From the NCBI RefSeq assembly GCF_019334805.1, contig NZ_CP079822.1:620001-684000 (forward strand): a DNA stretch of 64,000 nt, in the 5' to 3' direction. The notes beneath the pieces were generated by a model. The model was not told where the DNA came from, did no database searches, and saw only the letters and a program-made list of their open reading frames with translations. Position 1 is the first letter of the stretch. Every line of letters begins with the position of its first letter. Made by a program: the position numbers and the translations under genes. The DNA comes from Rothia mucilaginosa (GTDB taxonomy: Bacteria; Actinomycetota; Actinomycetes; Actinomycetales; Micrococcaceae). Shown piece after piece: positions 1 to 64,000 of the stretch.

Positions 1-283
1 CTTATCGGCTCCCCATGTGAGGATGCCGCTCACGCCGCGCGTCGTCAGTGGTACTGTGCGGAATCCCTTGAAGAGGGAGAATACCCGCGCAGGCACACTG
101 CAATACGACATTGTACCGTATATTCCGCGATTAATCCGCCGGGTTGGGGTTAAAACCTGCGCGGGCGGTGCGGGTGTGTGCAGGGGCACTGTGGATAAAG
201 GATTTTAAGGCGCAAACAGCGGGGTTATCCACAATTTTTCGTGAGGCGCTGCGGGGCGGGGCGATTCGTGATGTGCTCAGAAG
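1..283. other. Intergenic region upstream of the M23-like gene
   Basis: I see no convincing gene here. A 63-codon open frame at 17-208 has no family resemblance and no good ribosome-binding site, so I leave it out. The notable content is a pair of perfect DnaA-box sequences, annotated separately. The rest is probably promoter and 5' untranslated sequence of the gene starting at 284, and the window edge cuts off whatever lies to the left. Confidence 0.5.
190..233. promoter_or_regulatory. Two inverted perfect DnaA boxes
   Basis: TGTGGATAA at 190-198 is the exact reverse complement of TTATCCACA at 225-233, and both match the consensus DnaA box with no mismatch. They are separated by 26 nt and sit 50-90 nt upstream of the M23-like start codon. 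The window has no dnaA, dnaN or AT-rich box cluster, so this is not evidently oriC. DnaA titration or DnaA-dependent regulation of the neighbouring gene is inference. Confidence 0.5.
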
Positions 284-997
284 ATGAAGCAGAACATGAA
301 GACATTAGAGGGAACGCTACGGCACACAATCCTGGTGGTGTGCTGCCTACTGGGTGCACTTGCGAGTGCGGGTGGGCAGGGCTACGCGGGTAGTCAGGGT
401 TATTCGAGCTGGATCAGTTCTACAGACGGGGCAGGTTTCGCAGAGGGTGCCACCTCAAGTGCGCACGTTCCCAACAGCGCACAAGTTCCCGGCACCGTTG
501 AGCTCGCCGCGAGCCAACTACGCTACCGCTCCCCCACCGCCGAATCCAGACCGCAGGTAATCCGCCCCTTTGAGAAGCCCACCCAACGCTGGAGCGCCGG
601 GCACCGCGGCGTGGACCTTGCCGTGCCCGAGAACGACCGGCGCGTCTACGCACCGGCACCGGGAAAAGTGGTTTTCAGCGGCACGGTCGTCAACCGCAAA
701 GTACTGGTCCTTGCGCATCCGGATGGGCGGCGCAGCACCTTCGAGCCCATGGACGAAGCACTCCCGGTCGGCACCACCGTTGCAGCCGGCGAGGTCATCG
801 GAACCGTCGCAGTCACGGCGGGCGGCACCGGCGAGCGCCCCTACCGGCGATGCTCCACCGCGTGCTTGTACTGGGGTGTACGACAGGGAGGCGCCCGCGG
901 GGACGGTAGCGGCAAGACCGCCGAGTACATCAATCCCATGAGCCTGCTGGGGTCGAAGGAGCCGAGCATTTTGCTTCCAGTGCCGGGCGGATATTAG
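284..997 (+). CDS. M23-family peptidase-like protein, zinc ligands degenerate
   Basis: This 237-residue protein has a hydrophobic N-terminal segment (about residues 10-28) that looks like a signal peptide or anchor, followed by a lysostaphin-like M23 domain from about residue 95. The first M23 motif is present as HRGVDL. The place where active enzymes carry HxH reads CLYWGVR, so both histidines of that motif are replaced. Known M23 enzymes cut peptidoglycan cross-bridges with a zinc held by these residues, so I infer a non-catalytic envelope protein, perhaps an amidase activator or peptidoglycan binder. Another in-frame ATG follows at 296; neither has a strong ribosome-binding site, so the exact start is open. 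The gene is convergent with the lipoprotein gene downstream. Confidence 0.75.
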   Translation: MKQNMKTLEGTLRHTILVVCCLLGALASAGGQGYAGSQGYSSWISSTDGAGFAEGATSSAHVPNSAQVPGTVELAASQLRYRSPTAESRPQVIRPFEKPTQRWSAGHRGVDLAVPENDRRVYAPAPGKVVFSGTVVNRKVLVLAHPDGRRSTFEPMDEALPVGTTVAAGEVIGTVAVTAGGTGERPYRRCSTACLYWGVRQGGARGDGSGKTAEYINPMSLLGSKEPSILLPVPGGY

Positions 998-1028
998 GCG
1001 CGGGTACTGGATATTAGGCTCGGGTACT
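989..1028. repeat. 20-bp tandem duplication at a gene end
   Basis: Two adjacent 20-bp copies (989-1008 and 1009-1028) differ at one base. The first copy contains the TAG stop codon of the M23-like gene, so the duplication lies exactly over the 3' end of the coding sequence. It looks like a replication-slippage duplication; no function is apparent. Confidence 0.7.
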
Positions 1029-1062
1029 GGCGCCGAGCATGGGCAGAAGCAGATACAGCTGT

Positions 1063-1096
1063 GGCCCGTCACCTCCGGGAAAGGAGGCAACGGGCC
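1063..1096. terminator. Hairpin between convergent genes
   Basis: GGCCCGT-CACCTCC at 1063-1076 pairs with GGAGG-CAACGGGCC at 1083-1096 around a 6-nt loop. It lies between the ends of the M23-like gene (+) and the lipoprotein gene (-) and could serve both. There is no U-tract on either side, so it is a weak intrinsic terminator at best. Confidence 0.45.
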
Positions 1097-1148
1097 GCAG
1101 GAGCCAGTCTAAGTTGTGCTCACTAGCGTAGGCGCTAGAGGTAGCTAC

Positions 1149-3299
1149 TTACTGGAGGACGTCACCGTCAACAGCACCGAACTGGTTCGGCTGAGTGGGC
1201 TGAACCGGTTGCTCAGTCGGAGGGATATAGGCCGGCATTGCCTTGGTCGGTTCAGTCTCACCGTAGTTCAAGCCCTGCTGCGGGGTGAACACCTGAGTCG
1301 GCGAATCATCACCGACAGTGTAGGCGTTGTTCTGTGCGGGGTAACCGGGCTGAGCAGTGTAACCGCCCTGTGCCGGGTAACCATTCTGAGCCGGGTAGCC
1401 GTTCTGTGCATCAGCCTGGGTTGCACCGTAACCGGTTGCAACACCCGCAGCTGCACCCAGTGCAGCAGCCGAAGCGGCACGACGCTCACGGCCCTTCGCA
1501 CGAGCCGCCGCGATCTTCTTGCGGAAGACGAAGAGCAGAACCAGGATGAGCAGCAGCAGACCCACGATGATTGCATCCACAATTACATCGGTCATGCTCA
1601 GACCGGACACCGGAACAGTCAAGGCGTTACCGCTAAACACACCGTTCTCACTCTTGATGCTCAGCTCACCACCATTAACGGTGAACTGCACACCGGCACG
1701 CGCCAAATCGTAGTTGAGGGTGTTCACTTTCTGCTGGTCCAGCGAGGAGAAGGTCGGTGCCTTGAAAGTGAGCTCGTAAGGAACACGGTAGTAGTTACCC
1801 AGCTTCTGAGCGAGCTTAATATCCGGCTTCAGAGTGTAGTCGGAGCCGAAGGGGTGGTAGCCACCGGGGCGGGTGACGGTCACCTTCGATTCGGGCAGGT
1901 ACTCGTTCAGTCGCTGGTTGAACTCGGCTTCGTCCTTACCGCGAACCTTCACGCTCACGATGGTGGCATCGCCGTCCTGACGAACCTCGGTCTCGTCATT
2001 GCTACCACCGGCAAAAGCGTTCTTCAGAGCCTCTTCTGCGCCAGCTACGTCAGAGCTCGGGAAGGAGTAGAGGAAACGTGCCTCAATGGAACCGTCCAGG
2101 CCCAGGGAGGTAGCCACCTTCACGCCCTTCATGGTCACCTGCTGCGAAAGGTAACGGTTCAGGTGAAGGACGCTCTTCGAAGAGGAAGAGCCAGAGTTAC
2201 CGGTGTTATCAACCTGGTAGCTGTGATCGGAGCTGTCCTTCAGGATAACTTCCAGACCGTTGCCTTCCGGAGAGCACAGCAGCGAGCAGTCCAGTACGCC
2301 CTTCATGGTCTTGCGCACGTAGAAGGTCTTCGACTCTTCCTTGACTTCTCGGGTGTAGCTCAGATTGGTGGTACCCGCACCCAGCAGCTTCTTCAGCTTA
2401 GTGTTCAGGTCGTCCAGGGAGGAAGCGCTAAAGGTCAGGGTACGACCCACTTCTTCCTTTGCCGCGCTGGTAGAAGCAGAGGGAGCCATATAGGTTGCCT
2501 GGGAAGACGTCAGACCCTTCTTCAGCTCGGAGCCCTCAGGCTTGACCTGATTCAGGTATGCGTCAACCGCAGCGGCGGTCTCCGAGTTCATGATGTCCTT
2601 CGCTACGAAGGAGGCAGTAGCAGAGTAGCCACCATCCTTTTCCTGAAGCTCAAGAACCATCACCTTGAAGCCACGGTCCTGCACGTCCTTCGCGGAGATG
2701 GTGGAGCCGCCGGAGTTCTTCACTTCCTTCTCGCCAAACTTCACGGTGGTTTCGCTGCCGCTGCTGTTGAACACACTGTTCTTGTTGGAGGATTCAATCA
2801 CGCCATCAATAACAAGAGCTTCGGGGAGCCATTCCAGCAGCTCCTTCGAGCTGAAGTTTTCCTTCACCTGAATACCCTGCACCAGGCCCTGCTCGGTATT
2901 GAGAATAGTGACAGTAGGCTCGGTCTTGGAACCAGCAGCCTGCAGGATAGAAGCAACCTTGGTACGGTACTCATCCACAGAGGAGAAGGGAATGGTGAAG
3001 GTTGCACGCGCCTTGTCACCCTCAGACTGGATACCACCGTATTCCAGCCCCTTAGGAAGGTGCTTACGCACGGATGCATCAAGGGCTTCAACGCCGCCCT
3101 TAATCTTGTCCTTGTTGTCCTTCATGTTGAAGGAAACCTGCATGGTGCGGGTACCCTTCTCGGCACTCTCAAGGCCAAGCTGAGTATCAATCTTTGCACC
3201 GCAGGCGCTCAGAATCAGGGCGGCAATGGTCAGCAGAACCGCCAGGAACATCCAGCGCTGACGAGCCGGCGCACCCGGGGTGTGAGTCATCGCGTGCAT
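1149..3299 (-). CDS. Large LppM-like lipoprotein with C-terminal membrane anchor
   Basis: The 716-residue product begins with a lipoprotein signal peptide ending in the lipobox LSAC, with the acylated cysteine at about residue 33. A long extracytoplasmic region contains two similar stretches resembling the actinobacterial LppM/DUF3153 lipoprotein fold. A single transmembrane helix at about residues 571-593 is followed by a 120-residue cytoplasmic tail with a basic stretch and short NGYPAQ-type repeats rich in Gln, Pro and Tyr. The protein would therefore be held both by lipid and by a helix. It starts one base after the stop of the upstream membrane-protein gene, so the two form an operon. 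A second ATG three codons in is an alternative start. The function is unknown; a role in envelope assembly or lipid handling is inference. Confidence 0.7.
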   Translation of the reverse strand: MHAMTHTPGAPARQRWMFLAVLLTIAALILSACGAKIDTQLGLESAEKGTRTMQVSFNMKDNKDKIKGGVEALDASVRKHLPKGLEYGGIQSEGDKARATFTIPFSSVDEYRTKVASILQAAGSKTEPTVTILNTEQGLVQGIQVKENFSSKELLEWLPEALVIDGVIESSNKNSVFNSSGSETTVKFGEKEVKNSGGSTISAKDVQDRGFKVMVLELQEKDGGYSATASFVAKDIMNSETAAAVDAYLNQVKPEGSELKKGLTSSQATYMAPSASTSAAKEEVGRTLTFSASSLDDLNTKLKKLLGAGTTNLSYTREVKEESKTFYVRKTMKGVLDCSLLCSPEGNGLEVILKDSSDHSYQVDNTGNSGSSSSKSVLHLNRYLSQQVTMKGVKVATSLGLDGSIEARFLYSFPSSDVAGAEEALKNAFAGGSNDETEVRQDGDATIVSVKVRGKDEAEFNQRLNEYLPESKVTVTRPGGYHPFGSDYTLKPDIKLAQKLGNYYRVPYELTFKAPTFSSLDQQKVNTLNYDLARAGVQFTVNGGELSIKSENGVFSGNALTVPVSGLSMTDVIVDAIIVGLLLLILVLLFVFRKKIAAARAKGRERRAASAAALGAAAGVATGYGATQADAQNGYPAQNGYPAQGGYTAQPGYPAQNNAYTVGDDSPTQVFTPQQGLNYGETEPTKAMPAYIPPTEQPVQPTQPNQFGAVDGDVLQ

Positions 3300-3300
3300 G

Positions 3301-4350
3301 CTAGGCTCCCATCAGGCGAATCGCCACGTAGTAGACGACCATGGATGCCAGAACCCATGCGGTGCTCAGCGCCGCGTGCATGATAATCGGGGACTTCGCG
3401 AAGCGGCCCAGACGGTTCAGACCCAGGTAGGTGAGAGCCTCGCCCGAGAACACGGCGAATGCAAGCACCAGGACCATGAGCATGCTCAGGAAGAACGCAC
3501 CACCACCGCTACGGGTGAGGGTCAGGAAGAACACGAGCAGGTTCAGCACCAGGAACGAAGGAATCAGCGCCAGGGAAGACACCGACACGGCGTGCATGCT
3601 AGCGGTGAAGGAGGCCGGTGCCTTACCGATACGCGCGGTCAGCTGCAGCTGCACACCGCGCAGAACCTGCACACCGAAGATGGCAAGAGCCATCAGTACG
3701 TACGCCAGAATCATGCGTCCGGTCGGCACAGCCTGTGCGGCGTAGGCACCACCGTAGGCGGCACCACTTCGGCCACCAAACATGTATCCCAACATGGACA
3801 TCATGACAACCGCCGCCAGAATTACCAGCCGGCTGAAGAAGAACGCGCCCGCCAGCGCCTGCAGAGTCGTGGGAACAATCCAACCCCACACACCTGCGGA
3901 AGAGATGCGGGCGTGCGCGGTCGCCGGGTTGCTGGAGAAAACGTCCAGGAACGCGTTCCAGGTAGCACCCAGTGCCTTCACCGCCGGATGCGGTGCGCTC
4001 GGCGCATAGGTTGCCTGGCCGGGCTGACCGGGCTGCGCGGCCCCAGGCTGAGCAGTACCGGGCTGGGGTGCGGCGGCAGGCTGACCGGGCTGTGCGGGGG
4101 CTGCCTGAGCCTCAGCATTCGGCTGTGCATGAGCGCTCGCAGGAGTGGGCTGGGGTGCCTGCTGCGGCTGGACGGGTTGCTGAGGTGCTGCCGGTGCGGC
4201 AGGCTGAGCAGCATTACCCTGCTGGCTCGGCTGCACAGGCTGGCTCGGCTGAGCAGGCAGCGAAGCATCCTGTGCGGGACGCGCGCCAGCATCGTAGCCG
4301 TAGCCCCCGGCGGCACCCTGCGACGGGTTGTTGGGAGTGTTCTCCGACAT
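3301..4350 (-). CDS. Multi-pass membrane protein with long Pro/Ala/Gln-rich N-terminus
   Basis: The first 110 or so residues of this 349-residue protein are low-complexity Gln, Pro and Ala (repeats of the AQPGQPG type), probably a flexible cytoplasmic arm. Then come about five transmembrane helices containing a WGWIVPTT stretch. The topology recalls Yip1-like or DUF6574-type integral membrane proteins, but I cannot assign a family with certainty. I chose the ATG at 4350 because GAGAGG lies 6 nt upstream and Met-Ser-Glu fits the start of the low-complexity arm; the open frame continues 32 codons further upstream without a comparable site. It is the first gene of a two-gene unit with the lipoprotein gene, separated by one base, so the products probably act together at the membrane. 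Confidence 0.65.
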   Translation of the reverse strand: MSENTPNNPSQGAAGGYGYDAGARPAQDASLPAQPSQPVQPSQQGNAAQPAAPAAPQQPVQPQQAPQPTPASAHAQPNAEAQAAPAQPGQPAAAPQPGTAQPGAAQPGQPGQATYAPSAPHPAVKALGATWNAFLDVFSSNPATAHARISSAGVWGWIVPTTLQALAGAFFFSRLVILAAVVMMSMLGYMFGGRSGAAYGGAYAAQAVPTGRMILAYVLMALAIFGVQVLRGVQLQLTARIGKAPASFTASMHAVSVSSLALIPSFLVLNLLVFFLTLTRSGGGAFFLSMLMVLVLAFAVFSGEALTYLGLNRLGRFAKSPIIMHAALSTAWVLASMVVYYVAIRLMGA

Positions 4351-4572
4351 TGAGATCCTCTCGTATGGTGTGTGGAAGCAACACCTACCGGCAGAATCGG
4401 CATCTACCGGCGGCATCACACTGTCTTTCGTGACAAGACTCTTCAACCCTACAGTATTGAACGCTATGATGCGTCTTCGTTCGTCATTTACTCATTTTCA
4501 TCACCGTTGATGCATTCCATGCACGAAAATAGGCCCCCTGAGAGTACGACAAAAGAGCGCGAAAAAGGGCGC

Positions 4573-4619
4573 GAAAAAGCCCCGCCCGCCGACAAGTGGG
4601 TGAAGTCGACGGGCGGGGC
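4573..4619 (-). terminator. Intrinsic terminator downstream of tRNA gene
   Basis: A 15-bp GC-rich hairpin (4579-4593 with 4605-4619, one mismatched pair) is followed on the minus strand by five U residues. It begins two bases beyond the 3' end of the tRNA gene and is a textbook terminator for it. Confidence 0.85.
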
Positions 4620-4621
4620 CG

Positions 4622-4695
<74 letters not shown>

Positions 4696-4813
4696 ATCCG
4701 GTGCAGTGACGGCGCGCAATGGGCGCCAGCACCATCCTCTAGAGTACCTGAACGGCGACTGAGAACGAAAAACGCTCTACTACCCAAGTCCACCGCCCAG
4801 TGTCTAGAGAAGC

Positions 4814-6019
4814 TTAGCGGCGCGAATCCAGGTAACGCTGGTACGGAGCGTCACTCACGTACAGTTCCTCGAAGGTGCGCCAGGTGTTCTCAGCACTGTG
4901 GAAGCCCACGATGCGGCGGGACTCGCGGCCCATCTGCTCACGCTCAGCGGCGGGCAGGGAGAGCACAGCCTCCAGCTTCTTCGCCAAATCCTGAGCGTTA
5001 TTGGGTTCGAAGAGGTAGCCGTTCACACCGTCCTCCACCAGGTGCGGCAGAGCCAGCGCGTTCGCGAGCACCACGGGGGTGGAGGCGCTCATCGCCTCCA
5101 GGGAAACCAGGGACTGCAGTTCGGCGGTACCGGGCTGGCAGAACACATCAGCCATCTGGTACACCTCGGGCAGATGCTCCTCCGGAACGAAGCCGCGGAA
5201 AATCACGCGGTCGGACACGCCGCAATCGTGTGCCTTCTGCTCGAGTGCTTCACGCAGCTCGCCGCCACCGGCGATATCCAGCACCACGTGCTCGAGAGTA
5301 TCCGGCAGCAGGGAGAGCGCCTCGATGAGCACGTCCACGTTCTTCTCTTCAGCCAGGCGGCCCACGAAGGCGATACGCAGCTCACCGGGAACCTTGCCGG
5401 CGTCAGCACCCTCAGCCAGCTCGTAGTCACTGATCTCAATACCGTTAGAAACGGGCATGACCGGGCGATCAAAATTGCCCAGTTCGCGCATCGCATCCGC
5501 ACCAATCTGGGTGGGGGTGGTAACGACCGCAGTCTTGGAGAAGCAGAAACGCATGTCCTTCCAGGTTGCCTTCTCAATCACGCGCTTCACTACGGAGGGG
5601 AAGGGCAGGAACGGGTCCAGGTTCGCAGGCATGAAGTGGTTGGTTGCAATCACACGGATACCGCGGCGCTTCGCCTGGAAAATCAGGGCGCGACCAATAA
5701 CGTAGTGGCACTGCACGTGCACCACGTCCGGGCGGACCTCGTCAAGGATTGTGCCGACCTCGGACCAGATCTCCCAGGGGATGCAGATGCGGTTCGTCTC
5801 GTGGGTCGGGGGCAGGTGCGAGCGCAGGCGGTGCTCCACGATGCCGCCCTCTACTTCGGTGCGGTAGCTGGGGCCGGGGATGGGGCTGGCAGCAACTACG
5901 TGTACGGAGTGGCCGCGCTTGAGCATGGAGGTGGCGAGGCGGTGACCGAATTGTGCTGCACCGTTAATGTCCGGCGGGTAGGTTTCTGCGCCAATCAGAA
6001 TCGTCTTTGCCTGTTCCAT
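4814..6019 (-). CDS. GT4-family glycosyltransferase
   Basis: This 401-residue protein shows the GT-B architecture of family 4 glycosyltransferases. An N-terminal Rossmann half begins ILIGAETYPPDINGAAQFG, and a C-terminal donor-binding half begins near FVGRLAEEKN. The nucleotide-sugar site motif is seen around QPGTAELQSLVSLEAMSAS, where the usual E-x7-E pattern is visible. Such enzymes transfer glucose or mannose from a nucleotide sugar to lipids or polyols at the inner membrane face; the exact donor and acceptor cannot be read. I prefer the ATG at 6019 because GAGGAG sits about 7 nt upstream; an in-frame ATG at 6034 overlaps that ribosome-binding site. The gene stands alone, downstream of the Holin-X gene on the same strand with a terminator between them. 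Confidence 0.85.
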   Translation of the reverse strand: MEQAKTILIGAETYPPDINGAAQFGHRLATSMLKRGHSVHVVAASPIPGPSYRTEVEGGIVEHRLRSHLPPTHETNRICIPWEIWSEVGTILDEVRPDVVHVQCHYVIGRALIFQAKRRGIRVIATNHFMPANLDPFLPFPSVVKRVIEKATWKDMRFCFSKTAVVTTPTQIGADAMRELGNFDRPVMPVSNGIEISDYELAEGADAGKVPGELRIAFVGRLAEEKNVDVLIEALSLLPDTLEHVVLDIAGGGELREALEQKAHDCGVSDRVIFRGFVPEEHLPEVYQMADVFCQPGTAELQSLVSLEAMSASTPVVLANALALPHLVEDGVNGYLFEPNNAQDLAKKLEAVLSLPAAEREQMGRESRRIVGFHSAENTWRTFEELYVSDAPYQRYLDSRR

Positions 6020-6253
6020 GACGGGGCTCCTCATCGGGGTGTAGTGTGTCGGTGACTTTGGGGTTTCGGGTGCGACGGTGCGCCGCTCTACCTCTGTCTG
6101 CCGCGTGCACCGGGTGGATCCGGTACGTACAGCATTTGTCTATTCTACCTGTGAGCTGCGTCCTTCTCCGACTCGTGGAGGGCGGGTTTTGGCTGGGAGT
6201 TACCTCCAAACCTCCCGCCGGGGCAGGAGCCAGCAACCTGCCTGTAGACGCAC

Positions 6254-6283
6254 AAACGCCCCGATACGAGTATCGGGGCGTTT
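6254..6283 (-). terminator. Perfect terminator hairpin after the Holin-X gene
   Basis: AAACGCCCCGATA and its perfect complement flank a 4-nt loop, giving a 13-bp stem with A on one side and U on the other. It lies 47 nt past the stop of the Holin-X gene on the minus strand and separates it from the glycosyltransferase gene. Confidence 0.85.
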
Positions 6284-6329
6284 GGACGCTTGGCGTTAAA
6301 CCTGCGCCGGTTTTAGCGGCGAACAGTAT

Positions 6330-7202
6330 TTAGCGGCGAACCAGGCGGTTCAGGAAGTGCAGGACGGTTGCAATGGATGCGCCCAGTGCTGCGAAGGACT
6401 TCCAGCGTGCCTGCAGAACCTCGGGCTTGCGCACGTTCTCTGCCAGGCCGCGGCCGGTAGCTGCTGCACTTGCGGCAACCTCGGAGGGCACTGCCTTGAG
6501 AGCGTCCAGAGCCTGCTGGGTGTTGTTCTGAACGTCGCCGGTGTAGGACTGCAGGTCGTCGCGCAGGGCTGCCAGGTGCTGGCGGCGTTCTGCGGTGCGC
6601 TGCTTGAGCTCTTCGAAGGTCGGCGGCTTGGGCTCTTCCTCGCCGCGTGCCTTGCGCTCTTCAGCTTCCTGACGTGCGCGTTCTGCTGCTTCTTCAGCTT
6701 CCTTAGCCTTCTGCTCTGCACGCTCTGCCTGTTCCTTCTTCAGGCGCTCAGCGGACATGGCGGTACCTTCCTTGAGTACGCCGAGGTCGAAGAGCAGACC
6801 GAAGATTGCGGATTCGGGCTTGAACGGCAGCTGTGCCTTGACCTTCTTCAGACCGACCAGGGCGCAGATTGCCAGGACGATGAGGAAGATGAGGGCGAAG
6901 ACCAGCGCGGATGCCCAGTAGGGCATGACGGTGCCGAGGCCGAGGATTGCTGCGGCGACCAGCGCAATGATCAGGAACAGACCGAAGACTGCTGCGACGC
7001 CGAAGAAGGCTGCGCCCTTACCAACGGCGATGCCCTTGGTCTTCAGCTCGTGCTTTGCGATCTGGATTTCGTCCTTGATCTGGCTGGGTCCGAGGGTCTT
7101 GAAGGTTTTGCCAGCGTCGATGATGTTCGCGACGCCGGACTTAATCCCGCTGATGCCAGCAAAGAAACCCTTGGGTGCCTTGGGATTAGTAGTAGTGGTC
7201 AT
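6330..7202 (-). CDS. Actinobacterial Holin-X (holin superfamily III) with coiled coil and DUF3618-like tail
   Basis: Residues about 40-135 match the Holin-X pattern: an amphipathic IKDEIQIAKHELK helix, then two transmembrane segments. A long charged Glu/Lys/Arg/Ala-rich region follows (about residues 150-205), predicted to be a coiled coil. The C-terminal part resembles DUF3618, ending with a short hydrophobic helix and LVRR. The protein is 290 residues from the ATG at 7202, which has GGAGAGG upstream; the frame is open for 70 more codons but without support. Despite the family name these chromosomal proteins are not tied to lysis, and no phage genes surround this one. A structural role in the membrane is inference. 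Confidence 0.8.
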   Translation of the reverse strand: MTTTTNPKAPKGFFAGISGIKSGVANIIDAGKTFKTLGPSQIKDEIQIAKHELKTKGIAVGKGAAFFGVAAVFGLFLIIALVAAAILGLGTVMPYWASALVFALIFLIVLAICALVGLKKVKAQLPFKPESAIFGLLFDLGVLKEGTAMSAERLKKEQAERAEQKAKEAEEAAERARQEAEERKARGEEEPKPPTFEELKQRTAERRQHLAALRDDLQSYTGDVQNNTQQALDALKAVPSEVAASAAATGRGLAENVRKPEVLQARWKSFAALGASIATVLHFLNRLVRR

Positions 7203-7565
7203 GACCACCTCTCCGTGACGTGTTTTTGGAGGCTTCTTTTTCGCACTCCACCTCCTATAGTTTAGCCCCTTATGATACCTCCGCGTGACCGTTTGAGCGG
7301 GGGTTTGCGCTATCTCTTCAGGTATTTTCGACTTTCTGGAGGCTGTGTTGAGCTGCTGGCGTAGCTTTCTGGGTTGGGTTGCGCCTGTGGATTTGCTCTG
7401 GAGTAGGCGCAAGAGGATGCCGGTGGGCCGCTCCCCCGCTGCGTGCCGAGTGGGTGAGTGGCGTGTGTGGGTGGGGAACTTTTCTGCGCGTTAGGCTTCA
7501 CATTTTTGCGGGGTGAAGCGCCTTTATCCCTTCCCGCAAATCTCTGTTGCTCTGGACTCGACACA

Positions 7566-7617
7566 GCGGGGTGACGGTTTTTCCGAGCGCGCGAGGAAGT
7601 AAAAACCGTTACCCCGC
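7566..7617. repeat. Long inverted repeat with CGAGCGCGCGAGG loop
   Basis: GCGGGGTGACGGTTTTT at 7566-7582 pairs with AAAAACCGTTACCCCGC at 7601-7617 over 17 positions with one non-Watson-Crick pair. The 18-nt loop reads CCGAGCGCGCGAGGAAGT. That loop is similar in style to the CCGAAGCGAAGCGAGG loop of the repeats at 14.7 and 27.7 kb, but the stems are unrelated, so membership of one family is only a possibility. Confidence 0.6.
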
Positions 7618-7702
7618 CGAGGGCGTAAGCCCGAGGGCCTGAAGGGAGCGCCCCAGCGCCTGCGTATGGCGGAGTGGTTACTGGTTCGAGCCAGAGGAAC
7701 AG

Positions 7703-7749
7703 ATAAAGCAAGAACCCTCAAGGCGGAGCCTTGAGGGTTCTTGCTTTAT
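7703..7749 (-). terminator. Strong terminator of tRNA-Asn
   Basis: A perfect 22-bp stem with a 3-nt loop starts four bases past the 3' end of tRNA-Asn. The minus-strand 3' arm ends in UUGCUUUAU. Its length and perfection make it an efficient terminator, probably in both directions. Confidence 0.85.
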
Positions 7750-7752
7750 GCG

Positions 7753-7825
7753 CTCCCCCGACTGGACTCGAACCAGTAACCCTTCGATTAACAGTCGAAT
7801 GCTCTGCCAATTGAGCTACGGGGGA
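7753..7825 (-). tRNA. tRNA-Asn(GTT)
   Basis: The 73-nt sequence reads TCCCCCGTAGCTCAATTGG at its 5' end, has a CTGTTAA anticodon loop (anticodon GTT) and a GGTTCGAGTCC T-arm, and lacks an encoded CCA. The seven-pair acceptor stem is complete. If the genome lacks AsnRS, this tRNA would be a substrate for the GatCAB enzyme encoded at 27.9-31.3 kb. Confidence 0.95.
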
Positions 7826-7984
7826 TTATTTTGTTTTCGTTGCTGGTTTCCCTTGCAACGAGTAATAACTATACCGGGACTGTTTGGGCTCCGCAACTTG
7901 AAATGCCGTGAATTGCATCACTCTTTGGGTTGAGCGGTTGGGCTGGGTGGTTGGGCCGTGTGGTTAGTTTGGGTGGTGCCCCCC

Positions 7985-8021
7985 GGCAACCTGCAGAACA
8001 CAGGACATTCGGCAGGTTGCC
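7985..8021 (-). terminator. Hairpin downstream of dnaG
   Basis: GGCAACCTGC at 7985-7994 is perfectly complementary to 8012-8021 with a 17-nt loop. It lies 24 nt past the dnaG stop. There is no U-tract, so it may act as a weak or Rho-assisted terminator or as a 3'-end stabiliser. Confidence 0.55.
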
Positions 8022-8045
8022 TGGGCGCAAGCAGAAGAACCGTGC

Positions 8046-10109
8046 TTAGCCGCGCTGTGCGTTGAGCTGTCGGCGGCGCATTTCCAGTTCGAGGAGCTGA
8101 CGCTGTACCGCTTCGAACTCTTCGTCGTCGGGGTTGGCGCTGAGCTGCTCTAGGCGCATCATCAGGTCGGATTTTTGGCGGGCGATCTGCTGTTCGAAGA
8201 GGGCATTGAGCGCGCCGGTGACGAAGTTGGGCAGGTGCTCGGCGCTGCTGACCGGTAGCGGTGAGACGGCGAGCTCCGCGATGGCGGGGTGCACGCCCTC
8301 CACGGCGCCGGAGCGCACGCAGTTAATCCACTCGATACCGGGGGTGGGCGCCATGACGGTTGCGGCATGAATAATGCCGGCGGCCACCTCGCGGTGGGTG
8401 CGGTAGCGGAACTGCACGGTGGCGAGGTTACGCCACTGTTCCACGCTGATGAGCTCGGGGTGCTGCAGGGCAATCTCGAGCGCCGCCTTTTCGAGGCGGG
8501 CGACCGGGTCGCGCGGGTCGGGGGTGAGGAACTCCTCGACGGCGGGGGCGGTCGCCTCCGGCTGGGGTGCGGCGGGCTGAATGCTGCTCGGCGGATGCGC
8601 GGCGGCATTCTGTCCGGCGTAGGCGCTGGGCGCGGCGTAATCCTCGGGAGGCGGGGCATCGTAGGCGGGGTCGTAGGGCGCGTCGGTATGTGCCATACCG
8701 GGCTGGCCCTGCGGCCCTTCGTTCAGACGCTCGTAACGCGGCGCGGCGGCGGTAGCCTCCGCCTGCTGGGAGCGAGAAAGCTTCGGGTGATTCTGCGCGT
8801 ACGCCACGGCACGCTGAATCTCGTCCAGCTCCAGACCGAGCTGACCGGACACCTTACGCATGTAGGCCGGGCGCAGGTCGCGGTCCTTGATGCCGGCAAT
8901 AATCGGGGCGATAGCGCGCATCGCCAGCACGCGGCCCTCAAGGGTCGCCAAATCGTACTTGGCGAGGGTCGAATCAATTGCGAACTCGAAGAGCGGGCGG
9001 CGCGAAGCAATCAGCGAGCGCACGGCGGCGTCACCCTTGTGCAGACGCAGGTCGCAGGGGTCCATGCCGTTCTCAGCAACCGCAACGAAGGTCTGCGCGA
9101 CGAAGCGCTGATCCTCCTGGAAGGCAGCCATGGCGGCTTTCTGGCCTGCGGCGTCGCCGTCGAAGGTGAAGATGATTTCGCCGCCGGAGCCGTCGTCGGT
9201 GATCATGCGGCGAACCATCTTGATGTGGCCGGGACCGAACGCGGTACCGCAGGTGGCAACGGCGGTGGTGATGCCGGCGAGGTGTGCCGCCATGACGTCC
9301 GTGTAGCCTTCCACGATGACGACCTGCTTATTCTTGGTCATATCGCGTTTTGCCAGGTCGATGCCGTAGAGCACCTGGGATTTTTTGTACAGCTGAGTCT
9401 CGGGGGTGTTCAGGTATTTGGGGCCCTGGTCGTCGTCGAAGAGGCGGCGGGCACCGAAACCGATGGTTTCACCGGCGATGGTGCGGATCGGCCAGATGAT
9501 GCGGCCGCGGAAGCGGTCGTACAGGCCGCGGTTACCCTCCGAGAACATGCCGGTCGCCTTCAGCTCCTCATCGGTGAAGCCCTGGGAGCGAAGGTGCTTG
9601 AGCAGATGGTCCCAGCCTCGCAGGGCGTAGCCGACACCGAACTTGCGGGTTGCGGCGGGGTCGAAGCCTCGGGCGCCGAGGAAGCGCTGCGCCTCCTGCG
9701 CGTCCGGCGAGTAAAGGTTGCGTTCAAAGAATTCGGCGGCCATCTTGTGCGCGTCGAGCAGGCGGCGGCGCATACCCGCCTCATAGCGGTCGCCGGGCTT
9801 ACCGCCCTCATAGTGCAGGGTGTAGCCGATGCGCGCGGCAAGACGCTCCACCGTCTCAACGAAGCTGGTGTGCTCCATCGCCATGACGAAGGAGTACACG
9901 TCACCGGATTCACCGCAGCCGAAGCAGTGGTACGAGCCGACCTGCGGGCGCACATTGAAGGAGGGCGTGCGCTCGTCGTGGAACGGGCACAGCCCCTTGA
10001 AGGTGCCTATACCGGCGCTTTTGAGGCTCACGTAGCCTTCAATGATTTCGCGGATATCGGTACGGGCGCGGACTTCGTCAATGTCTTCTTTGCGGATTAA
10101 TCCAGCCAT
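8046..10109 (-). CDS. dnaG: DNA primase DnaG
   Basis: DnaG makes RNA primers on lagging- and leading-strand templates at the replication fork. The CHC2 zinc finger is seen at residues 41-65 (Cys41, His44, Cys62, Cys65). The catalytic core has a TOPRIM domain with VIVEGYTD and FDGDAAG. A Pro/Ala-rich linker at about residues 455-545 leads to a C-terminal helical domain that would bind DnaB helicase. The 687-residue length suits actinobacterial primases. I use the ATG at 10109, which gives the conserved MAGLIRKEDI start; the open frame reaches 41 codons further. The dus gene lies 137 nt upstream on the same strand, so the two may be cotranscribed. Confidence 0.97.
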   Translation of the reverse strand: MAGLIRKEDIDEVRARTDIREIIEGYVSLKSAGIGTFKGLCPFHDERTPSFNVRPQVGSYHCFGCGESGDVYSFVMAMEHTSFVETVERLAARIGYTLHYEGGKPGDRYEAGMRRRLLDAHKMAAEFFERNLYSPDAQEAQRFLGARGFDPAATRKFGVGYALRGWDHLLKHLRSQGFTDEELKATGMFSEGNRGLYDRFRGRIIWPIRTIAGETIGFGARRLFDDDQGPKYLNTPETQLYKKSQVLYGIDLAKRDMTKNKQVVIVEGYTDVMAAHLAGITTAVATCGTAFGPGHIKMVRRMITDDGSGGEIIFTFDGDAAGQKAAMAAFQEDQRFVAQTFVAVAENGMDPCDLRLHKGDAAVRSLIASRRPLFEFAIDSTLAKYDLATLEGRVLAMRAIAPIIAGIKDRDLRPAYMRKVSGQLGLELDEIQRAVAYAQNHPKLSRSQQAEATAAAPRYERLNEGPQGQPGMAHTDAPYDPAYDAPPPEDYAAPSAYAGQNAAAHPPSSIQPAAPQPEATAPAVEEFLTPDPRDPVARLEKAALEIALQHPELISVEQWRNLATVQFRYRTHREVAAGIIHAATVMAPTPGIEWINCVRSGAVEGVHPAIAELAVSPLPVSSAEHLPNFVTGALNALFEQQIARQKSDLMMRLEQLSANPDDEEFEAVQRQLLELEMRRRQLNAQRG

Positions 10110-10246
10110 AAACTCAATTCTACGGTGGGGGTCAACAGGTAGCGCCTGCAGGCGGTGCAGGAGCGGGAAATAGCGCGCGAACAGGCTCGCAAAAAGGATG
10201 CGCCGCGACGCGCAAACAGCACGCCGCGGCACACAAGTAACGGTGT

Positions 10247-11413
10247 TTAGCCGCCGGAAATATCCAGCTCGGCCTCCACCAGGCCCAGACGCTCAGCATC
10301 CCCCAGGATACGCGAATCCAGCCAGCCATCGGGCAGGTGCGGCTGCTTGGGGCTGCCGGCGCGACCGCGCGAACCCTCCACGGCGGCACCCGGGTAACCA
10401 ATCGAGTGGTCCAGCTGAGCAATCAGCTCACGGAAGGTCGCCAGGTCGGGCACCTGAGCCATCTTCGCGCGCAGCTCACCGCCAACCGGGTAGCCCTTGA
10501 AGTACCACGCCACGTGCTTGCGGATCTCACGCAGGCCTCGAGTCTCATCGCCGAAGGTTTCCACCAGCAGTTCTGCGTGGCGGTAAATCATGTCCGATAC
10601 CTCAGTCAGGGTCGGGCGGATACGCTCCGACGAACCCTCAAACGCATTCTGCAGGTCACCAAACAGCCACGGGCGACCCTGGCAGCCGCGACCAATCACG
10701 ACGCCGTCCACGCCGGTCTGCTCAACCATGCGCACCGCATCCTCAGCGGAGAAAATATCGCCATTACCCAGGATCGGCACATCCGGAATCAGCTCGCGCA
10801 GCTGCGCAATCGAATCCCAGTCAGCCTTACCCGAATAATGCTGCGCCGCAGTACGACCGTGCAGGGCAATCGCGGCCACGCCAGCATCACGAGCAATCTT
10901 GGCGGACTCCAAGAACGTGATGTGCTCATCGTCGATGCCCTTACGCATCTTAATGGTCAACGGAATATCGTTGCGGGACGCCTCCTTCACCGCGGTCTGC
11001 ACAATCGCCGTGAACAGGTCAGTCTTCCAGGGCAGGGCGGCACCGCCACCGCGGCGAGTCACCTTAGGAGCCGGGCAGCCAAAGTTCAAGTCAATGTGGT
11101 CAGCGCGGTCCTCTTCAACGACCATGCGCACAGCCTTACCGACGTTGACCGCGTCCACACCGTAAATCTGGATGGAGCGGATCTTCTCGTCCGGGTCATG
11201 CTCAATAATGCGCATGGACTCGGGCTTACGCTCCACCAGGGCGCGCGCAGTCACCATTTCGGTCACGTACAGGCCACCGCCATATTCACTGCAGAGGCGG
11301 CGGAAAGCCTTATTGGTCACGCCGGCCATCGGGGCGAGAACCACGGGAGTATCAACGGTCAGTTTGCCCAGTTTCAGGGGCGGAAGGGTAAGACGGGGTG
11401 CTTCAGAATTCAC
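10247..11413 (-). CDS. dus: tRNA-dihydrouridine synthase (DusB-like)
   Basis: The enzyme reduces uridines in the tRNA D-loop using FMN and NADPH. The TIM-barrel FMN site appears as LAPMAGVTN near the N-terminus. The catalytic cysteine lies in NFGCPAPKV, and HGRTAAQHYSG and GNGDIFS follow as in DusB-type proteins. The C-terminal helical tRNA-binding part contains a typical KHVAWYFKGYP stretch. I place the start at the GTG at 11413 because the sequence becomes conserved there; the frame is open 44 codons further, and no ribosome-binding site is obvious for any choice, so the start is uncertain. It is upstream of dnaG on the same strand. Confidence 0.93.
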   Translation of the reverse strand: MNSEAPRLTLPPLKLGKLTVDTPVVLAPMAGVTNKAFRRLCSEYGGGLYVTEMVTARALVERKPESMRIIEHDPDEKIRSIQIYGVDAVNVGKAVRMVVEEDRADHIDLNFGCPAPKVTRRGGGAALPWKTDLFTAIVQTAVKEASRNDIPLTIKMRKGIDDEHITFLESAKIARDAGVAAIALHGRTAAQHYSGKADWDSIAQLRELIPDVPILGNGDIFSAEDAVRMVEQTGVDGVVIGRGCQGRPWLFGDLQNAFEGSSERIRPTLTEVSDMIYRHAELLVETFGDETRGLREIRKHVAWYFKGYPVGGELRAKMAQVPDLATFRELIAQLDHSIGYPGAAVEGSRGRAGSPKQPHLPDGWLDSRILGDAERLGLVEAELDISGG

Positions 11414-11543
11414 CCCTATATTGTGGCATACGGGGGCAAATCGAGAACCGGACTCAGCTGAGGGGGTACAGCGGGCACAGCACAGCGGCACGGCACAGCG
11501 GCACGGCGCAGGCTCAGCAACCGCAAGGAGGCGCAGGTACACC

Positions 11544-11581
11544 AAAGGGGCGGGGAAGCATTCCGCTCCCCCGCCCCTTTT
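11544..11581 (-). terminator. Terminator after the GNAT gene
   Basis: AAAGGGGCGGGG and CCCCGCCCCTTT form a perfect 12-bp stem around a 13-nt loop, with U residues on either strand. It is 48 nt beyond the stop of the GNAT gene and precedes the dus gene in the reading direction. Confidence 0.8.
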
Positions 11582-11628
11582 GGCAAGCGTCAGCCAGCAG
11601 GCTCGGTACCGTGAATCTACCTAGTAAC

Positions 11629-12606
11629 CTACTCGGTCACGTAAATATAGGTCGGATCGCCCTCCACCGAAGCAGTACCGGCGCGCAGCAGCACGTCGGT
11701 CACCTGAACCAGCGCCTCCATAGAGTCATCAACCTCAACCAGCACCGGGTACTTAGCACTCAGCAGGGACAGCACCTGCATAATCGCCTCCACGGCGCCC
11801 TCATTATCGAAGTCGTAGCCCAGCAGCAGTTCGGTGGCGGTGTTCTCATTCACCAGCGCCGCCTCCGGGTCAGTCTCGAAGGGGTGGTAGCTCACCGCAA
11901 ACGCCACAATCGGGCCCTTCTTACCCTCTGCAGCCGCCTCACGAATATGGTCACGAAGCACCACGGCACCAAAGGCACGCACCTCATCCGAGAGGAAGTA
12001 GCGGTTCACGGTGCCCAGGCCCACCTCAGCGGGAACATCCCAATCGTGGGAGCGGCGGTAGAACTCCCACAGCGCGGCCGTCAGCTCCACCGAACCGGTC
12101 GCCAAATCCTCAATCGCCTGAGTCTCGTTGCCGTCAGCATCCTCACGCAAAGACACCGGAGGAATCGCACCCGGCTCCACACGCACCATACGGGAACGCT
12201 GAATCAGCTTCATACCAGCAGCCTGCGCAAACTCCTCACCGTCACTAAACGGCGACAGCTTCACACGCAAAGCAGTGGTCTGACCGTGCGCCGCCGCAAT
12301 CTCACGCAACGCATCCAGCAGGGCAGTACCAATACCCTGACGGCGGTGATCAGCTGCCACCTCAATGTAGGACCATAGACGCGTCGGATGCAGCATCGAA
12401 GCCACCACAGTACCCGCAGCCACCGGCACACCCGAAGCAGTCACCACCAGGGTGCGGCTAAACGGCGCATCCGTATCCGGGCCGAAAAGGCCACGCTGGC
12501 GCTCCTCAACCTCATTGCGGGCAGAGTTCCATATCTCAAGCAGGGCAAGGTCATCACCCTCCTGCCAAGGGCGAATCTCAAATTTTTCGCTGAGGCGTTC
12601 AGCCAT
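11629..12606 (-). CDS. Double-domain GNAT acetyltransferase
   Basis: This 325-residue protein has a clear N-terminal GNAT domain: residues about 75-105 contain EVAADHRRQGIGTALLDAL, the acetyl-CoA pyrophosphate-binding signature. The second half looks like another, more diverged GNAT domain without an intact signature. The size and tandem arrangement recall mycothiol synthase-type and other actinobacterial tandem GNATs, but the substrate cannot be inferred. The ATG at 12606 is supported by GGAAAGG about 8 nt upstream; an ATG 13 codons earlier is less likely. The gene lies between glyS and dus on the same strand and has its own terminator. Confidence 0.85.
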   Translation of the reverse strand: MAERLSEKFEIRPWQEGDDLALLEIWNSARNEVEERQRGLFGPDTDAPFSRTLVVTASGVPVAAGTVVASMLHPTRLWSYIEVAADHRRQGIGTALLDALREIAAAHGQTTALRVKLSPFSDGEEFAQAAGMKLIQRSRMVRVEPGAIPPVSLREDADGNETQAIEDLATGSVELTAALWEFYRRSHDWDVPAEVGLGTVNRYFLSDEVRAFGAVVLRDHIREAAAEGKKGPIVAFAVSYHPFETDPEAALVNENTATELLLGYDFDNEGAVEAIMQVLSLLSAKYPVLVEVDDSMEALVQVTDVLLRAGTASVEGDPTYIYVTE

Positions 12607-12676
12607 ATCCGTGCACCTTTCCTTCGCTCGCGTCAAACGTGCCAATCAGTCTAACCAGGGTAGCCCAAATACACGA

Positions 12677-12715
12677 CGGCGGGTAGCCTCTTTCGCTCTA
12701 AGAGGCTACCCGCCG
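12677..12715 (-). terminator. Terminator hairpin after glyS
   Basis: A perfect 16-bp stem (CGGCGGGTAGCCTCTT with its complement) and 7-nt loop starts 20 nt past the glyS stop. There is no clear U-tract, but the stem strength and position support termination. Confidence 0.7.
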
Positions 12716-12734
12716 ACCATGTTATGAATTATTT

Positions 12735-14114
12735 TTAGCCTGCCAGGCGTGCAGCCAGGTAAGACTTCACCTGATCCAGAGCCACACGCTCCTGGTTCAT
12801 GGTGTCACGCTCGCGGATGGTCACAGCCTGGTCCTCAAGAGTGTCAAAGTCCACGGTGATGCAGAACGGGGTACCAATCTCATCCTGGCGGCGGTAACGG
12901 CGGCCAATAGCGCCCGCCTCGTCGTAGTCCACGTTCCACAGGCCACGCAGCTCATTCGCCAGCTTAGTTGCCGGCTCAGACAGCTCAGCCTTCTTCGACA
13001 GCGGCAGAACAGCAGCCTTCACCGGTGCCAGGCGCGGGTCAAGCTTCAGCACGACGCGCTTGTCCACGCCACCCTTAGTGTTCGGCGCCTCATCCTCGAC
13101 GTATGCGTCAACCAGGAACGCCATCATGGAGCGGGTCAGGCCGAAGGACGGCTCAATCACGTACGGCACGTAACGTTCGCCGGTTGCCTGGTCGAAGTAC
13201 TCAAGCTTCGCGTTAGAGTGCTCATTGTGCACGCCCAGGTCGTAATCGGTACGGTTCGCAACGCCCATCAGCTCACCCCACTCGGAACCCTGGAAGCCGA
13301 AGCGGTACTCAACGTCAATAGTGCCAGCCGAGTAGTGTGCACGCTCCTCCTTAGGAACGTCGAAGCGGCGCATGTTATCCGGGTTAATACCCAGGTCAAC
13401 GAACCAGTTCCAGCAGTCCTCAACCCACTCGTTGAAGTACTTATCAGCGTCATCCGGGTGCACGAAGTACTCGATTTCCATCTGCTCGAACTCACGAGTA
13501 CGGAAAATGAAGTTACCGGGAGTGATCTCGTTACGGAACGACTTACCAATCTGGCCAATACCGAACGGCGGGCGCTTACGAGAAGCAGTGACCACATTGT
13601 TGAAGTTCACGAAAATACCCTGAGCGGTCTCGGGGCGCAGGAAGTGTAGACCCTCCTCATTATCAACCGGGCCCAGGTAAGTCTTCATCAGACCGGAGAA
13701 GTTCTGCGGCTCAGTCCACTCACCACGAGTACCACAGTTCGGGCAAGCAATCTCCTCCATACCCTCAGCCGCGCGGCCCTTCTTCGCCTCAAAGTTCTCC
13801 AGCAGGTGATCCTGACGCAGACGCTTGTGGCACGACAGGCACTCAACCAGCGGGTCGGTGAAGGTCGCCACGTGACCGGATGCCTCCCACACCGCACGAG
13901 GCAGAATAACAGAGGAGTCCAGGCCAACCATGTCCGCACGGGAGCGGACGAAACGCTGCCACCACTGCTGACGGATGTTTTCCTTCAGCTCTGCACCGAG
14001 GGGGCCGTAGTCCCATGCGGAGCGGGAACCGCCGTAAATTTCACCGGCCTGGAAAACAAAGCCGCGGCGCTTCGCGAGCGCAATAACGTTATCGAGGGTG
14101 GACTTTTCAGCCAT
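12735..14114 (-). CDS. glyS: Glycyl-tRNA synthetase (class II, homodimer type)
   Basis: It charges tRNA-Gly with glycine. The 459-residue single-chain form corresponds to the alpha2 enzyme found in actinobacteria. Class II motif 2 is visible as [19 protein letters not shown], and motif 3 lies near [13 protein letters not shown]. An insertion has the zinc pairs CLSCHKR and CPNCGTR. The C-terminal anticodon-binding domain begins near [11 protein letters not shown]. The ATG at 14114 has AGAAGGAG upstream, while the frame extends 43 codons further without support. It reads away from the S4 gene, and the two promoters share the 231-nt gap. Confidence 0.97.
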
Positions 14115-14332
14115 AGTTACTCCTTCTGCCCCGCCACCGGCTGTGACGTGCGTGAGTTCGGGTTCATAAGGGACGCCGCCCAGAACGGGGCGCCCATATT
14201 CGCGCTCATCGGCGCAATATGCACACTTTTTGATGCAAGACACTAGGGTACCATCACCACCCCACCCCTGGGTATGCTCTTGCCCCTCGCCACTCCCCCA
14301 AATCTCTGGAAACCAGGATGCACCCAGCGGGA

Positions 14333-14338
14333 TAAACT
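14333..14338 (+). promoter_or_regulatory. -10 box of a leaderless-type promoter
   Basis: TAAACT ends 7 nt before the ATG of the S4-domain gene, the spacing expected if transcription starts at the first base of the start codon. AGAAGG lies only 1 nt before the ATG, too close to act as a ribosome-binding site. Confidence 0.5.
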
Positions 14339-14345
14339 AGAAGGC

Positions 14346-14561
14346 ATGGAAGAAATTTTTATTCGCGACGACATGATCCGCCTCGGCCAGTTCCTCAAGC
14401 TCGCCAACCTCGTAGAGGACGGCGCGCAGGCACGCGAGGTCATTCAGCACGGCCTGGTAAAGGTCAACGGCGACATTGAGGAAGCACGCGGCAAGCAGCT
14501 GCACCCCGGCGACACCGTGACCTTCAACGGCGTGACCGTGAAGGTTGCGCACGAGGACTAA
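14346..14561 (+). CDS. Small S4-domain RNA-binding protein
   Basis: The 71-residue protein consists of one S4 RNA-binding fold: RLGQFLKLANLVEDGAQAR, then GLVKVNG and a typical PGDTV motif. It resembles the YbcJ/YaaA-type small S4 proteins thought to bind structured rRNA or stalled ribosomes. The ATG at 14346 fits the family start and lies 7 nt downstream of a -10-like box, so the transcript is probably leaderless. It is followed by a structured repeat region and then a convergent esterase gene. Confidence 0.88.
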   Translation: MEEIFIRDDMIRLGQFLKLANLVEDGAQAREVIQHGLVKVNGDIEEARGKQLHPGDTVTFNGVTVKVAHED

Positions 14562-14606
14562 CACTCCCCTCACTAAGCAGGGGCGGGGCGCCACATATTT
14601 CCTCCG

Positions 14607-14850
14607 CGCCTACGCAGGGGCACCCGTCACCCGGACGCTCCGCCCCTCCTCGCTTCGCTGCGGAGAGCGTCCGGGCTGACACCCTGAGGGCGCATCCGGA
14701 AAACGCGGCCGCGCCCGCACAGCTCTACAGGCAGGCCTGCTAACTCCAGCGCGAAAAGGCGGTATCGTCCGAACGTGACATCAGGGTGCCCGAAGCGAAG
14801 CGAGGGCGGGTGCCCTGTAGGAACGAGGACGATAACCGCCTTTCCAAGCG
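14607..14850. repeat. Structured intergenic repeat, copy A
   Basis: Between the convergent S4 and esterase genes lie two related hairpin elements in opposite orientation. The first (about 14610-14700) has an 11-bp stem CCCGGACGCTC / GAGCGTCCGGG around a loop containing CTCGCTTCGCTGCGG. The second (14755-14843) has an outer stem AAAGGCGGTATCGTCC / GGACGATAACCGCCTTT enclosing GGGTGCCCGAAGCGAAGCG. The same two-part arrangement recurs at 27455-27757 with high identity, especially from CCGGAAAACGC onward. It is not an insertion sequence: it has no transposase and no target duplication. A role in termination or mRNA 3'-end protection is inference. Confidence 0.8.
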
Positions 14851-14883
14851 GAACCGTGCATCCCACGCGGAAGCAGAACTACA

Positions 14884-14919
14884 GTAAAGCCCCCGAGTCA
14901 TCAGACCCGAGGGCTTTAC
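14884..14919 (-). terminator. Terminator of the esterase gene
   Basis: GTAAAGCCC and its complement close a 15-bp imperfect stem with a 6-nt loop, 11 nt past the esterase stop on the minus strand, ending in CUUUAC. It can act on both convergent transcripts. Confidence 0.7.
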
Positions 14920-14930
14920 ATGTAGCCGTT

Positions 14931-15683
14931 TTAGGCGTCAGCGCCTTCCGCGGTGCCGGTCGCCTCCGCAACCTTCTGCGCACGAATACGCGGCTCCTTA
15001 CCCTGCACCTTCACCTCCAGGAACTCGCCCACATGGCGAATCTCCATGGCGCTCACGCCGTGACCCGCACCGGCGTACAGAACCTTAATGCCGTCAGTGT
15101 ACTTGCGGATCCAGTCGTAGGTGTAGTTCACCATCTGCTGCGGGATGACGGGGTCTTCCTGGTCGCGGCCAAAGAACACCGGCAGTTCGGTCTTCTTCAG
15201 CTCCTCGTCCTTGAAGTACGGCGAATCAGAATCTACCGCATAGCCGGACAGACCCACCACAGCGGCGAACTCGCCGGGGGCGTGACGCACCATCGAAGTT
15301 GCGATACCCATACCCTGCGAGAAGCCCAGCAGGGTCACCGAAGCGTACGGTTCACGGTTCGCGCGTACCCACTCCAGCACGTAGTCGCTGGCCTGCTCGA
15401 TGGCGCGCTGGTCAGATTCGAGCTGCTGGTTCAGCGGGTACCACTGGTAGCCGATAGCATCTGCGGCAATGTAGGCGCCGGTCGAGTCCGCGGAGAACTG
15501 GGTGCCAACCGGCTGCGGTGCACGCATGGAGGCGTAGGTGAAGCCCTCCTGCGGAAGGTGCGCCGCCAGAGACAGCAAATCGTGCTCCTGGGAGCCGTAG
15601 CCGTGCAGCATGAGCACCAGGTGGGTGCCTGCACGTTCGTTCTCGGGGCGGGTGTATTCGACGACGTATTTGTTTTCGCTCAT
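14931..15683 (-). CDS. Alpha/beta-hydrolase, phospholipase/carboxylesterase family
   Basis: The 250-residue protein is an Abhydrolase_2-type serine hydrolase. The oxyanion-hole region reads LMLHGYGSQEHD, the nucleophile lies in GFSQG, the acid residue is probably the Asp in DQEDPVIP, and the base is the His in GAGHGVS. Such cytosolic enzymes hydrolyse short-chain carboxylic esters or lysophospholipids; the substrate is not apparent. The C-terminal 30 residues are a charged Ala/Glu-rich extension. It is divergent from the TipA-like regulator with a 94-nt gap holding a MerR-type operator, so the esterase could share regulation with it; that is inference. Confidence 0.88.
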   Translation of the reverse strand: MSENKYVVEYTRPENERAGTHLVLMLHGYGSQEHDLLSLAAHLPQEGFTYASMRAPQPVGTQFSADSTGAYIAADAIGYQWYPLNQQLESDQRAIEQASDYVLEWVRANREPYASVTLLGFSQGMGIATSMVRHAPGEFAAVVGLSGYAVDSDSPYFKDEELKKTELPVFFGRDQEDPVIPQQMVNYTYDWIRKYTDGIKVLYAGAGHGVSAMEIRHVGEFLEVKVQGKEPRIRAQKVAEATGTAEGADA

Positions 15684-15740
15684 GAACCCATCTTAGCGAG
15701 GACTCCCCCACAAACCTGCACCGCAGGTTCCGCCGCTAGC

Positions 15741-15771
15741 TTGACCCTCACCTAACGTGAGGTTTTAGAGT
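15741..15771 (+). promoter_or_regulatory. MerR-type promoter and dyad operator of the TipA-like gene
   Basis: TTGACC (15741-15746) and TAGAGT (15766-15771) form a promoter with an over-long 19-bp spacer, the hallmark of MerR-activated promoters. The spacer holds the dyad CCTCAC-CTAAC-GTGAGG (15746-15762). The ATG at 15778 is 6 nt past the -10 box, which implies a leaderless transcript. TipAL is known to activate its own promoter through a dyad in such a spacer, so autoregulation is likely. Confidence 0.75.
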
Positions 15772-15777
15772 GAAACC

Positions 15778-16593
15778 ATGGACGCGAACATAACACCACC
15801 TGACGGGCAGCACGAATACACCGTGGGAGAAGCGGCATCATTGCATGGGCTCACAGTCCGCACGCTTCACCACTGGGAGCAGCGGGGCTTACTCAACCCG
15901 GCACATGATGAGTTCAACGGGTACCGGTACTACACCGATACAGACCTTGAACGAATCACCGTCATCATGGGATACCGCGCCACCGGCATGAGCCTTGATG
16001 CCATTCACAAAATACTGCAGGACGAAGCGAACAGCACCGAGCATCTACTCGCTCAGCGGGATATGCTTCAACGCAAAATCGTCGCGTACGGGCGCATGCT
16101 TGAAACCATCGAACATCTTTTGGAGGACGCTATGGCACCTAAGAATGAGCAGCTCAGCGCTGCTGAGAAAGCAGAAATTATGGGCGAGGGATTCAGCCTC
16201 GCCCACCAACAGGAAGCGCAGGAGCGTTACGGAAAAACTGACGACTGGGCCGAGTACCAGCGCCGTACTGCGTCAATGGACCGTGCCGACTGGCAGAACG
16301 GTAAACAGCAGGTTGAGGAGGTGGAACGCGCCCTCGTCGAGGCATTCAACCGCGGCGTGCAGCCGGGCAGCGAGAAGGCGAACGCGCTCGCCGAGCGGCA
16401 CCGCGCCTCCCTGTTCTTCTTTGAGGTCACCCCCGCCAAGCACGCGATTCTGGCGCGCGGCTATGTTGAGGATGCCCGCTTTAAGGCGCACTACGAGAAG
16501 CTTGCGCCTGGGCTTGCAGAATGGTTGCGGGATGTCATCTACGAGAATGCTCGTGCGCACGGTGCCAACCCCGAGGAAGCTACCTGGGGTTAA
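15778..16593 (+). CDS. TipA-like MerR-family regulator with TipAS drug-sensing domain
   Basis: Residues about 15-85 form a MerR winged helix (EYTVGEAASLHGLTVRTLHHWEQRGLL), followed by a dimerisation coiled coil. From about residue 120 there is a TipAS-type domain, which in Streptomyces TipAL covalently traps thiopeptide antibiotics and in relatives binds other bulky drugs. The 271-residue length matches TipAL-class activators. I cannot see a cysteine at the place that binds thiopeptides, so covalent trapping is doubtful and non-covalent sensing more likely. The gene has its own 19-bp-spaced MerR promoter and is divergent from the esterase gene. The target genes beyond itself are unknown. Confidence 0.88.
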   Translation: MDANITPPDGQHEYTVGEAASLHGLTVRTLHHWEQRGLLNPAHDEFNGYRYYTDTDLERITVIMGYRATGMSLDAIHKILQDEANSTEHLLAQRDMLQRKIVAYGRMLETIEHLLEDAMAPKNEQLSAAEKAEIMGEGFSLAHQQEAQERYGKTDDWAEYQRRTASMDRADWQNGKQQVEEVERALVEAFNRGVQPGSEKANALAERHRASLFFFEVTPAKHAILARGYVEDARFKAHYEKLAPGLAEWLRDVIYENARAHGANPEEATWG

Positions 16594-16660
16594 ATCTTTG
16601 GGCTGAAAATACCCAGTAACTAGGGGTGAGTAGCTGAGTGTGAAAGCTGAGCACAAAAAT

Positions 16661-16696
16661 ACGCCCGGTATTCCCTACATTGGGATTACCGGGCGT
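16661..16696. terminator. Bidirectional terminator between the two regulators
   Basis: ACGCCCGGTA-TTCCC pairs with GGGATTACCGGGCGT around a short loop. It lies 68 nt past the TipA-like gene and 35 nt past the convergent MerR gene. Confidence 0.75.
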
Positions 16697-16731
16697 TACA
16701 TGCTGTGTGTGCATGAAAACTAGATGGCTAT

Positions 16732-17082
16732 CTAGCGGGTGCCGTCGAGGTGACGGCGGTGCTCCTGAATACGGCGATCCAGGTGCTCAAGGTTCTGTTG
16801 CAACCCCGCAATCTCGTTTTCAATCTTTCGGCGGGCACGTTCCATCACTTCAACGGAGAGGGCGTGATCATCCGGATTGTCCAAGATTGTACGAATGTCG
16901 GCAAGACTCATGCCGGCCTGACGGCAGGTAGCAATAAACCGTGCCGAGGAGATGGACTCCTCGTCAAAAACGCGAGTTCCGTGAGCATCACGGGGCACCG
17001 CGATGAGCCCCTCTTTCTCGTAGTACCGCAGGGCGTGGGTGCTCACCCCCAACTGCTCCGCTACCTCTTGAATACTTACCAC
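16732..17082 (-). CDS. Small MerR-family transcriptional regulator
   Basis: This 116-residue protein has a MerR winged helix at residues 1-70 (VSIQEVAEQLGVSTHALRYYEKEGL) and a C-terminal coiled coil rich in Arg, Glu and His, without a separate ligand domain. There is no metal-binding cysteine cluster like those of MerR, ZntR or SoxR. The start is a GTG, preceded after 7 nt by TAGCAT, so the transcript is probably leaderless. A dyad operator sits in the 19-bp promoter spacer. It is convergent with the TipA-like gene. The inducer and target genes are unknown; self-regulation is the most likely role seen from sequence. Confidence 0.88.
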   Translation of the reverse strand: MVSIQEVAEQLGVSTHALRYYEKEGLIAVPRDAHGTRVFDEESISSARFIATCRQAGMSLADIRTILDNPDDHALSVEVMERARRKIENEIAGLQQNLEHLDRRIQEHRRHLDGTR

Positions 17083-17089
17083 AGCTTTA

Positions 17090-17120
17090 ATGCTATGGGG
17101 TTAGAGCGGGTCTAAAGCAA
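17090..17120 (-). promoter_or_regulatory. MerR-type promoter with dyad TTAGA-N5-TCTAA
   Basis: Read on the minus strand, TTGCTT (17120-17115) and TAGCAT (17095-17090) are separated by 19 bp. The dyad TTAGA-CCCGC-TCTAA (17115-17101) lies inside that spacer. The GTG start is 7 nt past the -10 box. This is the same arrangement as the TipA-like promoter 1.3 kb away. Confidence 0.7.
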
Positions 17121-17436
17121 ACCGAGAACCTTTACCTTCCAGCGCAACAGAAGGCTACTTCCGCAGTATCTCGCGGCGGTTTCAAAAGCACCTAAAAAAC
17201 CGGAAAATATTCCCTGACCTGGCACGATACTCTTCATGCGGATGCAAAGAAATGCCGGTGCTCACATCATGCGAACACCCGGCATTCTGTTACATAACCC
17301 TGAGGGTGAAGGTTAATTCTCGGTGGGCGGAAGGACAGCTGAGAATACCCAGCCATTCCCTCACAATCCCACACCAACTGTATGGATAAAACAACATTCA
17401 GCGGGATGCGCGTAACGGACCCGGGCGCCGGTTGAG
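17121..17436. other. Intergenic region between the MerR and metX genes
   Basis: I see no gene. The only clear element is the metX terminator at 17251-17286. The remainder has no obvious promoter for other genes. Confidence 0.5.
17251..17286 (-). terminator. Terminator downstream of metX
   Basis: AATGCCGGTG at one side and CACCCGGCATT at the other form a stem with one bulged base. On the minus strand the hairpin is followed by UUUCUUU. It lies about 150 nt past the metX stop, leaving a long 3' untranslated region. Confidence 0.65.
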
Positions 17437-18765
17437 TTAGCGAGTAACAGCGCCGTACAGACGAGTCATCGAGTCCAGCGCCTCACGCTCACGCTGCGCC
17501 TCGCTCGGGGTAGCAGATTCATCTTCAACACCCAGGGCGCGCGCCAGAATCTTCTCCACCTGCTTCGCCTCAATCAAGAAGCCGTCATGGCCGTGGTTCG
17601 ACTCGATAATATCCACGGGCACCGGGGTGGGCAGCGCCTCCGCCAGACGGTGCGACTCATGCGCGAAGAACAGACGGTCCGTGTTCACCGCCGCAATCGT
17701 CCACTCACAATCGGTGTGCGCCAGCGCCTGCGCCAGGGTGCCGCGGCCACGCGCCACATCGTGCGAAATCAGTGCCTCATTCACGGCAAGGTAGCTGTTC
17801 GGGTCAAAGCGCTCAACCAGCTTGGCGCCGTGGTGGTCCAGGTAGCTTTCGATGGCGTAGCGGCCACGCGGCTCACCCAGCGAGCCGCCCACGGTGCTTT
17901 CGCCACGGTCCTCTTCGCGGCCGAAGCGGTGCTCCAGCTCGGCAGGGCTGCGGTAGGTGGTGTGCGCGATACGGCGTGCCAGGGCAAGACCGTTTACCGG
18001 CGCGGGACCGGAATAGTAGTCGCCGCCGGCGAAGTTAGCATCCGAACGAATCGCAATGTTCTGGGTGTGAGCCCACGAAATCTGCTCCGCCGTCGCCGAA
18101 GGACCGGAGGCAATCACCGCGCATCCGCGCACCAGCTCGGGGTTGGTTACCGCCCACTCCAGGGCGCGAGCGCCGCCGAGGGAACCACCAATCACGTAGC
18201 GGAAGCTGGTCACGCCCAGGGCACGCGCCAGGCGCGCCTCAGCGCGCACAGAGTCGCGGATGCTCACCTGCGGGAAGCGGGAGCCCCAGTGCTCACCGGC
18301 GCCCGGGTAGCCCTCGGGGATGATGCTTGCCGGGCCGGTGGAGCCGTAGCAGCCGCCCAAAATATTGGGGGCAATCACGAAGTAGCGGTTGGTGTCCACG
18401 ACCGACCCGGGGCCCACGATGCCTTCCCACCAGCCGTCCGATTCGATAGCGCGAATCAGCGGGGCGGGCATGTCGGGGGTCGGTACGCCGCGGGAGACAT
18501 GCGTGTCACCGGTGAGCGCATGCAGAATCAGGATGGCATTATCGCCAGCCTCGTTGAGGGTACCCCAGGTTTCGTAGCCGATGGTGACCTGCGGCAGGGT
18601 CACGCCGGATTCGAGCTCCAGGTCGCCAATGTTCAGCTGACGCAGGTAGCCTTGCGCTTCGGGGTGCTCGCGCTGAGTGCCCGCCACGGGGATGGGTGCG
18701 GTGACAGGCAGGTTGATAGTGCCGGGCTGGGAGGTACCGGGCTGGCTAGTGCTCTGGGTAGTCAT
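17437..18765 (-). CDS. metX: Homoserine O-acetyltransferase MetX
   Basis: MetX acylates homoserine with acetyl-CoA, giving the substrate of MetY in direct-sulfhydrylation methionine synthesis. The alpha/beta-hydrolase fold shows GYETWG early, the nucleophile in GGSLGGARALEW, and the catalytic Asp/His region near DIIESNHGHDGFL. The N-terminal 35 residues are Ser/Thr/Pro-rich and variable. The 442-residue length is slightly above the usual range. The ATG at 18765 has GGGAACCCC upstream rather than a strong ribosome-binding site. It follows metY by 190 nt on the same strand and is therefore probably under the SAM-IV riboswitch. Acetyl rather than succinyl specificity is inferred from pairing with metY. 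Confidence 0.93.
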   Translation of the reverse strand: MTTQSTSQPGTSQPGTINLPVTAPIPVAGTQREHPEAQGYLRQLNIGDLELESGVTLPQVTIGYETWGTLNEAGDNAILILHALTGDTHVSRGVPTPDMPAPLIRAIESDGWWEGIVGPGSVVDTNRYFVIAPNILGGCYGSTGPASIIPEGYPGAGEHWGSRFPQVSIRDSVRAEARLARALGVTSFRYVIGGSLGGARALEWAVTNPELVRGCAVIASGPSATAEQISWAHTQNIAIRSDANFAGGDYYSGPAPVNGLALARRIAHTTYRSPAELEHRFGREEDRGESTVGGSLGEPRGRYAIESYLDHHGAKLVERFDPNSYLAVNEALISHDVARGRGTLAQALAHTDCEWTIAAVNTDRLFFAHESHRLAEALPTPVPVDIIESNHGHDGFLIEAKQVEKILARALGVEDESATPSEAQREREALDSMTRLYGAVTR

Positions 18766-18898
18766 GGGGTTCCCTTCACTGGGTTGGCCGGCGAGATGGT
18801 GCCGGGTGTGAGCGGGGTACTTGTCTGTGGGTAATAAGGAGTAACGGGTTGGGCGGCATCAGTGCCGCGCAGTGACAAAATGCTCCGTAATGGGGAAT

Positions 18899-18942
18899 CC
18901 GCAGGTGGACCGAGAAGCCGTAGCTTACCGGTCCACCTGCGG
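18899..18942 (-). terminator. Strong hairpin between metY and metX
   Basis: CCGCAGGTGGACC and its perfect 13-bp complement enclose an 18-nt loop. It begins 14 nt past the metY stop, with no U-tract beyond. Rather than a full terminator it may be a partial terminator or an RNA-processing or stability element setting the MetY:MetX ratio; that is inference. Confidence 0.6.
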
Positions 18943-18955
18943 GTTGCATCACCGT

Positions 18956-20302
18956 TTAGGAGAGGGTGTCGAAGCCCAGCTGCAGGTCGGCGAGAATATC
19001 GTCAATGTTCTCGATACCGACTGCCAGGCGGACGAAGTTCGGGTACACACCAATCTTCTCCAGCTCCTCAGTGGAAAGCTGAGCGTGGGTGGTGGAGGCG
19101 GGGTGAATCACGAGCGAGCGCACGTCACCGATGTTCGCCACGTTGGAGTGCAGCTTCAGTGCGTCAACGAAGTTGCGGGTCTGCTCCAGGGTTGCGTCCT
19201 TGAGGGTGAAGCCGAGCACCGCGCCGGGGCCCTTGGGCAGGTACTTCTGCGCACGCTCGTACCAGGGGGAGGATTCCACGCCAGCCCAGATGACCTTCTC
19301 GACCTGCGGGTTTGCTTCGAGCCAGTGGGCGACCTTGGTGGCGTTCTCAATGTGGCGTTCGATGCGCAGGGAGAGGGTTTCCAGACCGATGCCGATGTTG
19401 AAGGCGTTGGTCGGGGAGATGGCGGCGCCGGTGTCACGCAGCAGGGAGACGCGCGCCTTCAGGATGTAGGAGAGGTTCGCGCCGAATGCGGAGTCCTTGC
19501 CCAGGTCGCGGGCGTAAACCAGGCCGTGGTAGCCGGGGGCGGGCTGGTTGAACTTGGGGAACTTCTCGGGGTCTGCACCGTAGTCGAAGTTACCGGAGTC
19601 AACGATTACGCCACCGATGGAGGTGCCGTGGCCACCCAGGTACTTGGTTGCGGAGTGGACGACCACGTCCGCGCCGTGCTCGATGGGGCGCAGCAGGTAG
19701 GGGGTGGGTACGGTGTTGTCCACGATCAGGGGTACACCGTTTTCGTGCGCAATTGCTGCGATAGGCTCAATGTCGAGCACGTCGTTGCGGGGGTTGGGCA
19801 CGGACTCGCCGTAGAACAGCTTGGTGTTGGGGCGAACCGCGGCGCGCCATTCGTCCAGGTTATCCGGGTCCTCAACGAAGGTGGTTTCGATGCCGAGGTC
19901 GGCGAGGGTGTACTTGAGCAGGTTGTAGGTACCTCCGTACACGGAAGGCGAAGCAACGATGTGGTCGCCCGCACCGGCGATGTTCAGAATTGCGTAGGTG
20001 ATAGCTGCCTGGCCGGATGCCAGCAACAGCGCACCAACGCCGCCTTCCAGGGAGGCGATACGGTTTTCGATAACTTCCTGGGTGGGGTTGTTGAGGCGGG
20101 TGTAAATGGGGCCTAGCTCGGCGAGGGCGAAGCGGTTCGCTGCCTGCTCGGCGCTTTCAAAGACGAAAGAGGTGGTCTGGTAGATAGGTAGTGCCCGAGC
20201 TCCCGTTGCGGCATCCGGCGCCTGACCTGCGTGGATCTGGCGGGTTTCGAACTTCCAACCGGCGGGGTTGGCGGGAGTCGGGACGGTAGTGTTGTTGCTC
20301 AT
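18956..20302 (-). CDS. metY: O-acetylhomoserine sulfhydrylase MetY
   Basis: MetY is a PLP enzyme that replaces the acetyl group of O-acetylhomoserine with sulfide to form homocysteine. The 448-residue protein shows TRQIHAGQ at the N-terminus, the GGVGALLLASGQAA cofactor-binding stretch, DNTVPTPYLLRPIEHGAD, and the Schiff-base lysine in HSATKYLGGHG. The length of about 430-450, longer than cystathionine gamma-synthase, supports the MetY class. The ATG at 20302 is preceded by TTAGGAGA. A SAM-IV riboswitch lies about 105 nt upstream, so expression should fall when S-adenosylmethionine is abundant. Confidence 0.95.
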   Translation of the reverse strand: MSNNTTVPTPANPAGWKFETRQIHAGQAPDAATGARALPIYQTTSFVFESAEQAANRFALAELGPIYTRLNNPTQEVIENRIASLEGGVGALLLASGQAAITYAILNIAGAGDHIVASPSVYGGTYNLLKYTLADLGIETTFVEDPDNLDEWRAAVRPNTKLFYGESVPNPRNDVLDIEPIAAIAHENGVPLIVDNTVPTPYLLRPIEHGADVVVHSATKYLGGHGTSIGGVIVDSGNFDYGADPEKFPKFNQPAPGYHGLVYARDLGKDSAFGANLSYILKARVSLLRDTGAAISPTNAFNIGIGLETLSLRIERHIENATKVAHWLEANPQVEKVIWAGVESSPWYERAQKYLPKGPGAVLGFTLKDATLEQTRNFVDALKLHSNVANIGDVRSLVIHPASTTHAQLSTEELEKIGVYPNFVRLAVGIENIDDILADLQLGFDTLS

Positions 20303-20406
20303 GCGTGGCTCTCCTAAGGGGATAGTTAGGGGGCCGCATGCCGAGCGGTACAGGAATCGTCGTCGAATAATCCTGTCACGATTGATGTACCGGATTCGGT
20401 CACATC

Positions 20407-20520
20407 GGTCCCGCGCTTGCGTCACGCTTTTGCGTGCCGCCCGGTCTTCACCCAGGGCACCCCACCGCGGAGGAGGGTTGCCGGCCAGCTAGCTGGGGCT
20501 TGTCGCTGGCGCTCTTGACC
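20407..20520 (-). ncRNA. SAM-IV riboswitch
   Basis: The minus strand reads GGTCAAGAGCGCCAGC at the 5' end. It continues with AAGCCCCAGCTAGCTGG, CCGGCAACCCTCC and GCGGTGGGGTGCCC, and closes with GTGAAGACC, a GCACGC-AAAA-GCGTG hairpin and CAAGCGCGGGACC. This order and these conserved blocks match the actinobacterial SAM-IV aptamer I remember from mycobacterial sequences almost block for block, including the pseudoknot partners. It precedes metY-metX, the expected regulon. I did not identify the expression platform; it may block translation, since there is no clear terminator before metY. Confidence 0.93.
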
Positions 20521-20878
20521 TGTCATTAGGGTGTCATAGGGCACGGGGCGGGGTCAAGGATTTTGTGGGTGCACGGCACTTTAAGACATTTCATTGCAAA
20601 GATGACGTTTTTTAACGCCCGTAACAAAAAACCGCCTGCAACAAAACGTTAGTGACGATGCCTGGGCAATCCGAGGGCGAGGCAATCGAGATGCGGAGGC
20701 GCCCCCACCACCCACATAGTAACCCTCATCACTTTTACATGTTCTTTTCGGTACACTGGGACTACACATACACTCACGCAGGGCGCGGTTCACTACACCG
20801 TTTGTTCACTACACCGTTTACCCTGCACAGTATCCCTCCGGTATAGGAGCCAGAGGGTCATACCCGAAGGTTACCTAT
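20521..20878. other. Divergent promoter region between metY and the ABC operon
   Basis: This stretch should hold the metY promoter, upstream of the riboswitch, and the promoter of the ABC operon. Short open frames here have no family resemblance. TACACT near 20753-20758 could be a -10 box for the ABC operon. A 16-bp tandem repeat is noted separately. Confidence 0.45.
20788..20819 (+). repeat. Exact 16-bp tandem repeat upstream of the ABC operon
   Basis: GTTCACTACACCGTTT occurs twice back to back with no mismatch, 60-90 nt upstream of the exporter ATPase. The position suggests a duplicated regulator site or a slippage product in the 5' untranslated region. Confidence 0.7.
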
Positions 20879-21865
20879 ATGTCTCTTGTTCTTGACGCCG
20901 CACAACTCAGCCGTGTCTTTGGCAAAGGTGAAAATACCTTTACCGCAGTCGACCGGGTGTCACTTCACGTTAGCTCCGGCGAGATCCACGCCCTCCTCGG
21001 TCCCAACGGTGCGGGCAAAACGACGACCGTGCAGATGTGCTCAACCCTGCTTACTCCCACCAGCGGTAGCCTCACCGTGAACGGTATTGACGCCATCGCC
21101 CACCCGCAGCGGGCGCGCCGTCACGTGGGTCTCGCGCTGGGCGGGGATAACGGCTTCTACCCGCGCGCCAGCGCCCGCGACAACCTGCTGTTCTTCGCCA
21201 ATATTGCGGGGGTTTCCGGGCGGAGCCGGCGGCGCGAGGTGGACCACGCCCTAGCCCGCGTGGAACTCACCGATGCGGCGGCGCGCCCCGTTCAGGAGTT
21301 CTCCCGCGGTATGAAGCAGCGCCTGCACATTGCCCGCGCTACGCTCGGCTCCCCCGCTCTGCTCCTGCTGGATGAGCCAACGAACGGGCTCGACCCCGAT
21401 ATCGCTATGACCGTGCGTGCCCTGATCCGTTCTCTGGCAGAAGACGGTGCCGCCATTTTGCTGACGAGCCACCTGCTGGGCGAAATTGAGGATCTGGCGC
21501 ACACCATCACCGTTTTGGGTGCCGGCTCCGTCGCTGTGAGCGGTAGCCTCGAGGATGTTGCCGCACACGCCGGCATTGCCGCCACGACCGTGGTTCAGGT
21601 TGACGCCAACGCAACCAAGGGTCTTGATACGCTGCGCGGATTCCTCGGCAATCAGGCGGCGGTACTTTTTGCCCCGCGCGGTTCCGGCTGGGAACTCACT
21701 CTCTACTGGCACGGCGAGCGCGCCACCTTCGAGGCGGGCGCGGCGCACCGCGTCCTGGCGGAGGGGCTTGCCGCCGCACGCATCGGGGCGCGGACCGAGC
21801 CGTACACGCGCCCGGCGACTCTGGAAGAGGCATACCTGGCAATGGCGGAGGGGCTCAAGCGATGA
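20879..21865 (+). CDS. ABC-2 type exporter, ATP-binding subunit
   Basis: The 328-residue ATPase has Walker A GPNGAGKTT, the signature FSRGMKQRLHIAR, Walker B LLLDEPTNGLDPD and the switch-region histidine in LTSHLLGE. This is the DrrA/CcmA-like subclass that powers export of drugs, lipids or polysaccharides. A C-terminal extension of about 100 residues resembles the DUF4162-type regulatory domain. GAAGG lies 9 nt before the ATG. Its stop codon overlaps the ATG of the first permease gene, so the three genes form a tight operon. Substrate unknown. Confidence 0.93.
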   Translation: MSLVLDAAQLSRVFGKGENTFTAVDRVSLHVSSGEIHALLGPNGAGKTTTVQMCSTLLTPTSGSLTVNGIDAIAHPQRARRHVGLALGGDNGFYPRASARDNLLFFANIAGVSGRSRRREVDHALARVELTDAAARPVQEFSRGMKQRLHIARATLGSPALLLLDEPTNGLDPDIAMTVRALIRSLAEDGAAILLTSHLLGEIEDLAHTITVLGAGSVAVSGSLEDVAAHAGIAATTVVQVDANATKGLDTLRGFLGNQAAVLFAPRGSGWELTLYWHGERATFEAGAAHRVLAEGLAAARIGARTEPYTRPATLEEAYLAMAEGLKR

Positions 21866-22722
21866 ACGCTCAGACGCAACGCTCGGAAGAGTTCCAGCGG
21901 CAGGGTCGACGGTACGACCTGTGGCAGGAGTGCGCCCGCCAACTGCGACTCATGGGCTTTAGCCTGCGCCAGTTCCTGACGGTCCCCTACTTCATTCAGC
22001 TGCTCATCAGTACGGTACTCGGGTCGGTTATTATTCAGGCTCTTGCGGTGCATGCGGCGGCGCAGAGCTCCGCGGGTCACTCCGTTGACCCGACCCTCGC
22101 GTGGACCCGCGCGGGCATTGTGGGCATGTGGTCGGTCTGCATCGTGTCTGCGGGCATCATCAATTTTGAGCGTTTCCGCGGGACCCTCGTGTACCTGTGT
22201 TCGGGGTCGATTTCTCCGGTGCGGGTGCTGGCGGCTATCGTTTCGAGCGCCTCCATTGTGGGTTTGGCGGCTCTACCTCTGTCGTGGGCGTTTTGGGCTC
22301 TTGTGACGCTTAACCCGCAGGTCACCGACTTTTCTGCGCTCTGGCCGCGCTACATTCTGGGCGTTCCTCTGCTATGGCTTGCCTGCCTGTCGGTCACGTT
22401 CATGATTGCGGTGTTCTTCGTGGCGACGCCGAACGCTATCGCCTACGAGGAGCTGCTCCTCGTGCCGGTTTTTATTCTTTCCGGGGTTCTCTTCACGACC
22501 ATTGAAGCGCCCGCCTGGCTGGATGCCGCGGGCGTGCTCATTCCCCTGCAGGCGCCGGTTCACCTCCTACTTGGGCGTACCGCCATCACTACCCCGACGG
22601 ATGCACTCCTGCCCGTAATTCAGACCCTGGTCGTGAGCTTCATCTGGGCGTTGTGCGCGTTCCTCTTTGCTCGGAAGGCTCTCGCCTCCGCCCGTCGTCG
22701 CGGCACCCTGGGGGCGATGTAG
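21862..22722 (+). CDS. ABC-2 type permease, subunit 1
   Basis: This 286-residue protein has six predicted transmembrane helices after a short cytoplasmic N-terminus, the usual layout of ABC-2 permeases. Its ATG overlaps the ATPase stop codon (ATGA), indicating translational coupling. It and the next gene are similar in size and would form a heterodimeric channel with two copies of the ATPase. No substrate-specific motif is visible. Confidence 0.85.
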   Translation: MNAQTQRSEEFQRQGRRYDLWQECARQLRLMGFSLRQFLTVPYFIQLLISTVLGSVIIQALAVHAAAQSSAGHSVDPTLAWTRAGIVGMWSVCIVSAGIINFERFRGTLVYLCSGSISPVRVLAAIVSSASIVGLAALPLSWAFWALVTLNPQVTDFSALWPRYILGVPLLWLACLSVTFMIAVFFVATPNAIAYEELLLVPVFILSGVLFTTIEAPAWLDAAGVLIPLQAPVHLLLGRTAITTPTDALLPVIQTLVVSFIWALCAFLFARKALASARRRGTLGAM

Positions 22723-22723
22723 C

Positions 22724-23554
22724 GTGCGTATTCTCTCTTCTGCCGCTCTGCCTAGCGTGGCGCGTCGGGCTCTGTCGACCGCCTCTATTGGCTGGTCATC
22801 TTCTATTACCTTCGCAACCCTCGGAACGGCCATCACGACCCTGGTTCTCGTACCCGGTCTTAACGTGCTTTTCACGGTGCTTCTGGGCGCTGATCTTGCC
22901 GCGAACGATACAGTACGCATCGGCTGCGCGTCTGCTCTGATTGCCACCCTCAGCTCCGTGGCAGCCGGTATTGTCGCGCGCGTTGCCACCGACCGGTGGA
23001 TTGGCGTCTTCGAGTACGTGTGTACGGCTCGCCCGGTGGATGCTGGCTACTGGCTCGGTGCGGCGGCGGTACCCGCGTTGCTGGCATCCGTGACGGGTCT
23101 GAGCAATGTGGGCATCGTGTGGTTACTGTCCCTCACGGCACCCTCTACCGGGGCGGCTTCGGGGCTTCTGATTGGAGCCATTGCGCTGATGCCGGTTGCG
23201 GTTCTGGGCGGGGTCTGCCTGGGCATTTTTGCCGCCGGGCTCGGTCTGTACCTGTCGGATCCGTACACGGGGTCGAATTTTCTGTCGATTATTCTGCCAG
23301 TGAGCGCGGGCGTGATTGTGCCGGTGAGTACCTATCCGGCGTGGCTTGCCTGGGTATGTTCCTGGGTTCCCGGCTCCCGGCTGGTGCAGGCTTTAGATAC
23401 CTCTGGCAGTATTGCGAGCAGCACTACCCCGAATTTCTTCGCGCTCCTGGCGGCAGACACAGCCCTGGCAGTACTCTACGCCGCTATCGGGTTGGGGCTG
23501 ACGGTCCTTGCCGCCCGCCGCATCCGTGCCGGCGCCCGCGCCTCGCTGTTGTAA
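22724..23554 (+). CDS. ABC-2 type permease, subunit 2
   Basis: The 276-residue product carries about six transmembrane helices. I place the start at the GTG at 22724, one base after the stop of the preceding permease gene; the open frame begins 19 codons earlier inside that gene, which is less likely. It is the last gene of the exporter operon. A run of nine C residues follows near 23597, before rsgA, and no good terminator hairpin is seen. Confidence 0.83.
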   Translation: MRILSSAALPSVARRALSTASIGWSSSITFATLGTAITTLVLVPGLNVLFTVLLGADLAANDTVRIGCASALIATLSSVAAGIVARVATDRWIGVFEYVCTARPVDAGYWLGAAAVPALLASVTGLSNVGIVWLLSLTAPSTGAASGLLIGAIALMPVAVLGGVCLGIFAAGLGLYLSDPYTGSNFLSIILPVSAGVIVPVSTYPAWLAWVCSWVPGSRLVQALDTSGSIASSTTPNFFALLAADTALAVLYAAIGLGLTVLAARRIRAGARASLL

Positions 23555-23664
23555 ACGGTGAAACCTGAAAAAGAACGAACCTTTTAAGCGCCCACTTCCC
23601 CCCCCCGGCGCGCTATCCGGGCTCCGCAACCAACCGGGCGCCACAACCTTGAAAGGCTATTCCT

Positions 23665-24885
23665 GTGACCGATACTTCCGCCTCATACACCTTAGAGACC
23701 CTCGGCTTCGACCCCTCCTGGCAGGGCTCGGCAATCCGCGCCGCGTTCACCATCGGGGGTACCCTTGATGATTTCACCCTCGCCCGCGTCAGCGCCGTGC
23801 ACCGCACCCGCTGCGAGCTACTGACCTGCGAGCGGGGCGAACTCGTGAAGCTTTCCGCTCCCCTGCGTCCGGTCGAAAATGACTACGGTGAAGAAGAGTA
23901 CCCCGTCGTGGGCGACTGGGTGCTCGCCCAGCCCATCCCCGGGACCGGTAGCGATAGCCAGCCCGCGGAGCATAAACCCCTCGCGATTCTGCCCCGCCGA
24001 AGCTACCTCACCCGCCCCAGCGCCACCCGCGAATCCGCAGATCAGCCCGTCGCCGCCAACGTGGATATGCTCTGCATTGTTGAGCCCTGCTTTCCCGAGC
24101 CGTCCATCGGGCGAATCGAACGCTACACCGCCCTGGCGCACGCCTCCGGGGTGCAGGTCGCGCTGATTCTCACCAAGGGCGACCTGGTGACGGCTGAACA
24201 GCTCGCCGGCTACGAGGAATCCCTCGCGGGCAGCGTGGATGCGGTACTCACCGTCTGCACGGATAACGGCTACGACCCCGCCCCAGTTGCGGAGCTTGTC
24301 GCCGGGCGTACCGCCGCGTTCCTGGGCCGCAGCGGCGCCGGCAAATCTACCCTCGTCAACGCCCTGCTGAACCCCGGAGCCGACCCCCGCGAAGACGCCG
24401 CAGAGAACCAGGTGCAGGCGACCTCCGCGGTTCGCGATGCCGACGGCAAGGGGCGGCACACCACCACCAGCCGCCAAATGATTGTTCTGCCCGGTGTGAC
24501 AGGCTCAAGCGAAGGAGGCTCGACCAACGCAAAATCATCATCTGGCACGGTACTGATTGACACTCCGGGCGTGCGAGCCCTCGCCGCCACGAGCGATAGC
24601 GCCGCGATTGACGAAACCTTCGACGACGTCTCCAGCTACGCCGCCGCCTGCCGGTACAGCGACTGCTCCCACGGCTCCGAACCGGGATGCGCGGTGCAGC
24701 AGGCGCTCGCCGACGGTTCCCTCGACCCCGAGCGCTTCGATCGCTACCGCAGGATGATGGCGGAATCCGCGCGCCTGCGCCTGCGTTCTCAGGAGCGCGA
24801 GTACCGGCAGAGTAACCGCGCCTTCACGAAGGCGAACAAGGCGGGCCGCCGCACGCTCATGTCCATTAAGGGACGCGCCAACTAG
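23665..24885 (+). CDS. rsgA: Ribosome small-subunit-dependent GTPase RsgA
   Basis: RsgA is a circularly permuted GTPase that assists late maturation of the 30S subunit. The permuted order is visible: G4 as TKGD first, then G1 as GRSGAGKST, then G3 as DTPG. A C-terminal zinc site follows in CRYSDCSHGSEPGC. An OB-fold makes up the N-terminal 110 residues. The start is a GTG with GAAAGG upstream. At 406 residues it is longer than the Escherichia coli enzyme because of inserts, one being a Ser/Gly-rich stretch before G3. It stands downstream of the exporter operon with a 110-nt gap. Confidence 0.95.
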   Translation: MTDTSASYTLETLGFDPSWQGSAIRAAFTIGGTLDDFTLARVSAVHRTRCELLTCERGELVKLSAPLRPVENDYGEEEYPVVGDWVLAQPIPGTGSDSQPAEHKPLAILPRRSYLTRPSATRESADQPVAANVDMLCIVEPCFPEPSIGRIERYTALAHASGVQVALILTKGDLVTAEQLAGYEESLAGSVDAVLTVCTDNGYDPAPVAELVAGRTAAFLGRSGAGKSTLVNALLNPGADPREDAAENQVQATSAVRDADGKGRHTTTSRQMIVLPGVTGSSEGGSTNAKSSSGTVLIDTPGVRALAATSDSAAIDETFDDVSSYAAACRYSDCSHGSEPGCAVQQALADGSLDPERFDRYRRMMAESARLRLRSQEREYRQSNRAFTKANKAGRRTLMSIKGRAN

Positions 24886-25113
24886 CCGATAAACGCGCAC
24901 GCCCCGGCGAGGCTACCGCGGGGCTTCCACAGGCTGAGCCGGGCAGCCCCGCACATGCCGCAATATAGTAGCCTGCCTCACTCTTCGATACACTAGAACT
25001 AGGCGTGCCCACACTCCCCCGCGCATCCTCCCCGCCACCCGGCGGCGCAGGAACGCGGGCGCAGACGGCACACACCATTCACAAACCCATAACTCAATGA
25101 AAGAGGTGGCAGC

Positions 25114-27291
25114 ATGGCTGAACAGAACCTCACCCCGCCCGTACCGAAGAAGGTCGAGCACCGCCGCGAACACCACGGCGACGTCTTCATCGACCCCTAC
25201 GAATGGCTCCGCGACAAGGAAAGCGAAGAGGTCCTCAACTACCTCAAGGCAGAAGCCGAATACACCGAAGCTGTCACCGCAGACCAGCAGCCCCTCCGCG
25301 AATCCATCTTCAACGAAATCAAGGACCGCACCCTGCTGTCGGATCTGACCGTCCCGAACCGTATCGGTGACTGGTGGTACTACAGCCGCATGGTGCCCGG
25401 CGGCCAGTACCCCGTCTTCTACCGCTACCCCGCCCTGCACGAGGGTGACGAGGTGGTGCGCTACACCCCGCCGACCGTCACCCCCGGCGAAGTACTCGAA
25501 GGTGAAGTCGTCATCCTCGACTGCAACGAATACGCAAAGGACATGGAGTTCTTCTCCCTCGGCAGCTTCCAGCCTGCACGTAACGGCAAGCTGCTGAGCA
25601 TCTCCGTGGACGAGAAGGGCGACGAACGCTACGAGCAGCGCTTCCTCAACATGGAAACCGGCTCCTTCCTCGAAGACACCATCCCCAACATTGCGGCGGG
25701 CTCCTTCTTCATCAACCACGCCGAGCAGCTCGTCTACATGGTCCCCGACGACTCCTGGCGCCCCTGGCGCGTGTACGTGCACGACGTCGGACAGGGCACC
25801 GAAGACCACCTCATCTACGAAGAGCCCGACAACACCATGTGGCTCGGCGCCGCCATGAGCTCCGACCGTTCCTCCGTGGTTATTACCAGCTCCAACTCCG
25901 AATACACGGAAGTGCGCCTCATCCCCACCCGCGAACCCAAGGGCGAGCCGACCCTGCTCATCCCCAAGAGCGCGGGCATCGAATACTATGCCGAGCCGCT
26001 CAACATTGCCGGCGAGCAGCACCTGCTGATTCAGCACGACTACAATGCGCTGAACTCCGAGCTGGTGCTTGCCGACATGCCGCGCGAGGGCGAAAGCCTC
26101 GAAGAGTACGCGCAGCGTTGGGTGCCGGTCATCCGTCACAGCGAACACGTGCGCCTGGAAGGCTTCACCTTCACCGCAACGCACCTGGTTGTTACCGCCC
26201 GCGCGGACACGACCACCCGCATCTTCCTCGCACCGCGTGAGCAGCTACCCATCCAGTGGCGCCGCCGCCGCCCGGCCGGCGTGACCTTCATGGAACCTGC
26301 CGGCTTCGACGAGGAACTGTACACCGCCTCCGTGCTGCGCGCCGAGAACTACTCCCCCGTGCTGCGCATCGCCTACACCTCGTACCTGACTCCGCGCCGC
26401 GTCTACGACTACTTCCCCATGTCGCAGACACTGCTGCTGCGCCGTGAAACCCCGGTGCTGGGCGGCTACAACCGCGAGGACTACCGCGCCTACCGCGACT
26501 GGGCACCTGCGGCGGACGGTACGCTCATCCCGATCTCGGTGATTCACCGCGCCGACCTGGACATGAGCAAGCCGCACCCGGTCATCCAGTACGGTTACGG
26601 CTCGTACGAGTCGTCCATGGACCCGATGTTCTCCATCCCGATGCTGTCGATCCTGGACCGCGGCGTCATCTACGTCATTGCGCATATTCGTGGCGGCGGC
26701 GAGATGGGCCGCTCCTGGTACCAGAACGGCAAGAAGCTCGCGAAGAAGAACACCTTCACCGACTTCGTGGACGTCACCAGCTACATTGCGGCAAAGCCGT
26801 GGGCTGATGAGGCGCGTATCGGCTGCTACGGTGGTAGCGCCGGCGGCCTGCTCATGGGCGCCGTGCTGAACCTCGCCCCCGAGAAGTACGCCGCCTGCCT
26901 GGCTGCCGTACCGTTCGTGGATGCGCTGACCACCATCCTCGACCCGGAGCTGCCGCTGTCTGCGATGGAGTGGGAAGAGTGGGGTAACCCGATTGAGGAC
27001 CCCGAGGTCTACGCCTACATGAAGTCGTACACCCCGTACGAGAACATCCGCCCGGTCCGCTACCCGGCGATTGCTGCGGTGACGAGCCTGCACGACACCC
27101 GCGTGCTCTACGTGGAGCCGGCGAAGTGGGTTGCGGCGCTGCGTGAGCAGATTGATCCGTCGTCGCCGGTGCCGCTGCTGAAGATTGACATGTCGGGCGG
27201 TCACGGTGGCGGTTCGGGCCGATATACGCGTTGGCGTGAGATTGCGTGGGATTACGCGTTCCTGCTGACCAACCTGGGCGTCACTGAGTAG
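25114..27291 (+). CDS. ptrB: Oligopeptidase B (S9 prolyl-oligopeptidase family)
   Basis: It is a cytosolic serine peptidase cutting short peptides after basic residues. The 725-residue protein has an N-terminal seven-bladed propeller that limits substrate size and a C-terminal alpha/beta-hydrolase domain. The triad is readable: Ser575 in YGGSAGG, Asp661 in LHDTRV, and His697 in SGGHGGGSG. Glu/Asp-rich positions near the active site and RGGGEMGRSWY favour oligopeptidase B over prolyl oligopeptidase. The ATG at 25114 has AAAGAGG upstream. A terminator follows 30 nt past the stop. Confidence 0.95.
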   Translation: MAEQNLTPPVPKKVEHRREHHGDVFIDPYEWLRDKESEEVLNYLKAEAEYTEAVTADQQPLRESIFNEIKDRTLLSDLTVPNRIGDWWYYSRMVPGGQYPVFYRYPALHEGDEVVRYTPPTVTPGEVLEGEVVILDCNEYAKDMEFFSLGSFQPARNGKLLSISVDEKGDERYEQRFLNMETGSFLEDTIPNIAAGSFFINHAEQLVYMVPDDSWRPWRVYVHDVGQGTEDHLIYEEPDNTMWLGAAMSSDRSSVVITSSNSEYTEVRLIPTREPKGEPTLLIPKSAGIEYYAEPLNIAGEQHLLIQHDYNALNSELVLADMPREGESLEEYAQRWVPVIRHSEHVRLEGFTFTATHLVVTARADTTTRIFLAPREQLPIQWRRRRPAGVTFMEPAGFDEELYTASVLRAENYSPVLRIAYTSYLTPRRVYDYFPMSQTLLLRRETPVLGGYNREDYRAYRDWAPAADGTLIPISVIHRADLDMSKPHPVIQYGYGSYESSMDPMFSIPMLSILDRGVIYVIAHIRGGGEMGRSWYQNGKKLAKKNTFTDFVDVTSYIAAKPWADEARIGCYGGSAGGLLMGAVLNLAPEKYAACLAAVPFVDALTTILDPELPLSAMEWEEWGNPIEDPEVYAYMKSYTPYENIRPVRYPAIAAVTSLHDTRVLYVEPAKWVAALREQIDPSSPVPLLKIDMSGGHGGGSGRYTRWREIAWDYAFLLTNLGVTE

Positions 27292-27320
27292 GCTGTAGAC
27301 ACGCCAACCTCACATTAAAT

Positions 27321-27363
27321 AGAACGCTCCGTCTGTATCTGAGTGATACGGACGGAGCGTTCT
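27321..27363 (+). terminator. Terminator of ptrB
   Basis: AGAACGCTCCGTC pairs perfectly with GACGGAGCGTTCT, with an inner GTATC/GATAC extension, followed by UCGUUU. It starts 30 nt past the ptrB stop. Confidence 0.88.
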
Positions 27364-27454
27364 TCGTTTAAGTACGTTGCTCTCTACTCGAGGGACGGCG
27401 TTCGTCCTCGTTCCTCTCCCCTTACCTAAGGATGCGGCCGGTGCGCACCTTCCT

Positions 27455-27757
27455 ACGCTCCTACAGGGGAACCCACCCTCTCGGGCGCTCCGCTCTCTCC
27501 TTGCTTCGCTGCGGAGAGCACCCGAGAGGGTACCCTGATGTCGCTTCCGGAAGGTGCACCGGCACGCTCCAACCGTGGGGCCGAGAGCGGCTCGCTGAGC
27601 GGTCACCCGAGCACCCAACCGGAAAACGCTGCCGCCCCCGCACAGTACCCCAGCGCGGAAAGGCGGTATCGTCCGAACGTGACATCAGGGTGCCCGAAGC
27701 GAAGCGAGGGCGGGTGCCCCTGTAGGAACGAGGACGATACCCGCCTTTCCAAGCGGA
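27455..27757. repeat. Structured intergenic repeat, copy B
   Basis: This copy lies between the convergent ptrB and gatB genes. The first element (about 27463-27551) has the stem CCCTCTCGGG / CCCGAGAGGG and a loop with TTGCTTCGCTGCGG, followed by ACCCTGATGTCGC. The second (27659-27748) has the outer stem AAAGGCGGTATCGTCC / GGACGATACCCGCCTTT and an inner GAAGCGAAGCG loop. Compared with copy A the loops and flanks are nearly identical, while the stem of the first element has changed in sequence and still pairs. About 70 bp of extra GC-rich sequence separates the two elements here. Confidence 0.82.
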
Positions 27758-27788
27758 GCTAACGTGCAAAGCCAAGCAGAACGGAGAT

Positions 27789-27837
27789 AACGAAAGAGGC
27801 GCCGCCTCCCACCTCGGGAGACAGCGCCTCTTTCGTT
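27789..27837 (-). terminator. Terminator of the gatCAB operon
   Basis: AACGAAAGAGGCGC and its perfect complement form a 14-bp stem with an inner CCTCCC/GGGAG stem. It begins 22 nt past the gatB stop and ends in UUUCGUU on the minus strand. Confidence 0.85.
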
Positions 27838-27859
27838 AGAGCCGGGTCAGCAGAAAAGC

Positions 27860-29365
27860 TTAGCCTTCCACGCCGCACTCAGCCAGGATCAGCTCACGCA
27901 CGCGGGCGGCGTCAGCCTGGCCGCGGGTAGCCTTCATGACCTGACCGACGATAGCGCCAGCAGCCTGAACCTTGCCGGCACGGATCTTGTCGGCGACGTC
28001 GGGCATTGCTGCCAGCGCTTCCTGAACGGCTGCGGTGAGCGCGCCGTCGTCGGAGACCACGGCGAGGCCGCGTGCCTCAACGATTTCGGCGGGGGTGCCT
28101 TCACCGGCGAGGACGAACTCGAACACCTGGCGGGCGATCTTGTCGTTGATCTTGCCTTCGGAGATGAGCGCTTCGAGGGCGACCACGGTTGCGGGCTCCA
28201 CGCCGAGGGCGGTGAGCTCAACCTCAGCCTGCTTTGCGCGGCGGGCGATTTCACCCATCCACCATTTGCGGGCTGCTGCTGCGGTTGAGCCTGCGGCGAC
28301 GGTCTCTTCGATGACGTCGAGTGCGCCTGCGTTCACAACGTCGCGGAACTCTTCATCGGAGTAGCCCCATTCGTTCTTGAGGCGGCGGCGGCGCTCTGCC
28401 GGCGGTTCGGGTAGCTCGGCGCGCAGACGCTCAATCCACTCGCTGTTGGTGACGACCGGGACCAGATCCGGCTCCGGGAAGTAGCGGTAGTCGTCGGCGT
28501 CGGACTTGGGGCGACCCGAGGAGGTTTCGCGGGTGTCTTCGTGCCAGTGGCGGGTCTCCTGGGTGACTTTCTCGCCGCGCTCGAGGATTGCGGCGTGGCG
28601 GCGAATCTCGTAGCGGACGGCGCGTTCAACCGAGCGCAGGGAGTTCACGTTCTTGGTTTCGGAGCGGGTGCCGAACTTCTCTGCGCCCTTGGGCATGAGG
28701 GAGACGTTGGCGTCGCAGCGGACGTTACCGCGTTCCATGCGGGCGTCGGAGATGCCGAGGGAGCGCACGATGTCGCGGATGGCGGCAACGTAGGCGCGGG
28801 CCAGCTCGGGTGCTCGCTCGCCGGCACCTACGATGGGTCGGGTCACGATTTCGATGAGCGGCACGCCGGCACGGTTGTAGTCGACCAGGGAGAAGGTTGC
28901 ACCCTGGATGCGGCCGTCGGCGCCGCCGACGTGGGTGAGCTTACCTGCGTCCTCCTCCATGTGGGCGCGCTCAATTTCGACGGTGAAGATGGTGCCGTCG
29001 TCGAGCTCGACGTCCAGGGAGCCGTTTTCGGCGATGGGGCCGTCGGCCTGGGAGGTCTGGAAGTTCTTCGGCGAGTCCGGGTAGAAGTAGTTCTTACGGG
29101 CGAAGTAGGACTTATCCGCGATATCGCAGCCCAGCGCCAGGCCGAGCTTGATGGCGGACTCGACGGCGGTCTTGTTCACCACGGGCAGCGCGCCGGGCAG
29201 GCCGAGCGAGACGGGGGTGATGTTGGTGTTGGGCGTATCGCCGAACTCGTTGGGTGCGGAGTCGAACATCTTGGTGTTGGTGTTCAGCTCGACGTGCACC
29301 TCGAAGCCGAGGACGGGGTCGTACTTCTCGATGGCTTCTTCGAAGCTGAGGACTTCTTCACTCAT
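27860..29365 (-). CDS. gatB: Asp/Glu-tRNA amidotransferase subunit B
   Basis: GatB binds misacylated Glu-tRNA-Gln or Asp-tRNA-Asn and activates the side chain for amidation. The 501-residue protein has the conserved [15 protein letters not shown] start, [11 protein letters not shown], and the [14 protein letters not shown] and [10 protein letters not shown] signatures of the cradle domain. A C-terminal YqeY-like helical domain contacts tRNA. Its ATG shares a base with the gatA TAA stop (TAATG), so the subunits are translationally coupled. It is last in the gatC-gatA-gatB order usual for actinobacteria. Confidence 0.97.
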
Positions 29366-30969
29366 TACTTGGTTCCCCCAAAGTCAAAGTCGCGGATCAG
29401 GGTTTCGGTGTCGGGCAGGCTCTTGTAGAGCGGTGCGCCCCACTTTGCGGTCAGCAGTTCTTCCAGGGCTGCACCGACGCGGTAGAGGCGTGCATCCTCG
29501 CGGGCGGGTGCGGTGAACTGGATGCCGACGGGCAGGTTGTTCTCCTCGGAGAGGCCGCCGGGCAGGGAGAGCGCCGGGACGCCCGCCAGGTTGACGGGCA
29601 CGGTTGCGACGTCGCCCAGGTACATGGCCATGGGGTCGCCTTCGGTCTTCTCACCGAGCTTGAACGCGGTGGAGGGCGCGGTCGGGGAGATCAGCACGTC
29701 GCACTTTTCGAAGGCGGCGGCGTAGTCGCGCTGGATGAGGGTGCGCACGCGCAGTGCGGCGCCGTAGTAGGCGTCGTAGTTACCTGCGGACAGTGCGTAG
29801 GTGCCGAGGATGATACGGCGCTTCACCTCGTGGCCGAAGCCGGCGGCGCGGGTGGCGGCCATGACTCGCTCGATGGTGACGGGGCCGTCCTCGGGCACGA
29901 CGCGCAGGCCGTAGCGCACGCCGTCGTAGCGTGCCAGGTTGGAGGAGACCTCGGAGGACATGATCATGTAGTAGGCGCTGATTGCCTCGGTGACGGAGGG
30001 CAGGGAGACCTCAACGATCTCGGCACCCGCGGCTCGCAGAGCCTCGACGGATTCGCGGAAGCGCGCGAGCACGCCGGCCTCGAAGCCTTCGCCGCCGCCG
30101 CCGCCGAGCTCCTTGATGACGCCGACGCGCAGGCCGGAGAGGTCACCCTTGCGGGCTGCTTCTGCGCCTGCCTTGGCTTCTTCGGCGAAGTTGCCGGGCG
30201 TATCGGGCAGGGAGGTGGAGTCGAGCGGGTCGTGGCCTGCGATGGCCTCGTGCAGCATGGCGGTGTCGAGCACGGTGCGTGCGACGGGACCGACCTGGTC
30301 GAGAGAGGAAGCCATGGCGATGACGCCGTATCGGGAGACGGAGCCGTAGGTGGGCTTGACGCCGACGCTACCGGTCAGCGCTGCGGGCTGGCGGATGGAG
30401 CCACCGGTGTCGGTACCCAGGGCCAGGGGCGCCTGGAATGCGGTAACGGCTGCTGCGGAGCCGCCGCCGGAGCCGCCGGGGGCGCAGTCGAGTGCCCAGG
30501 GGTTGCGGACCACGCCGAACGCGGAGTGCTCGTTGGAGGAGCCCATTGCGAATTCGTCGAGGTTGGTCTTGCCGAGGATCGGCATGCGTGCTTCGCGGAC
30601 CTTGCGGGTGACGGTGCCGTCGTAGGGGCTCATCCAGCCTTCGAGCATGCGGGATGCTGCGGTGGTGGGCTGGCCCTTGGTGACGATGAGGTCCTTGACG
30701 GCGATGGGCACGCCGGCCAGCGGGGGCAGTTCCTTGCCCGCCGCGCGGTCTGCATCCACTGCTGCCGCGGTGGCGAGTGCTTCTTCAGCGTTGATGTGCA
30801 GGAAGGCATTGAGGCCGTTCTTGCCGTCTGCTCGATTGTCGCTCAGGGGTGCACCGTCGGTGGCTGCGATGCGGTCCAGGTGCGCCTGGGTGAGTTCGAC
30901 GGAGGTAATCTCACCGGCGGCCAGCTTGGCGGCGGCTTCGGCGGCGGTGAGCTGAATCAGTTCGTTCAC
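29365..30969 (-). CDS. gatA: Asp/Glu-tRNA amidotransferase subunit A
   Basis: GatA is the glutaminase of the complex, an amidase-signature enzyme that releases ammonia from glutamine. The Ser-cisSer-Lys triad is visible: Lys in VKDLIVTKG, the first Ser in GGSGGGSA, and the nucleophilic Ser in [12 protein letters not shown]. The 534-residue length is typical of longer actinobacterial versions. A short spacer follows gatC, and the stop overlaps gatB. Confidence 0.97.
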
Positions 30970-30984
30970 TTGGTGTGTCTCCTC

Positions 30985-31281
30985 TTAGTCTTCGTCGAGG
31001 ATTGCCGGCACGCGGAACTTGCCGTCCTGTGCGTCGGGGGCGCCGGAGAGCGCCTCTTCCTGGGTGAGGGTCGGGACGGGTACGTCTTCGCGGAAGACGT
31101 TCTCGAGGGGGATCGGGTGGCTGGTCGCGGGGATGTCGGCAGTTGCTTTCTGCGACATGGTCTCAACGGATGCGACGATGATGTCGAGTTCAGACGCCAT
31201 CGCGGTGAGTTCTTCATCGGTCATCTCAATGAGTGCCAGCGATGCCAGGTGCTTGACCTGTTCAAAGGTGATGGCAGACAT
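30985..31281 (-). CDS. gatC: Asp/Glu-tRNA amidotransferase subunit C
   Basis: GatC is a small protein that wraps round GatA and GatB and stabilises the complex. The 98-residue sequence has the family pattern: VKHLASLALIEMTDEEL, a helical middle, and a C-terminal LRED-like FREDVPVPTL. It is the first gene of the operon. TACACT about 40 nt upstream could be the -10 box. Confidence 0.95.
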   Translation of the reverse strand: MSAITFEQVKHLASLALIEMTDEELTAMASELDIIVASVETMSQKATADIPATSHPIPLENVFREDVPVPTLTQEEALSGAPDAQDGKFRVPAILDED

Positions 31282-31448
31282 GGTTCTCCCGTAGTTTTGT
31301 TTTTTGTTTCTTCTCTAGTGTAGTGGAGGTTGGGTTTCTCGTCTCTTCGGGAGGCGTTCTGCCTACCTATCGGTCGGGATACCGCCCGAGAGGGTGTGCG
31401 GCGACGGCCTTCACCGGGTACGTTCGGCTCCGCTACCGGAGGTTAACG

Positions 31449-31488
31449 CACAACGCCCCGCTCCTTCGGTGAAGGGCGGGGCGTTGTG
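31449..31488 (-). terminator. Terminator of the Rpf-like gene
   Basis: CACAACGCCCCGC pairs with GCGGGGCGTTGTG around a 14-nt loop. The hairpin starts 36 nt past the stop of the Rpf-like gene, but the minus strand continues CGTTAACC without a U-tract. Confidence 0.7.
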
Positions 31489-31523
31489 GTACAGCGTCAG
31501 AACGACCGCTTCAGGGGTAAACC

Positions 31524-32282
31524 TTATGCGGGGATGTTCAGAACCTGGCCGGGGAAGATCAGGTCAACGTTGTAGATGATGTCGGTGTTCGCAGCGGCGA
31601 TTGCCTGGTAGCCACCTGCAACGCCGAGCTTTGCAGCGATCAGCGAGAGGGAGTCACCGGGAACCACGGTGTAGGTGCCTGCGGCAACCTTGGGGGTTGC
31701 CACGACAGGTGCCTGTGCTGCGGGTGCAGCAGCGGCGGGTGCCTCAACTGCCGGTGCTGCTGCAGGAGCTGCGGGAGCCTCAACTGCTGCGGGAGCTGCC
31801 GGTGCAGCGGGTGCTGCTGCGGGTGCAGCCTGAGCTGCAGGAGCTGCGGGTGCAGCCTGTGCCGCGGGAGCGGTGTAGGTCTGCTGGGTCTGCGACTGTG
31901 CAGCCACGGTGGTGGTGGGCTCGGTGTAGGTGGGAGCTGCGCCGGTCTTGCCGTAGAGGCCAAGCTTAGCGGAGCATGCGGGCCATGCGCCCCAGCCCTG
32001 GATAGCGAGCAGACGCTCGCCTGCCTCGATCTGCTGTGCACGGGTAGCGTTCGCGGGGGAGCCGGACATGCCGACGCCGTTCCAGGACTGCTGGGTGAAC
32101 TGCAGACCGCCGTAGAAGCCGTTACCGGTGTTGATGGACCAGTTACCACCGGACTCGCACTGTGCCAGTGCGTCCCAGGTAGCACCGTCTACTGCGTTTG
32201 CAGCGGGCATCGACATGGTAGCTGCTGCAACGCCACCGATGGCGAGAGCTGCTGCGGTACGACGAATGGAAGTGTTCTTCAT
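31524..32282 (-). CDS. Secreted Rpf-like transglycosylase with LysM domain
   Basis: Residues 1-30 are a classical signal peptide cut after PAANA. Residues about 31-105 are the resuscitation-promoting-factor domain: WDALAQCESGGNW holds the catalytic Glu, GFYGGLQFTQQSW follows, and the second Cys in WPACS would close the disulfide. A long Ala/Pro linker (about residues 135-200) leads to a LysM domain at the C-terminus (TYTVVPGDSLSLIAAKLG). Rpf proteins cleave peptidoglycan and stimulate regrowth of dormant actinobacteria; LysM anchors the enzyme to the wall. The 252-residue gene is monocistronic, with an unusually long upstream region of more than 600 nt. Confidence 0.93.
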   Translation of the reverse strand: MKNTSIRRTAAALAIGGVAAATMSMPAANAVDGATWDALAQCESGGNWSINTGNGFYGGLQFTQQSWNGVGMSGSPANATRAQQIEAGERLLAIQGWGAWPACSAKLGLYGKTGAAPTYTEPTTTVAAQSQTQQTYTAPAAQAAPAAPAAQAAPAAAPAAPAAPAAVEAPAAPAAAPAVEAPAAAAPAAQAPVVATPKVAAGTYTVVPGDSLSLIAAKLGVAGGYQAIAAANTDIIYNVDLIFPGQVLNIPA

Positions 32283-32895
32283 AATGCTCCTTGGGGCCGT
32301 CCCCGCTCGTTCCGTCCCCGGAACTCTGGCGCGGCGCCGCTCACCCTTTGATAACGAAGTAGGTTACTCATTTTCTGGCTCTACCATGTGAGCGGCTCTC
32401 CACCGATTTCATGTCACCGTGAGCGATTCTGCGCTAGTGCGCGGAATCCGGTGGCACTTCCTCGGTGGGGACGTGCGGTAGAACCGGGCATCGTTTCAAG
32501 CATTCCAAGCTTGAAACCACATAAGCGATTCCCTGACGAGAATCTTTCTGGTCTCCAAGATAGCCGAGGTTGTGACGGTTTCCAACCCCGTTTTAGGTTC
32601 ACAGCGAACGTCCTGACTTCTCCCAGGGTTCTTTAAGGTAAAGAGTGCAGGAAACGTTAACCCCCCGATTGAATCCCGGGGTTTTCGACCCGTTTTCCCC
32701 GGTATTCCGGGGTTTTCTAGGGGGTTTAGCCGGATGCGCTCCCCCGCCCTCCGCCTCCTTTAACGGATGCCCGCACCACCCCAATAGGGGATTCGAACAG
32801 CGTGTAAAAAAATTTTAAATATTTCTACGCTCTCGGAGTGTTTTAAGCTCTCCAACCCCCAGAAACTGTGGTAATTACAAGTGCCAAATTTTGGT
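32283..32895. other. Long noncoding region upstream of the Rpf-like gene
   Basis: I see no gene over about 610 nt. It contains a perfect 9-bp hairpin (32493-32517), another near-perfect hairpin GATTCTGCGC/GCGCGGAATC (about 32425-32448), and GC-rich GGGGTTTTC repeats near 32690-32730. Some actinobacterial rpf genes carry a c-di-AMP (ydaO) riboswitch, but I could not find its conserved blocks here. A long structured leader for the Rpf-like gene, or a separate small RNA, remains possible. Confidence 0.4.
32493..32517. repeat. Perfect inverted repeat GTTTCAAGC-N7-GCTTGAAAC
   Basis: Nine-bp arms and a 7-nt spacer lie about 210 nt upstream of the Rpf-like gene. It could be a protein operator or an RNA hairpin in the leader. 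Confidence 0.55.
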
Positions 32896-32931
32896 ATTCG
32901 GGCCCCGAAGAACACTCTTCGGGGCCCGAAT
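32896..32931 (-). terminator. Terminator hairpin after ligA
   Basis: ATTCGGGCCCCGAAGA and its perfect 16-bp complement enclose a 4-nt loop, 76 nt past the ligA stop. The U-tract is weak. Confidence 0.75.
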
Positions 32932-33006
32932 GGCGTATATACATACCTCAATACCCCGCGACCCACAGTACCGCGCCCCGCGGAGACAGGGGAATACCTC
33001 GACGGC

Positions 33007-35283
<2,277 letters not shown>

Positions 35284-35497
35284 CTAGCGTTTTTGCTCCG
35301 CCTCTCCCCTATCGCTCGTCATATTGGCAGGTTCCGCGAGCGCGAACGATGAGGCAAACGATGAGGCAAGCGTGCCGTAGCCACTTACCGGATTGCGCTT
35401 CCTTAGTTTCTGTGCGCGGATACAGTTCACCCCCGCCTCCTGCAGGCGCTCAATCGAGCACCCGAAGGAAACGGGGGTGAATCACAAGGTATGAAGT

Positions 35498-36391
35498 TTA
35501 GGCTTCGACAGCGTCGGCAACAATCACGGTAATGTTGTCGCGACCGCCGGAACGCAGCGCCTCGTGCTGGAGCACGTCAGCGGCGTCCTGCGGGTGGCGG
35601 ATCGAGGTGAGTACGCGTGCCATGTATTCGTGCGAAAGCTCACCGGAAAGACCATCGGAGCAGAGCATCAGGCGGTCACCGGCGCGGGCGGGCAGAACCC
35701 AGAAGTCCGGTTCCCAGTAGTTGCCGGTACCCAGCGCGCGGGTAATCACGTTGCGGCGCGGGTGGGTCAGCGCCTCCAGGGCGGTAATCTGACCCTCGTC
35801 AACCAGGTACTGCACCTCGGAGTGGTCAGTGGTGACCTGCTCCAGCGAGGCGGCCCCTTCAGCGCCGGGCAGCTTCTCCATGGCGGAGTGGTGAATACCC
35901 TCGTCCTCACGCAGCAGGCGGTAGGTTCGGGAGTCACCCACGTTGAAAATAACCCACAGGTTACGGTCACCGATGCTGGTCAGCCAGGCGCCGGTGACGG
36001 TCGTGCCGCCGGCGCGGGAGAGCGCCTGCTTAATTTCTTCGTTGGTTTCGCCAAGGATATCGTGCAGGCGGTTCAGGGTGCCCACGATTTCATTGTTAAG
36101 CAGGGTGTTTGCGCGGCGACGGCGCTTGGCGGGGTCGGATTCGTCAATGGCGGCGAGGCGTTCAGCGTAGGCCTGCTGCTCCTCTTCGCTACGGCCACCG
36201 GGCATGGTGAAGAAGGGCGAGTAGGCAAGCTGACGCACGCACAGACGCGATGCTACTTCGCCGGCTTCGTGGCCTCCCATGCCGTCCGCGACCACGCAAA
36301 GGGAACCGGCGACGACCATCGAATCTTCGTTATTTTCTCGATGTGCGCCGCGGTGCGTTGCACCACCGGTACGTAGTTTCAGTTCAGTCAT
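35498..36391 (-). CDS. PP2C-family serine/threonine phosphatase
   Basis: This 297-residue protein has the metal-binding motifs of PP2C phosphatases: ENNEDSM, CVVADGMGGHEAG, SDGLSGEL and GGRDNITVIV. In actinobacteria such enzymes (PstP type) reverse Ser/Thr protein kinase signals, but PstP normally has a transmembrane helix and a kinase operon; this one is soluble and lies next to an adenylate cyclase. An insert of about 50 residues follows the first metal site. Its ATG overlaps the cyclase stop (ATGA), so it is translated together with the cyclase. Confidence 0.93.
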   Translation of the reverse strand: MTELKLRTGGATHRGAHRENNEDSMVVAGSLCVVADGMGGHEAGEVASRLCVRQLAYSPFFTMPGGRSEEEQQAYAERLAAIDESDPAKRRRRANTLLNNEIVGTLNRLHDILGETNEEIKQALSRAGGTTVTGAWLTSIGDRNLWVIFNVGDSRTYRLLREDEGIHHSAMEKLPGAEGAASLEQVTTDHSEVQYLVDEGQITALEALTHPRRNVITRALGTGNYWEPDFWVLPARAGDRLMLCSDGLSGELSHEYMARVLTSIRHPQDAADVLQHEALRSGGRDNITVIVADAVEA

Positions 36392-37539
36392 GAGAGGTCT
36401 ATCTCCATTGTGTAGTTCGCGCGACGAGTCACCGCCACGGGGTCTACGTTACCAAAGCTTCTAACGTTTCGCGTCCCTTGAGAGGTGAGAGTATAGCGAT
36501 TTCCCACCTGTCGGAGCGTGTTTGCTGTCTCATTATCGGTCAGCACGGTACCCGGTTCAGCGAGGGAGACCAGGCGCGCAGCCAGGTTCACGCTGGAGCC
36601 GTACACGTCGCCGCGGTTAGCCAGAACCTCGCCCCAAATGAAGGCGACGCGGGCTTCCGGTAGCTGCGGGTCGGCGCCGATCTTTTCGGAGAGCTGCAGG
36701 CTAATTTCTGCGATAGTGTCCGGGGTTTCGGTGAGGAAGAAGACTTCGTCACCGAGGGTCTTGATAATGCGACCGCCCAGGGGTGCGATGACGTCCAGGC
36801 AGCTCTGCTCAAAGTGGTTGATGAGCTGAGAAAGAGCCGCGGCGTCCAGGTTACGCACCAGGGAGGTATAGGAAACCAGGTCAACGAACCCTACGCCTCG
36901 CACCAGGGGCAGGCGGGAAAGTCCGGAGGTGGTCACGTTGTTTTCGCGCAATCCCAGGCGCAGGATTCCGGCGTACATCTGGCGACGGTATGCGTAGAGC
37001 GCCAGACGCTCGAGAACCTCGAGGTAACGCGGGAAGTCTTTGAGGAGCTTGCGGCGGGCATCATTATCGCTGAGGTTTTCGGTGACCATAATGTTGTGCA
37101 CGAGCGCCTCAATCTGCCAGGCGACGGTACGGTCGGTCAGTTGACCTTCAGCGCGCACGAGGGATGCCACATATTCCATACGAATGTCGCCTTCTGCGTC
37201 CAACTTCTGCAGGTCGGCGAGCATCTGCACGTCTGTTTCAGTGAAGTAGGGCGAGTGGTTGGGGATTGTCGGGAAGCCCACATTGTGCCAGATACGCTGG
37301 GCGGTTTCGAGGGGAAGTCCGGCGCACTCTGCAGCTTCTACGGGGGTGTAGCGGCGACCCTGTCCCAGGAGCGACTTTTCGAGGGCTCGAATCCCTGCCT
37401 TGGATTCCTCGTCGCGGTAGATATTGTTCTGGGCGAGGTTCTGCAGAATTTTGAGGTTCAGCATTTGGGTTTCGGGGCCCATGGTGGCACCGGTGCCCTG
37501 CGGAGAGTGTGCAGGTTCATGATGGTCTGCCGTGCTCAT
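36388..37539 (-). CDS. Class III adenylate cyclase with N-terminal regulatory domain
   Basis: The C-terminal cyclase homology domain (about residues 210-375) contains VGFVDLVSYTSL with the metal Asp, IIKTLGDEVFF with the substrate Lys and second metal Asp, and DVYGSSVNLAARL with the Asn and Arg of the transition state. The residues fit ATP rather than GTP. The N-terminal half is helical with a HTH-like stretch (VEAAECAGLPLETAQRIW). It resembles the autoinhibitory part of mycobacterial Rv1264-type cyclases that respond to pH. No transmembrane helix is seen. I chose the ATG at 37539 with AAAGGAG upstream; the frame extends 41 codons more. It is the first gene of a coupled pair with the PP2C phosphatase. 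Confidence 0.9.
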   Translation of the reverse strand: MSTADHHEPAHSPQGTGATMGPETQMLNLKILQNLAQNNIYRDEESKAGIRALEKSLLGQGRRYTPVEAAECAGLPLETAQRIWHNVGFPTIPNHSPYFTETDVQMLADLQKLDAEGDIRMEYVASLVRAEGQLTDRTVAWQIEALVHNIMVTENLSDNDARRKLLKDFPRYLEVLERLALYAYRRQMYAGILRLGLRENNVTTSGLSRLPLVRGVGFVDLVSYTSLVRNLDAAALSQLINHFEQSCLDVIAPLGGRIIKTLGDEVFFLTETPDTIAEISLQLSEKIGADPQLPEARVAFIWGEVLANRGDVYGSSVNLAARLVSLAEPGTVLTDNETANTLRQVGNRYTLTSQGTRNVRSFGNVDPVAVTRRANYTMEIDLS

Positions 37540-37831
37540 TGCCGCTGCCGCTCCTTTCATATCTGCCGGATCATCTGTTCTGCCGTGCGGATGCACTGGT
37601 GTGTGCCGTGCGTCGACTGTGCACTGCTTCACTGTATAGCGCCTTGTTAATATACCCTCCACTGCGGTGTTTTGGGCGTCAAAGCCTCCACACCCAAAGA
37701 TATTTTAGTGGAGTAATTCACATTTAAGAATACTCTAATCCGCATTTTTTCGGCTGATTTTAGGTGCCGGGTTAGGCTCTGAGCCAACCGGTCCGCCCTC
37801 CTTGTAGTGGGAGGAGGCACCCCAGAGAGGG

Positions 37832-38320
37832 CTAAATGTAGCGGGAACGCAGGGCGTAGTAGTCGCGTCGAGCGGATTTAATTTCTTTTTCGAAACGCTT
37901 GGGGTCGGGCACGTAGGTCAGGCGGTGGTGCACCCCGCGGCATACCACGTACACCGAACCGTAGCCCAACCAAGCGCCCGGGCCACGCTGTTTTGCCCAG
38001 CGCTCGCCCATGGAATCCAGGTAGAGGGATTCGTCTCCGCTACGGGTCATCACACCGCGGCGCACTACGAGCCGATGGGTGGTCAGCAGGTAGTAGGTAG
38101 TAACCCACCGCCAGGCAGTACGCACAGCACCAAGCAGGGCACCCACCGCACACATCGTGCCGAGAGTCCACAGAATCGGTGAGGACCGTGCCGTGGAGGC
38201 AAAGGTTGAGGCGGCGATAGCAACCAGCAGGTAGGCGAGCGCGGGCAGTAGAGCACCGTAGTGCTGTCGGGTGGCGATGATGACATGCTCACCGGGGTTG
38301 AGTTTTCCGCGCAGGCGCAT
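37832..38320 (-). CDS. Membrane protein with bacterial PH domain (bPH2/YdbS-like)
   Basis: The 162-residue protein starts with a soluble RLRGKLNPGEHVI stretch and then has two transmembrane helices. A bacterial PH-like domain follows, beginning YYLLTTHRLVVRRGVMTR. This is the usual order of the YdbS/bPH2 family. The function of these proteins is unknown; a link to envelope stress has been proposed for some. The ATG at 38320 is preceded by a weak ribosome-binding site. The gene lies between the cyclase pair and birA on the same strand, without tight spacing. Confidence 0.85.
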   Translation of the reverse strand: MRLRGKLNPGEHVIIATRQHYGALLPALAYLLVAIAASTFASTARSSPILWTLGTMCAVGALLGAVRTAWRWVTTYYLLTTHRLVVRRGVMTRSGDESLYLDSMGERWAKQRGPGAWLGYGSVYVVCRGVHHRLTYVPDPKRFEKEIKSARRDYYALRSRYI

Positions 38321-38444
38321 GGTGTTCCTTAGCTGTGCTGGTGGGTGTGTACCGGATTAGAGGCGCCGGTTTGAGGTGGTGCGGGCGTATTCAGTGTTGC
38401 TGTGCCGGGCAAAATTTTATGGGCAGAAACTTTATAGGTTGGTT

Positions 38445-39401
38445 CTAGTGTGCCTGCTGAAAATCTCCGTAGCTACCGTTGGCGGGGCGAAGATGCTCAA
38501 TATCGCCCACCGCGTAGGGCTCTATGGTTCCGTCCTCGCGGCGAATGAGGATGCGCCCCTGCGCATCGAGGTCTTCGGCAATGCCATCTACGGTGCTTCC
38601 GTCGGGCAGGCTCATGCGCACGCTGGCTCCGAGGGTTGCGGTGGAGGCGCGTGCCTGGTCGAGCAGGCTGATGCTCTGTGGGTTGAGGGGGTCGGGGTTG
38701 AGGGGGTCGGGGCGTTCGGGGTCACCACCGGCGCGCACGAAGGCGCGGTAGCGGCGGGCGAAGATGCCGAGCAGTCGGGCGAGCACCTCGGAGGAGTCGA
38801 TGACCTGCCCGGTGCACAGGCTCAGGCTGGTGGCAGTGGGTACGGGCAGCTGTTCGGCGGACATGTTCGTGTTCTGGCCGATGCCCACAATGATGCTGCG
38901 CTGCCCCTCGGTGGAGCCGCTTTCGGGAACGAGCTGGGCGAGAATTCCGCACCCCTTAGCGCCCTGCGCGATGACGTCGTTGGGCCATTTGAGGGCGGCA
39001 TCCACGCCGTAGCTGCGCCAAATATCGACCACGCTGAGCCCGGCGATGAGGGTCATCCAGTGGTAGCTGCCTTCGGGGAGTTCTCGGGCGAGCGGGTCTG
39101 CGGAGGCGTGCGGGCGCACCACGATACTCACGGCGAGGCAGGCTCCGGGAGGGGCAGTCCAGGCTCGGGCGAGGCGGCCGCGTCCGGCGCTTTGGTAGAG
39201 GCTGGCGTAGACGGAGAGCTCACCGAGCTGTTCGCGTTCGGGGTCCGTGCCGTCCATAAGTAGCTCGCGGGCGCGGGTGGTGGTGGAGTCGACTTCATCG
39301 TAGAGGTTTACGCTGGAGTAGCCCGCGTCCAGCGCCACGGTGCGGATGCGCGGCGCATCCAAAACCGAATGATCACTCTCGTTATGCATGTTTTCAGCCA
39401 T
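38445..39401 (-). CDS. birA: Biotin-[acetyl-CoA-carboxylase] ligase BirA
   Basis: BirA attaches biotin to the carboxylase carrier lysine, here very likely Lys572 of the alpha subunit encoded at 54271-56091. The 318-residue protein has the catalytic-domain motifs YQSAGRGRLARAW and LKWPNDV and a C-terminal SH3-like domain. It lacks the N-terminal DNA-binding domain of the Escherichia coli protein, so it is not a repressor. An exact short repeat PDPLN-PDPLN sits in a loop. I use the ATG at 39401 with AGAAAGG upstream; a GTG three codons earlier overlaps that site. It is divergent from the YciI-like gene and 0.8 kb from the carboxylase beta gene. Confidence 0.92.
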   Translation of the reverse strand: MAENMHNESDHSVLDAPRIRTVALDAGYSSVNLYDEVDSTTTRARELLMDGTDPEREQLGELSVYASLYQSAGRGRLARAWTAPPGACLAVSIVVRPHASADPLARELPEGSYHWMTLIAGLSVVDIWRSYGVDAALKWPNDVIAQGAKGCGILAQLVPESGSTEGQRSIIVGIGQNTNMSAEQLPVPTATSLSLCTGQVIDSSEVLARLLGIFARRYRAFVRAGGDPERPDPLNPDPLNPQSISLLDQARASTATLGASVRMSLPDGSTVDGIAEDLDAQGRILIRREDGTIEPYAVGDIEHLRPANGSYGDFQQAH

Positions 39402-39631
39402 AGCCTGCACCTTTCTGTCCTACCTCAATCAGTCCTGCAATTCGCAGACCCGCTATCAACCTGCCGCCGTAATCTGCCGGTTTCTACCGAGTCGCACTGA
39501 TTTCTCACCATACCAATTTCTTGCCGCCGGTGATGCCCACCGGCACCCGAGACGGTACATTAGACAGTGAGGGTGCATCAAGCACCGACCGGCTGCGGAG
39601 GTTCCTCCGCCCTGCTCGAAAGAAGACCGCT

Positions 39632-39913
39632 ATGGCTTATTACGCAATTACTTACGTTTACGCAGCTCCCGAGGAGCAGGCGAAGTACCGTCCGGCTCAC
39701 CGCGAGTACCTTGGTTCGCAGATTGAGGCGGGCAACCTGATTGTTTCCGGTCCCCTGCTGGATGGCGAGACCCCCGCCGGCGCTCTGCTGATTGCAAAGG
39801 TTGACTCCGCTGAGGCTGCCGAGAAGATTGTGGCTAACGACCCGATGAACATTGGTGGCGCGGTTCTGTCTCACACCGTCACCGAGTGGAACCCGGTCCT
39901 GGGCACCATCTAA
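39632..39913 (+). CDS. YciI-family protein
   Basis: The 93-residue protein is a single YCII-related domain: YYAITYVYAAPEEQ, then RPAHREYL with the conserved His, and PLLDGETPAGALLI. The family folds like ferredoxin and some members are enzymes, but its function here is unknown. The ATG at 39632 has GAAAGAAG upstream. A strong terminator follows. Confidence 0.88.
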   Translation: MAYYAITYVYAAPEEQAKYRPAHREYLGSQIEAGNLIVSGPLLDGETPAGALLIAKVDSAEAAEKIVANDPMNIGGAVLSHTVTEWNPVLGTI

Positions 39914-39944
39914 GCGTCATTTCACGTTGAAAGCTTGAACGTAG

Positions 39945-39988
39945 ACCCCCTTCCGCAGGCAAGGATTGCCGAGGCGGAAGGGGGTTTT
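39945..39988 (+). terminator. Terminator of the YciI-like gene
   Basis: ACCCCCTTCCGC pairs with GCGGAAGGGGGT, followed by UUUUC, 31 nt past the stop. Confidence 0.9.
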
Positions 39989-40229
39989 CTGTGCTCTTTT
40001 GAGCGGTTCTTTCGCGCTTTTCGTTCACTGTATGCACCTTCTTGGGTGCTGGGTGCATAAAAGTGTATCTAGTGTTGATATTCTGGCTTCTCACCTGGCA
40101 TATGTGCCCTAGTTCGCACTATAGTTGAGGGATATGCACATTGTTCAAGAGTGCTCTTCGGGGCCTTCTGAACAACCATCACCGCAACCACTGGCTCCCG
40201 ACAATCGGGTGGAGCAGGAACGAGGAATA

Positions 40230-41831
40230 ATGTCCGAGAACCTCCAGCAGGATTTTGACTTGAGCACCACCGCCGGTAAGCTCGCTGATTTTTATGCACG
40301 TCGAGAGCGCAGCTTCGCGCCCAGCGGTGAGGCAGCTATTGAGAAGCAGCACGCACGCGGCAAGAACACCGCCCGCGAGCGCATCGACATGCTTCTGGAC
40401 GAGGGTTCTTTCGTAGAGTTTGACGCCCTCGCCCGCCACCGCACCACCGCATTCGGCATGGAGGCGAAGAAGCCTCTGGGTGACGGTTTGGTCTCCGGTT
40501 ACGGCACCGTGGACGGTCGCCTGGTTGCCGTGTATTCGCAGGACTTCACCGTTTACGGTGGTTCTCTCTCGCAGGTGAACGGCGAGAAGATTGTGAAGGT
40601 GCAGAAGTTCGCTCTGAAGAACGGCTGCCCGGTTATCGGCATTAACGATGGTGGTGGCGCCCGTATTCAGGAGGGCGTGGCTTCCCTGGCGATGTTTGCC
40701 GATATTTTCCGCATGAACGTGCGCGCCTCCGGTGTGGTTCCGCAGATTTCTGTCATTATGGGCCCCTGCGCTGGCGGTGCCGCTTACTCCCCCGCTCTGA
40801 CTGACTACATCATCATGGTGGATAAGACCTCGCACATGTTCATTACCGGCCCGGACGTCATTAAGACCGTGACCGGTGAGGATGTGGACATGGAGACCCT
40901 CGGTGGTGCGCGTCAGCACAACTCGGTGACCGGTACCAGCACCTACCTGGCTGAGGACGAGGAAGACGCTTTCGACTTTGTGCGTGAGCTCCTCGAGTTC
41001 CTGCCCTCGAATAACCTTGCAGAGTCCCTGCCCCTGGAGCATGACCAGGAGCCCGTGGTAACCGTAGACGATTTGGATTTGGATACTCTCATCCCGGATT
41101 CGGCAAACCAGCCTTATGACATGCGCGCGGTCATTGAGTCCGTGGTCGATGACGGCCACTTCCTGGAGATGCAGGCGCTGTACGCCCCGAACGTGATGAT
41201 TGGTTACGCCCGCGTTGAGGGCCGCACGGTCGGTATTGTGGCGAACCAGCCGATGCAGTTCGCCGGCTGCCTGGACATTTCTGCATCCGAGAAGGCTGCC
41301 CGTTTTGTGCGCCATTGCGATGCGTTCAACATTCCGATTCTGACTTTTGTGGATGTTCCCGGCTTCTTGCCCGGTACCGATCAGGAGTTCAACGGCATTA
41401 TTCGCCGCGGCGCTAAGCTACTCTACGCTTATGCGGAGGCGACCGTTCCGCTGGTTACCGTCATTACCCGTAAGGCGTACGGCGGTGCGTACATTGTGAT
41501 GGGTTCGAAGAAGCTGGGTGCCGATATTAACCTGGCATGGCCCACCGCTCAGATTGGTGTGATGGGTGCTCAGGGTGCGGTGAATATTCTGTACCGTCGT
41601 GAGTTGGCTGCTCTGGCGGCTGAGGGTGGCGATGTTGAGGCTCGCCGCGCTGAGCTGATCGCCAAGTATGAGGAAGAGCTGCTGAACCCGTACCAGGCTG
41701 CCGAGTTGGGGTACATTGACGAGGTTATTGCCCCGAGCGAGACTCGCGTGCGTATTATTTCCTCGTTGCGTGCCCTGCACGATAAGCGTGCGTCTACCCC
41801 GGCAAAGAAGCACGGCAACATCCCGCTGTAG
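40230..41831 (+). CDS. Acyl-CoA carboxylase beta subunit (AccD/PccB type)
   Basis: The beta subunit transfers carboxyl from biotin to acetyl-CoA or propionyl-CoA, the entry step to fatty-acid and methylmalonyl-CoA synthesis. The 533-residue protein shows crotonase-fold signatures of the carboxyltransferase: [60 protein letters not shown] and [12 protein letters not shown]. The acyl-choosing residue cannot be placed confidently from sequence alone, so acetyl versus propionyl preference is open. The ATG at 40230 has GAGG just upstream; the frame is open 35 codons further. The epsilon-subunit gene follows 72 nt downstream. Confidence 0.94.
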
Positions 41832-41903
41832 GCTTCCCTTGTGCCCGCACCATTTGTGGCGCGGGCATTCCCAGGATTTTAGGTTTTCTAAGGAGGCGTG
41901 CCT

Positions 41904-42296
41904 TTGGCCGGCTACAACCCGCTGAGTTATTTCTCATTCGGTAAAAAGAAGGATAGTTCGGAGGCTACTGAGAGCGCCGAGCAGCTTGAGCGTAGCTCCG
42001 CACATTCTTCTGCGCACGCGGATACCGCATCCAGCGCCCCGCCGAAGGATTCTGCTCAGCCTTCGGTAGATACTGACGCTGAGCAGGAGCCTCTACTGAA
42101 GGTGGTTAAGGGCTCCCCCACTCCGGAGGAGATTGCCGCCCTCACCGCTGTGGTTGCGATGATGCAGGCGAGCGCCGCAAAGCAGGAGCAGAACTTGCTG
42201 GTGGGTGCCGCTTCACGCATCCTGAACCGCGGTCAGCGCCTGGGTGTTTCGTTGCGTCCCGGTCCCGGTTCGTGGAGGCGCGCTCGCCCCATGTAA
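41904..42296 (+). CDS. Acyl-CoA carboxylase epsilon subunit
   Basis: The epsilon subunit is a small actinobacterial protein that joins alpha and beta subunits into a stable carboxylase. The core motif LLKVVKGSPTPEEIAALTAV lies at about residues 68-87, followed by a Ser/Arg-rich tail ending WRRARPM. The N-terminal 60 residues are an acidic Ser/Ala/Glu-rich extension, longer than in most family members. The start is most likely the TTG at 41904, which is 7 nt after AGGAGG; the GTG at 41898 is only 1 nt from that site. A short GC hairpin lies between it and the beta gene. Confidence 0.88.
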   Translation: MAGYNPLSYFSFGKKKDSSEATESAEQLERSSAHSSAHADTASSAPPKDSAQPSVDTDAEQEPLLKVVKGSPTPEEIAALTAVVAMMQASAAKQEQNLLVGAASRILNRGQRLGVSLRPGPGSWRRARPM

Positions 42297-42319
42297 TGCG
42301 GGCTGCTAACTATGCTTCT

Positions 42320-42365
42320 TATATTCCCGTCACGCCAGCCGGTGTGACGGGAATATATTGTTTTG
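42320..42365 (+). terminator. Terminator after the epsilon-subunit gene
   Basis: TATATTCCCGTCAC pairs with GTGACGGGAATATA around a short loop, followed by UUGUUUU. It ends the carboxylase beta/epsilon operon. Confidence 0.88.
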
Positions 42366-42516
42366 CCCCAAATTTAAGATTTATATTGCGCTATTGAACA
42401 TCTAATGCGCTGGTTCTTGCGATTTTGTCATATTAGAAACGATAAAGCGATGATGATACGCCCTGATGCTACGATGTATATACCATCACAATAGTGTTAG
42501 TAAATTGGCAGGGACC

Positions 42517-43683
42517 ATGGCAAAGATGCTGAATAAAAACCATAGGCCCCCACCGGATGTCTATATCACGCTTCTGTTGCCGACGCTACGGCGCTTGTCG
42601 AAGACTGTGCCCCGCACCGCCGCCTATGTTAGCGAGCAGTTGCGGCAACAGACTAAGGCATTGGGGTCGAAGAAGAACCTACCGGCTCTTGAATCCACCG
42701 ATTTTGCGGTGGCTGTGCGTACCACCTTGAAAATCTTGGTGGCACTTCGTTATGCCCAGTTGATGCCTCGTTTGACCCCGTGGGAGAAGAGGAAGTACCT
42801 GCTCACTCCCCTGGGCGCCGAGCTGACCTGCACCCCGCATCTGCACGGTTCGGTGCCGCCGCGTGTGGTGAAGCAGGTGCAGGCGTTGTGCTCTCAGAGT
42901 TTGACGGCAAAAAGCGTGAAGAAGCTGAAGAAGCAGGCGAACGCGCTACTGGAGAATGCGCAGGAGGAGCATCGCCTCATTTTTGGCGCTTCCAATAGCG
43001 ATAGCACCACCGAGTTGGAGGCTTTCTCGCCCTCCACTGACGCTGCGGACAAAGCGCCCGCCTACCCGGCAACCGGTGCGGAGCACCTTGCACATGCTTT
43101 GAATTCTGCGGAGGCTGCGGGGTCCTGGCCCGCCGGTCAGTCGCCTCTGGATATTATTTTGCGTGCCAGCGATTCGCCGGTGATTCACGCTCAGGCTGAG
43201 TTCGCGGAGCATTTTACGCAGGATTTGATTCAGCATATTCACGCGGTGACGCCAGAATATTTTGAGCAGATTGTTGCCGATATTTTTACGGCTCTTGGTT
43301 TTAACACCGAGGTAACCGGCGGTGCTGATGATAAGGGTGTTGACGTTATTGCCCGCTATTCTGATGGCCTGGATTTCGCGCCGATTTATATTCAGGTGAA
43401 GCATTATTGCGGAACTATGAAGGTCACCCCCAACGAGATTCAGAAGCTTGCCGGTGCAGTGCTTCTGCACGGCGGCCTGCAGGGTGTTTTGGTGACCTGC
43501 GGTGCTTTTGCGCATCCGGTTCCCGAGTATTTGCAGGGTTTGCCCGGCGCTCGCAATATTGCGCTGGTTGATCGACACCAGTTGGTGGAGCTGATGATTC
43601 GTCACCGTGTGGGTGTTCTTGATGGTGAGGGCGAGTGCGGTTACCGCATTGACGAGGAGTATTTTGCCCGCGGCTTGGAGTAG
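42517..43683 (+). CDS. Mrr-like endonuclease with N-terminal winged helix
   Basis: The 388-residue protein has a Mrr_N-type winged helix at about residues 15-105, ending with the typical YLLTPLG turn. A variable linker covers residues 150-225. An Mrr catalytic domain spans about 245-365: Glu250 in YFEQIV, the GADDKGVD block with Asp276, and Gln293-Val-Lys295 in IQVKHY. That is an intact D-QxK site of the PD-(D/E)xK superfamily. Mrr enzymes cut DNA carrying modified bases or respond to stress. No methyltransferase or other restriction gene is adjacent. The ATG at 42517 has AGGGA upstream. A paralogue lacking the Q and K follows at 44161 on the same strand. Confidence 0.88.
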   Translation: MAKMLNKNHRPPPDVYITLLLPTLRRLSKTVPRTAAYVSEQLRQQTKALGSKKNLPALESTDFAVAVRTTLKILVALRYAQLMPRLTPWEKRKYLLTPLGAELTCTPHLHGSVPPRVVKQVQALCSQSLTAKSVKKLKKQANALLENAQEEHRLIFGASNSDSTTELEAFSPSTDAADKAPAYPATGAEHLAHALNSAEAAGSWPAGQSPLDIILRASDSPVIHAQAEFAEHFTQDLIQHIHAVTPEYFEQIVADIFTALGFNTEVTGGADDKGVDVIARYSDGLDFAPIYIQVKHYCGTMKVTPNEIQKLAGAVLLHGGLQGVLVTCGAFAHPVPEYLQGLPGARNIALVDRHQLVELMIRHRVGVLDGEGECGYRIDEEYFARGLE

Positions 43684-44160
43684 CCGGGGTGTTTCTGGGG
43701 CGAGTTATTTCTCTCCGAATATCTCTGGCCTTCATGCATTTCCCACGTCATTTCACTTAATGTATTTTCACTTTTCCTTGAGGATATTTTTCACATATCG
43801 GCTGGTTTTAGAAATCTAGGTTATTTCTCGAACCAGCCGATACAATAATGAAGGTAATGCGTTATATATTCTTCGCATTATTTCACGAAGTGAATATACC
43901 CGTGACGGTCTAGACACTTCACCCCAATTTATAGCGTTCTTTTCTGAAGTGTTCGTCGTTGAAGACGGTGCGTAAGCGGGACGGGTTGAGAAAAAACTAC
44001 CTACCCTGCTTCTCTTCGCTTCTCTTCACTGCGGGATTTCAAAGTGCCGGCCCAAAAATAAAGATGGTGCCGCTCACTTTCGTGATTATTTTCCCGTTCG
44101 CATGACTGCACTTTATGAAGAACGCCTGCACGATAAATAACACTAGATAAGGAGCCCGGC
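43684..44160. other. AT-rich gap between the two Mrr-like genes
   Basis: No gene is seen. The stretch is clearly richer in A and T than the surroundings. It holds a long two-part hairpin (43796-43842) and a TTCAC-GAA-GTGAA dyad near 43884-43896. The promoter of the 823-residue gene must lie near its right end. The base composition suggests acquired DNA. Confidence 0.5.
43796..43842 (+). terminator. Two-part hairpin downstream of the Mrr-like gene
   Basis: TATCGGCTGGTT (43796-43807) is perfectly complementary to 43831-43842. Inside the loop AGAAAT (43810-43815) pairs with ATTTCT (43823-43828). It lies 113 nt past the stop without a U-tract, so it may be a terminator, a 3'-end stabiliser or a regulatory RNA structure. 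Confidence 0.5.
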
Positions 44161-46632
44161 GTGGCTTTTGTGAATAAAACAATGCTCCATATCGATCATT
44201 CCGAATTGCACTCTTTGCAGCAGGAAACCTCGTGGGAGGCTCTACCCGAGGAAGCACGCACTCTCAGCATTGCGGCGGCTTTCTCTCTGCTCCGCCATTT
44301 TGAGCGCGCGCAGGATCGTGGCGAGAAGGTTTTCTTCCCCGATATGTACACCCCGGTTGGCGTGGACCTGGGTTTCAACATGACTCAGCGTTTCATTGCG
44401 GTCGGTGACAATGTCCTCTTCCGTGAGGCACTCAATAAGCTGATTGCGGCGCTGGTCAATGCTGATTATCTTGAGGTGTCCCTCAGCCAGTTGCATCCGG
44501 GCAACCTGCACTACACCCTCAGCGAGGCTGGCCGTGAGCTTTTGGGTACCCCGAAGGAACAGCAGGCGCAGGCTCTTCTGCCGGTTCTGCCTCTGCAGAG
44601 CGGCGTGTACCTGCACTATCTGAAGCAGTTCTACCCGGTTCTGCTCTCGCACATTACGGTGCGTGAGCTTCTGCCCATTGTCCTGAGCGTTACCCCGTCC
44701 TACCCTGCGGCGGCGCCCGTGAAGATTCGCGAGCTGGTGCTGCGTGAGTGCGGTTTCGTGCAGGGTTGGTACGGTCTGTCGTATCTGGAGCAGCGCATCG
44801 TGGAGCCGGTGATTGCTCAGGCGTTGAGCCTGCTGACCCGTGAGGGCTACCTGCGCACCAAGACCATTCACGAGCACACGGATTCGCCGCTGACGCTGTA
44901 CTCGCTGTCCCCGTCTGCGAAGGAGCTGGTGGCACGCCACGAGGAGACTGGCGTGCCCGCAAGCGAGCTGAGCTCCGTGCTGGCGCTGGTTAAGGATGAG
45001 GGCACCTCGATTACCGCTGAGGATATTGCCGCAACCGATGCTCTGCTGACCCATATGGGCGTTCTTCTGCTCGATACTCTCAACGACCACGGCGCCGATG
45101 TGGAGCTGAGCCTTCCGAGCCTGGAGCAGGTCTTTGACCGCGACGAGCGCATCCAGCAGGCGACCTCGAACCCCTATTTTGTGCAGATTGACGCGCAGGA
45201 TTACCTCTACGATGTGCTGATCGCCCACCACTACCTGTCCGAGCGTGAGACCGTCTACTCGCTGGGTCCTGCGTTTGCACCGGCTTTGGCGCAGATGGTT
45301 GAGCCGAGCGTTCAGAAGCTGGTGGCTTCGGCTCTGCTGGATCCCGCGGCGGTGGACGCTCTGCCGTACCCGCATCAGCTGTTGCACCCGATTCTGAAGC
45401 TCGTGGAGGAGAACCCGCGTATCTCCTACTACGACATCTACGATGAGTTGAAGCTCGCCCTGGATATCCCGTACCTGCAGGGTGAGATTGCTCCGCACCG
45501 TTATAAGCTGACCCCGCGTCTGCGTAACCGCTATTCGGTGGCGATGCACGTGCTGAAGGGCGAGCGCTACCTGAATGCTCTGCGTGAGGGTACCGGTCGT
45601 ACTTCCCGCAAGAACCCGGAGCGTTACGAGCTGAGCGAGGCGGGTAAGGAGCTGCTCAAGCGTTTCCCGGAGGGTGCTCCGGAGGCGGTGACCGCCCGCA
45701 TGGCGCCGCTGCCGCCGCAGTCGCTCAAGCACAAGCTGCCTCAGGATATTGCGGCTGAGCTGCAGGCTCGTGAGGAGGCTCTTCAGGCTGCTAAGGAGGC
45801 GCGCGCGGCGGAGCGTCAGGCTCGCCTGGCGGCTCGTGAGGGTGCGCGTGAGCCGTTGGCTCCGGTGCCGGGTGCTTCTCCGGCGTTGTTGGCGCGTCCG
45901 GCTGGTTCGCCGGTGGCAACTACTACCCAGGCGGTTACTACCCAGGCGCCCGCTGAGGTTCCGGCGGCGGTTGCTCCGGCTACCACCCAGTCTACTGTGT
46001 CCGTTCCTACTGTTTCTGCACCCGCTGTTTCTACACCCGCCGCGGCTCCTGCCCAGCCGGTTGTTTCCGCTCCGGCTGTTTCGGCTGCTGAGTCCTCGAC
46101 CGCGCTGCAGGTGGCTGCCGCGCAGGTGCGTGAGGCTCTGAAGCGTTACCGTCAGGTCTTCCGCCGCGAGGCGCTGGCTCCGGCGCTGGCTCAGGTGTCT
46201 GAGGAGCGTTTCCGCAGCATTGGTTTCGATCTGTTCCTGATGCGCGGCTACACGGTGGAGGCTCTGGAGGCTCAGGGCGTAGATGGTGTGGCAACTCCCG
46301 CCACCGGTGAAAAAGAACGCGCATTCTACGTGCGTACTCTGCGCCCGGTAGCGAACGGTGTGCTGTCCGCGAGCGTTCAGCCGCAGGATATTACCGCGTT
46401 CTTCCTGGCGATTCACGCCCGCGGCGGTCAGCTCGGCACCTTCATCACGAACGCGGCGTTCAGCGATGAGGCGTACGACGAGTTCATCCGCTGCTCGACC
46501 AAGTACCCGAACATTCTGGTGGATTTGGTGTCCGGCGATGAGCTGCAGGACCGCCTCATTGCGCACCGCCTCGGCGTGGTCGAGAGCGCAAACGGTCTGC
46601 TGGAGCTGAACGGTGAATACTTCGCCGGCTAA
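44161..46632 (+). CDS. Large multi-winged-helix protein with degenerate Mrr-like C-terminal domain
   Basis: This 823-residue protein appears to contain about four winged-helix segments over residues 25-530, several ending in the same YxLSEAGKELL-type turn as Mrr_N domains. A Lys/Arg/Ala coiled stretch and a Val/Pro/Thr/Ala linker (about 570-650) follow. Residues 667-823 align with the nuclease domain of the neighbouring gene: FRSIGFDLFLMRGY, GVDGVA with Asp708, and a shared end of the type ELxxxLIxHRxGV. The QxK triplet is replaced at FYVRT, and the Glu before it is Arg, so catalysis is probably lost. The start is a GTG after AGGAG. I infer a DNA-binding partner of the Mrr-like enzyme, possibly in defence; this is not established. 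Confidence 0.75.
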   Translation: MAFVNKTMLHIDHSELHSLQQETSWEALPEEARTLSIAAAFSLLRHFERAQDRGEKVFFPDMYTPVGVDLGFNMTQRFIAVGDNVLFREALNKLIAALVNADYLEVSLSQLHPGNLHYTLSEAGRELLGTPKEQQAQALLPVLPLQSGVYLHYLKQFYPVLLSHITVRELLPIVLSVTPSYPAAAPVKIRELVLRECGFVQGWYGLSYLEQRIVEPVIAQALSLLTREGYLRTKTIHEHTDSPLTLYSLSPSAKELVARHEETGVPASELSSVLALVKDEGTSITAEDIAATDALLTHMGVLLLDTLNDHGADVELSLPSLEQVFDRDERIQQATSNPYFVQIDAQDYLYDVLIAHHYLSERETVYSLGPAFAPALAQMVEPSVQKLVASALLDPAAVDALPYPHQLLHPILKLVEENPRISYYDIYDELKLALDIPYLQGEIAPHRYKLTPRLRNRYSVAMHVLKGERYLNALREGTGRTSRKNPERYELSEAGKELLKRFPEGAPEAVTARMAPLPPQSLKHKLPQDIAAELQAREEALQAAKEARAAERQARLAAREGAREPLAPVPGASPALLARPAGSPVATTTQAVTTQAPAEVPAAVAPATTQSTVSVPTVSAPAVSTPAAAPAQPVVSAPAVSAAESSTALQVAAAQVREALKRYRQVFRREALAPALAQVSEERFRSIGFDLFLMRGYTVEALEAQGVDGVATPATGEKERAFYVRTLRPVANGVLSASVQPQDITAFFLAIHARGGQLGTFITNAAFSDEAYDEFIRCSTKYPNILVDLVSGDELQDRLIAHRLGVVESANGLLELNGEYFAG

Positions 46633-46666
46633 GTCACCAGCTAGCAGCTTTTAGCCCATCTTGGGT

Positions 46667-46721
46667 ATGCCCCGGTTTTCTCTCTCCTGCACGTTCAGGT
46701 GGGAGAAAGCCGGGGCATTTT
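46667..46721 (+). terminator. Terminator of the 823-residue gene
   Basis: ATGCCCCGGTTTTCTC pairs with GAGAAAGCCGGGGCAT through an extended imperfect stem, followed by UUUUC. It lies 35 nt past the stop. Confidence 0.85.
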
Positions 46722-46741
46722 CGCGCCTGCGCCCCGGTGAG

Positions 46742-46750
46742 TTGTCCACA
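46742..46750 (+). other. Single actinobacterial DnaA-box-like site
   Basis: TTGTCCACA at 46742-46750 matches the DnaA-box form frequent in high-GC actinobacteria. It stands alone, 115 nt before the DUF885 gene, so chance occurrence is likely. Confidence 0.25.
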
Positions 46751-46864
46751 GGTGAGCCCTTTTCGTCGTGTTCGGTGCCGCTCAGCCCGTAATATTGCCG
46801 GTTTAAGCGAGCTAAATCACCGAAAATCGTGGTTGGAGGCACACCCCTGCGTTAGGATATGAAC

Positions 46865-48625
46865 ATGAGCACTTACCAGGAACTTCCCAGCATCTACCGA
46901 TTGAAGCGCTCGCTGACCGACGTCGATCAGATTGCTAACGAATACTTTGAAAAGGTCCTCGACCTGAACCCCGTCCATGCAACCGAGCTTGGTCGTAAGG
47001 GCGTAGAGACCCTGTACCCCGATTACTCGCCCGCCGGCGAGAAGGCTTTTGCGCGCCTTGCGAAGAAGACTTTGAAGAAGGTCGATAACGTCCTGCCTAT
47101 TGATGACGTTGACCTGGTCACCCTGGATGCTCTGCAGGAGCGTCTGAGCCTGTACCGCAAGCAGTACAAGGCTGGTTTTGGCGGCTGGCAGCTGAACAAT
47201 ATTGCGTCCGTCCCGCAGGAAGTGCGCTCGGTCTTCGACCTGATGAAGCGCAACACCCAGCAGGATTGGGAGCATATTGTTGGGCGTATGCACCGCGTCA
47301 CCGAGGCACTGGAGGGATACATCCAGACTCTTGAGGCGGCTCGTGAAGAGGGTAAGGTTGCCCCGCGCCGCCAGGTGGATATTGTCATTGAGCAGACCGC
47401 CGCGTACTACGCTCCCGGTGGTTTCTTTGATGATTTGGCGGCTGAGGTCGCCGAGGCTGTCCCCGCTCTGAAGGATGAGGCTGCCGCCGGTGCCGAGGCT
47501 GCGAAGGAAGGCTACCGCCGCCTCAACAGCTACCTGGTGGAGAAGCTGCAGCCGGTCGCTCCCTCCCGCGACGCTGTGGGCCGTAAGGCGTACAGCCTGC
47601 ACTCCCGTTCGTTCCTGGGCACCACCATTGACCTGGACGAGACCTACGCCTGGGGCGTGAAGGAACTGGAGAGCATTATCGCTCGTCAGCGTGAGGTTGC
47701 CGAGGAGATTGAGCCGGGCGCAAGCATTGAGCGCGCGAAGCAGCTGCTCGATGAGGATCCGGCGCGTCAGCTGCACGGCACCGATGAGCTGAAGGCATGG
47801 ATGCAGAAGCTCGCCGACGCCGCCGTGGAGAACCTGGCGGGTAGCCACTTTGAGATTGGCGGCCCCATGCGCCGTATCGAGTGTTGCATCGCGCCGACGA
47901 ATGAGGGCGGTATTTACTACACCGGCCCCTCCCCCGATTTCTCGCGTCCGGGCCGCATGTGGTGGTCGGTTCCCGAGGGTGAGGACACGTTCACTACCTG
48001 GCGTGAAACCTCCACCGTGTACCACGAGGGCGTTCCGGGCCACCACCTGCAGATTGCTATTGCTACGGCGCTGAAAGGCACCATGAACTCGTGGCGTACG
48101 AACATGCTGTGGGTTTCCGGTCACGGTGAAGGCTGGGCGCTGTACGCCGAGCGCCTCATGGAGGAACTGGGCTACCTGAAGGATCCGGGTGACCGCATGG
48201 GCATGCTGAACGCTCAGCGTATGCGCGCCGCCCGCGTGGTCTTCGATATTGGTGTTCACTGCGAGATGCCGATTCCGGATGAGTGGGCTGAGCAGTTGGG
48301 TGTTGAGCCGGGCACCATCTGGACTTCTGAGCTGGGTTATGAGTTCTTGAAGCTGAACCTGGACGAGTCCGAGGGTCACCTGCGTTTCGAGTTCCTGCGT
48401 TACCTGGGTTGGCCGGGTCAGGCGCCGAGCTACAAGATTGGCGAGCGCCTCTGGCTGGAGCTGCGCGATCAAGCTGTGCGCCGCGGCGATGACATGCGTG
48501 CATTCCACACGCGTGCGCTTCTGCTCGGTTCGGTGGGTCTGGATACTCTGCGCCGCGCTCTGACCGATGAGATGATGCTCCCTCTGGATACTGAGGATGA
48601 CGACGATGAGGACGATGACGAGTAG
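46865..48625 (+). CDS. DUF885-family putative metallopeptidase
   Basis: The 586-residue protein has the HEGVPGHHLQ motif, the zinc-binding signature expected in DUF885 proteins, and SGHGEGWALYAERLMEE further on with another likely ligand Glu. The family resembles M32/M2-like helical peptidases but few members are characterised. The C-terminus is a run of acidic residues. I place the start at the second ATG (46865), six nt after TAGGAT at 46853-46858, which suggests a leaderless transcript; the ATG at 46859 directly abuts that box. No neighbour suggests a substrate. Confidence 0.85.
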   Translation: MSTYQELPSIYRLKRSLTDVDQIANEYFEKVLDLNPVHATELGRKGVETLYPDYSPAGEKAFARLAKKTLKKVDNVLPIDDVDLVTLDALQERLSLYRKQYKAGFGGWQLNNIASVPQEVRSVFDLMKRNTQQDWEHIVGRMHRVTEALEGYIQTLEAAREEGKVAPRRQVDIVIEQTAAYYAPGGFFDDLAAEVAEAVPALKDEAAAGAEAAKEGYRRLNSYLVEKLQPVAPSRDAVGRKAYSLHSRSFLGTTIDLDETYAWGVKELESIIARQREVAEEIEPGASIERAKQLLDEDPARQLHGTDELKAWMQKLADAAVENLAGSHFEIGGPMRRIECCIAPTNEGGIYYTGPSPDFSRPGRMWWSVPEGEDTFTTWRETSTVYHEGVPGHHLQIAIATALKGTMNSWRTNMLWVSGHGEGWALYAERLMEELGYLKDPGDRMGMLNAQRMRAARVVFDIGVHCEMPIPDEWAEQLGVEPGTIWTSELGYEFLKLNLDESEGHLRFEFLRYLGWPGQAPSYKIGERLWLELRDQAVRRGDDMRAFHTRALLLGSVGLDTLRRALTDEMMLPLDTEDDDDEDDDE

Positions 48626-48700
48626 CCTCTAGTCTGCTCGCTCCTCGTCGAGTGGATTTCTGGAGTCTCTGAACTAGAGCCTTGAGATTAGGAACTCTAT

Positions 48701-48747
48701 AGACGAAGCCCCCGCTTTAGCTTTATGGCTGAGGCGGGGGCTTCGTC
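48701..48747. terminator. Bidirectional terminator
   Basis: AGACGAAGCCCCCGC pairs perfectly with GCGGGGGCTTCGTCT, followed on the plus strand by UUUUC. It serves the DUF885 gene and the convergent ATP-grasp gene. Confidence 0.9.
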
Positions 48748-48781
48748 TTTTCGTGCGAGGTTTATCTATCGGGATTCCGGG

Positions 48782-50074
48782 CTATCCGAAGTTTGCGGTG
48801 CCGGGGTCGGTGGTGCCGAATCCCATGCCGGTGGAGTCGTTCAGATCCACCAGATGCGGGGCGAAGCGGCACCAGTAGTCGGTGAGCGCGCCGTTCGATT
48901 CGCGGATGCCCACGCCTACGGTGCGTCCGTCGACCACCCACACGCCGAGGATGGGGTGGCTGACCGGGTTGATAATGCCTTCGTAGCGCGGTGCCGGAAT
49001 GTACTCCTGGTAGATGAATTCGCTTTCGGGGGCGTTAGCGAAGAAGTCGTCGTCTTCGGGCTTGATGAAGACATCGTAGTCGGGCGCGTAGATTTCTACG
49101 CCGTCGCCTTCACGTCCGAAGAGGGGCTTGCGGACCCAGTTGCGCATGCCGCCGCGGTGCCCCGCGTAGGTGGGTACTAGGTTCGGGTGGCCGGGGTACT
49201 TATCCCAGAGCGCGGCGAGCAGCAGCTTATTGGAGAGGAACATCTTCCACGCAGGCTCGATCCAGCGGTCCATGGCGCCGTGGTAGGCGAAGAGGAGCTT
49301 GTCGTAGCCTGCTTCGCTGTCGGTGACCAGGTCTTCCCAGGGGTAGAGCTTGAAGAGGTTGGTGATGGCGCGGCCTTGTGCGTCCTCCCAGCTCTTGGTG
49401 TCCTCGTTGAAGATGACTTCGTCGATGGGCATCATGTGGGTTTTGATGCCCGCCTGCTGCGCCGCGTAGGCGATGAGCCAGAGGTTGTTGTAGTCCTCGT
49501 TGTTCTCGTCAATCTCGGGGCTCACGTGCGCCAGGTGCAGTACGGGCTGCACGCCGGCGGCAATTTCGGCTGCGAAGATGTGGCGCCAACGGTTGGTGAA
49601 GGCTTCGCCGATTTCACCCCAGTGGGCGTAGCCGCGGGTATCGAGGCGCTGGTCTTTCGCCCAGGTTTTCTGGCTGACTGCCGCCTCCACGATACCGGTG
49701 GGGGTGTCGGCGTTGTATTCGAGCAGCTTCATGGGGTCGCCGGGCACACCGGAGTAGATGAAGTCGAAGCGGCCGTAGAAGTCGGCGTCGCGGCGGTTCC
49801 AGGATTCAACCGCGAGGTTGAACGCCGCCTGGGGCAGCCCGAGGGTGCCGAACGCGCCGGAGGCAATGTACTCGACGGTTTCCAGGCACATGCGGTGCAT
49901 TTCTTCCGCCTGGGCGCGCACAGAGTCCATTTCTTGCGGGCTGAAAATGTAGGCGGCGTATTCGTTCCAATAGTGGTCGGTGTCGTGGGGGCCGTCCACG
50001 CTGTAGGTGAGGCCTTCCTCAACGATGACGTTCTCCCAGTCGGGTCGGCCGACGGGAAATTCTTCGCGGCGCAT
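48782..50074 (-). CDS. Glutathionylspermidine-synthase-like ATP-grasp ligase (YgiC/YjfC type)
   Basis: This 430-residue protein matches the synthetase half of glutathionylspermidine synthase, as in Escherichia coli YgiC and YjfC: LLEYNADTPTGIVEAA, FKLYPWEDLVTDSEAG, the ATP-grasp region NKLLLAALW, and QEYIPAPRYEG near the end. YgiC-type proteins lack the amidase half and their substrate is unknown; peptide or glutathione-like ligation is proposed. The ATG at 50074 has only a weak ribosome-binding site, GGAGCC. The YgiB-like gene lies 134 nt upstream on the same strand, the same pairing as ygiB-ygiC, which strengthens both calls. Confidence 0.88.
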   Translation of the reverse strand: MRREEFPVGRPDWENVIVEEGLTYSVDGPHDTDHYWNEYAAYIFSPQEMDSVRAQAEEMHRMCLETVEYIASGAFGTLGLPQAAFNLAVESWNRRDADFYGRFDFIYSGVPGDPMKLLEYNADTPTGIVEAAVSQKTWAKDQRLDTRGYAHWGEIGEAFTNRWRHIFAAEIAAGVQPVLHLAHVSPEIDENNEDYNNLWLIAYAAQQAGIKTHMMPIDEVIFNEDTKSWEDAQGRAITNLFKLYPWEDLVTDSEAGYDKLLFAYHGAMDRWIEPAWKMFLSNKLLLAALWDKYPGHPNLVPTYAGHRGGMRNWVRKPLFGREGDGVEIYAPDYDVFIKPEDDDFFANAPESEFIYQEYIPAPRYEGIINPVSHPILGVWVVDGRTVGVGIRESNGALTDYWCRFAPHLVDLNDSTGMGFGTTDPGTANFG

Positions 50075-50154
50075 GAGGGGCTAGGCTCCTTCGAAGTAGT
50101 GATTGGAAAGCGGTGTTGTTACGTCACCGCGGGTTTGGTTGTTCTAGTGAGGAA

Positions 50155-50189
50155 AATGCGGGCGGGACCGTTCAGTCCCTGCCCGCATT
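50155..50189 (-). terminator. Hairpin between the YgiB-like and ATP-grasp genes
   Basis: AATGCGGGCGGGAC pairs with GTCCCTGCCCGCATT and is followed on the minus strand by UUUUCC. As an intercistronic terminator it may be partial, reducing expression of the ATP-grasp gene. Confidence 0.7.
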
Positions 50190-50208
50190 CAGTGTGATGG
50201 CTTATGGC

Positions 50209-51150
50209 TTAGCCGCCGGAGGTACCGCCGCCGGACTTCGAGCCGCCACCGAAACCGCCCTTGCTGCCGGACTTCGAGGAAGAGCCAGACTTGGACGAAG
50301 AACCGGACTTCGAGGACGAACCCGACTTGGAGCCGGACTTGGAGGTGTTCGACTTGCTGTAGGAGCCGGTGCTACCGCTATTGCTGGTGCCCTGCTTACC
50401 GCTGGAGACCGAGCCGGTGGTCTTATTACGCACAGAGGAGGTCTTTCCGGAGTTATTGGTGCTGGTCACCTTGCCGGAGGAAACGGTGGAGGACTTCTTC
50501 GCGGTGCGGTAGGAGTCCTCGAAGCCGCCGCCCTTGGAGGACACGCCGCTGTAGACGGTGCCGTTGCTGGGGCGGGTGGTGCTGCCTCCGGAAAGCTTGG
50601 ACCCTACAGGAGGAATGTAGTGGGATCCGGAAGAATTAGCGGCACTTTGGCGGCCCAGGTAGTACCAGAGGAACGCATTCGACGTGTTGTGGGTGGTGGT
50701 CGAGCCAGAAGTGCCCGACGACCCAGAAGAGCCCGAGGAGCTGGAGGAACCCGAGGAGCTCGACGAGCCGTTACTGGAGGAGTCGCTGCTGGACGAGTCG
50801 GTCGGCTCCTGAACGCCTGCCTTCTCACATTCGCTATCTTCCACGCGCAGGCCGGTCTTCGCGTCCTGGCAGACGCGGGCGTACTCTTCGCCCTGCGACA
50901 GGAACGCGTTCTCTTCCTGGTGCATGGAGTTGTAGGCGAAGATGCCACCGCCAACCAGCAGCACGCCAGCGCCCGCTACGGCAATCATCTTGGCGATGCC
51001 GGGGCGGGTCGCACCCAGGTTCAGGGTCTGCTGGGCTGAGGTCTGTGCGGCGCGGGTAGCGAAATCTGCAACCGCTTCCATGCGATTGCGGGGCTTCTTC
51101 GGGCCGTTAGGGGTGGTGGTTCCGCCGGGGTATTGGGGAGCAGAACTCAT
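50209..51150 (-). CDS. YgiB/DUF1190-like Ser/Gly-rich membrane protein
   Basis: The 313-residue protein has one transmembrane helix at about residues 52-75. A cysteine-containing stretch follows (ARVCQDAKTGL and SECEKAG), then a Ser-rich segment, FLWYYLGRQSAANSSGSHYIPP, and a Ser/Lys/Gly tail with GSSSKS repeats ending GGG. This order and the FLWYY-type core recall YgiB/YjfM (DUF1190). The similarity is partly low-complexity, so I rely on the adjacency to a YgiC-like ATP-grasp gene. The tail may be the target of the ligase; that is inference. The gene is first in the pair. Confidence 0.7.
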   Translation of the reverse strand: MSSAPQYPGGTTTPNGPKKPRNRMEAVADFATRAAQTSAQQTLNLGATRPGIAKMIAVAGAGVLLVGGGIFAYNSMHQEENAFLSQGEEYARVCQDAKTGLRVEDSECEKAGVQEPTDSSSSDSSSNGSSSSSGSSSSSGSSGSSGTSGSTTTHNTSNAFLWYYLGRQSAANSSGSHYIPPVGSKLSGGSTTRPSNGTVYSGVSSKGGGFEDSYRTAKKSSTVSSGKVTSTNNSGKTSSVRNKTTGSVSSGKQGTSNSGSTGSYSKSNTSKSGSKSGSSSKSGSSSKSGSSSKSGSKGGFGGGSKSGGGTSGG

Positions 51151-51591
51151 GCATCTCTCCTTGAAAGGTGGTGCGTGGCGTAACGCTCAACGCGTACATG
51201 AAGCTGAGTGGGTACAGCATCATCCGGCGACTTTCGCCGGACTATCGGTGTGATTCCAGCATATCAAGCTCTAGCTTTCGGATTATTAGCTGACGGCAAA
51301 ATCTCAGCAAGCTTCCCCGCATGTTGCGCAGTTGTTTCCTTTCTGTTTGCTTTTGCGGCGATTCCTAATTAACTATCAGCCAATTTAACCGCCTATGTGG
51401 GGGGGCAACTGGCGGCGTTGCTGGTTGGGCAGCTGGGTTGGGCTGCGTTGCTGGTTAGACTGCGGGATGTACAGCCGAAAGATGCCACAGGATGGTCACG
51501 GTTCGTCACACATCCCCTACACTGCACCGGATTGAAACACTTCTTCACACAAACTCGCGCCGGAGCGCGCAAAAGTTTTAGAGTATGCCAC
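51151..51591. other. Intergenic region upstream of the dicarboxylate symporter gene
   Basis: No gene is seen; an in-frame extension of the symporter ORF to 51397 has no family resemblance. GCGTTGCTGGTT occurs at 51415-51426 and again at 51445-51456. A run of seven G lies near 51400. TAGAGT at 51579-51584 is the likely -10 box of the symporter gene, 7 nt before its ATG. Confidence 0.5.
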
Positions 51592-53001
51592 ATGTCTACA
51601 CCGCATGCATCATCTCGTTCACGTCTGCCCAAGTGGGCTACTTCTTTTGGCAACCAAATCATTGCCTCCCTCATTCTGGGTATTGTTCTCGGCGCGCTCG
51701 CCCTCGCACTGGGCGGGGACGCGAAGAGCAACCCCAACTGGCTCATGGTGACCTTGGATACCATCGGCTCCTCCTACGTCACCCTGCTGAAGGCGGCTGT
51801 TGTTCCGCTGATTTTCACCGCCGTGGTCGCCTCCATCTCTAACCTGTCGCAGGTGACTAATGCGGCGCGTCTGGCGGTTAACACGCTCATCTGGTTTGCG
51901 ATTACCGCGTTCTTCGCGGTGCTCATTGGTATTGCGATGGGCCTGATCGTTCAGCCGGGCGTGGGCGCGCAGGTGCAGGGCAAAGCGTACACCGGCTCGA
52001 CCGGTTCGTGGACCGCGTTCCTGACCGGTCTGATTCCGGTGAATTTCCTGGGTCTGGGCGTCAGCGCTAAGTCCGGTGATTCCGGTATCACCGCCTCGGC
52101 ATCCTTCAACGTGCTGCAGATCCTGGTCATTTCCGGCGCAGTCGGTATTGCCGCGCTGAAGGTCGGTGAGGCAGCCAAGCCGTTCATTGACGTAGTCAAG
52201 AGCGCTCTGGCGATTATTCAGAAGATTCTGTGGTGGATTATTCGCCTGGCACCGCTGGGTACCGTGGGTCTAATCGCTAAGGCAGTGTTCGCCTACGGTT
52301 GGGCGTCGATGGGTTCGCTGGTCGCGTTCGTCATCGCGCTCTACATTGGCCTGCTGCTGGTCTTCCTCGTGGTCTACCCGATTATTGTTCGCGCGAATGG
52401 TCTGTCGGTCCGCCAGTACTTCTCTGGCGTGTGGCCGGCGCTCCAGCTGGGCTTCGTGTCCCGCTCTTCGATGGGTTCGATGCCGATGACCCAGACCGTT
52501 GCAGAACGTAACCTGGGTGTTCCCCGCGCCTACGCGTCCTTTGCCGTTCCGCTGGGTGCAACCACTAAGATGGACGGCTGCGCTTCGGTTTACCCGGCTC
52601 TTGCCGCAATCTTTGTAGCTCAGTTCTACGGTATTCAGCTGGACTTCACCCAGTACCTGCTGATTGTGATGGTGTCCGTGCTCGGTTCGGCAGCGACTGC
52701 CGGTACGACCGGCGCTATCGTGATGCTGACCCTGACCCTTTCCACTCTGGGTCTGCCGCTGGACGGTGTGGGTCTGCTCCTGGCGATTGACCCGATCGTG
52801 GACATGGGTCGTACCGCCCTGAACGTTGCCGGTCAAGCTCTGGTTCCCGCGATTGTGGCTCGCCGCGAGGGCATCCTGGATGAGGAGCTTTACAACGCTC
52901 CCCGTTCGGAGGGCGGCTTCGTGGCTCAGGAATTCTACGATGAGCGCATCGCCGGTGAGGCGCAGCGTCTGCACGAGGTGGAGGAGACGGCACGCCGCTA
53001 A
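51592..53001 (+). CDS. Dicarboxylate/amino acid:cation symporter
   Basis: The 469-residue protein belongs to the SDF family (DctA, GltP): eight transmembrane helices and two re-entrant loops. The first loop motif reads SRSSMGSMPMTQ in place of the usual SSS-A-T-LP, and the second has PLGATTKMDGCASVYP, close to the NMDG sodium-site motif with Lys replacing Asn. Such carriers import C4-dicarboxylates, glutamate or aspartate with protons or sodium. The Lys substitution may alter ion coupling; this is inference. The ATG at 51592 lies 7 nt past TAGAGT, implying a leaderless transcript. The last 40 residues are a charged cytoplasmic tail. Confidence 0.88.
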   Translation: MSTPHASSRSRLPKWATSFGNQIIASLILGIVLGALALALGGDAKSNPNWLMVTLDTIGSSYVTLLKAAVVPLIFTAVVASISNLSQVTNAARLAVNTLIWFAITAFFAVLIGIAMGLIVQPGVGAQVQGKAYTGSTGSWTAFLTGLIPVNFLGLGVSAKSGDSGITASASFNVLQILVISGAVGIAALKVGEAAKPFIDVVKSALAIIQKILWWIIRLAPLGTVGLIAKAVFAYGWASMGSLVAFVIALYIGLLLVFLVVYPIIVRANGLSVRQYFSGVWPALQLGFVSRSSMGSMPMTQTVAERNLGVPRAYASFAVPLGATTKMDGCASVYPALAAIFVAQFYGIQLDFTQYLLIVMVSVLGSAATAGTTGAIVMLTLTLSTLGLPLDGVGLLLAIDPIVDMGRTALNVAGQALVPAIVARREGILDEELYNAPRSEGGFVAQEFYDERIAGEAQRLHEVEETARR

Positions 53002-53033
53002 TCTGGCAAGCTAATCTGGCGAAGGCTCACGCA

Positions 53034-53065
53034 CACGGCGCTAGGCGGTACTGCTTAGCGCCGTG
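53034..53065 (+). terminator. Terminator of the symporter gene
   Basis: CACGGCGCTA pairs perfectly with TAGCGCCGTG around a 12-nt loop, 32 nt past the stop. UUCUCUCUC follows a few bases on. Confidence 0.7.
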
Positions 53066-53410
53066 CAGCTTCTCTCTCTCCCCCCCATGCCCCCAGCATG
53101 GGCGAAGTATATTTGTCAAACGTCATAAAAACGTCACGATTGATTCTTCTTTTCTTTAATTCTTGAGAAGAGTTATGATTTTGAACGGCGTGTTCCATCT
53201 CCTACGTGGTTGAGGGGGATGGGACACGCTCTTTTTTATGCCCGCCGGTTTTATGCCTTTCGAGCTCGATGCTCCGCCCCCAGGTTACGCCCCCCAGATT
53301 AGGCCAAGGACCCGTGTTCAACGCTGACGCACCGGCGGAGGGTTCCATCTAGTGATTCTCAATCTGCACCCGAGAGTAAAACTCACCGGCAACGCTCTAA
53401 AATAGAACCC
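53066..53410. other. Intergenic region between the symporter and maf genes
   Basis: No protein gene is seen. The stretch holds repeated AACGTCA near 53119-53136, an AT-rich segment, and a second strong terminator at 53188-53237. TATGAT at 53174-53179 lies about 10 nt before that hairpin, so a very short RNA of about 50 nt is conceivable. TAAAAT at 53398-53403 is the likely -10 box of maf. Confidence 0.4.
53188..53237 (+). terminator. Strong terminator, second after the symporter gene
   Basis: A 15-bp stem (GCGTGTTCCATCTCC with its partner, two G-U pairs) is followed by UUUUUU. Either it backs up the first terminator or it ends a short RNA starting near 53186. Confidence 0.75.
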
Positions 53411-54106
53411 ATGACTACCAGCGCTTCATCGACCCGACTGATTCTTGCCTCCGCCTCCCCGGCTCGCCGCAAGCTCCTGGAGGACTCCCGCATCGCGTTC
53501 ACGGTGCGCGTCTCCTCCGTAGATGAGGACGCCGCGCTCGCTACCGCCAACGAACAGGCGCGAGCGCAGGGACGTGCGGGACTCACCCCGGCTGAAACCG
53601 CCTCCCTGCTGGCGCAGTTGAAGGCGCAGGCAGTTGCCGCTGAACTTGCCGCCGAGGGTGTGCGCGATGCGCTGGTTCTGGGATGCGATTCGGTCTTCGA
53701 GTTTGAGGGTGTTGCCTACGGCAAGCCTCACACCGCCGAGGCGGCGCGCGAGCGCATCAGCGCGATGAGCGGCAATTACGGTGTGTTGCATACCGGTCAC
53801 GCGCTCGTGGATTTGCGCGGCATTGAGCCGGGTGCCGAGCTGCCCGCTGTTTCTGAGCTACGTAGCGCTACCGTCCACTTTGATGAGCTCAGCCCCGAAG
53901 AGATTGAGGCGTATATTGCTACCGGTGAGCCGCTCTGGGTAGCCGGTTCCTTTACCCTGGATGGCTACGGTTCGGCGTTTATTCGCGGTATTGAGGGTGA
54001 GTTCCACACGGTGGTGGGCCTGTCCATCCACGCGCTGCGCGATATGCTGCGCCGCCGCGAGGTTGCGGTGACCGAGTTGTGGCTACCGCCTGAGGAAGAG
54101 AATTAG
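53411..54106 (+). CDS. maf: Maf-family nucleoside triphosphate pyrophosphatase
   Basis: Maf proteins hydrolyse modified or canonical NTPs to NMPs and affect septum formation. The 231-residue protein shows LILASASPARRKLL at the N-terminus, the active-site Asp in LGCDSVFEF, GKPHTAEAAR, and YIATGEPLWVAGSF. It has a slightly longer central loop than the 190-200-residue norm. The -10-like TAAAAT ends 7 nt before the ATG, so the mRNA is probably leaderless. The carboxylase alpha gene follows 164 nt downstream on the same strand, an arrangement I recall from other actinobacteria. Confidence 0.93.
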   Translation: MTTSASSTRLILASASPARRKLLEDSRIAFTVRVSSVDEDAALATANEQARAQGRAGLTPAETASLLAQLKAQAVAAELAAEGVRDALVLGCDSVFEFEGVAYGKPHTAEAARERISAMSGNYGVLHTGHALVDLRGIEPGAELPAVSELRSATVHFDELSPEEIEAYIATGEPLWVAGSFTLDGYGSAFIRGIEGEFHTVVGLSIHALRDMLRRREVAVTELWLPPEEEN

Positions 54107-54270
54107 AACCACACCCACCGCATAAACCCACAGCATAAATCTGTCTCAAAGCGCGCCCTGAAATACACATTGTTGAACACCAATCGATAAGATAGAACAG
54201 TATGATGCGCGTTATATTCGCCAATCCTGCCGATGTATCCTTGGAGCAGGAGATTAAAGGAGAGCTTTAA

Positions 54271-56091
54271 GTGACTCAGCACCAGGCAGAAGCCGCCAAG
54301 AAATTTACTGCAGTCCCCGGCCGTCACACCGGCCCGGTCAGCAAGATTCTGATCGCTAACCGCGGTGAAATTGCTGTCCGCGTGATTCGCGCAGCCCGCG
54401 ATGAGGGTCTGCAGACCGTCGCCGTCTACGCTGACCCCGACCGCGACGCCCAGCACGTAAAGCTCGCCGATGAAGCCTACGCTCTCGGCGGTGCCACCGC
54501 GGCACAGTCCTACCTGGTGATGGACAAGCTCATTGAGATTGCTATCCGCTCCGGTGCTGACGCTGTGCACCCCGGCTACGGTTTCCTCTCTGAGAACGCG
54601 CAGTTCGCTCAGAAGTGCATCGACGCGGGTCTGACCTGGATTGGCCCCTCCCCCGAGTCCATTACCCAGCTGGGCGATAAGGTGGCGGCACGCCACATCG
54701 CGCAGAAGGTGGGCGCTCCCCTGGTGCCCGGCACCAAGGACCCGGTCAAGTCCGCCGATGAGGTTGTTGCCTTCGCGGATGAGCACGGTCTGCCCATTGC
54801 GGTGAAGGCCGCATTTGGTGGCGGTGGCCGCGGCATTAAGGTGGCGCGCGACCGCGAGAGCATTGTTGAGATGTACGAGTCCGCTGTTCGTGAGGCTACC
54901 GCGGCGTTCGGTCGCGGTGAGTGCTTCATCGAGCGCTTCCTGGATTCGCCCCGCCATGTTGAGACCCAGTGCCTGGCGGATGCGCATGGCAACGTTGTGG
55001 TGGTTTCCACCCGTGACTGCTCCCTGCAGCGTCGCAACCAGAAGCTCATTGAGGAGGCACCTGCCCCCTACCTGAGCGATGAGCAGAACGAGCGCCTGTA
55101 TGAGGCGTCCCGCGCGATTCTGCGCGAGGCTGGCTACCAGGGTGCCGGCACCTGTGAGTTCCTGGTCGGCACCGACGGCACCATTTCCTTCCTTGAGGTC
55201 AACACTCGTCTGCAGGTGGAGCACCCCGTCTCCGAGGAGATTTCCGGTCTGGACCTGGTTCGTGAGCAGTTCCGTATTGCCCGCGGCGAGAAGATTGAGG
55301 AGAAGGACCCGGTTCTGCGTGGTCACTCCTTCGAGTTCCGTATTAACGGTGAAGATGCGGGCCGTTCCTTCATGCCCGCCCCCGGCACCATCGAGAAGCT
55401 GACCGTGCCCACCGGCCCCGGTGTTCGCTGGGATTCTGGCTTCGTGGCTGGCGACGTTATCGGCGGCAACTTCGACTCCATGCTGGCTAAGCTCATTGTT
55501 ACCGGCGCAGATCGTGAGCAGGCTCTGCAGCGTGCCCGCCGTGCCCTGGCTGAGCTGACCATTGAGGGCATGCCCACCGTCGTCCCGTTCCACCGCGTCG
55601 TGCTGGACGACCCCGCATTCGCACCGGCTGAGGGCGGCGAGTTCAAGGTGCACACCCGCTGGATTGAGACCGAGTTCAACAACACCATCCCCATGTACTC
55701 CGGTGCCCCCGGTAGCGTGGGCTCCGATGAGGACGAGCGCACCACCGTGGTCGTTGAGGTTAACGGCAAGCGTATGGAGGTGTCCCTGCCCGATCTGGGC
55801 GGTGGTGCTAAGCCTGCCGCTAAGCCCGCCGCCAAAACCCGCAAGTCCCGTTCGGCACGTAGCGCGGCAAAGGGTGGCGGCGACGAGCTGACCAGCCCCA
55901 TGCAGGGCACCATCGTGAAGGTTGCCGCATCTGACGGCGACACCGTCGCTGAGGGCGACCTGATTCTGGTGCTGGAGGCGATGAAGATGGAGCAGCCCAT
56001 TACCGCGCACAAGGCGGGTAAGGTTTCGGGCCTGTCGGCTAAGGCCGGCGATACCGTCACCTCCGGTGCGGTGCTGGCGACCATTAAGTAA
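54271..56091 (+). CDS. Acyl-CoA carboxylase alpha subunit (biotin carboxylase plus BCCP)
   Basis: This subunit carboxylates its own biotin using ATP and bicarbonate and hands the carboxyl to the beta subunit encoded at 40230. The 606-residue protein has the biotin carboxylase domain ([21 protein letters not shown]-grasp loop [12 protein letters not shown], and [15 protein letters not shown]). An Ala/Lys-rich linker at about residues 510-535 leads to a C-terminal biotinyl domain with LEAMKMEQP and Lys572. The start is a GTG with AAGGAG upstream. It resembles actinobacterial AccA3/AccBC proteins. The alpha and beta genes are 12 kb apart here. Confidence 0.95.
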
Positions 56092-56157
56092 CGCTTCACC
56101 TCGATACTGATATCTCGATACTGAGGTCTCGCGACTGCGAGCGCTATAGGCTATACG

Positions 56158-56210
56158 AATCCCCCGGAGGGGTATGAGGTCATGTCTCGTATCTTTCCGG
56201 GGGATTTTCT
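56158..56210 (+). terminator. Terminator of the carboxylase alpha gene
   Basis: AATCCCCCGGA pairs perfectly with TCCGGGGGATT around a 27-nt loop, followed by UUUUCU. Confidence 0.8.
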
Positions 56211-56308
56211 ATGTCCGCTCTTGCCTGTTTAGGTGGGATTTACGCCGCTAACCCTTGTGTTCGCGTCCAGATAGTGGCTGTATTTGTTTGGGTTTTTCTG
56301 AACAGAGT

Positions 56309-56372
56309 TATAATGTTGCACTTTAGAGGAGCCTTTCAGATTCCTACGCCCACCGCACCCACCCGGTGCGGT
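56309..56372 (+). promoter_or_regulatory. Promoter -10 box and leader hairpin of the MFS gene
   Basis: TATAAT at 56309-56314 is a consensus -10 hexamer; no strong -35 is evident. The roughly 160-nt leader contains a perfect hairpin ACCGCACC / GGTGCGGT (56352-56372). An ATG with weak GGGAG upstream starts the gene at 56480. Confidence 0.55.
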
Positions 56373-56479
56373 CACGGCACCCGATACGCGCCTACGGCAC
56401 ACCCGCCTCACGCGCTGACCGGTAACGGACGCCCCGGCTCCACCTGTACACACAGTTCACCATTTCGGGAGTTTTCCTT

Positions 56480-57881
56480 ATGAGCACCTCTGCACCCGAC
56501 ACGAAAGTGTCTGCTGCATCGGTGAAGAATACGACTCCTCGCAGTCGAGTTATTCTCGCCTCGCTCGTTGGTACCACCATCGAGTTCTACGATTTCTACA
56601 TTTACGCCACCGCAGCAGTGGCGGTGTTCCCTGTGCTGTTCTTCCCCGCGAAGGACGCAACCACCGAGCTTCTGGCTTCCTTCGCGACCTTCGGCGTCGC
56701 CTTCATTGCCCGCCCCCTCGGTTCCGTAATCTTCGGTCACTTCGGCGACAAGATCGGTCGTAAAGCAACCCTCGTTGGTGCGCTACTGACCATGGGTCTG
56801 GCGACCTTCATCATCGGCCTGCTGCCCACCTACCACCAGATTGGTCTGTGGGCACCGGCCATGCTGACCATTATGCGTTTCTGCCAGGGCCTGGGTCTGG
56901 GCGGCGAATGGTCCGGTGCGGCACTGCTCGCCAGCGAATATGCTGAGGACGGCAAGCGCGCCCGCGCCGCCATGTGGCCTCAGCTGGGTGCACCCATCGG
57001 CTTCGTGCTTGCGAACGGCTTCATGCTGCTGCTGACCAGCTGGATTTCCTTCAACTCCGCAACCGACGGCAAGAACCTTGATCACCCCTTCCTCATTTGG
57101 GGTTGGCGTATTCCGTTCCTGCTGTCCATCGTGATGGTTGCTGTCGGCCTGTACGTGCGTTTCAAGCTGGAGGAGACCCCCGTCTTCGCCAAGGCTGCTG
57201 CTAACAACGAGAAGGTTAAGACCCCGCTCGTTGAGGCGTTCAAGGTCGCTTGGTGGCCCATGATTCAGGGTACCTTCATCATGGTGGCATGCTACGTGCT
57301 GTTCTACCTGATGACCGCGTGGGTTCTCTCCTACGGTATCGGCAAGGCGGATAAGGGCGGCCTGGCTATCCCCTACCGCGAGTTCCTGATCATTCAGCTG
57401 ATCTCCATTATTGGCTTCGCAATCTTCATTCCGATCTCGGGTTGGCTGGCTGACAAGTACGGCCGCCGCACCCAGCAGCTGTGGACCACCATCGCGATGG
57501 CTGTCTTCGGTCTGTCCTTCGGGTCTGTTCATCTCCCCCTCCGTTGTTGGTACCGGTGCGAACGCAAACGCCGCTGTAGTTACCCTCTTCATCTTTATCG
57601 GTATGTGTCTGATGGGTCTGTCTTTCGGCTCCATGTCCGCATACCTGCCGGAGCTGTACCCCACCAACGTGCGTTACACCGCCAGCGGTATCGCCTACAA
57701 CGTGGCATCCATCCTCGGCGCGGCACTGACCCCGTTCGTGGCTGTTTGGTTGAACTCCACTTACGGTGTGGCTGCAGTGGGCGGCTACCTGGCATTCGCA
57801 TCGATTCTGAGCGTTGTCTTCATTCTGCTCACTCACGAAACCCGTGACGTGGACATGAACGCCGTCAGCACCACGAAGTAA
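56480..57881 (+). pseudogene. MFS transporter (metabolite:H+ symporter type) interrupted by a frameshift
   Basis: The first 350 codons encode a typical MHS-family transporter (relatives of ProP, ShiA and KgtP). Features are TTIEFYDFYIYATAAVAVFP in helix 1, FGHFGDKIGRKATLVG in the first loop, GLGLGGEWSGAALLASEYA, and a second copy ADKYGRRTQQ. At 57521-57523 one extra G in a GGG run shifts the frame, and the remaining original-frame codons read as Arg/Cys-rich nonsense. In the other frame, from SGLFISPSVVGTGANAN on, helices 9-12 continue to the stop at 57881. Removing one G restores a protein of about 466 residues. It is either a real mutation or a base-calling error at a G run; the intact downstream frame argues for a recent event or error. 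Confidence 0.88.
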
Positions 57882-57910
57882 AGCTTCGCGGCGCTAAGCG
57901 TCTCTACGGC

Positions 57911-57970
57911 AAAGCGGTGGGGGTCACCTCCTGATTCTTAGGAACTCAGGAAGTGACCCCCACCGCTTTT
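57911..57970. terminator. Bidirectional terminator between the MFS and lpdA genes
   Basis: AAAGCGGTGGGGGTCAC pairs perfectly with GTGACCCCCACCGCTTT, with an inner TCCTGA/TCAGGA extension and UUUU on the plus strand. Confidence 0.9.
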
Positions 57971-58040
57971 GTGCGTTTCAGAGATTCTGTGAGCTTCTGA
58001 GATAGCGGCTCTCTACAAGCCCAGGGTATCTATGCGCCGG

Positions 58041-59459
58041 CTACAGGCCGCGAGTGTGCAGCTTGCGTGCCGCCTCAGCAATAGAGCCAGAGAGCGAGGG
58101 GTAGACCGTGAAAGTATCCGCCAGGTCATCCACCGCGAGCTTCTTCTCCACCGCCAGGGCAATGGGGTAAATCAGCTCGGAAGCACGCTGACCGACCACC
58201 ACGCCACCAATGACGGTGCCGGAGTGACGGCGAGCAAAAATCTTCACGAAGCCGTCGCGCATCGCCATCATCTTCGCGCGCGGGTTGGTGCTCAACTGCA
58301 GGGTCACCGCGTCACCGCGGTAGGCTCCCTCGGCGAGGTCCTTCTCGCTCACACCCACGGTCGCAATTTCCGGGGAGGTGAAGATGTTCGCGGCAACCTT
58401 ATCGGTACGCAGCGGGCGCACCGCATCACCGAGGATGTGCGCCATAGCGATACGGCCCTGCATCGCAGCCACGGAAGCCAGCGGGTACACACCCGTGCAG
58501 TCACCGGCGGCGTAAATACTGTTCACGCTCGTACGGGACACGCCGTCCACCTTAATATGGCCGCTCGGGGTCTGCTCCACACCGGCAGCTTCCAAGCCCA
58601 AATCCTCAGTGTTCGGAATCGAACCAATAGCCACCAGGCAGTGAGTGCCAGAAACCTTACGACCATCCGACAGAGTCACGATAACGCCGGAGCCGTCCTC
58701 AGTACGCTCAACAGCAGCCGCACGGGAACGCGGCATCACTCGCACGCCGCGACGTTCAAAGACGTCCTCCAGCACGCGGGCTGCGTCCTCGTCCTCACCG
58801 GGAAGCACGCGGTCACGCGAAGACACCAGCGTCACCTTCGAACCCAGACCGTTATACGCCGACGCGAACTCGGCACCGGTCACACCCGAACCAATCACAA
58901 TCAGTTCCTCGGGAACCTCGGAGAGGTTGTACAGCTGAGTCCAGGTCAGAATGCGCTCGCCGTCAGGCATACCGGTCGCCATTTCACGCGGATGCGTACC
59001 CACCGACAGCAGCACAAAGTCCGCCTGCAGGGGGTAGATCAGACCAGCCTCATCAGTCACCTGAACGGTGTGGCGGTCCAGGAGCTTACCGGTACCGTGA
59101 ATAATCTTCACACCAGCAGAAGCCAGGGCACGCTTGATGTCGGCAGACTGCTGTTGAGCCAGGTCGCGGACTCGGCGGTTCACGCGGTCCATATCAACAC
59201 GCAGCTGAGGCGCCTTGCCCTTCGTGTTCTCAATGCCCAAGCTACCCGCCTCGGAGAAGCGGGTCATCATATCCGCCGTAGCGATTAGGGTCTTAGAGGG
59301 CACAACGTCGGTCAGAACGGCGGAGCCACCAATGGCATTGCGCTCAATCAGAGTCACGTCCGCGTTGGATGCGGCAGCCACCATCGCTGCCTCGTAACCG
59401 CCGGGGCCACCACCAATAATTACAATTCGCTGAGATGCATAGTTCACCTTTGAAGTCAT
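58041..59459 (-). CDS. lpdA: LpdA-type flavoprotein disulfide reductase lacking redox cysteines
   Basis: The 472-residue protein has the fold of dihydrolipoamide dehydrogenase: FAD site IVIIGGGPGGYEAA, NAD(P)H site VIGSGVTGAEFASAY, and the second FAD motif IYAAGDCTG. The redox motif CxxxxC is replaced by IGGSAVLTDVVPSK, with no cysteines, and the C-terminal HPTxSE base is YPSLSGS. The same loss is known in mycobacterial LpdA (Rv3303c), an NAD(P)H quinone reductase linked to oxidative stress defence. It therefore cannot act as the E3 subunit of 2-oxoacid dehydrogenases. The gene is monocistronic and convergent with the MFS gene. Confidence 0.9.
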   Translation of the reverse strand: MTSKVNYASQRIVIIGGGPGGYEAAMVAAASNADVTLIERNAIGGSAVLTDVVPSKTLIATADMMTRFSEAGSLGIENTKGKAPQLRVDMDRVNRRVRDLAQQQSADIKRALASAGVKIIHGTGKLLDRHTVQVTDEAGLIYPLQADFVLLSVGTHPREMATGMPDGERILTWTQLYNLSEVPEELIVIGSGVTGAEFASAYNGLGSKVTLVSSRDRVLPGEDEDAARVLEDVFERRGVRVMPRSRAAAVERTEDGSGVIVTLSDGRKVSGTHCLVAIGSIPNTEDLGLEAAGVEQTPSGHIKVDGVSRTSVNSIYAAGDCTGVYPLASVAAMQGRIAMAHILGDAVRPLRTDKVAANIFTSPEIATVGVSEKDLAEGAYRGDAVTLQLSTNPRAKMMAMRDGFVKIFARRHSGTVIGGVVVGQRASELIYPIALAVEKKLAVDDLADTFTVYPSLSGSIAEAARKLHTRGL

Positions 59460-59500
59460 GCCTTAATTGTGAGCTATGCCGCCGCTACGGGGCAAACGCA

Positions 59501-59544
59501 CTCGCCGTGCAGATGTGCCATATTGTGGCAACCTGCACGGCGAG
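59501..59544 (-). terminator. Terminator after mfd
   Basis: CTCGCCGTGCAG and its perfect complement enclose an inner imperfect stem. The hairpin starts 39 nt past the mfd stop; the minus strand continues UGCGUUUG. Confidence 0.7.
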
Positions 59545-59582
59545 CATTTGCTTGGGGCATGCCGGTTAGACGGGGCGCTCCC

Positions 59583-62500
59583 CTACTCTTCGAGAGCCTG
59601 CGGTTTCTCGGCGTAAATCGAGTTGATGAACTTCTCAGCCCACTGCAGCATCGCGCCGTCCACCAGGTCCTTGCCGCCAACAGGCATGGTCTTCGGGCGC
59701 GGCACCAGCGTCAGCCAGGTGTCCATACCCTTCGGCTGGGCGTGCGTGGAACCCGGGTACACGCGCTTCAGACGCATCTGGCGGGACTCCGGCAGCGGCG
59801 TAGCGGTCACCACGCGCACCTTCGGACCCAACACCACCAGCTCGTGAATACCGGCGGCACGGGCGTGCATACGCACCGTCGCCACGGCAAGCAGGTTCTC
59901 TACCGTCTCCGGCAGTTCGCCGTAACGGTCGACCAGCTCCTCGCGTGCCTCCGCGATCTTCTCTTCGGTATCGGCGGCAGCAATCTGGCGATACGCCTGC
60001 AAGCGCAGACGCTCAGAATCAATGTAGGTGTGCGGAATATGCGCATTGACGGGCAGGTCAATCTTCGTTTCGACCTCTCGCTCTTCCTTCTCGCCGCGGT
60101 AGTTCGCCACGGCCTCACCGACCAGGCGCAGGTACAGGTCAAAACCAACGCCGGCAATATGACCGGACTGTTCGCCGCCGAGCAGGTTGCCGGCACCGCG
60201 AATCTCCAGGTCCTTCATGGCCAGCTGCAGGCCCGCACCCAGCTCGTTATGGGTCGCCACAGCCTTCAGACGCTCGTGCGCAATCTCGCCGAGGGTCTTA
60301 TCCACCGGGTACAGGAAGTAGGCGTAGGCGCGCTCGCGGCCACGACCCACACGTCCACGCAGCTGATGCAGCTGGCTCAGACCGTAGTTCTGGGCGTGAT
60401 CAACAATGAGGGTGTTCGCGTTCGAAATATCCAGGCCGGTCTCCACGATGGTGGTGCAGACCAGCACGTCAAAGCGGCGCTCCCAGAAGTCCACAATAAT
60501 CTGCTCCAGGCGCGATTCACTCATGCGGCCGTGGGCGGTGGCGATGCGCGCCTCCGGCACGAGCTTGCCGATTTCCGCGGCAACATCATCGATATCAGCC
60601 ACGCGGTTGTGTACGAAGAACACCTGTCCTTCACGCATGAGCTCGCGGCGAATTGCGGCAGTAATCTGGCTGTCGGTTCGCGGTCCCACGAAAGTCAGCA
60701 CGGGGTGGCGTTCCTCCGGCGCGGTGGCAAGGGTGGAGGTCTCTCGAATACCGGTGAGCGACATTTCCAGGGTGCGCGGAATGGGGGTTGCACTCATGGC
60801 GAGCACGTCCACGTTGGTGCGCATCTGCTTGAGCTTTTCCTTGTGCTCCACGCCGAAACGCTGCTCCTCGTCAATGATGACCAGGCCCAGGTCCTTAAAC
60901 ACCACGCTGTCCGAGAGAATGCGGTGCGTACCGATTACCACGTCCACCGCACCGGATGCGATTTCTTCGGTAATCTGGCGGGTTTCTTTCGCTTTCTGGA
61001 AGCGGGAAAGCACGCGAATCTTCACGGGGAAGCCCGAGAAGCGCTCACTGAACGTCTCGTAGTGCTGCTGGGCGAGCAGGGTCGTGGGTACGAGCACGGC
61101 AACCTGCTTGCCGTCCTGTACCGCCTTAAACGCGGCACGTACGGCGACCTCGGTTTTGCCGAAGCCCACGTCGCCGGAGATGAGACGGTCCATGGGGATT
61201 TCTTTCTCCATGTCCTCCTTTACCTCGTGGATGGCGGTGAGCTGGTCGGGAGTCTCGTTGTAGGGGAAGGACTCTTCCAGCTCTCGCTGCCAGGGGGTGT
61301 CTGCGGCGAAGGCGTGACCACGCGAGGCCTGGCGTGCCGAGTAGAGTTTCACCAGGTCGGCGGCGATTTCCTTGACTGCCTTGCGAGCGCGGGACTTGGT
61401 CTTAGCCCAGTCACTACCGCCCATCTTGGACAGGCTCGGGTTCTCGCCCCCCACGTAGTTGGAGATCAAATCCAGCTGGTCGGAGGGTACGAAGAGGCGG
61501 TCGGGCGCGCCACCGCGCTTGGCGGGGGCGTACTCGATGACAAGGTATTCCTTCATGGGCTGCACGCCGTTGACCGGGGATGCACCAGCAACCGGGCGGG
61601 AGGTCATCTCGACGAACCTGCCGATGCCATGGCGTTCGTGCACCACGTAGTCACCGGGATTCAGCGCGAGCGGGTCGACGGCGTTGCGGCGGCGGCGCGT
61701 CTTGAATTTCTGTCCTGCGGCGCCTCGGGGTGCGTAGGTTCCGCGGCGGCCGAGTAGTTCGGCTTCGGTGAAGACGGCGAGCTTCGCCTCCTCAACGAGG
61801 AAGCCTGCGGAGGCGGGCGCCTCGCACACCTCGACGATGCCGTGTTCGAGTTTGCCAGCGGGGTCGGCTTCGAGGCTGGTTCGGCGGGCTGCGGGTACGG
61901 CGGGTGCCCCTTCGCCGGAGTGGAAGAGGTCGATGAGTCGGTCAGTGGAGCCGCGGCCGTTGGTGAGGGCGAGGACGGTCCACTGTTGACGGATGAGGTC
62001 GCCGACCTGGCTGAGCATGCGTTCGACGGAACCGTTGAATGCGGTTGCGGGGGTGGCGTTGACGGTGTAGGTGTCGATTCCGTCTTCGATGGCGTCGGCG
62101 ATGCCCTGGTTCTGGAGCGCCCCGGCGGCGTCTTCGAGTAGGTCTGCGTCGGTGACGAGTTCGGTGATTTCCCACCAGCTGAGCTTGGCTTCGAGTGCCT
62201 GTGCGGTGGTTTGGTCGATGGTGCGGAATCCACTGTCGCTCATGCGGAGCTGGCCGAGGTCGATGGGTGCTACTGCGTCGGCTTCTGCAGAGGTGTCCCA
62301 TGCTGCGGCGAGGAATTCTTCGTTGGTGGCGACGAGGTCTTCGGCGCGGGCGCGCACGCGCTCGGGTTCGACGTTAATGATCATGGATCCTGCTGGCAAC
62401 AGCTCGGTGAGGGTGTTCATGGATTCGATGAGTAGCGGGGTGAGTGATTCCATGCCTTCGACGTAGATTCCGCCGGCAATCTTTTCGAGCATGGCTGCGG

Positions 62501-63329
62501 CTGCCGGGTAGTCGGCTTTCAGGCGGGCGGCGCGGCTCATGACCTCGGGGGTGATGAGCAGTTCGCGGCAGGGCAGCAGAGTGAGTTCAGTGAGCTCTTC
62601 TCCCCCGCTGAGTGTGCGCTGGTCGGCGACGGAGAAGTGGCGCATTTCGTCGAGTTCGTCGCCGAAGAATTCGAGGCGTACGGGGGTGTTTGCGGTGGGC
62701 GGGAAGACGTCGATGATGCCGCCTCGTACGGCGTATTCGCCGCGCTTGGCGACCAGGTCTACGCGGGAGTATGCGGCGTCGTTGAGGCCACGCACCACAT
62801 CTTTGAAGGGGTATTCTTCGCCGCGGACCAGGTGCACGGGTTCGAGCTTTTCGATGCCGGTGACGATGGGCTGGATGACGGCGCGTACGGGTGCGATAAC
62901 AACCTGGGGGCGTTTAGCCGCATCCCCGGTCATGGCGCGCAGTACCTGCAGGCGGCGGCCTACGGTGTCGGAGCGCGGTGAGAGGCGTTCGTGGGGCAGG
63001 GTTTCCCAGGCGGGGAAGAGCGCGATGTCGGCGGCGGGCAGGTAGGAGCGCAGGGCTGCGGCGAGGTCTTCTGCTTGGCGGTCGGTGGGGGCGATGATGA
63101 GGCTGAGCGCTTCAGCGGTGGTATCGCGTACTGCGGTGGAGATGTCTGCAATGAGCGCGGCGTGGGTTCCGGCGACGGCGCCGATGAGGGTGCGTGCGCT
63201 ACGTTCAGCGGGCTGTGCGGAGGCTGCGGTGCGGATCGCGGCCCAGCTGCTGAGTTGGTTGAGGGTGTTCAGGAGGGGGTGCAGGGGTGCCTCGAGGGGC
63301 TGTGCAGTAGCTTTTCGGGTGGTGCTCAC
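59583..63329 (-). CDS. mfd: Transcription-repair coupling factor Mfd
   Basis: Mfd removes RNA polymerase stalled at lesions and recruits UvrA. The 1248-residue protein has the UvrB-like N-terminal modules (FPAWETLPHERLSP), the RNA polymerase-interacting domain (DYVVHERHGIGRFVEM), and the RecG-like translocase with Walker A SGDVGFGKTEVA and DEEQRFGVEHKE. A C-terminal TRCF domain precedes an acidic end. The ATG at 63329 has GGAGAACCC upstream. The length is slightly above the usual 1150-1200 because of loops in the N-terminal half. It is monocistronic, with lpdA downstream. Confidence 0.97.
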   Translation of the reverse strand: MSTTRKATAQPLEAPLHPLLNTLNQLSSWAAIRTAASAQPAERSARTLIGAVAGTHAALIADISTAVRDTTAEALSLIIAPTDRQAEDLAAALRSYLPAADIALFPAWETLPHERLSPRSDTVGRRLQVLRAMTGDAAKRPQVVIAPVRAVIQPIVTGIEKLEPVHLVRGEEYPFKDVVRGLNDAAYSRVDLVAKRGEYAVRGGIIDVFPPTANTPVRLEFFGDELDEMRHFSVADQRTLSGGEELTELTLLPCRELLITPEVMSRAARLKADYPAAAAMLEKIAGGIYVEGMESLTPLLIESMNTLTELLPAGSMIINVEPERVRARAEDLVATNEEFLAAAWDTSAEADAVAPIDLGQLRMSDSGFRTIDQTTAQALEAKLSWWEITELVTDADLLEDAAGALQNQGIADAIEDGIDTYTVNATPATAFNGSVERMLSQVGDLIRQQWTVLALTNGRGSTDRLIDLFHSGEGAPAVPAARRTSLEADPAGKLEHGIVEVCEAPASAGFLVEEAKLAVFTEAELLGRRGTYAPRGAAGQKFKTRRRRNAVDPLALNPGDYVVHERHGIGRFVEMTSRPVAGASPVNGVQPMKEYLVIEYAPAKRGGAPDRLFVPSDQLDLISNYVGGENPSLSKMGGSDWAKTKSRARKAVKEIAADLVKLYSARQASRGHAFAADTPWQRELEESFPYNETPDQLTAIHEVKEDMEKEIPMDRLISGDVGFGKTEVAVRAAFKAVQDGKQVAVLVPTTLLAQQHYETFSERFSGFPVKIRVLSRFQKAKETRQITEEIASGAVDVVIGTHRILSDSVVFKDLGLVIIDEEQRFGVEHKEKLKQMRTNVDVLAMSATPIPRTLEMSLTGIRETSTLATAPEERHPVLTFVGPRTDSQITAAIRRELMREGQVFFVHNRVADIDDVAAEIGKLVPEARIATAHGRMSESRLEQIIVDFWERRFDVLVCTTIVETGLDISNANTLIVDHAQNYGLSQLHQLRGRVGRGRERAYAYFLYPVDKTLGEIAHERLKAVATHNELGAGLQLAMKDLEIRGAGNLLGGEQSGHIAGVGFDLYLRLVGEAVANYRGEKEEREVETKIDLPVNAHIPHTYIDSERLRLQAYRQIAAADTEEKIAEAREELVDRYGELPETVENLLAVATVRMHARAAGIHELVVLGPKVRVVTATPLPESRQMRLKRVYPGSTHAQPKGMDTWLTLVPRPKTMPVGGKDLVDGAMLQWAEKFINSIYAEKPQALEE

Positions 63330-63885
63330 GGGTTCTCCTGAATCTGCTGTCCTCGGTTCCGGCGGTTTGGCTGGTGGAGGGCTGCTATGGATAGTCGGTA
63401 TTGGGCGGTGCCGGTTTGGGGCGTCCGAGTGAATTTGCCTTTATTTCATGGTGCTTTTTGTGCGTTTTGGGGTGTTTTTTTTGCGGCTTTTCCATTGTAG
63501 GACTTGTCCGCTTTTTCTGGCATTTTTCTCTTGTATTCTCTGTGATGGAATATATTCCTTTTTGCACTCGGTTGTCGCTTTCGTGGGTGATATTTGAGTA
63601 TGGTTTTCTTCCGTGTCTGTTCCTGTGCCACAACGTTCATCACATGGGGCGCAAATCACACATCCACAGACATCTTTGCACTTTGTGCACCATTATTTTC
63701 ACAGCTTAATCCTGTACCCTAATCATTAACACTTACAGAAAAACCACACAGTATATCCCCTTCCGGATTCTGATTACCTCTTCCAACCAACCTCAGGTTT
63801 TCAGTATTTACTGCGGCTTTTCTAGTGCAATAATTCACCGTTTCTTTCGATGTTTCTTCCGGAACGTCGCATCAGAAAGACACAA
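63330..63885. other. AT-rich intergenic region
   Basis: I see no gene I can support. An open frame at 63401-63709 is a hydrophobic Cys/Phe-rich string that arises from T-rich DNA. The region includes a run of eight T near 63475-63482. It should contain the mfd promoter and the promoter of the secreted protein that begins at 63886. No clear -35/-10 pair stands out. Confidence 0.45.
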
Positions 63886-64000
63886 ATGACAACCACATAC
63901 ACGAACAATCCCGCTGAAAAGCCCCATGCCCGTTCATGGTCTGCTAAGAAGTGGGGTGCTTTCGCACTCGCTTTTGGTACTGCTTTCACTGCGGCACCGC
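63886..64000 (+). CDS. Secreted protein, N-terminus only (runs off the window)
   Basis: An ATG at 63886, preceded by AGAAAGA, opens a frame with no stop through the window end, giving 38 codons. The peptide has a charged start with Lys and Arg residues, then a hydrophobic segment (GAFALAFGTAFTAAP) fitting a signal peptide. The mature part lies outside the window, so the function cannot be stated. Confidence 0.65.
   Translation, partial: MTTTYTNNPAEKPHARSWSAKKWGAFALAFGTAFTAAP

What the first reader, a model, noticed from the sequence alone, without database searches (positions are those of the whole stretch)
42517..46632. Paired Mrr-like proteins: an intact nuclease and a large inactive, multi-winged-helix paralogue
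Seen: the first product keeps a complete D-QxK site (Asp276, Gln293, Lys295) behind a Mrr_N-type winged helix. The second, 823 residues, ends in a homologous domain with the Asp kept but the Q and K positions replaced at FYVRT. It carries about four winged-helix segments and a flexible Pro/Ala/Thr linker. Both end with the same ELxxxLIxHRxGV pattern. They lie in the same direction, separated by an AT-rich gap. Known: Mrr enzymes restrict modified DNA. Inference: the second protein is a recognition or regulatory subunit, and the pair is a two-part defence or stress-nuclease system that I cannot match to a described one.
Basis: partly seen in the sequence, partly recalled or inferred. Interest (0 to 1): 0.78.

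Follow-up and report, generated by a model that had tools for sequence, protein, structure and literature searches.

The report
Mrr nuclease with dead multi-winged-helix twin
Side by side in the oral bacterium Rothia mucilaginosa and some relatives sit a gene for a DNA-cutting enzyme of the Mrr type and a gene for a much larger relative whose cutting site is destroyed; in the genomes looked at they come together or not at all, which suggests one two-part system whose job is still untested.

Summary
The core observation holds. Gene A (42517-43683, 388 aa) is an Mrr-type nuclease with an intact site (E250, D276, Q293, K295). Gene B (44161-46632, 823 aa) ends in the same fold with E, Q and K lost; the Asp is kept here but is Gln in the most distant copy. 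B resembles a complete dead Mrr (Mrr_N-like winged helix plus dead catalytic domain) preceded by about 390 residues predicted to hold further winged helices. In 35 Rothia genomes, 5 have both genes, adjacent at one site (accE-A-B-DUF885), and 30 have neither full-length gene. My searches found no full-length copy outside Rothia. Both are under purifying selection, the dead domain included, and their catalytic domains are probably sisters (94/89). Corrections: A's winged helix is not Mrr_N by sequence, and the shared C-terminal pattern is general for Mrr proteins. The fixed chromosomal site neither proves nor excludes phage defence. Most likely B is the DNA-reading and restraining partner of A in a heteromeric Mrr system; complex formation, cutting and function are untested. 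No described two-gene match turned up in the papers searched.

The parts
42517..43683 (+). gene A: Mrr-type nuclease, 388 aa (the frame opens at 42466; ATG at 42517 taken as start)
   Evidence: ORF; Mrr_cat E 3.4e-25
42553..42846 (+). A winged-helix domain (residues 13-110), PadR/MarR-like fold, not recognisable as Mrr_N
43177..43680 (+). A Mrr catalytic domain (residues 221-388); E250, D276, Q293, K295
43684..44160 (.). A-B intergenic gap, 477 bp, 44% GC, with an inverted repeat 43796-43842 (20-nt arms, 90% complementary)
   Evidence: in the alignment the repeat is seen in G159 and G002 but not in G101 or G153
44161..46632 (+). gene B: 823-aa dead Mrr paralogue (GTG start)
   Evidence: Mrr_cat E 7.7e-14; hhalign with canonical Mrr from residue 398 to 823, probability 96.8
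44200..44544 (+). B segment 1 (residues 14-128), predicted winged helix
   Evidence: secondary structure, pLDDT 57-93 by blocks; not covered by the listed structure matches, so barely tested
44593..44946 (+). B winged helix 2 (residues 145-262), with LVLRECGFVQGWYGL, 14 of 15 columns invariant in five copies
45016..45339 (+). B segment 3 (residues 286-393), helical, winged helix uncertain
   Evidence: pLDDT 37-76 by blocks; 29% identity to G153, lowest of the ordered segments
45352..45690 (+). B winged helix 4 (residues 398-510), relative of Mrr_N
45841..46086 (+). B Pro/Ala/Thr-rich disordered linker (residues 561-642)
   Evidence: pLDDT 25-35; length and sequence vary between copies
46111..46629 (+). 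B dead Mrr domain (residues 651-823); E to R685, D708 kept, Q to R725, K to L727
42320..42357 (+). strong terminator-like hairpin (17 pairs) after accE, upstream of A
41898..42296 (+). accE (acyl-CoA carboxylase epsilon), left flank of the insertion site
   Evidence: PF13822 E 1.9e-18
46859..48625 (+). DUF885 protein, right flank of the insertion site
   Evidence: PF05960 E 2.4e-149

Best explanation
A and B are the two subunits of a heteromeric Mrr-type system. An ancestral Mrr gene was probably duplicated in tandem; A kept catalysis, B lost it and gained extra winged helices. B reads DNA with its winged helices and holds A through their homologous Mrr folds, keeping A silent until B meets its target (foreign or wrongly modified DNA, or damaged own DNA), whereupon A nicks or cuts. 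Shown here: domain make-up, dead site in B, intact site in A, joint presence and absence in 35 genomes, purifying selection on both including the dead domain, common descent of the catalytic domains (moderate support). Inferred: physical complex, B as reader and brake, cutting by A, and the biological target.
For: Both genes in 5 of 35 Rothia genomes, neither full-length gene in the other 30; adjacent, same order, strand and site in 5 of 5. 20 of the 30 non-carriers were examined at the site: 18 have accE next to DUF885 with no gene between and 2 hold unrelated genes. On an accD tree of 25 genomes the carriers lie in a supported 7-genome clade (97/96) with two pair-less genomes, so the pair was gained or lost as a unit at least twice. 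dN/dS for pairs within the R. mucilaginosa group: A 0.11-0.23, B 0.09-0.19; the dead domain alone 0.06-0.23 in the pairs computed and 0.24 to G153. The dead domain is among the better conserved parts of B (53% to G153; winged helices 54, 45, 29, 53%; linker 22%), with IRCSTKYPNILVDLV 13 of 15 invariant. A and B catalytic domains group together, 94/89. Precedents, from passages read: EcoKMrr is switched by oligomeric state (PMC12707154, PMC11279042); R.BspD6I is a two-subunit enzyme (PMC6261011); Hachiman's HamB restrains nuclease HamA (PMC12278908).
Against: No complex was modelled and no contact shown. The genes are 477 bp apart, with a terminator-like hairpin at the end of A by pattern scan (8 such sites found in the region against 5.7 expected), so they need not be one operon. 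The linkage rests on only two independent gains or losses. The A-B sister grouping has a very long B stem and is not starred. In R.BspD6I a catalytically deficient large subunit leaves the small subunit inactive (PMC6261011, passage), so that precedent does not directly support activation by a dead partner. The same genome has a further single Mrr gene of ordinary type, so Mrr enzymes as such need no partner.
Confidence: 0.45

Rival explanations
1. B is a stand-alone DNA-binding regulator or nucleoid-type protein that reused a dead Mrr fold as a dimerisation domain, and A is an independent Mrr enzyme; they are neighbours only because of tandem duplication.
For: 477-bp AT-rich gap in front of B; winged helices match transcription regulators of the MarR/PadR kind, a very common fold.
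Against: Joint presence or joint absence in 35 of 35 Rothia genomes; the dead Mrr domain is about as well conserved as the winged helices.
Confidence: 0.2
2. B is mainly an immunity protein or brake that prevents A from cutting the host chromosome, without a targeting role; the pair behaves like a toxin-antitoxin pair.
For: No genome with A alone (0 of 35); Mrr of E. coli induces DNA damage responses when its oligomeric state changes (PMC12707154, passages).
Against: No genome of the 35 with B alone either; B is twice the size of A with several DNA-binding-type domains that a simple inhibitor would not need.
Confidence: 0.15
3. The pair is a DNA-repair or stress nuclease of this clade, not a defence system.
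For: One chromosomal site in 5 of 5 carriers; B's dS close to that of its neighbour DUF885 (win-G159 0.22 and 0.20; win-G101 0.85 and 0.81); B not found in phage, plasmid or viral collections.
Against: Absent from 30 of 35 Rothia genomes, two of them inside the carrier clade, so not essential; both proteins change much faster than the neighbours (dN win-G101 0.17 and 0.15 against 0.01 accD and 0.08 DUF885).
Confidence: 0.15

Closest known systems
EcoKMrr-type Mrr enzymes (Mrr_N + Mrr_cat; type IV restriction)
   Same: A and B both carry the Mrr_cat fold; A keeps D-QxK; B 398-823 aligns with a whole canonical Mrr; same C-terminal pattern.
   Different: Ordinary Mrr is one gene; A's winged helix is not Mrr_N by sequence; B is dead and has about 390 extra N-terminal residues.
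MspJI / AspBHI (modification-dependent, Mrr-like nuclease domain)
   Different: MspJI-family enzymes carry an SRA-like N-terminal domain (PMC12707154, passage); A and B have winged helices instead.
Heterodimeric restriction enzyme R.BspD6I
   Different: There the large subunit is an active nickase, and a catalytically deficient one leaves the small subunit inactive; B has lost its site. No methyltransferase lies next to A/B (accD, accE, DUF885, GSP_synth).
Tandem Mrr pair of Actinomyces slackii (L091)
   Same: Two adjacent Mrr genes with degenerate sites: the upstream one has Asp to Glu, Gln to Arg and Lys to Val, with the helix Glu kept; the downstream one keeps QAK.
   Different: The downstream copy has also lost the Asp (Glu) and the helix Glu (Gly), so it may be inactive too; opposite order; both of ordinary length with Mrr_N; seen in 1 of 213 genomes of its family with this query; tree position unsure.
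PADLOC candidates PDC-S02 and mREase_IV
   Same: A scores 1e-25 and 3e-23.
   Different: The match covers only the nuclease part (A from residue 219-221 on).

Membership tests
Mrr type IV restriction enzyme (protein A) | Mrr_cat PD-(D/E)xK domain | tested here: met
Mrr type IV restriction enzyme (protein A) | D-QxK catalytic residues | tested here: met
   D276, Q293, K295 invariant in 5 of 5 copies
Mrr type IV restriction enzyme (protein A) | N-terminal Mrr_N (PF14338) domain | tested here: not met
   no Pfam hit for the segment at E up to 10; hhalign 0.9%. It is a winged helix by predicted fold only
Mrr type IV restriction enzyme (protein A) | cuts or restricts modified DNA | not testable with these tools
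   needs biochemistry
Mrr type IV restriction enzyme (protein B) | Mrr_cat fold | tested here: met
Mrr type IV restriction enzyme (protein B) | D-QxK catalytic residues | tested here: not met
   Q to R725, K to L727, helix E to R685; D708 is Gln in G153
Mrr type IV restriction enzyme (protein B) | Mrr_N domain | tested here: inconclusive
   profile match 94.7% for residues 396-512 but no Pfam hit
Heteromeric restriction enzyme (BspD6I-like) | two proteins with related nuclease domains encoded side by side | tested here: met
Heteromeric restriction enzyme (BspD6I-like) | large subunit catalytically active | tested here: not met
   B lacks E, Q and K
Heteromeric restriction enzyme (BspD6I-like) | cognate methyltransferase next to the pair | tested here: not met
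   the two nearest genes on each side are accD, accE, DUF885 and GSP_synth
Heteromeric restriction enzyme (BspD6I-like) | physical complex of the subunits | not testable with these tools
Mobile anti-phage defence module | patchy presence among close relatives | tested here: met
   5 of 35 Rothia genomes; two pair-less genomes inside the carrier clade
Mobile anti-phage defence module | varying genomic location or mobile/defence neighbours | tested here: not met
   one site in 5 of 5 carriers with housekeeping flanks; B has no hit in phages, plasmids or viral contigs

The most novel reading that the evidence does not exclude
A two-subunit Mrr system in which a catalytically dead, enlarged Mrr paralogue with several winged helices targets and gates an active Mrr nuclease, so that DNA reading and cutting are split between duplicated copies of one enzyme. 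Degeneration in tandem Mrr genes may also have happened separately in Actinomyces slackii, though there both copies have lost site residues.
Probability: 0.42. Interest if true: 0.7.

Novelty: new variant of a known kind. Interest (0 to 1): 0.47.

Why it matters
Mrr of E. coli is thought to be switched by its oligomeric state (PMC12707154, passages). A natural pair in which one copy has lost catalysis while its nuclease fold stays under selection would separate reading, restraint and cutting into two genes and make each testable. It could be a barrier to DNA uptake in a common oral commensal clade (inference). Named records call B simply 'restriction endonuclease', which hides that it is dead.

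Tried and rejected
Rejected: A has an Mrr_N domain. Rejected as pair-specific: the shared C-terminal pattern, general in Mrr proteins. Rejected: B always keeps the Asp; it is Gln in G153 and in 2 of the 234 proteins matched by pattern. Remnants of the pair in the two pair-less genomes of the carrier clade: none convincing (best exact runs 13-14 bases, E 0.05-0.06). NCBIfam gave one weak hit for A far below its cut-off and none for B; PHROGs matched only the nuclease part of A.

Other tandem Mrr genes: in 248 genomes of the order, 74 have Mrr_cat; in the listed rows same-strand pairs within 3 kb occur in G000, G002 and G315; G255 has two 5 kb apart on opposite strands. In 394 genomes of the class, 159 have a match and the row list was cut off; among the rows shown G795 has two copies about 2.5 kb apart, both with D and QCK intact and hydrophobic N-termini by eye, and G631 two copies 10 kb apart. 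G315 is Actinomyces slackii by a 100% match to a named protein.

Modification conflict: a C5 methyltransferase (PF00145) is in 2 of 5 carriers (G000, G101) and 12 of 30 others; an N6/N4 methyltransferase (PF01555) is in 33 of 35, all five carriers included. No sign of exclusion; any modification dependence must spare the common mark if that enzyme is active.

Full report
WHAT IS THERE. The window lies at 620001-684000 of a 2.28-Mb single-contig genome; its B protein is 98% identical to proteins named Rothia mucilaginosa. Two same-strand genes lie between accE and a DUF885 gene: A (42517-43683) and B (44161-46632). Both contain Mrr_cat, E 3.4e-25 and 7.7e-14. The in-genome search finds three Mrr_cat genes: A, B and a third at 2.20 Mb, an ordinary Mrr with Mrr_N and Mrr_cat.

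DISTRIBUTION. Of 35 Rothia genomes 5 have full-length A and B (G000, G159, G002, G101, G153) and 30 have neither; the other hits in the genus are to the catalytic region alone. In 5 of 5 the order is accD-accE-A-B-DUF885. Of 20 non-carriers examined at this site (10 were not: four gave no DUF885 hit and six were not fetched), 18 have accE next to DUF885 with no gene between, one (G173) holds an ORF with a lipoprotein-like start and one (G164) holds a lactonase-like gene, a small peptide gene and ABC-transporter-type genes (names by my reading of the sequences). Outside Rothia no full-length B was found in 396 genomes of the order, in a pattern scan of the genome-contig collection, or in viral contigs, phages and plasmids. 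Full-length A was seen only in three Rothia carriers among the 149 family genomes. The protein searches with B are swamped by Rothia copies and list only the best 120, so distant relatives may have been missed.

HISTORY. On the accD tree of 25 genomes the carriers sit in a supported clade of seven (97/96) with G149 and G173, which lack the pair: one gain and two losses, or two gains. B's dS is close to that of DUF885 between carriers, A's is somewhat higher. In the tree of catalytic domains A and B are each one clade with G153 outermost, so both copies predate the split of G153 from the rest; inside the rest B follows the accD tree in placing G101 next but A does not clearly. A and B group together (94/89, 96% of bootstrap trees), consistent with tandem duplication, but B's stem is very long and the group is not starred.

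SELECTION. dN/dS within the R. mucilaginosa group is 0.11-0.23 for A and 0.09-0.19 for B, against 0.02-0.03 for accD and 0.04-0.10 for DUF885. By domain, A's catalytic part is 0.05-0.08 and B's dead domain 0.06-0.23; the linkers are looser. The dead domain is kept, as expected of a binding surface, but under somewhat weaker constraint than the live one.

MECHANISM. A likely cuts DNA. B likely binds DNA and A. EcoKMrr is proposed to change from inactive tetramer to active dimer (PMC12707154 and PMC11279042, passages read), so a dead copy that enters the oligomer would be a natural regulator. R.BspD6I shows the work shared between two subunits, but there a catalytically deficient large subunit leaves the small one inactive (PMC6261011, passages), which counts against simple activation by a dead partner. 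Hachiman shows a partner restraining a nuclease until it senses damage (PMC12278908, passages). Winged helices read N6-methyladenine in several restriction enzymes (PMC11037411, abstract and outline). All steps after the domain anatomy are inference.

NOVELTY. Single-gene Mrr enzymes are well known. A stable pair with a dead, enlarged paralogue is not described in the papers that I searched. One other tandem with degenerate members was seen, in Actinomyces slackii, 1 of 213 genomes of its family, with both copies altered at the site. I rate the Rothia pair a new variant of a known kind.

Noticed in passing
L048:8173-9168 (genome G000:C1 about 2.20 Mb): Third Mrr gene of the same genome, canonical Mrr_N + Mrr_cat with GVD...QAK; the A search lists no such gene in the other four carriers, so it looks accessory while the A/B pair is shared.
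   Followed up: partly
L091:5134-7399: Actinomyces slackii tandem of two Mrr genes; upstream copy has Asp to Glu, Gln to Arg and Lys to Val; downstream copy keeps QAK but has Glu for the Asp and Gly for the helix Glu.
   Followed up: partly
L075:3644-7769 (G164) and L072:719-1657 (G173): The accE-DUF885 junction holds other cargo in two relatives: lactonase-like, small secreted peptide and ABC-type genes (recalling, from memory, a lactococcin-972-like bacteriocin locus), and a lipoprotein-like ORF.
   Followed up: partly
window 43796-43842: Inverted repeat with 20-nt arms between A and B, seen in three close genomes but not in G101 or G153; possible operator or terminator.
   Followed up: partly
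window 32283-32495 and 20408-20520, - strand: lysM-Actino RNA element and SAM-IV riboswitch.
   Followed up: no
Rothia genomes, e.g. G000:C1:1815378-1816097: An N6/N4 DNA methyltransferase is found in 33 of 35 Rothia genomes, including 32 of 32 that are at least 90% complete and at most 5% contaminated; perhaps a core methyltransferase of the genus.
   Followed up: no
window 22001-23000: Strong AT skew (-0.417) in one kilobase.
   Followed up: no
G149:C1:1068339-1070080: The DUF885 gene beside the empty site is split into two frames in G149.
   Followed up: no
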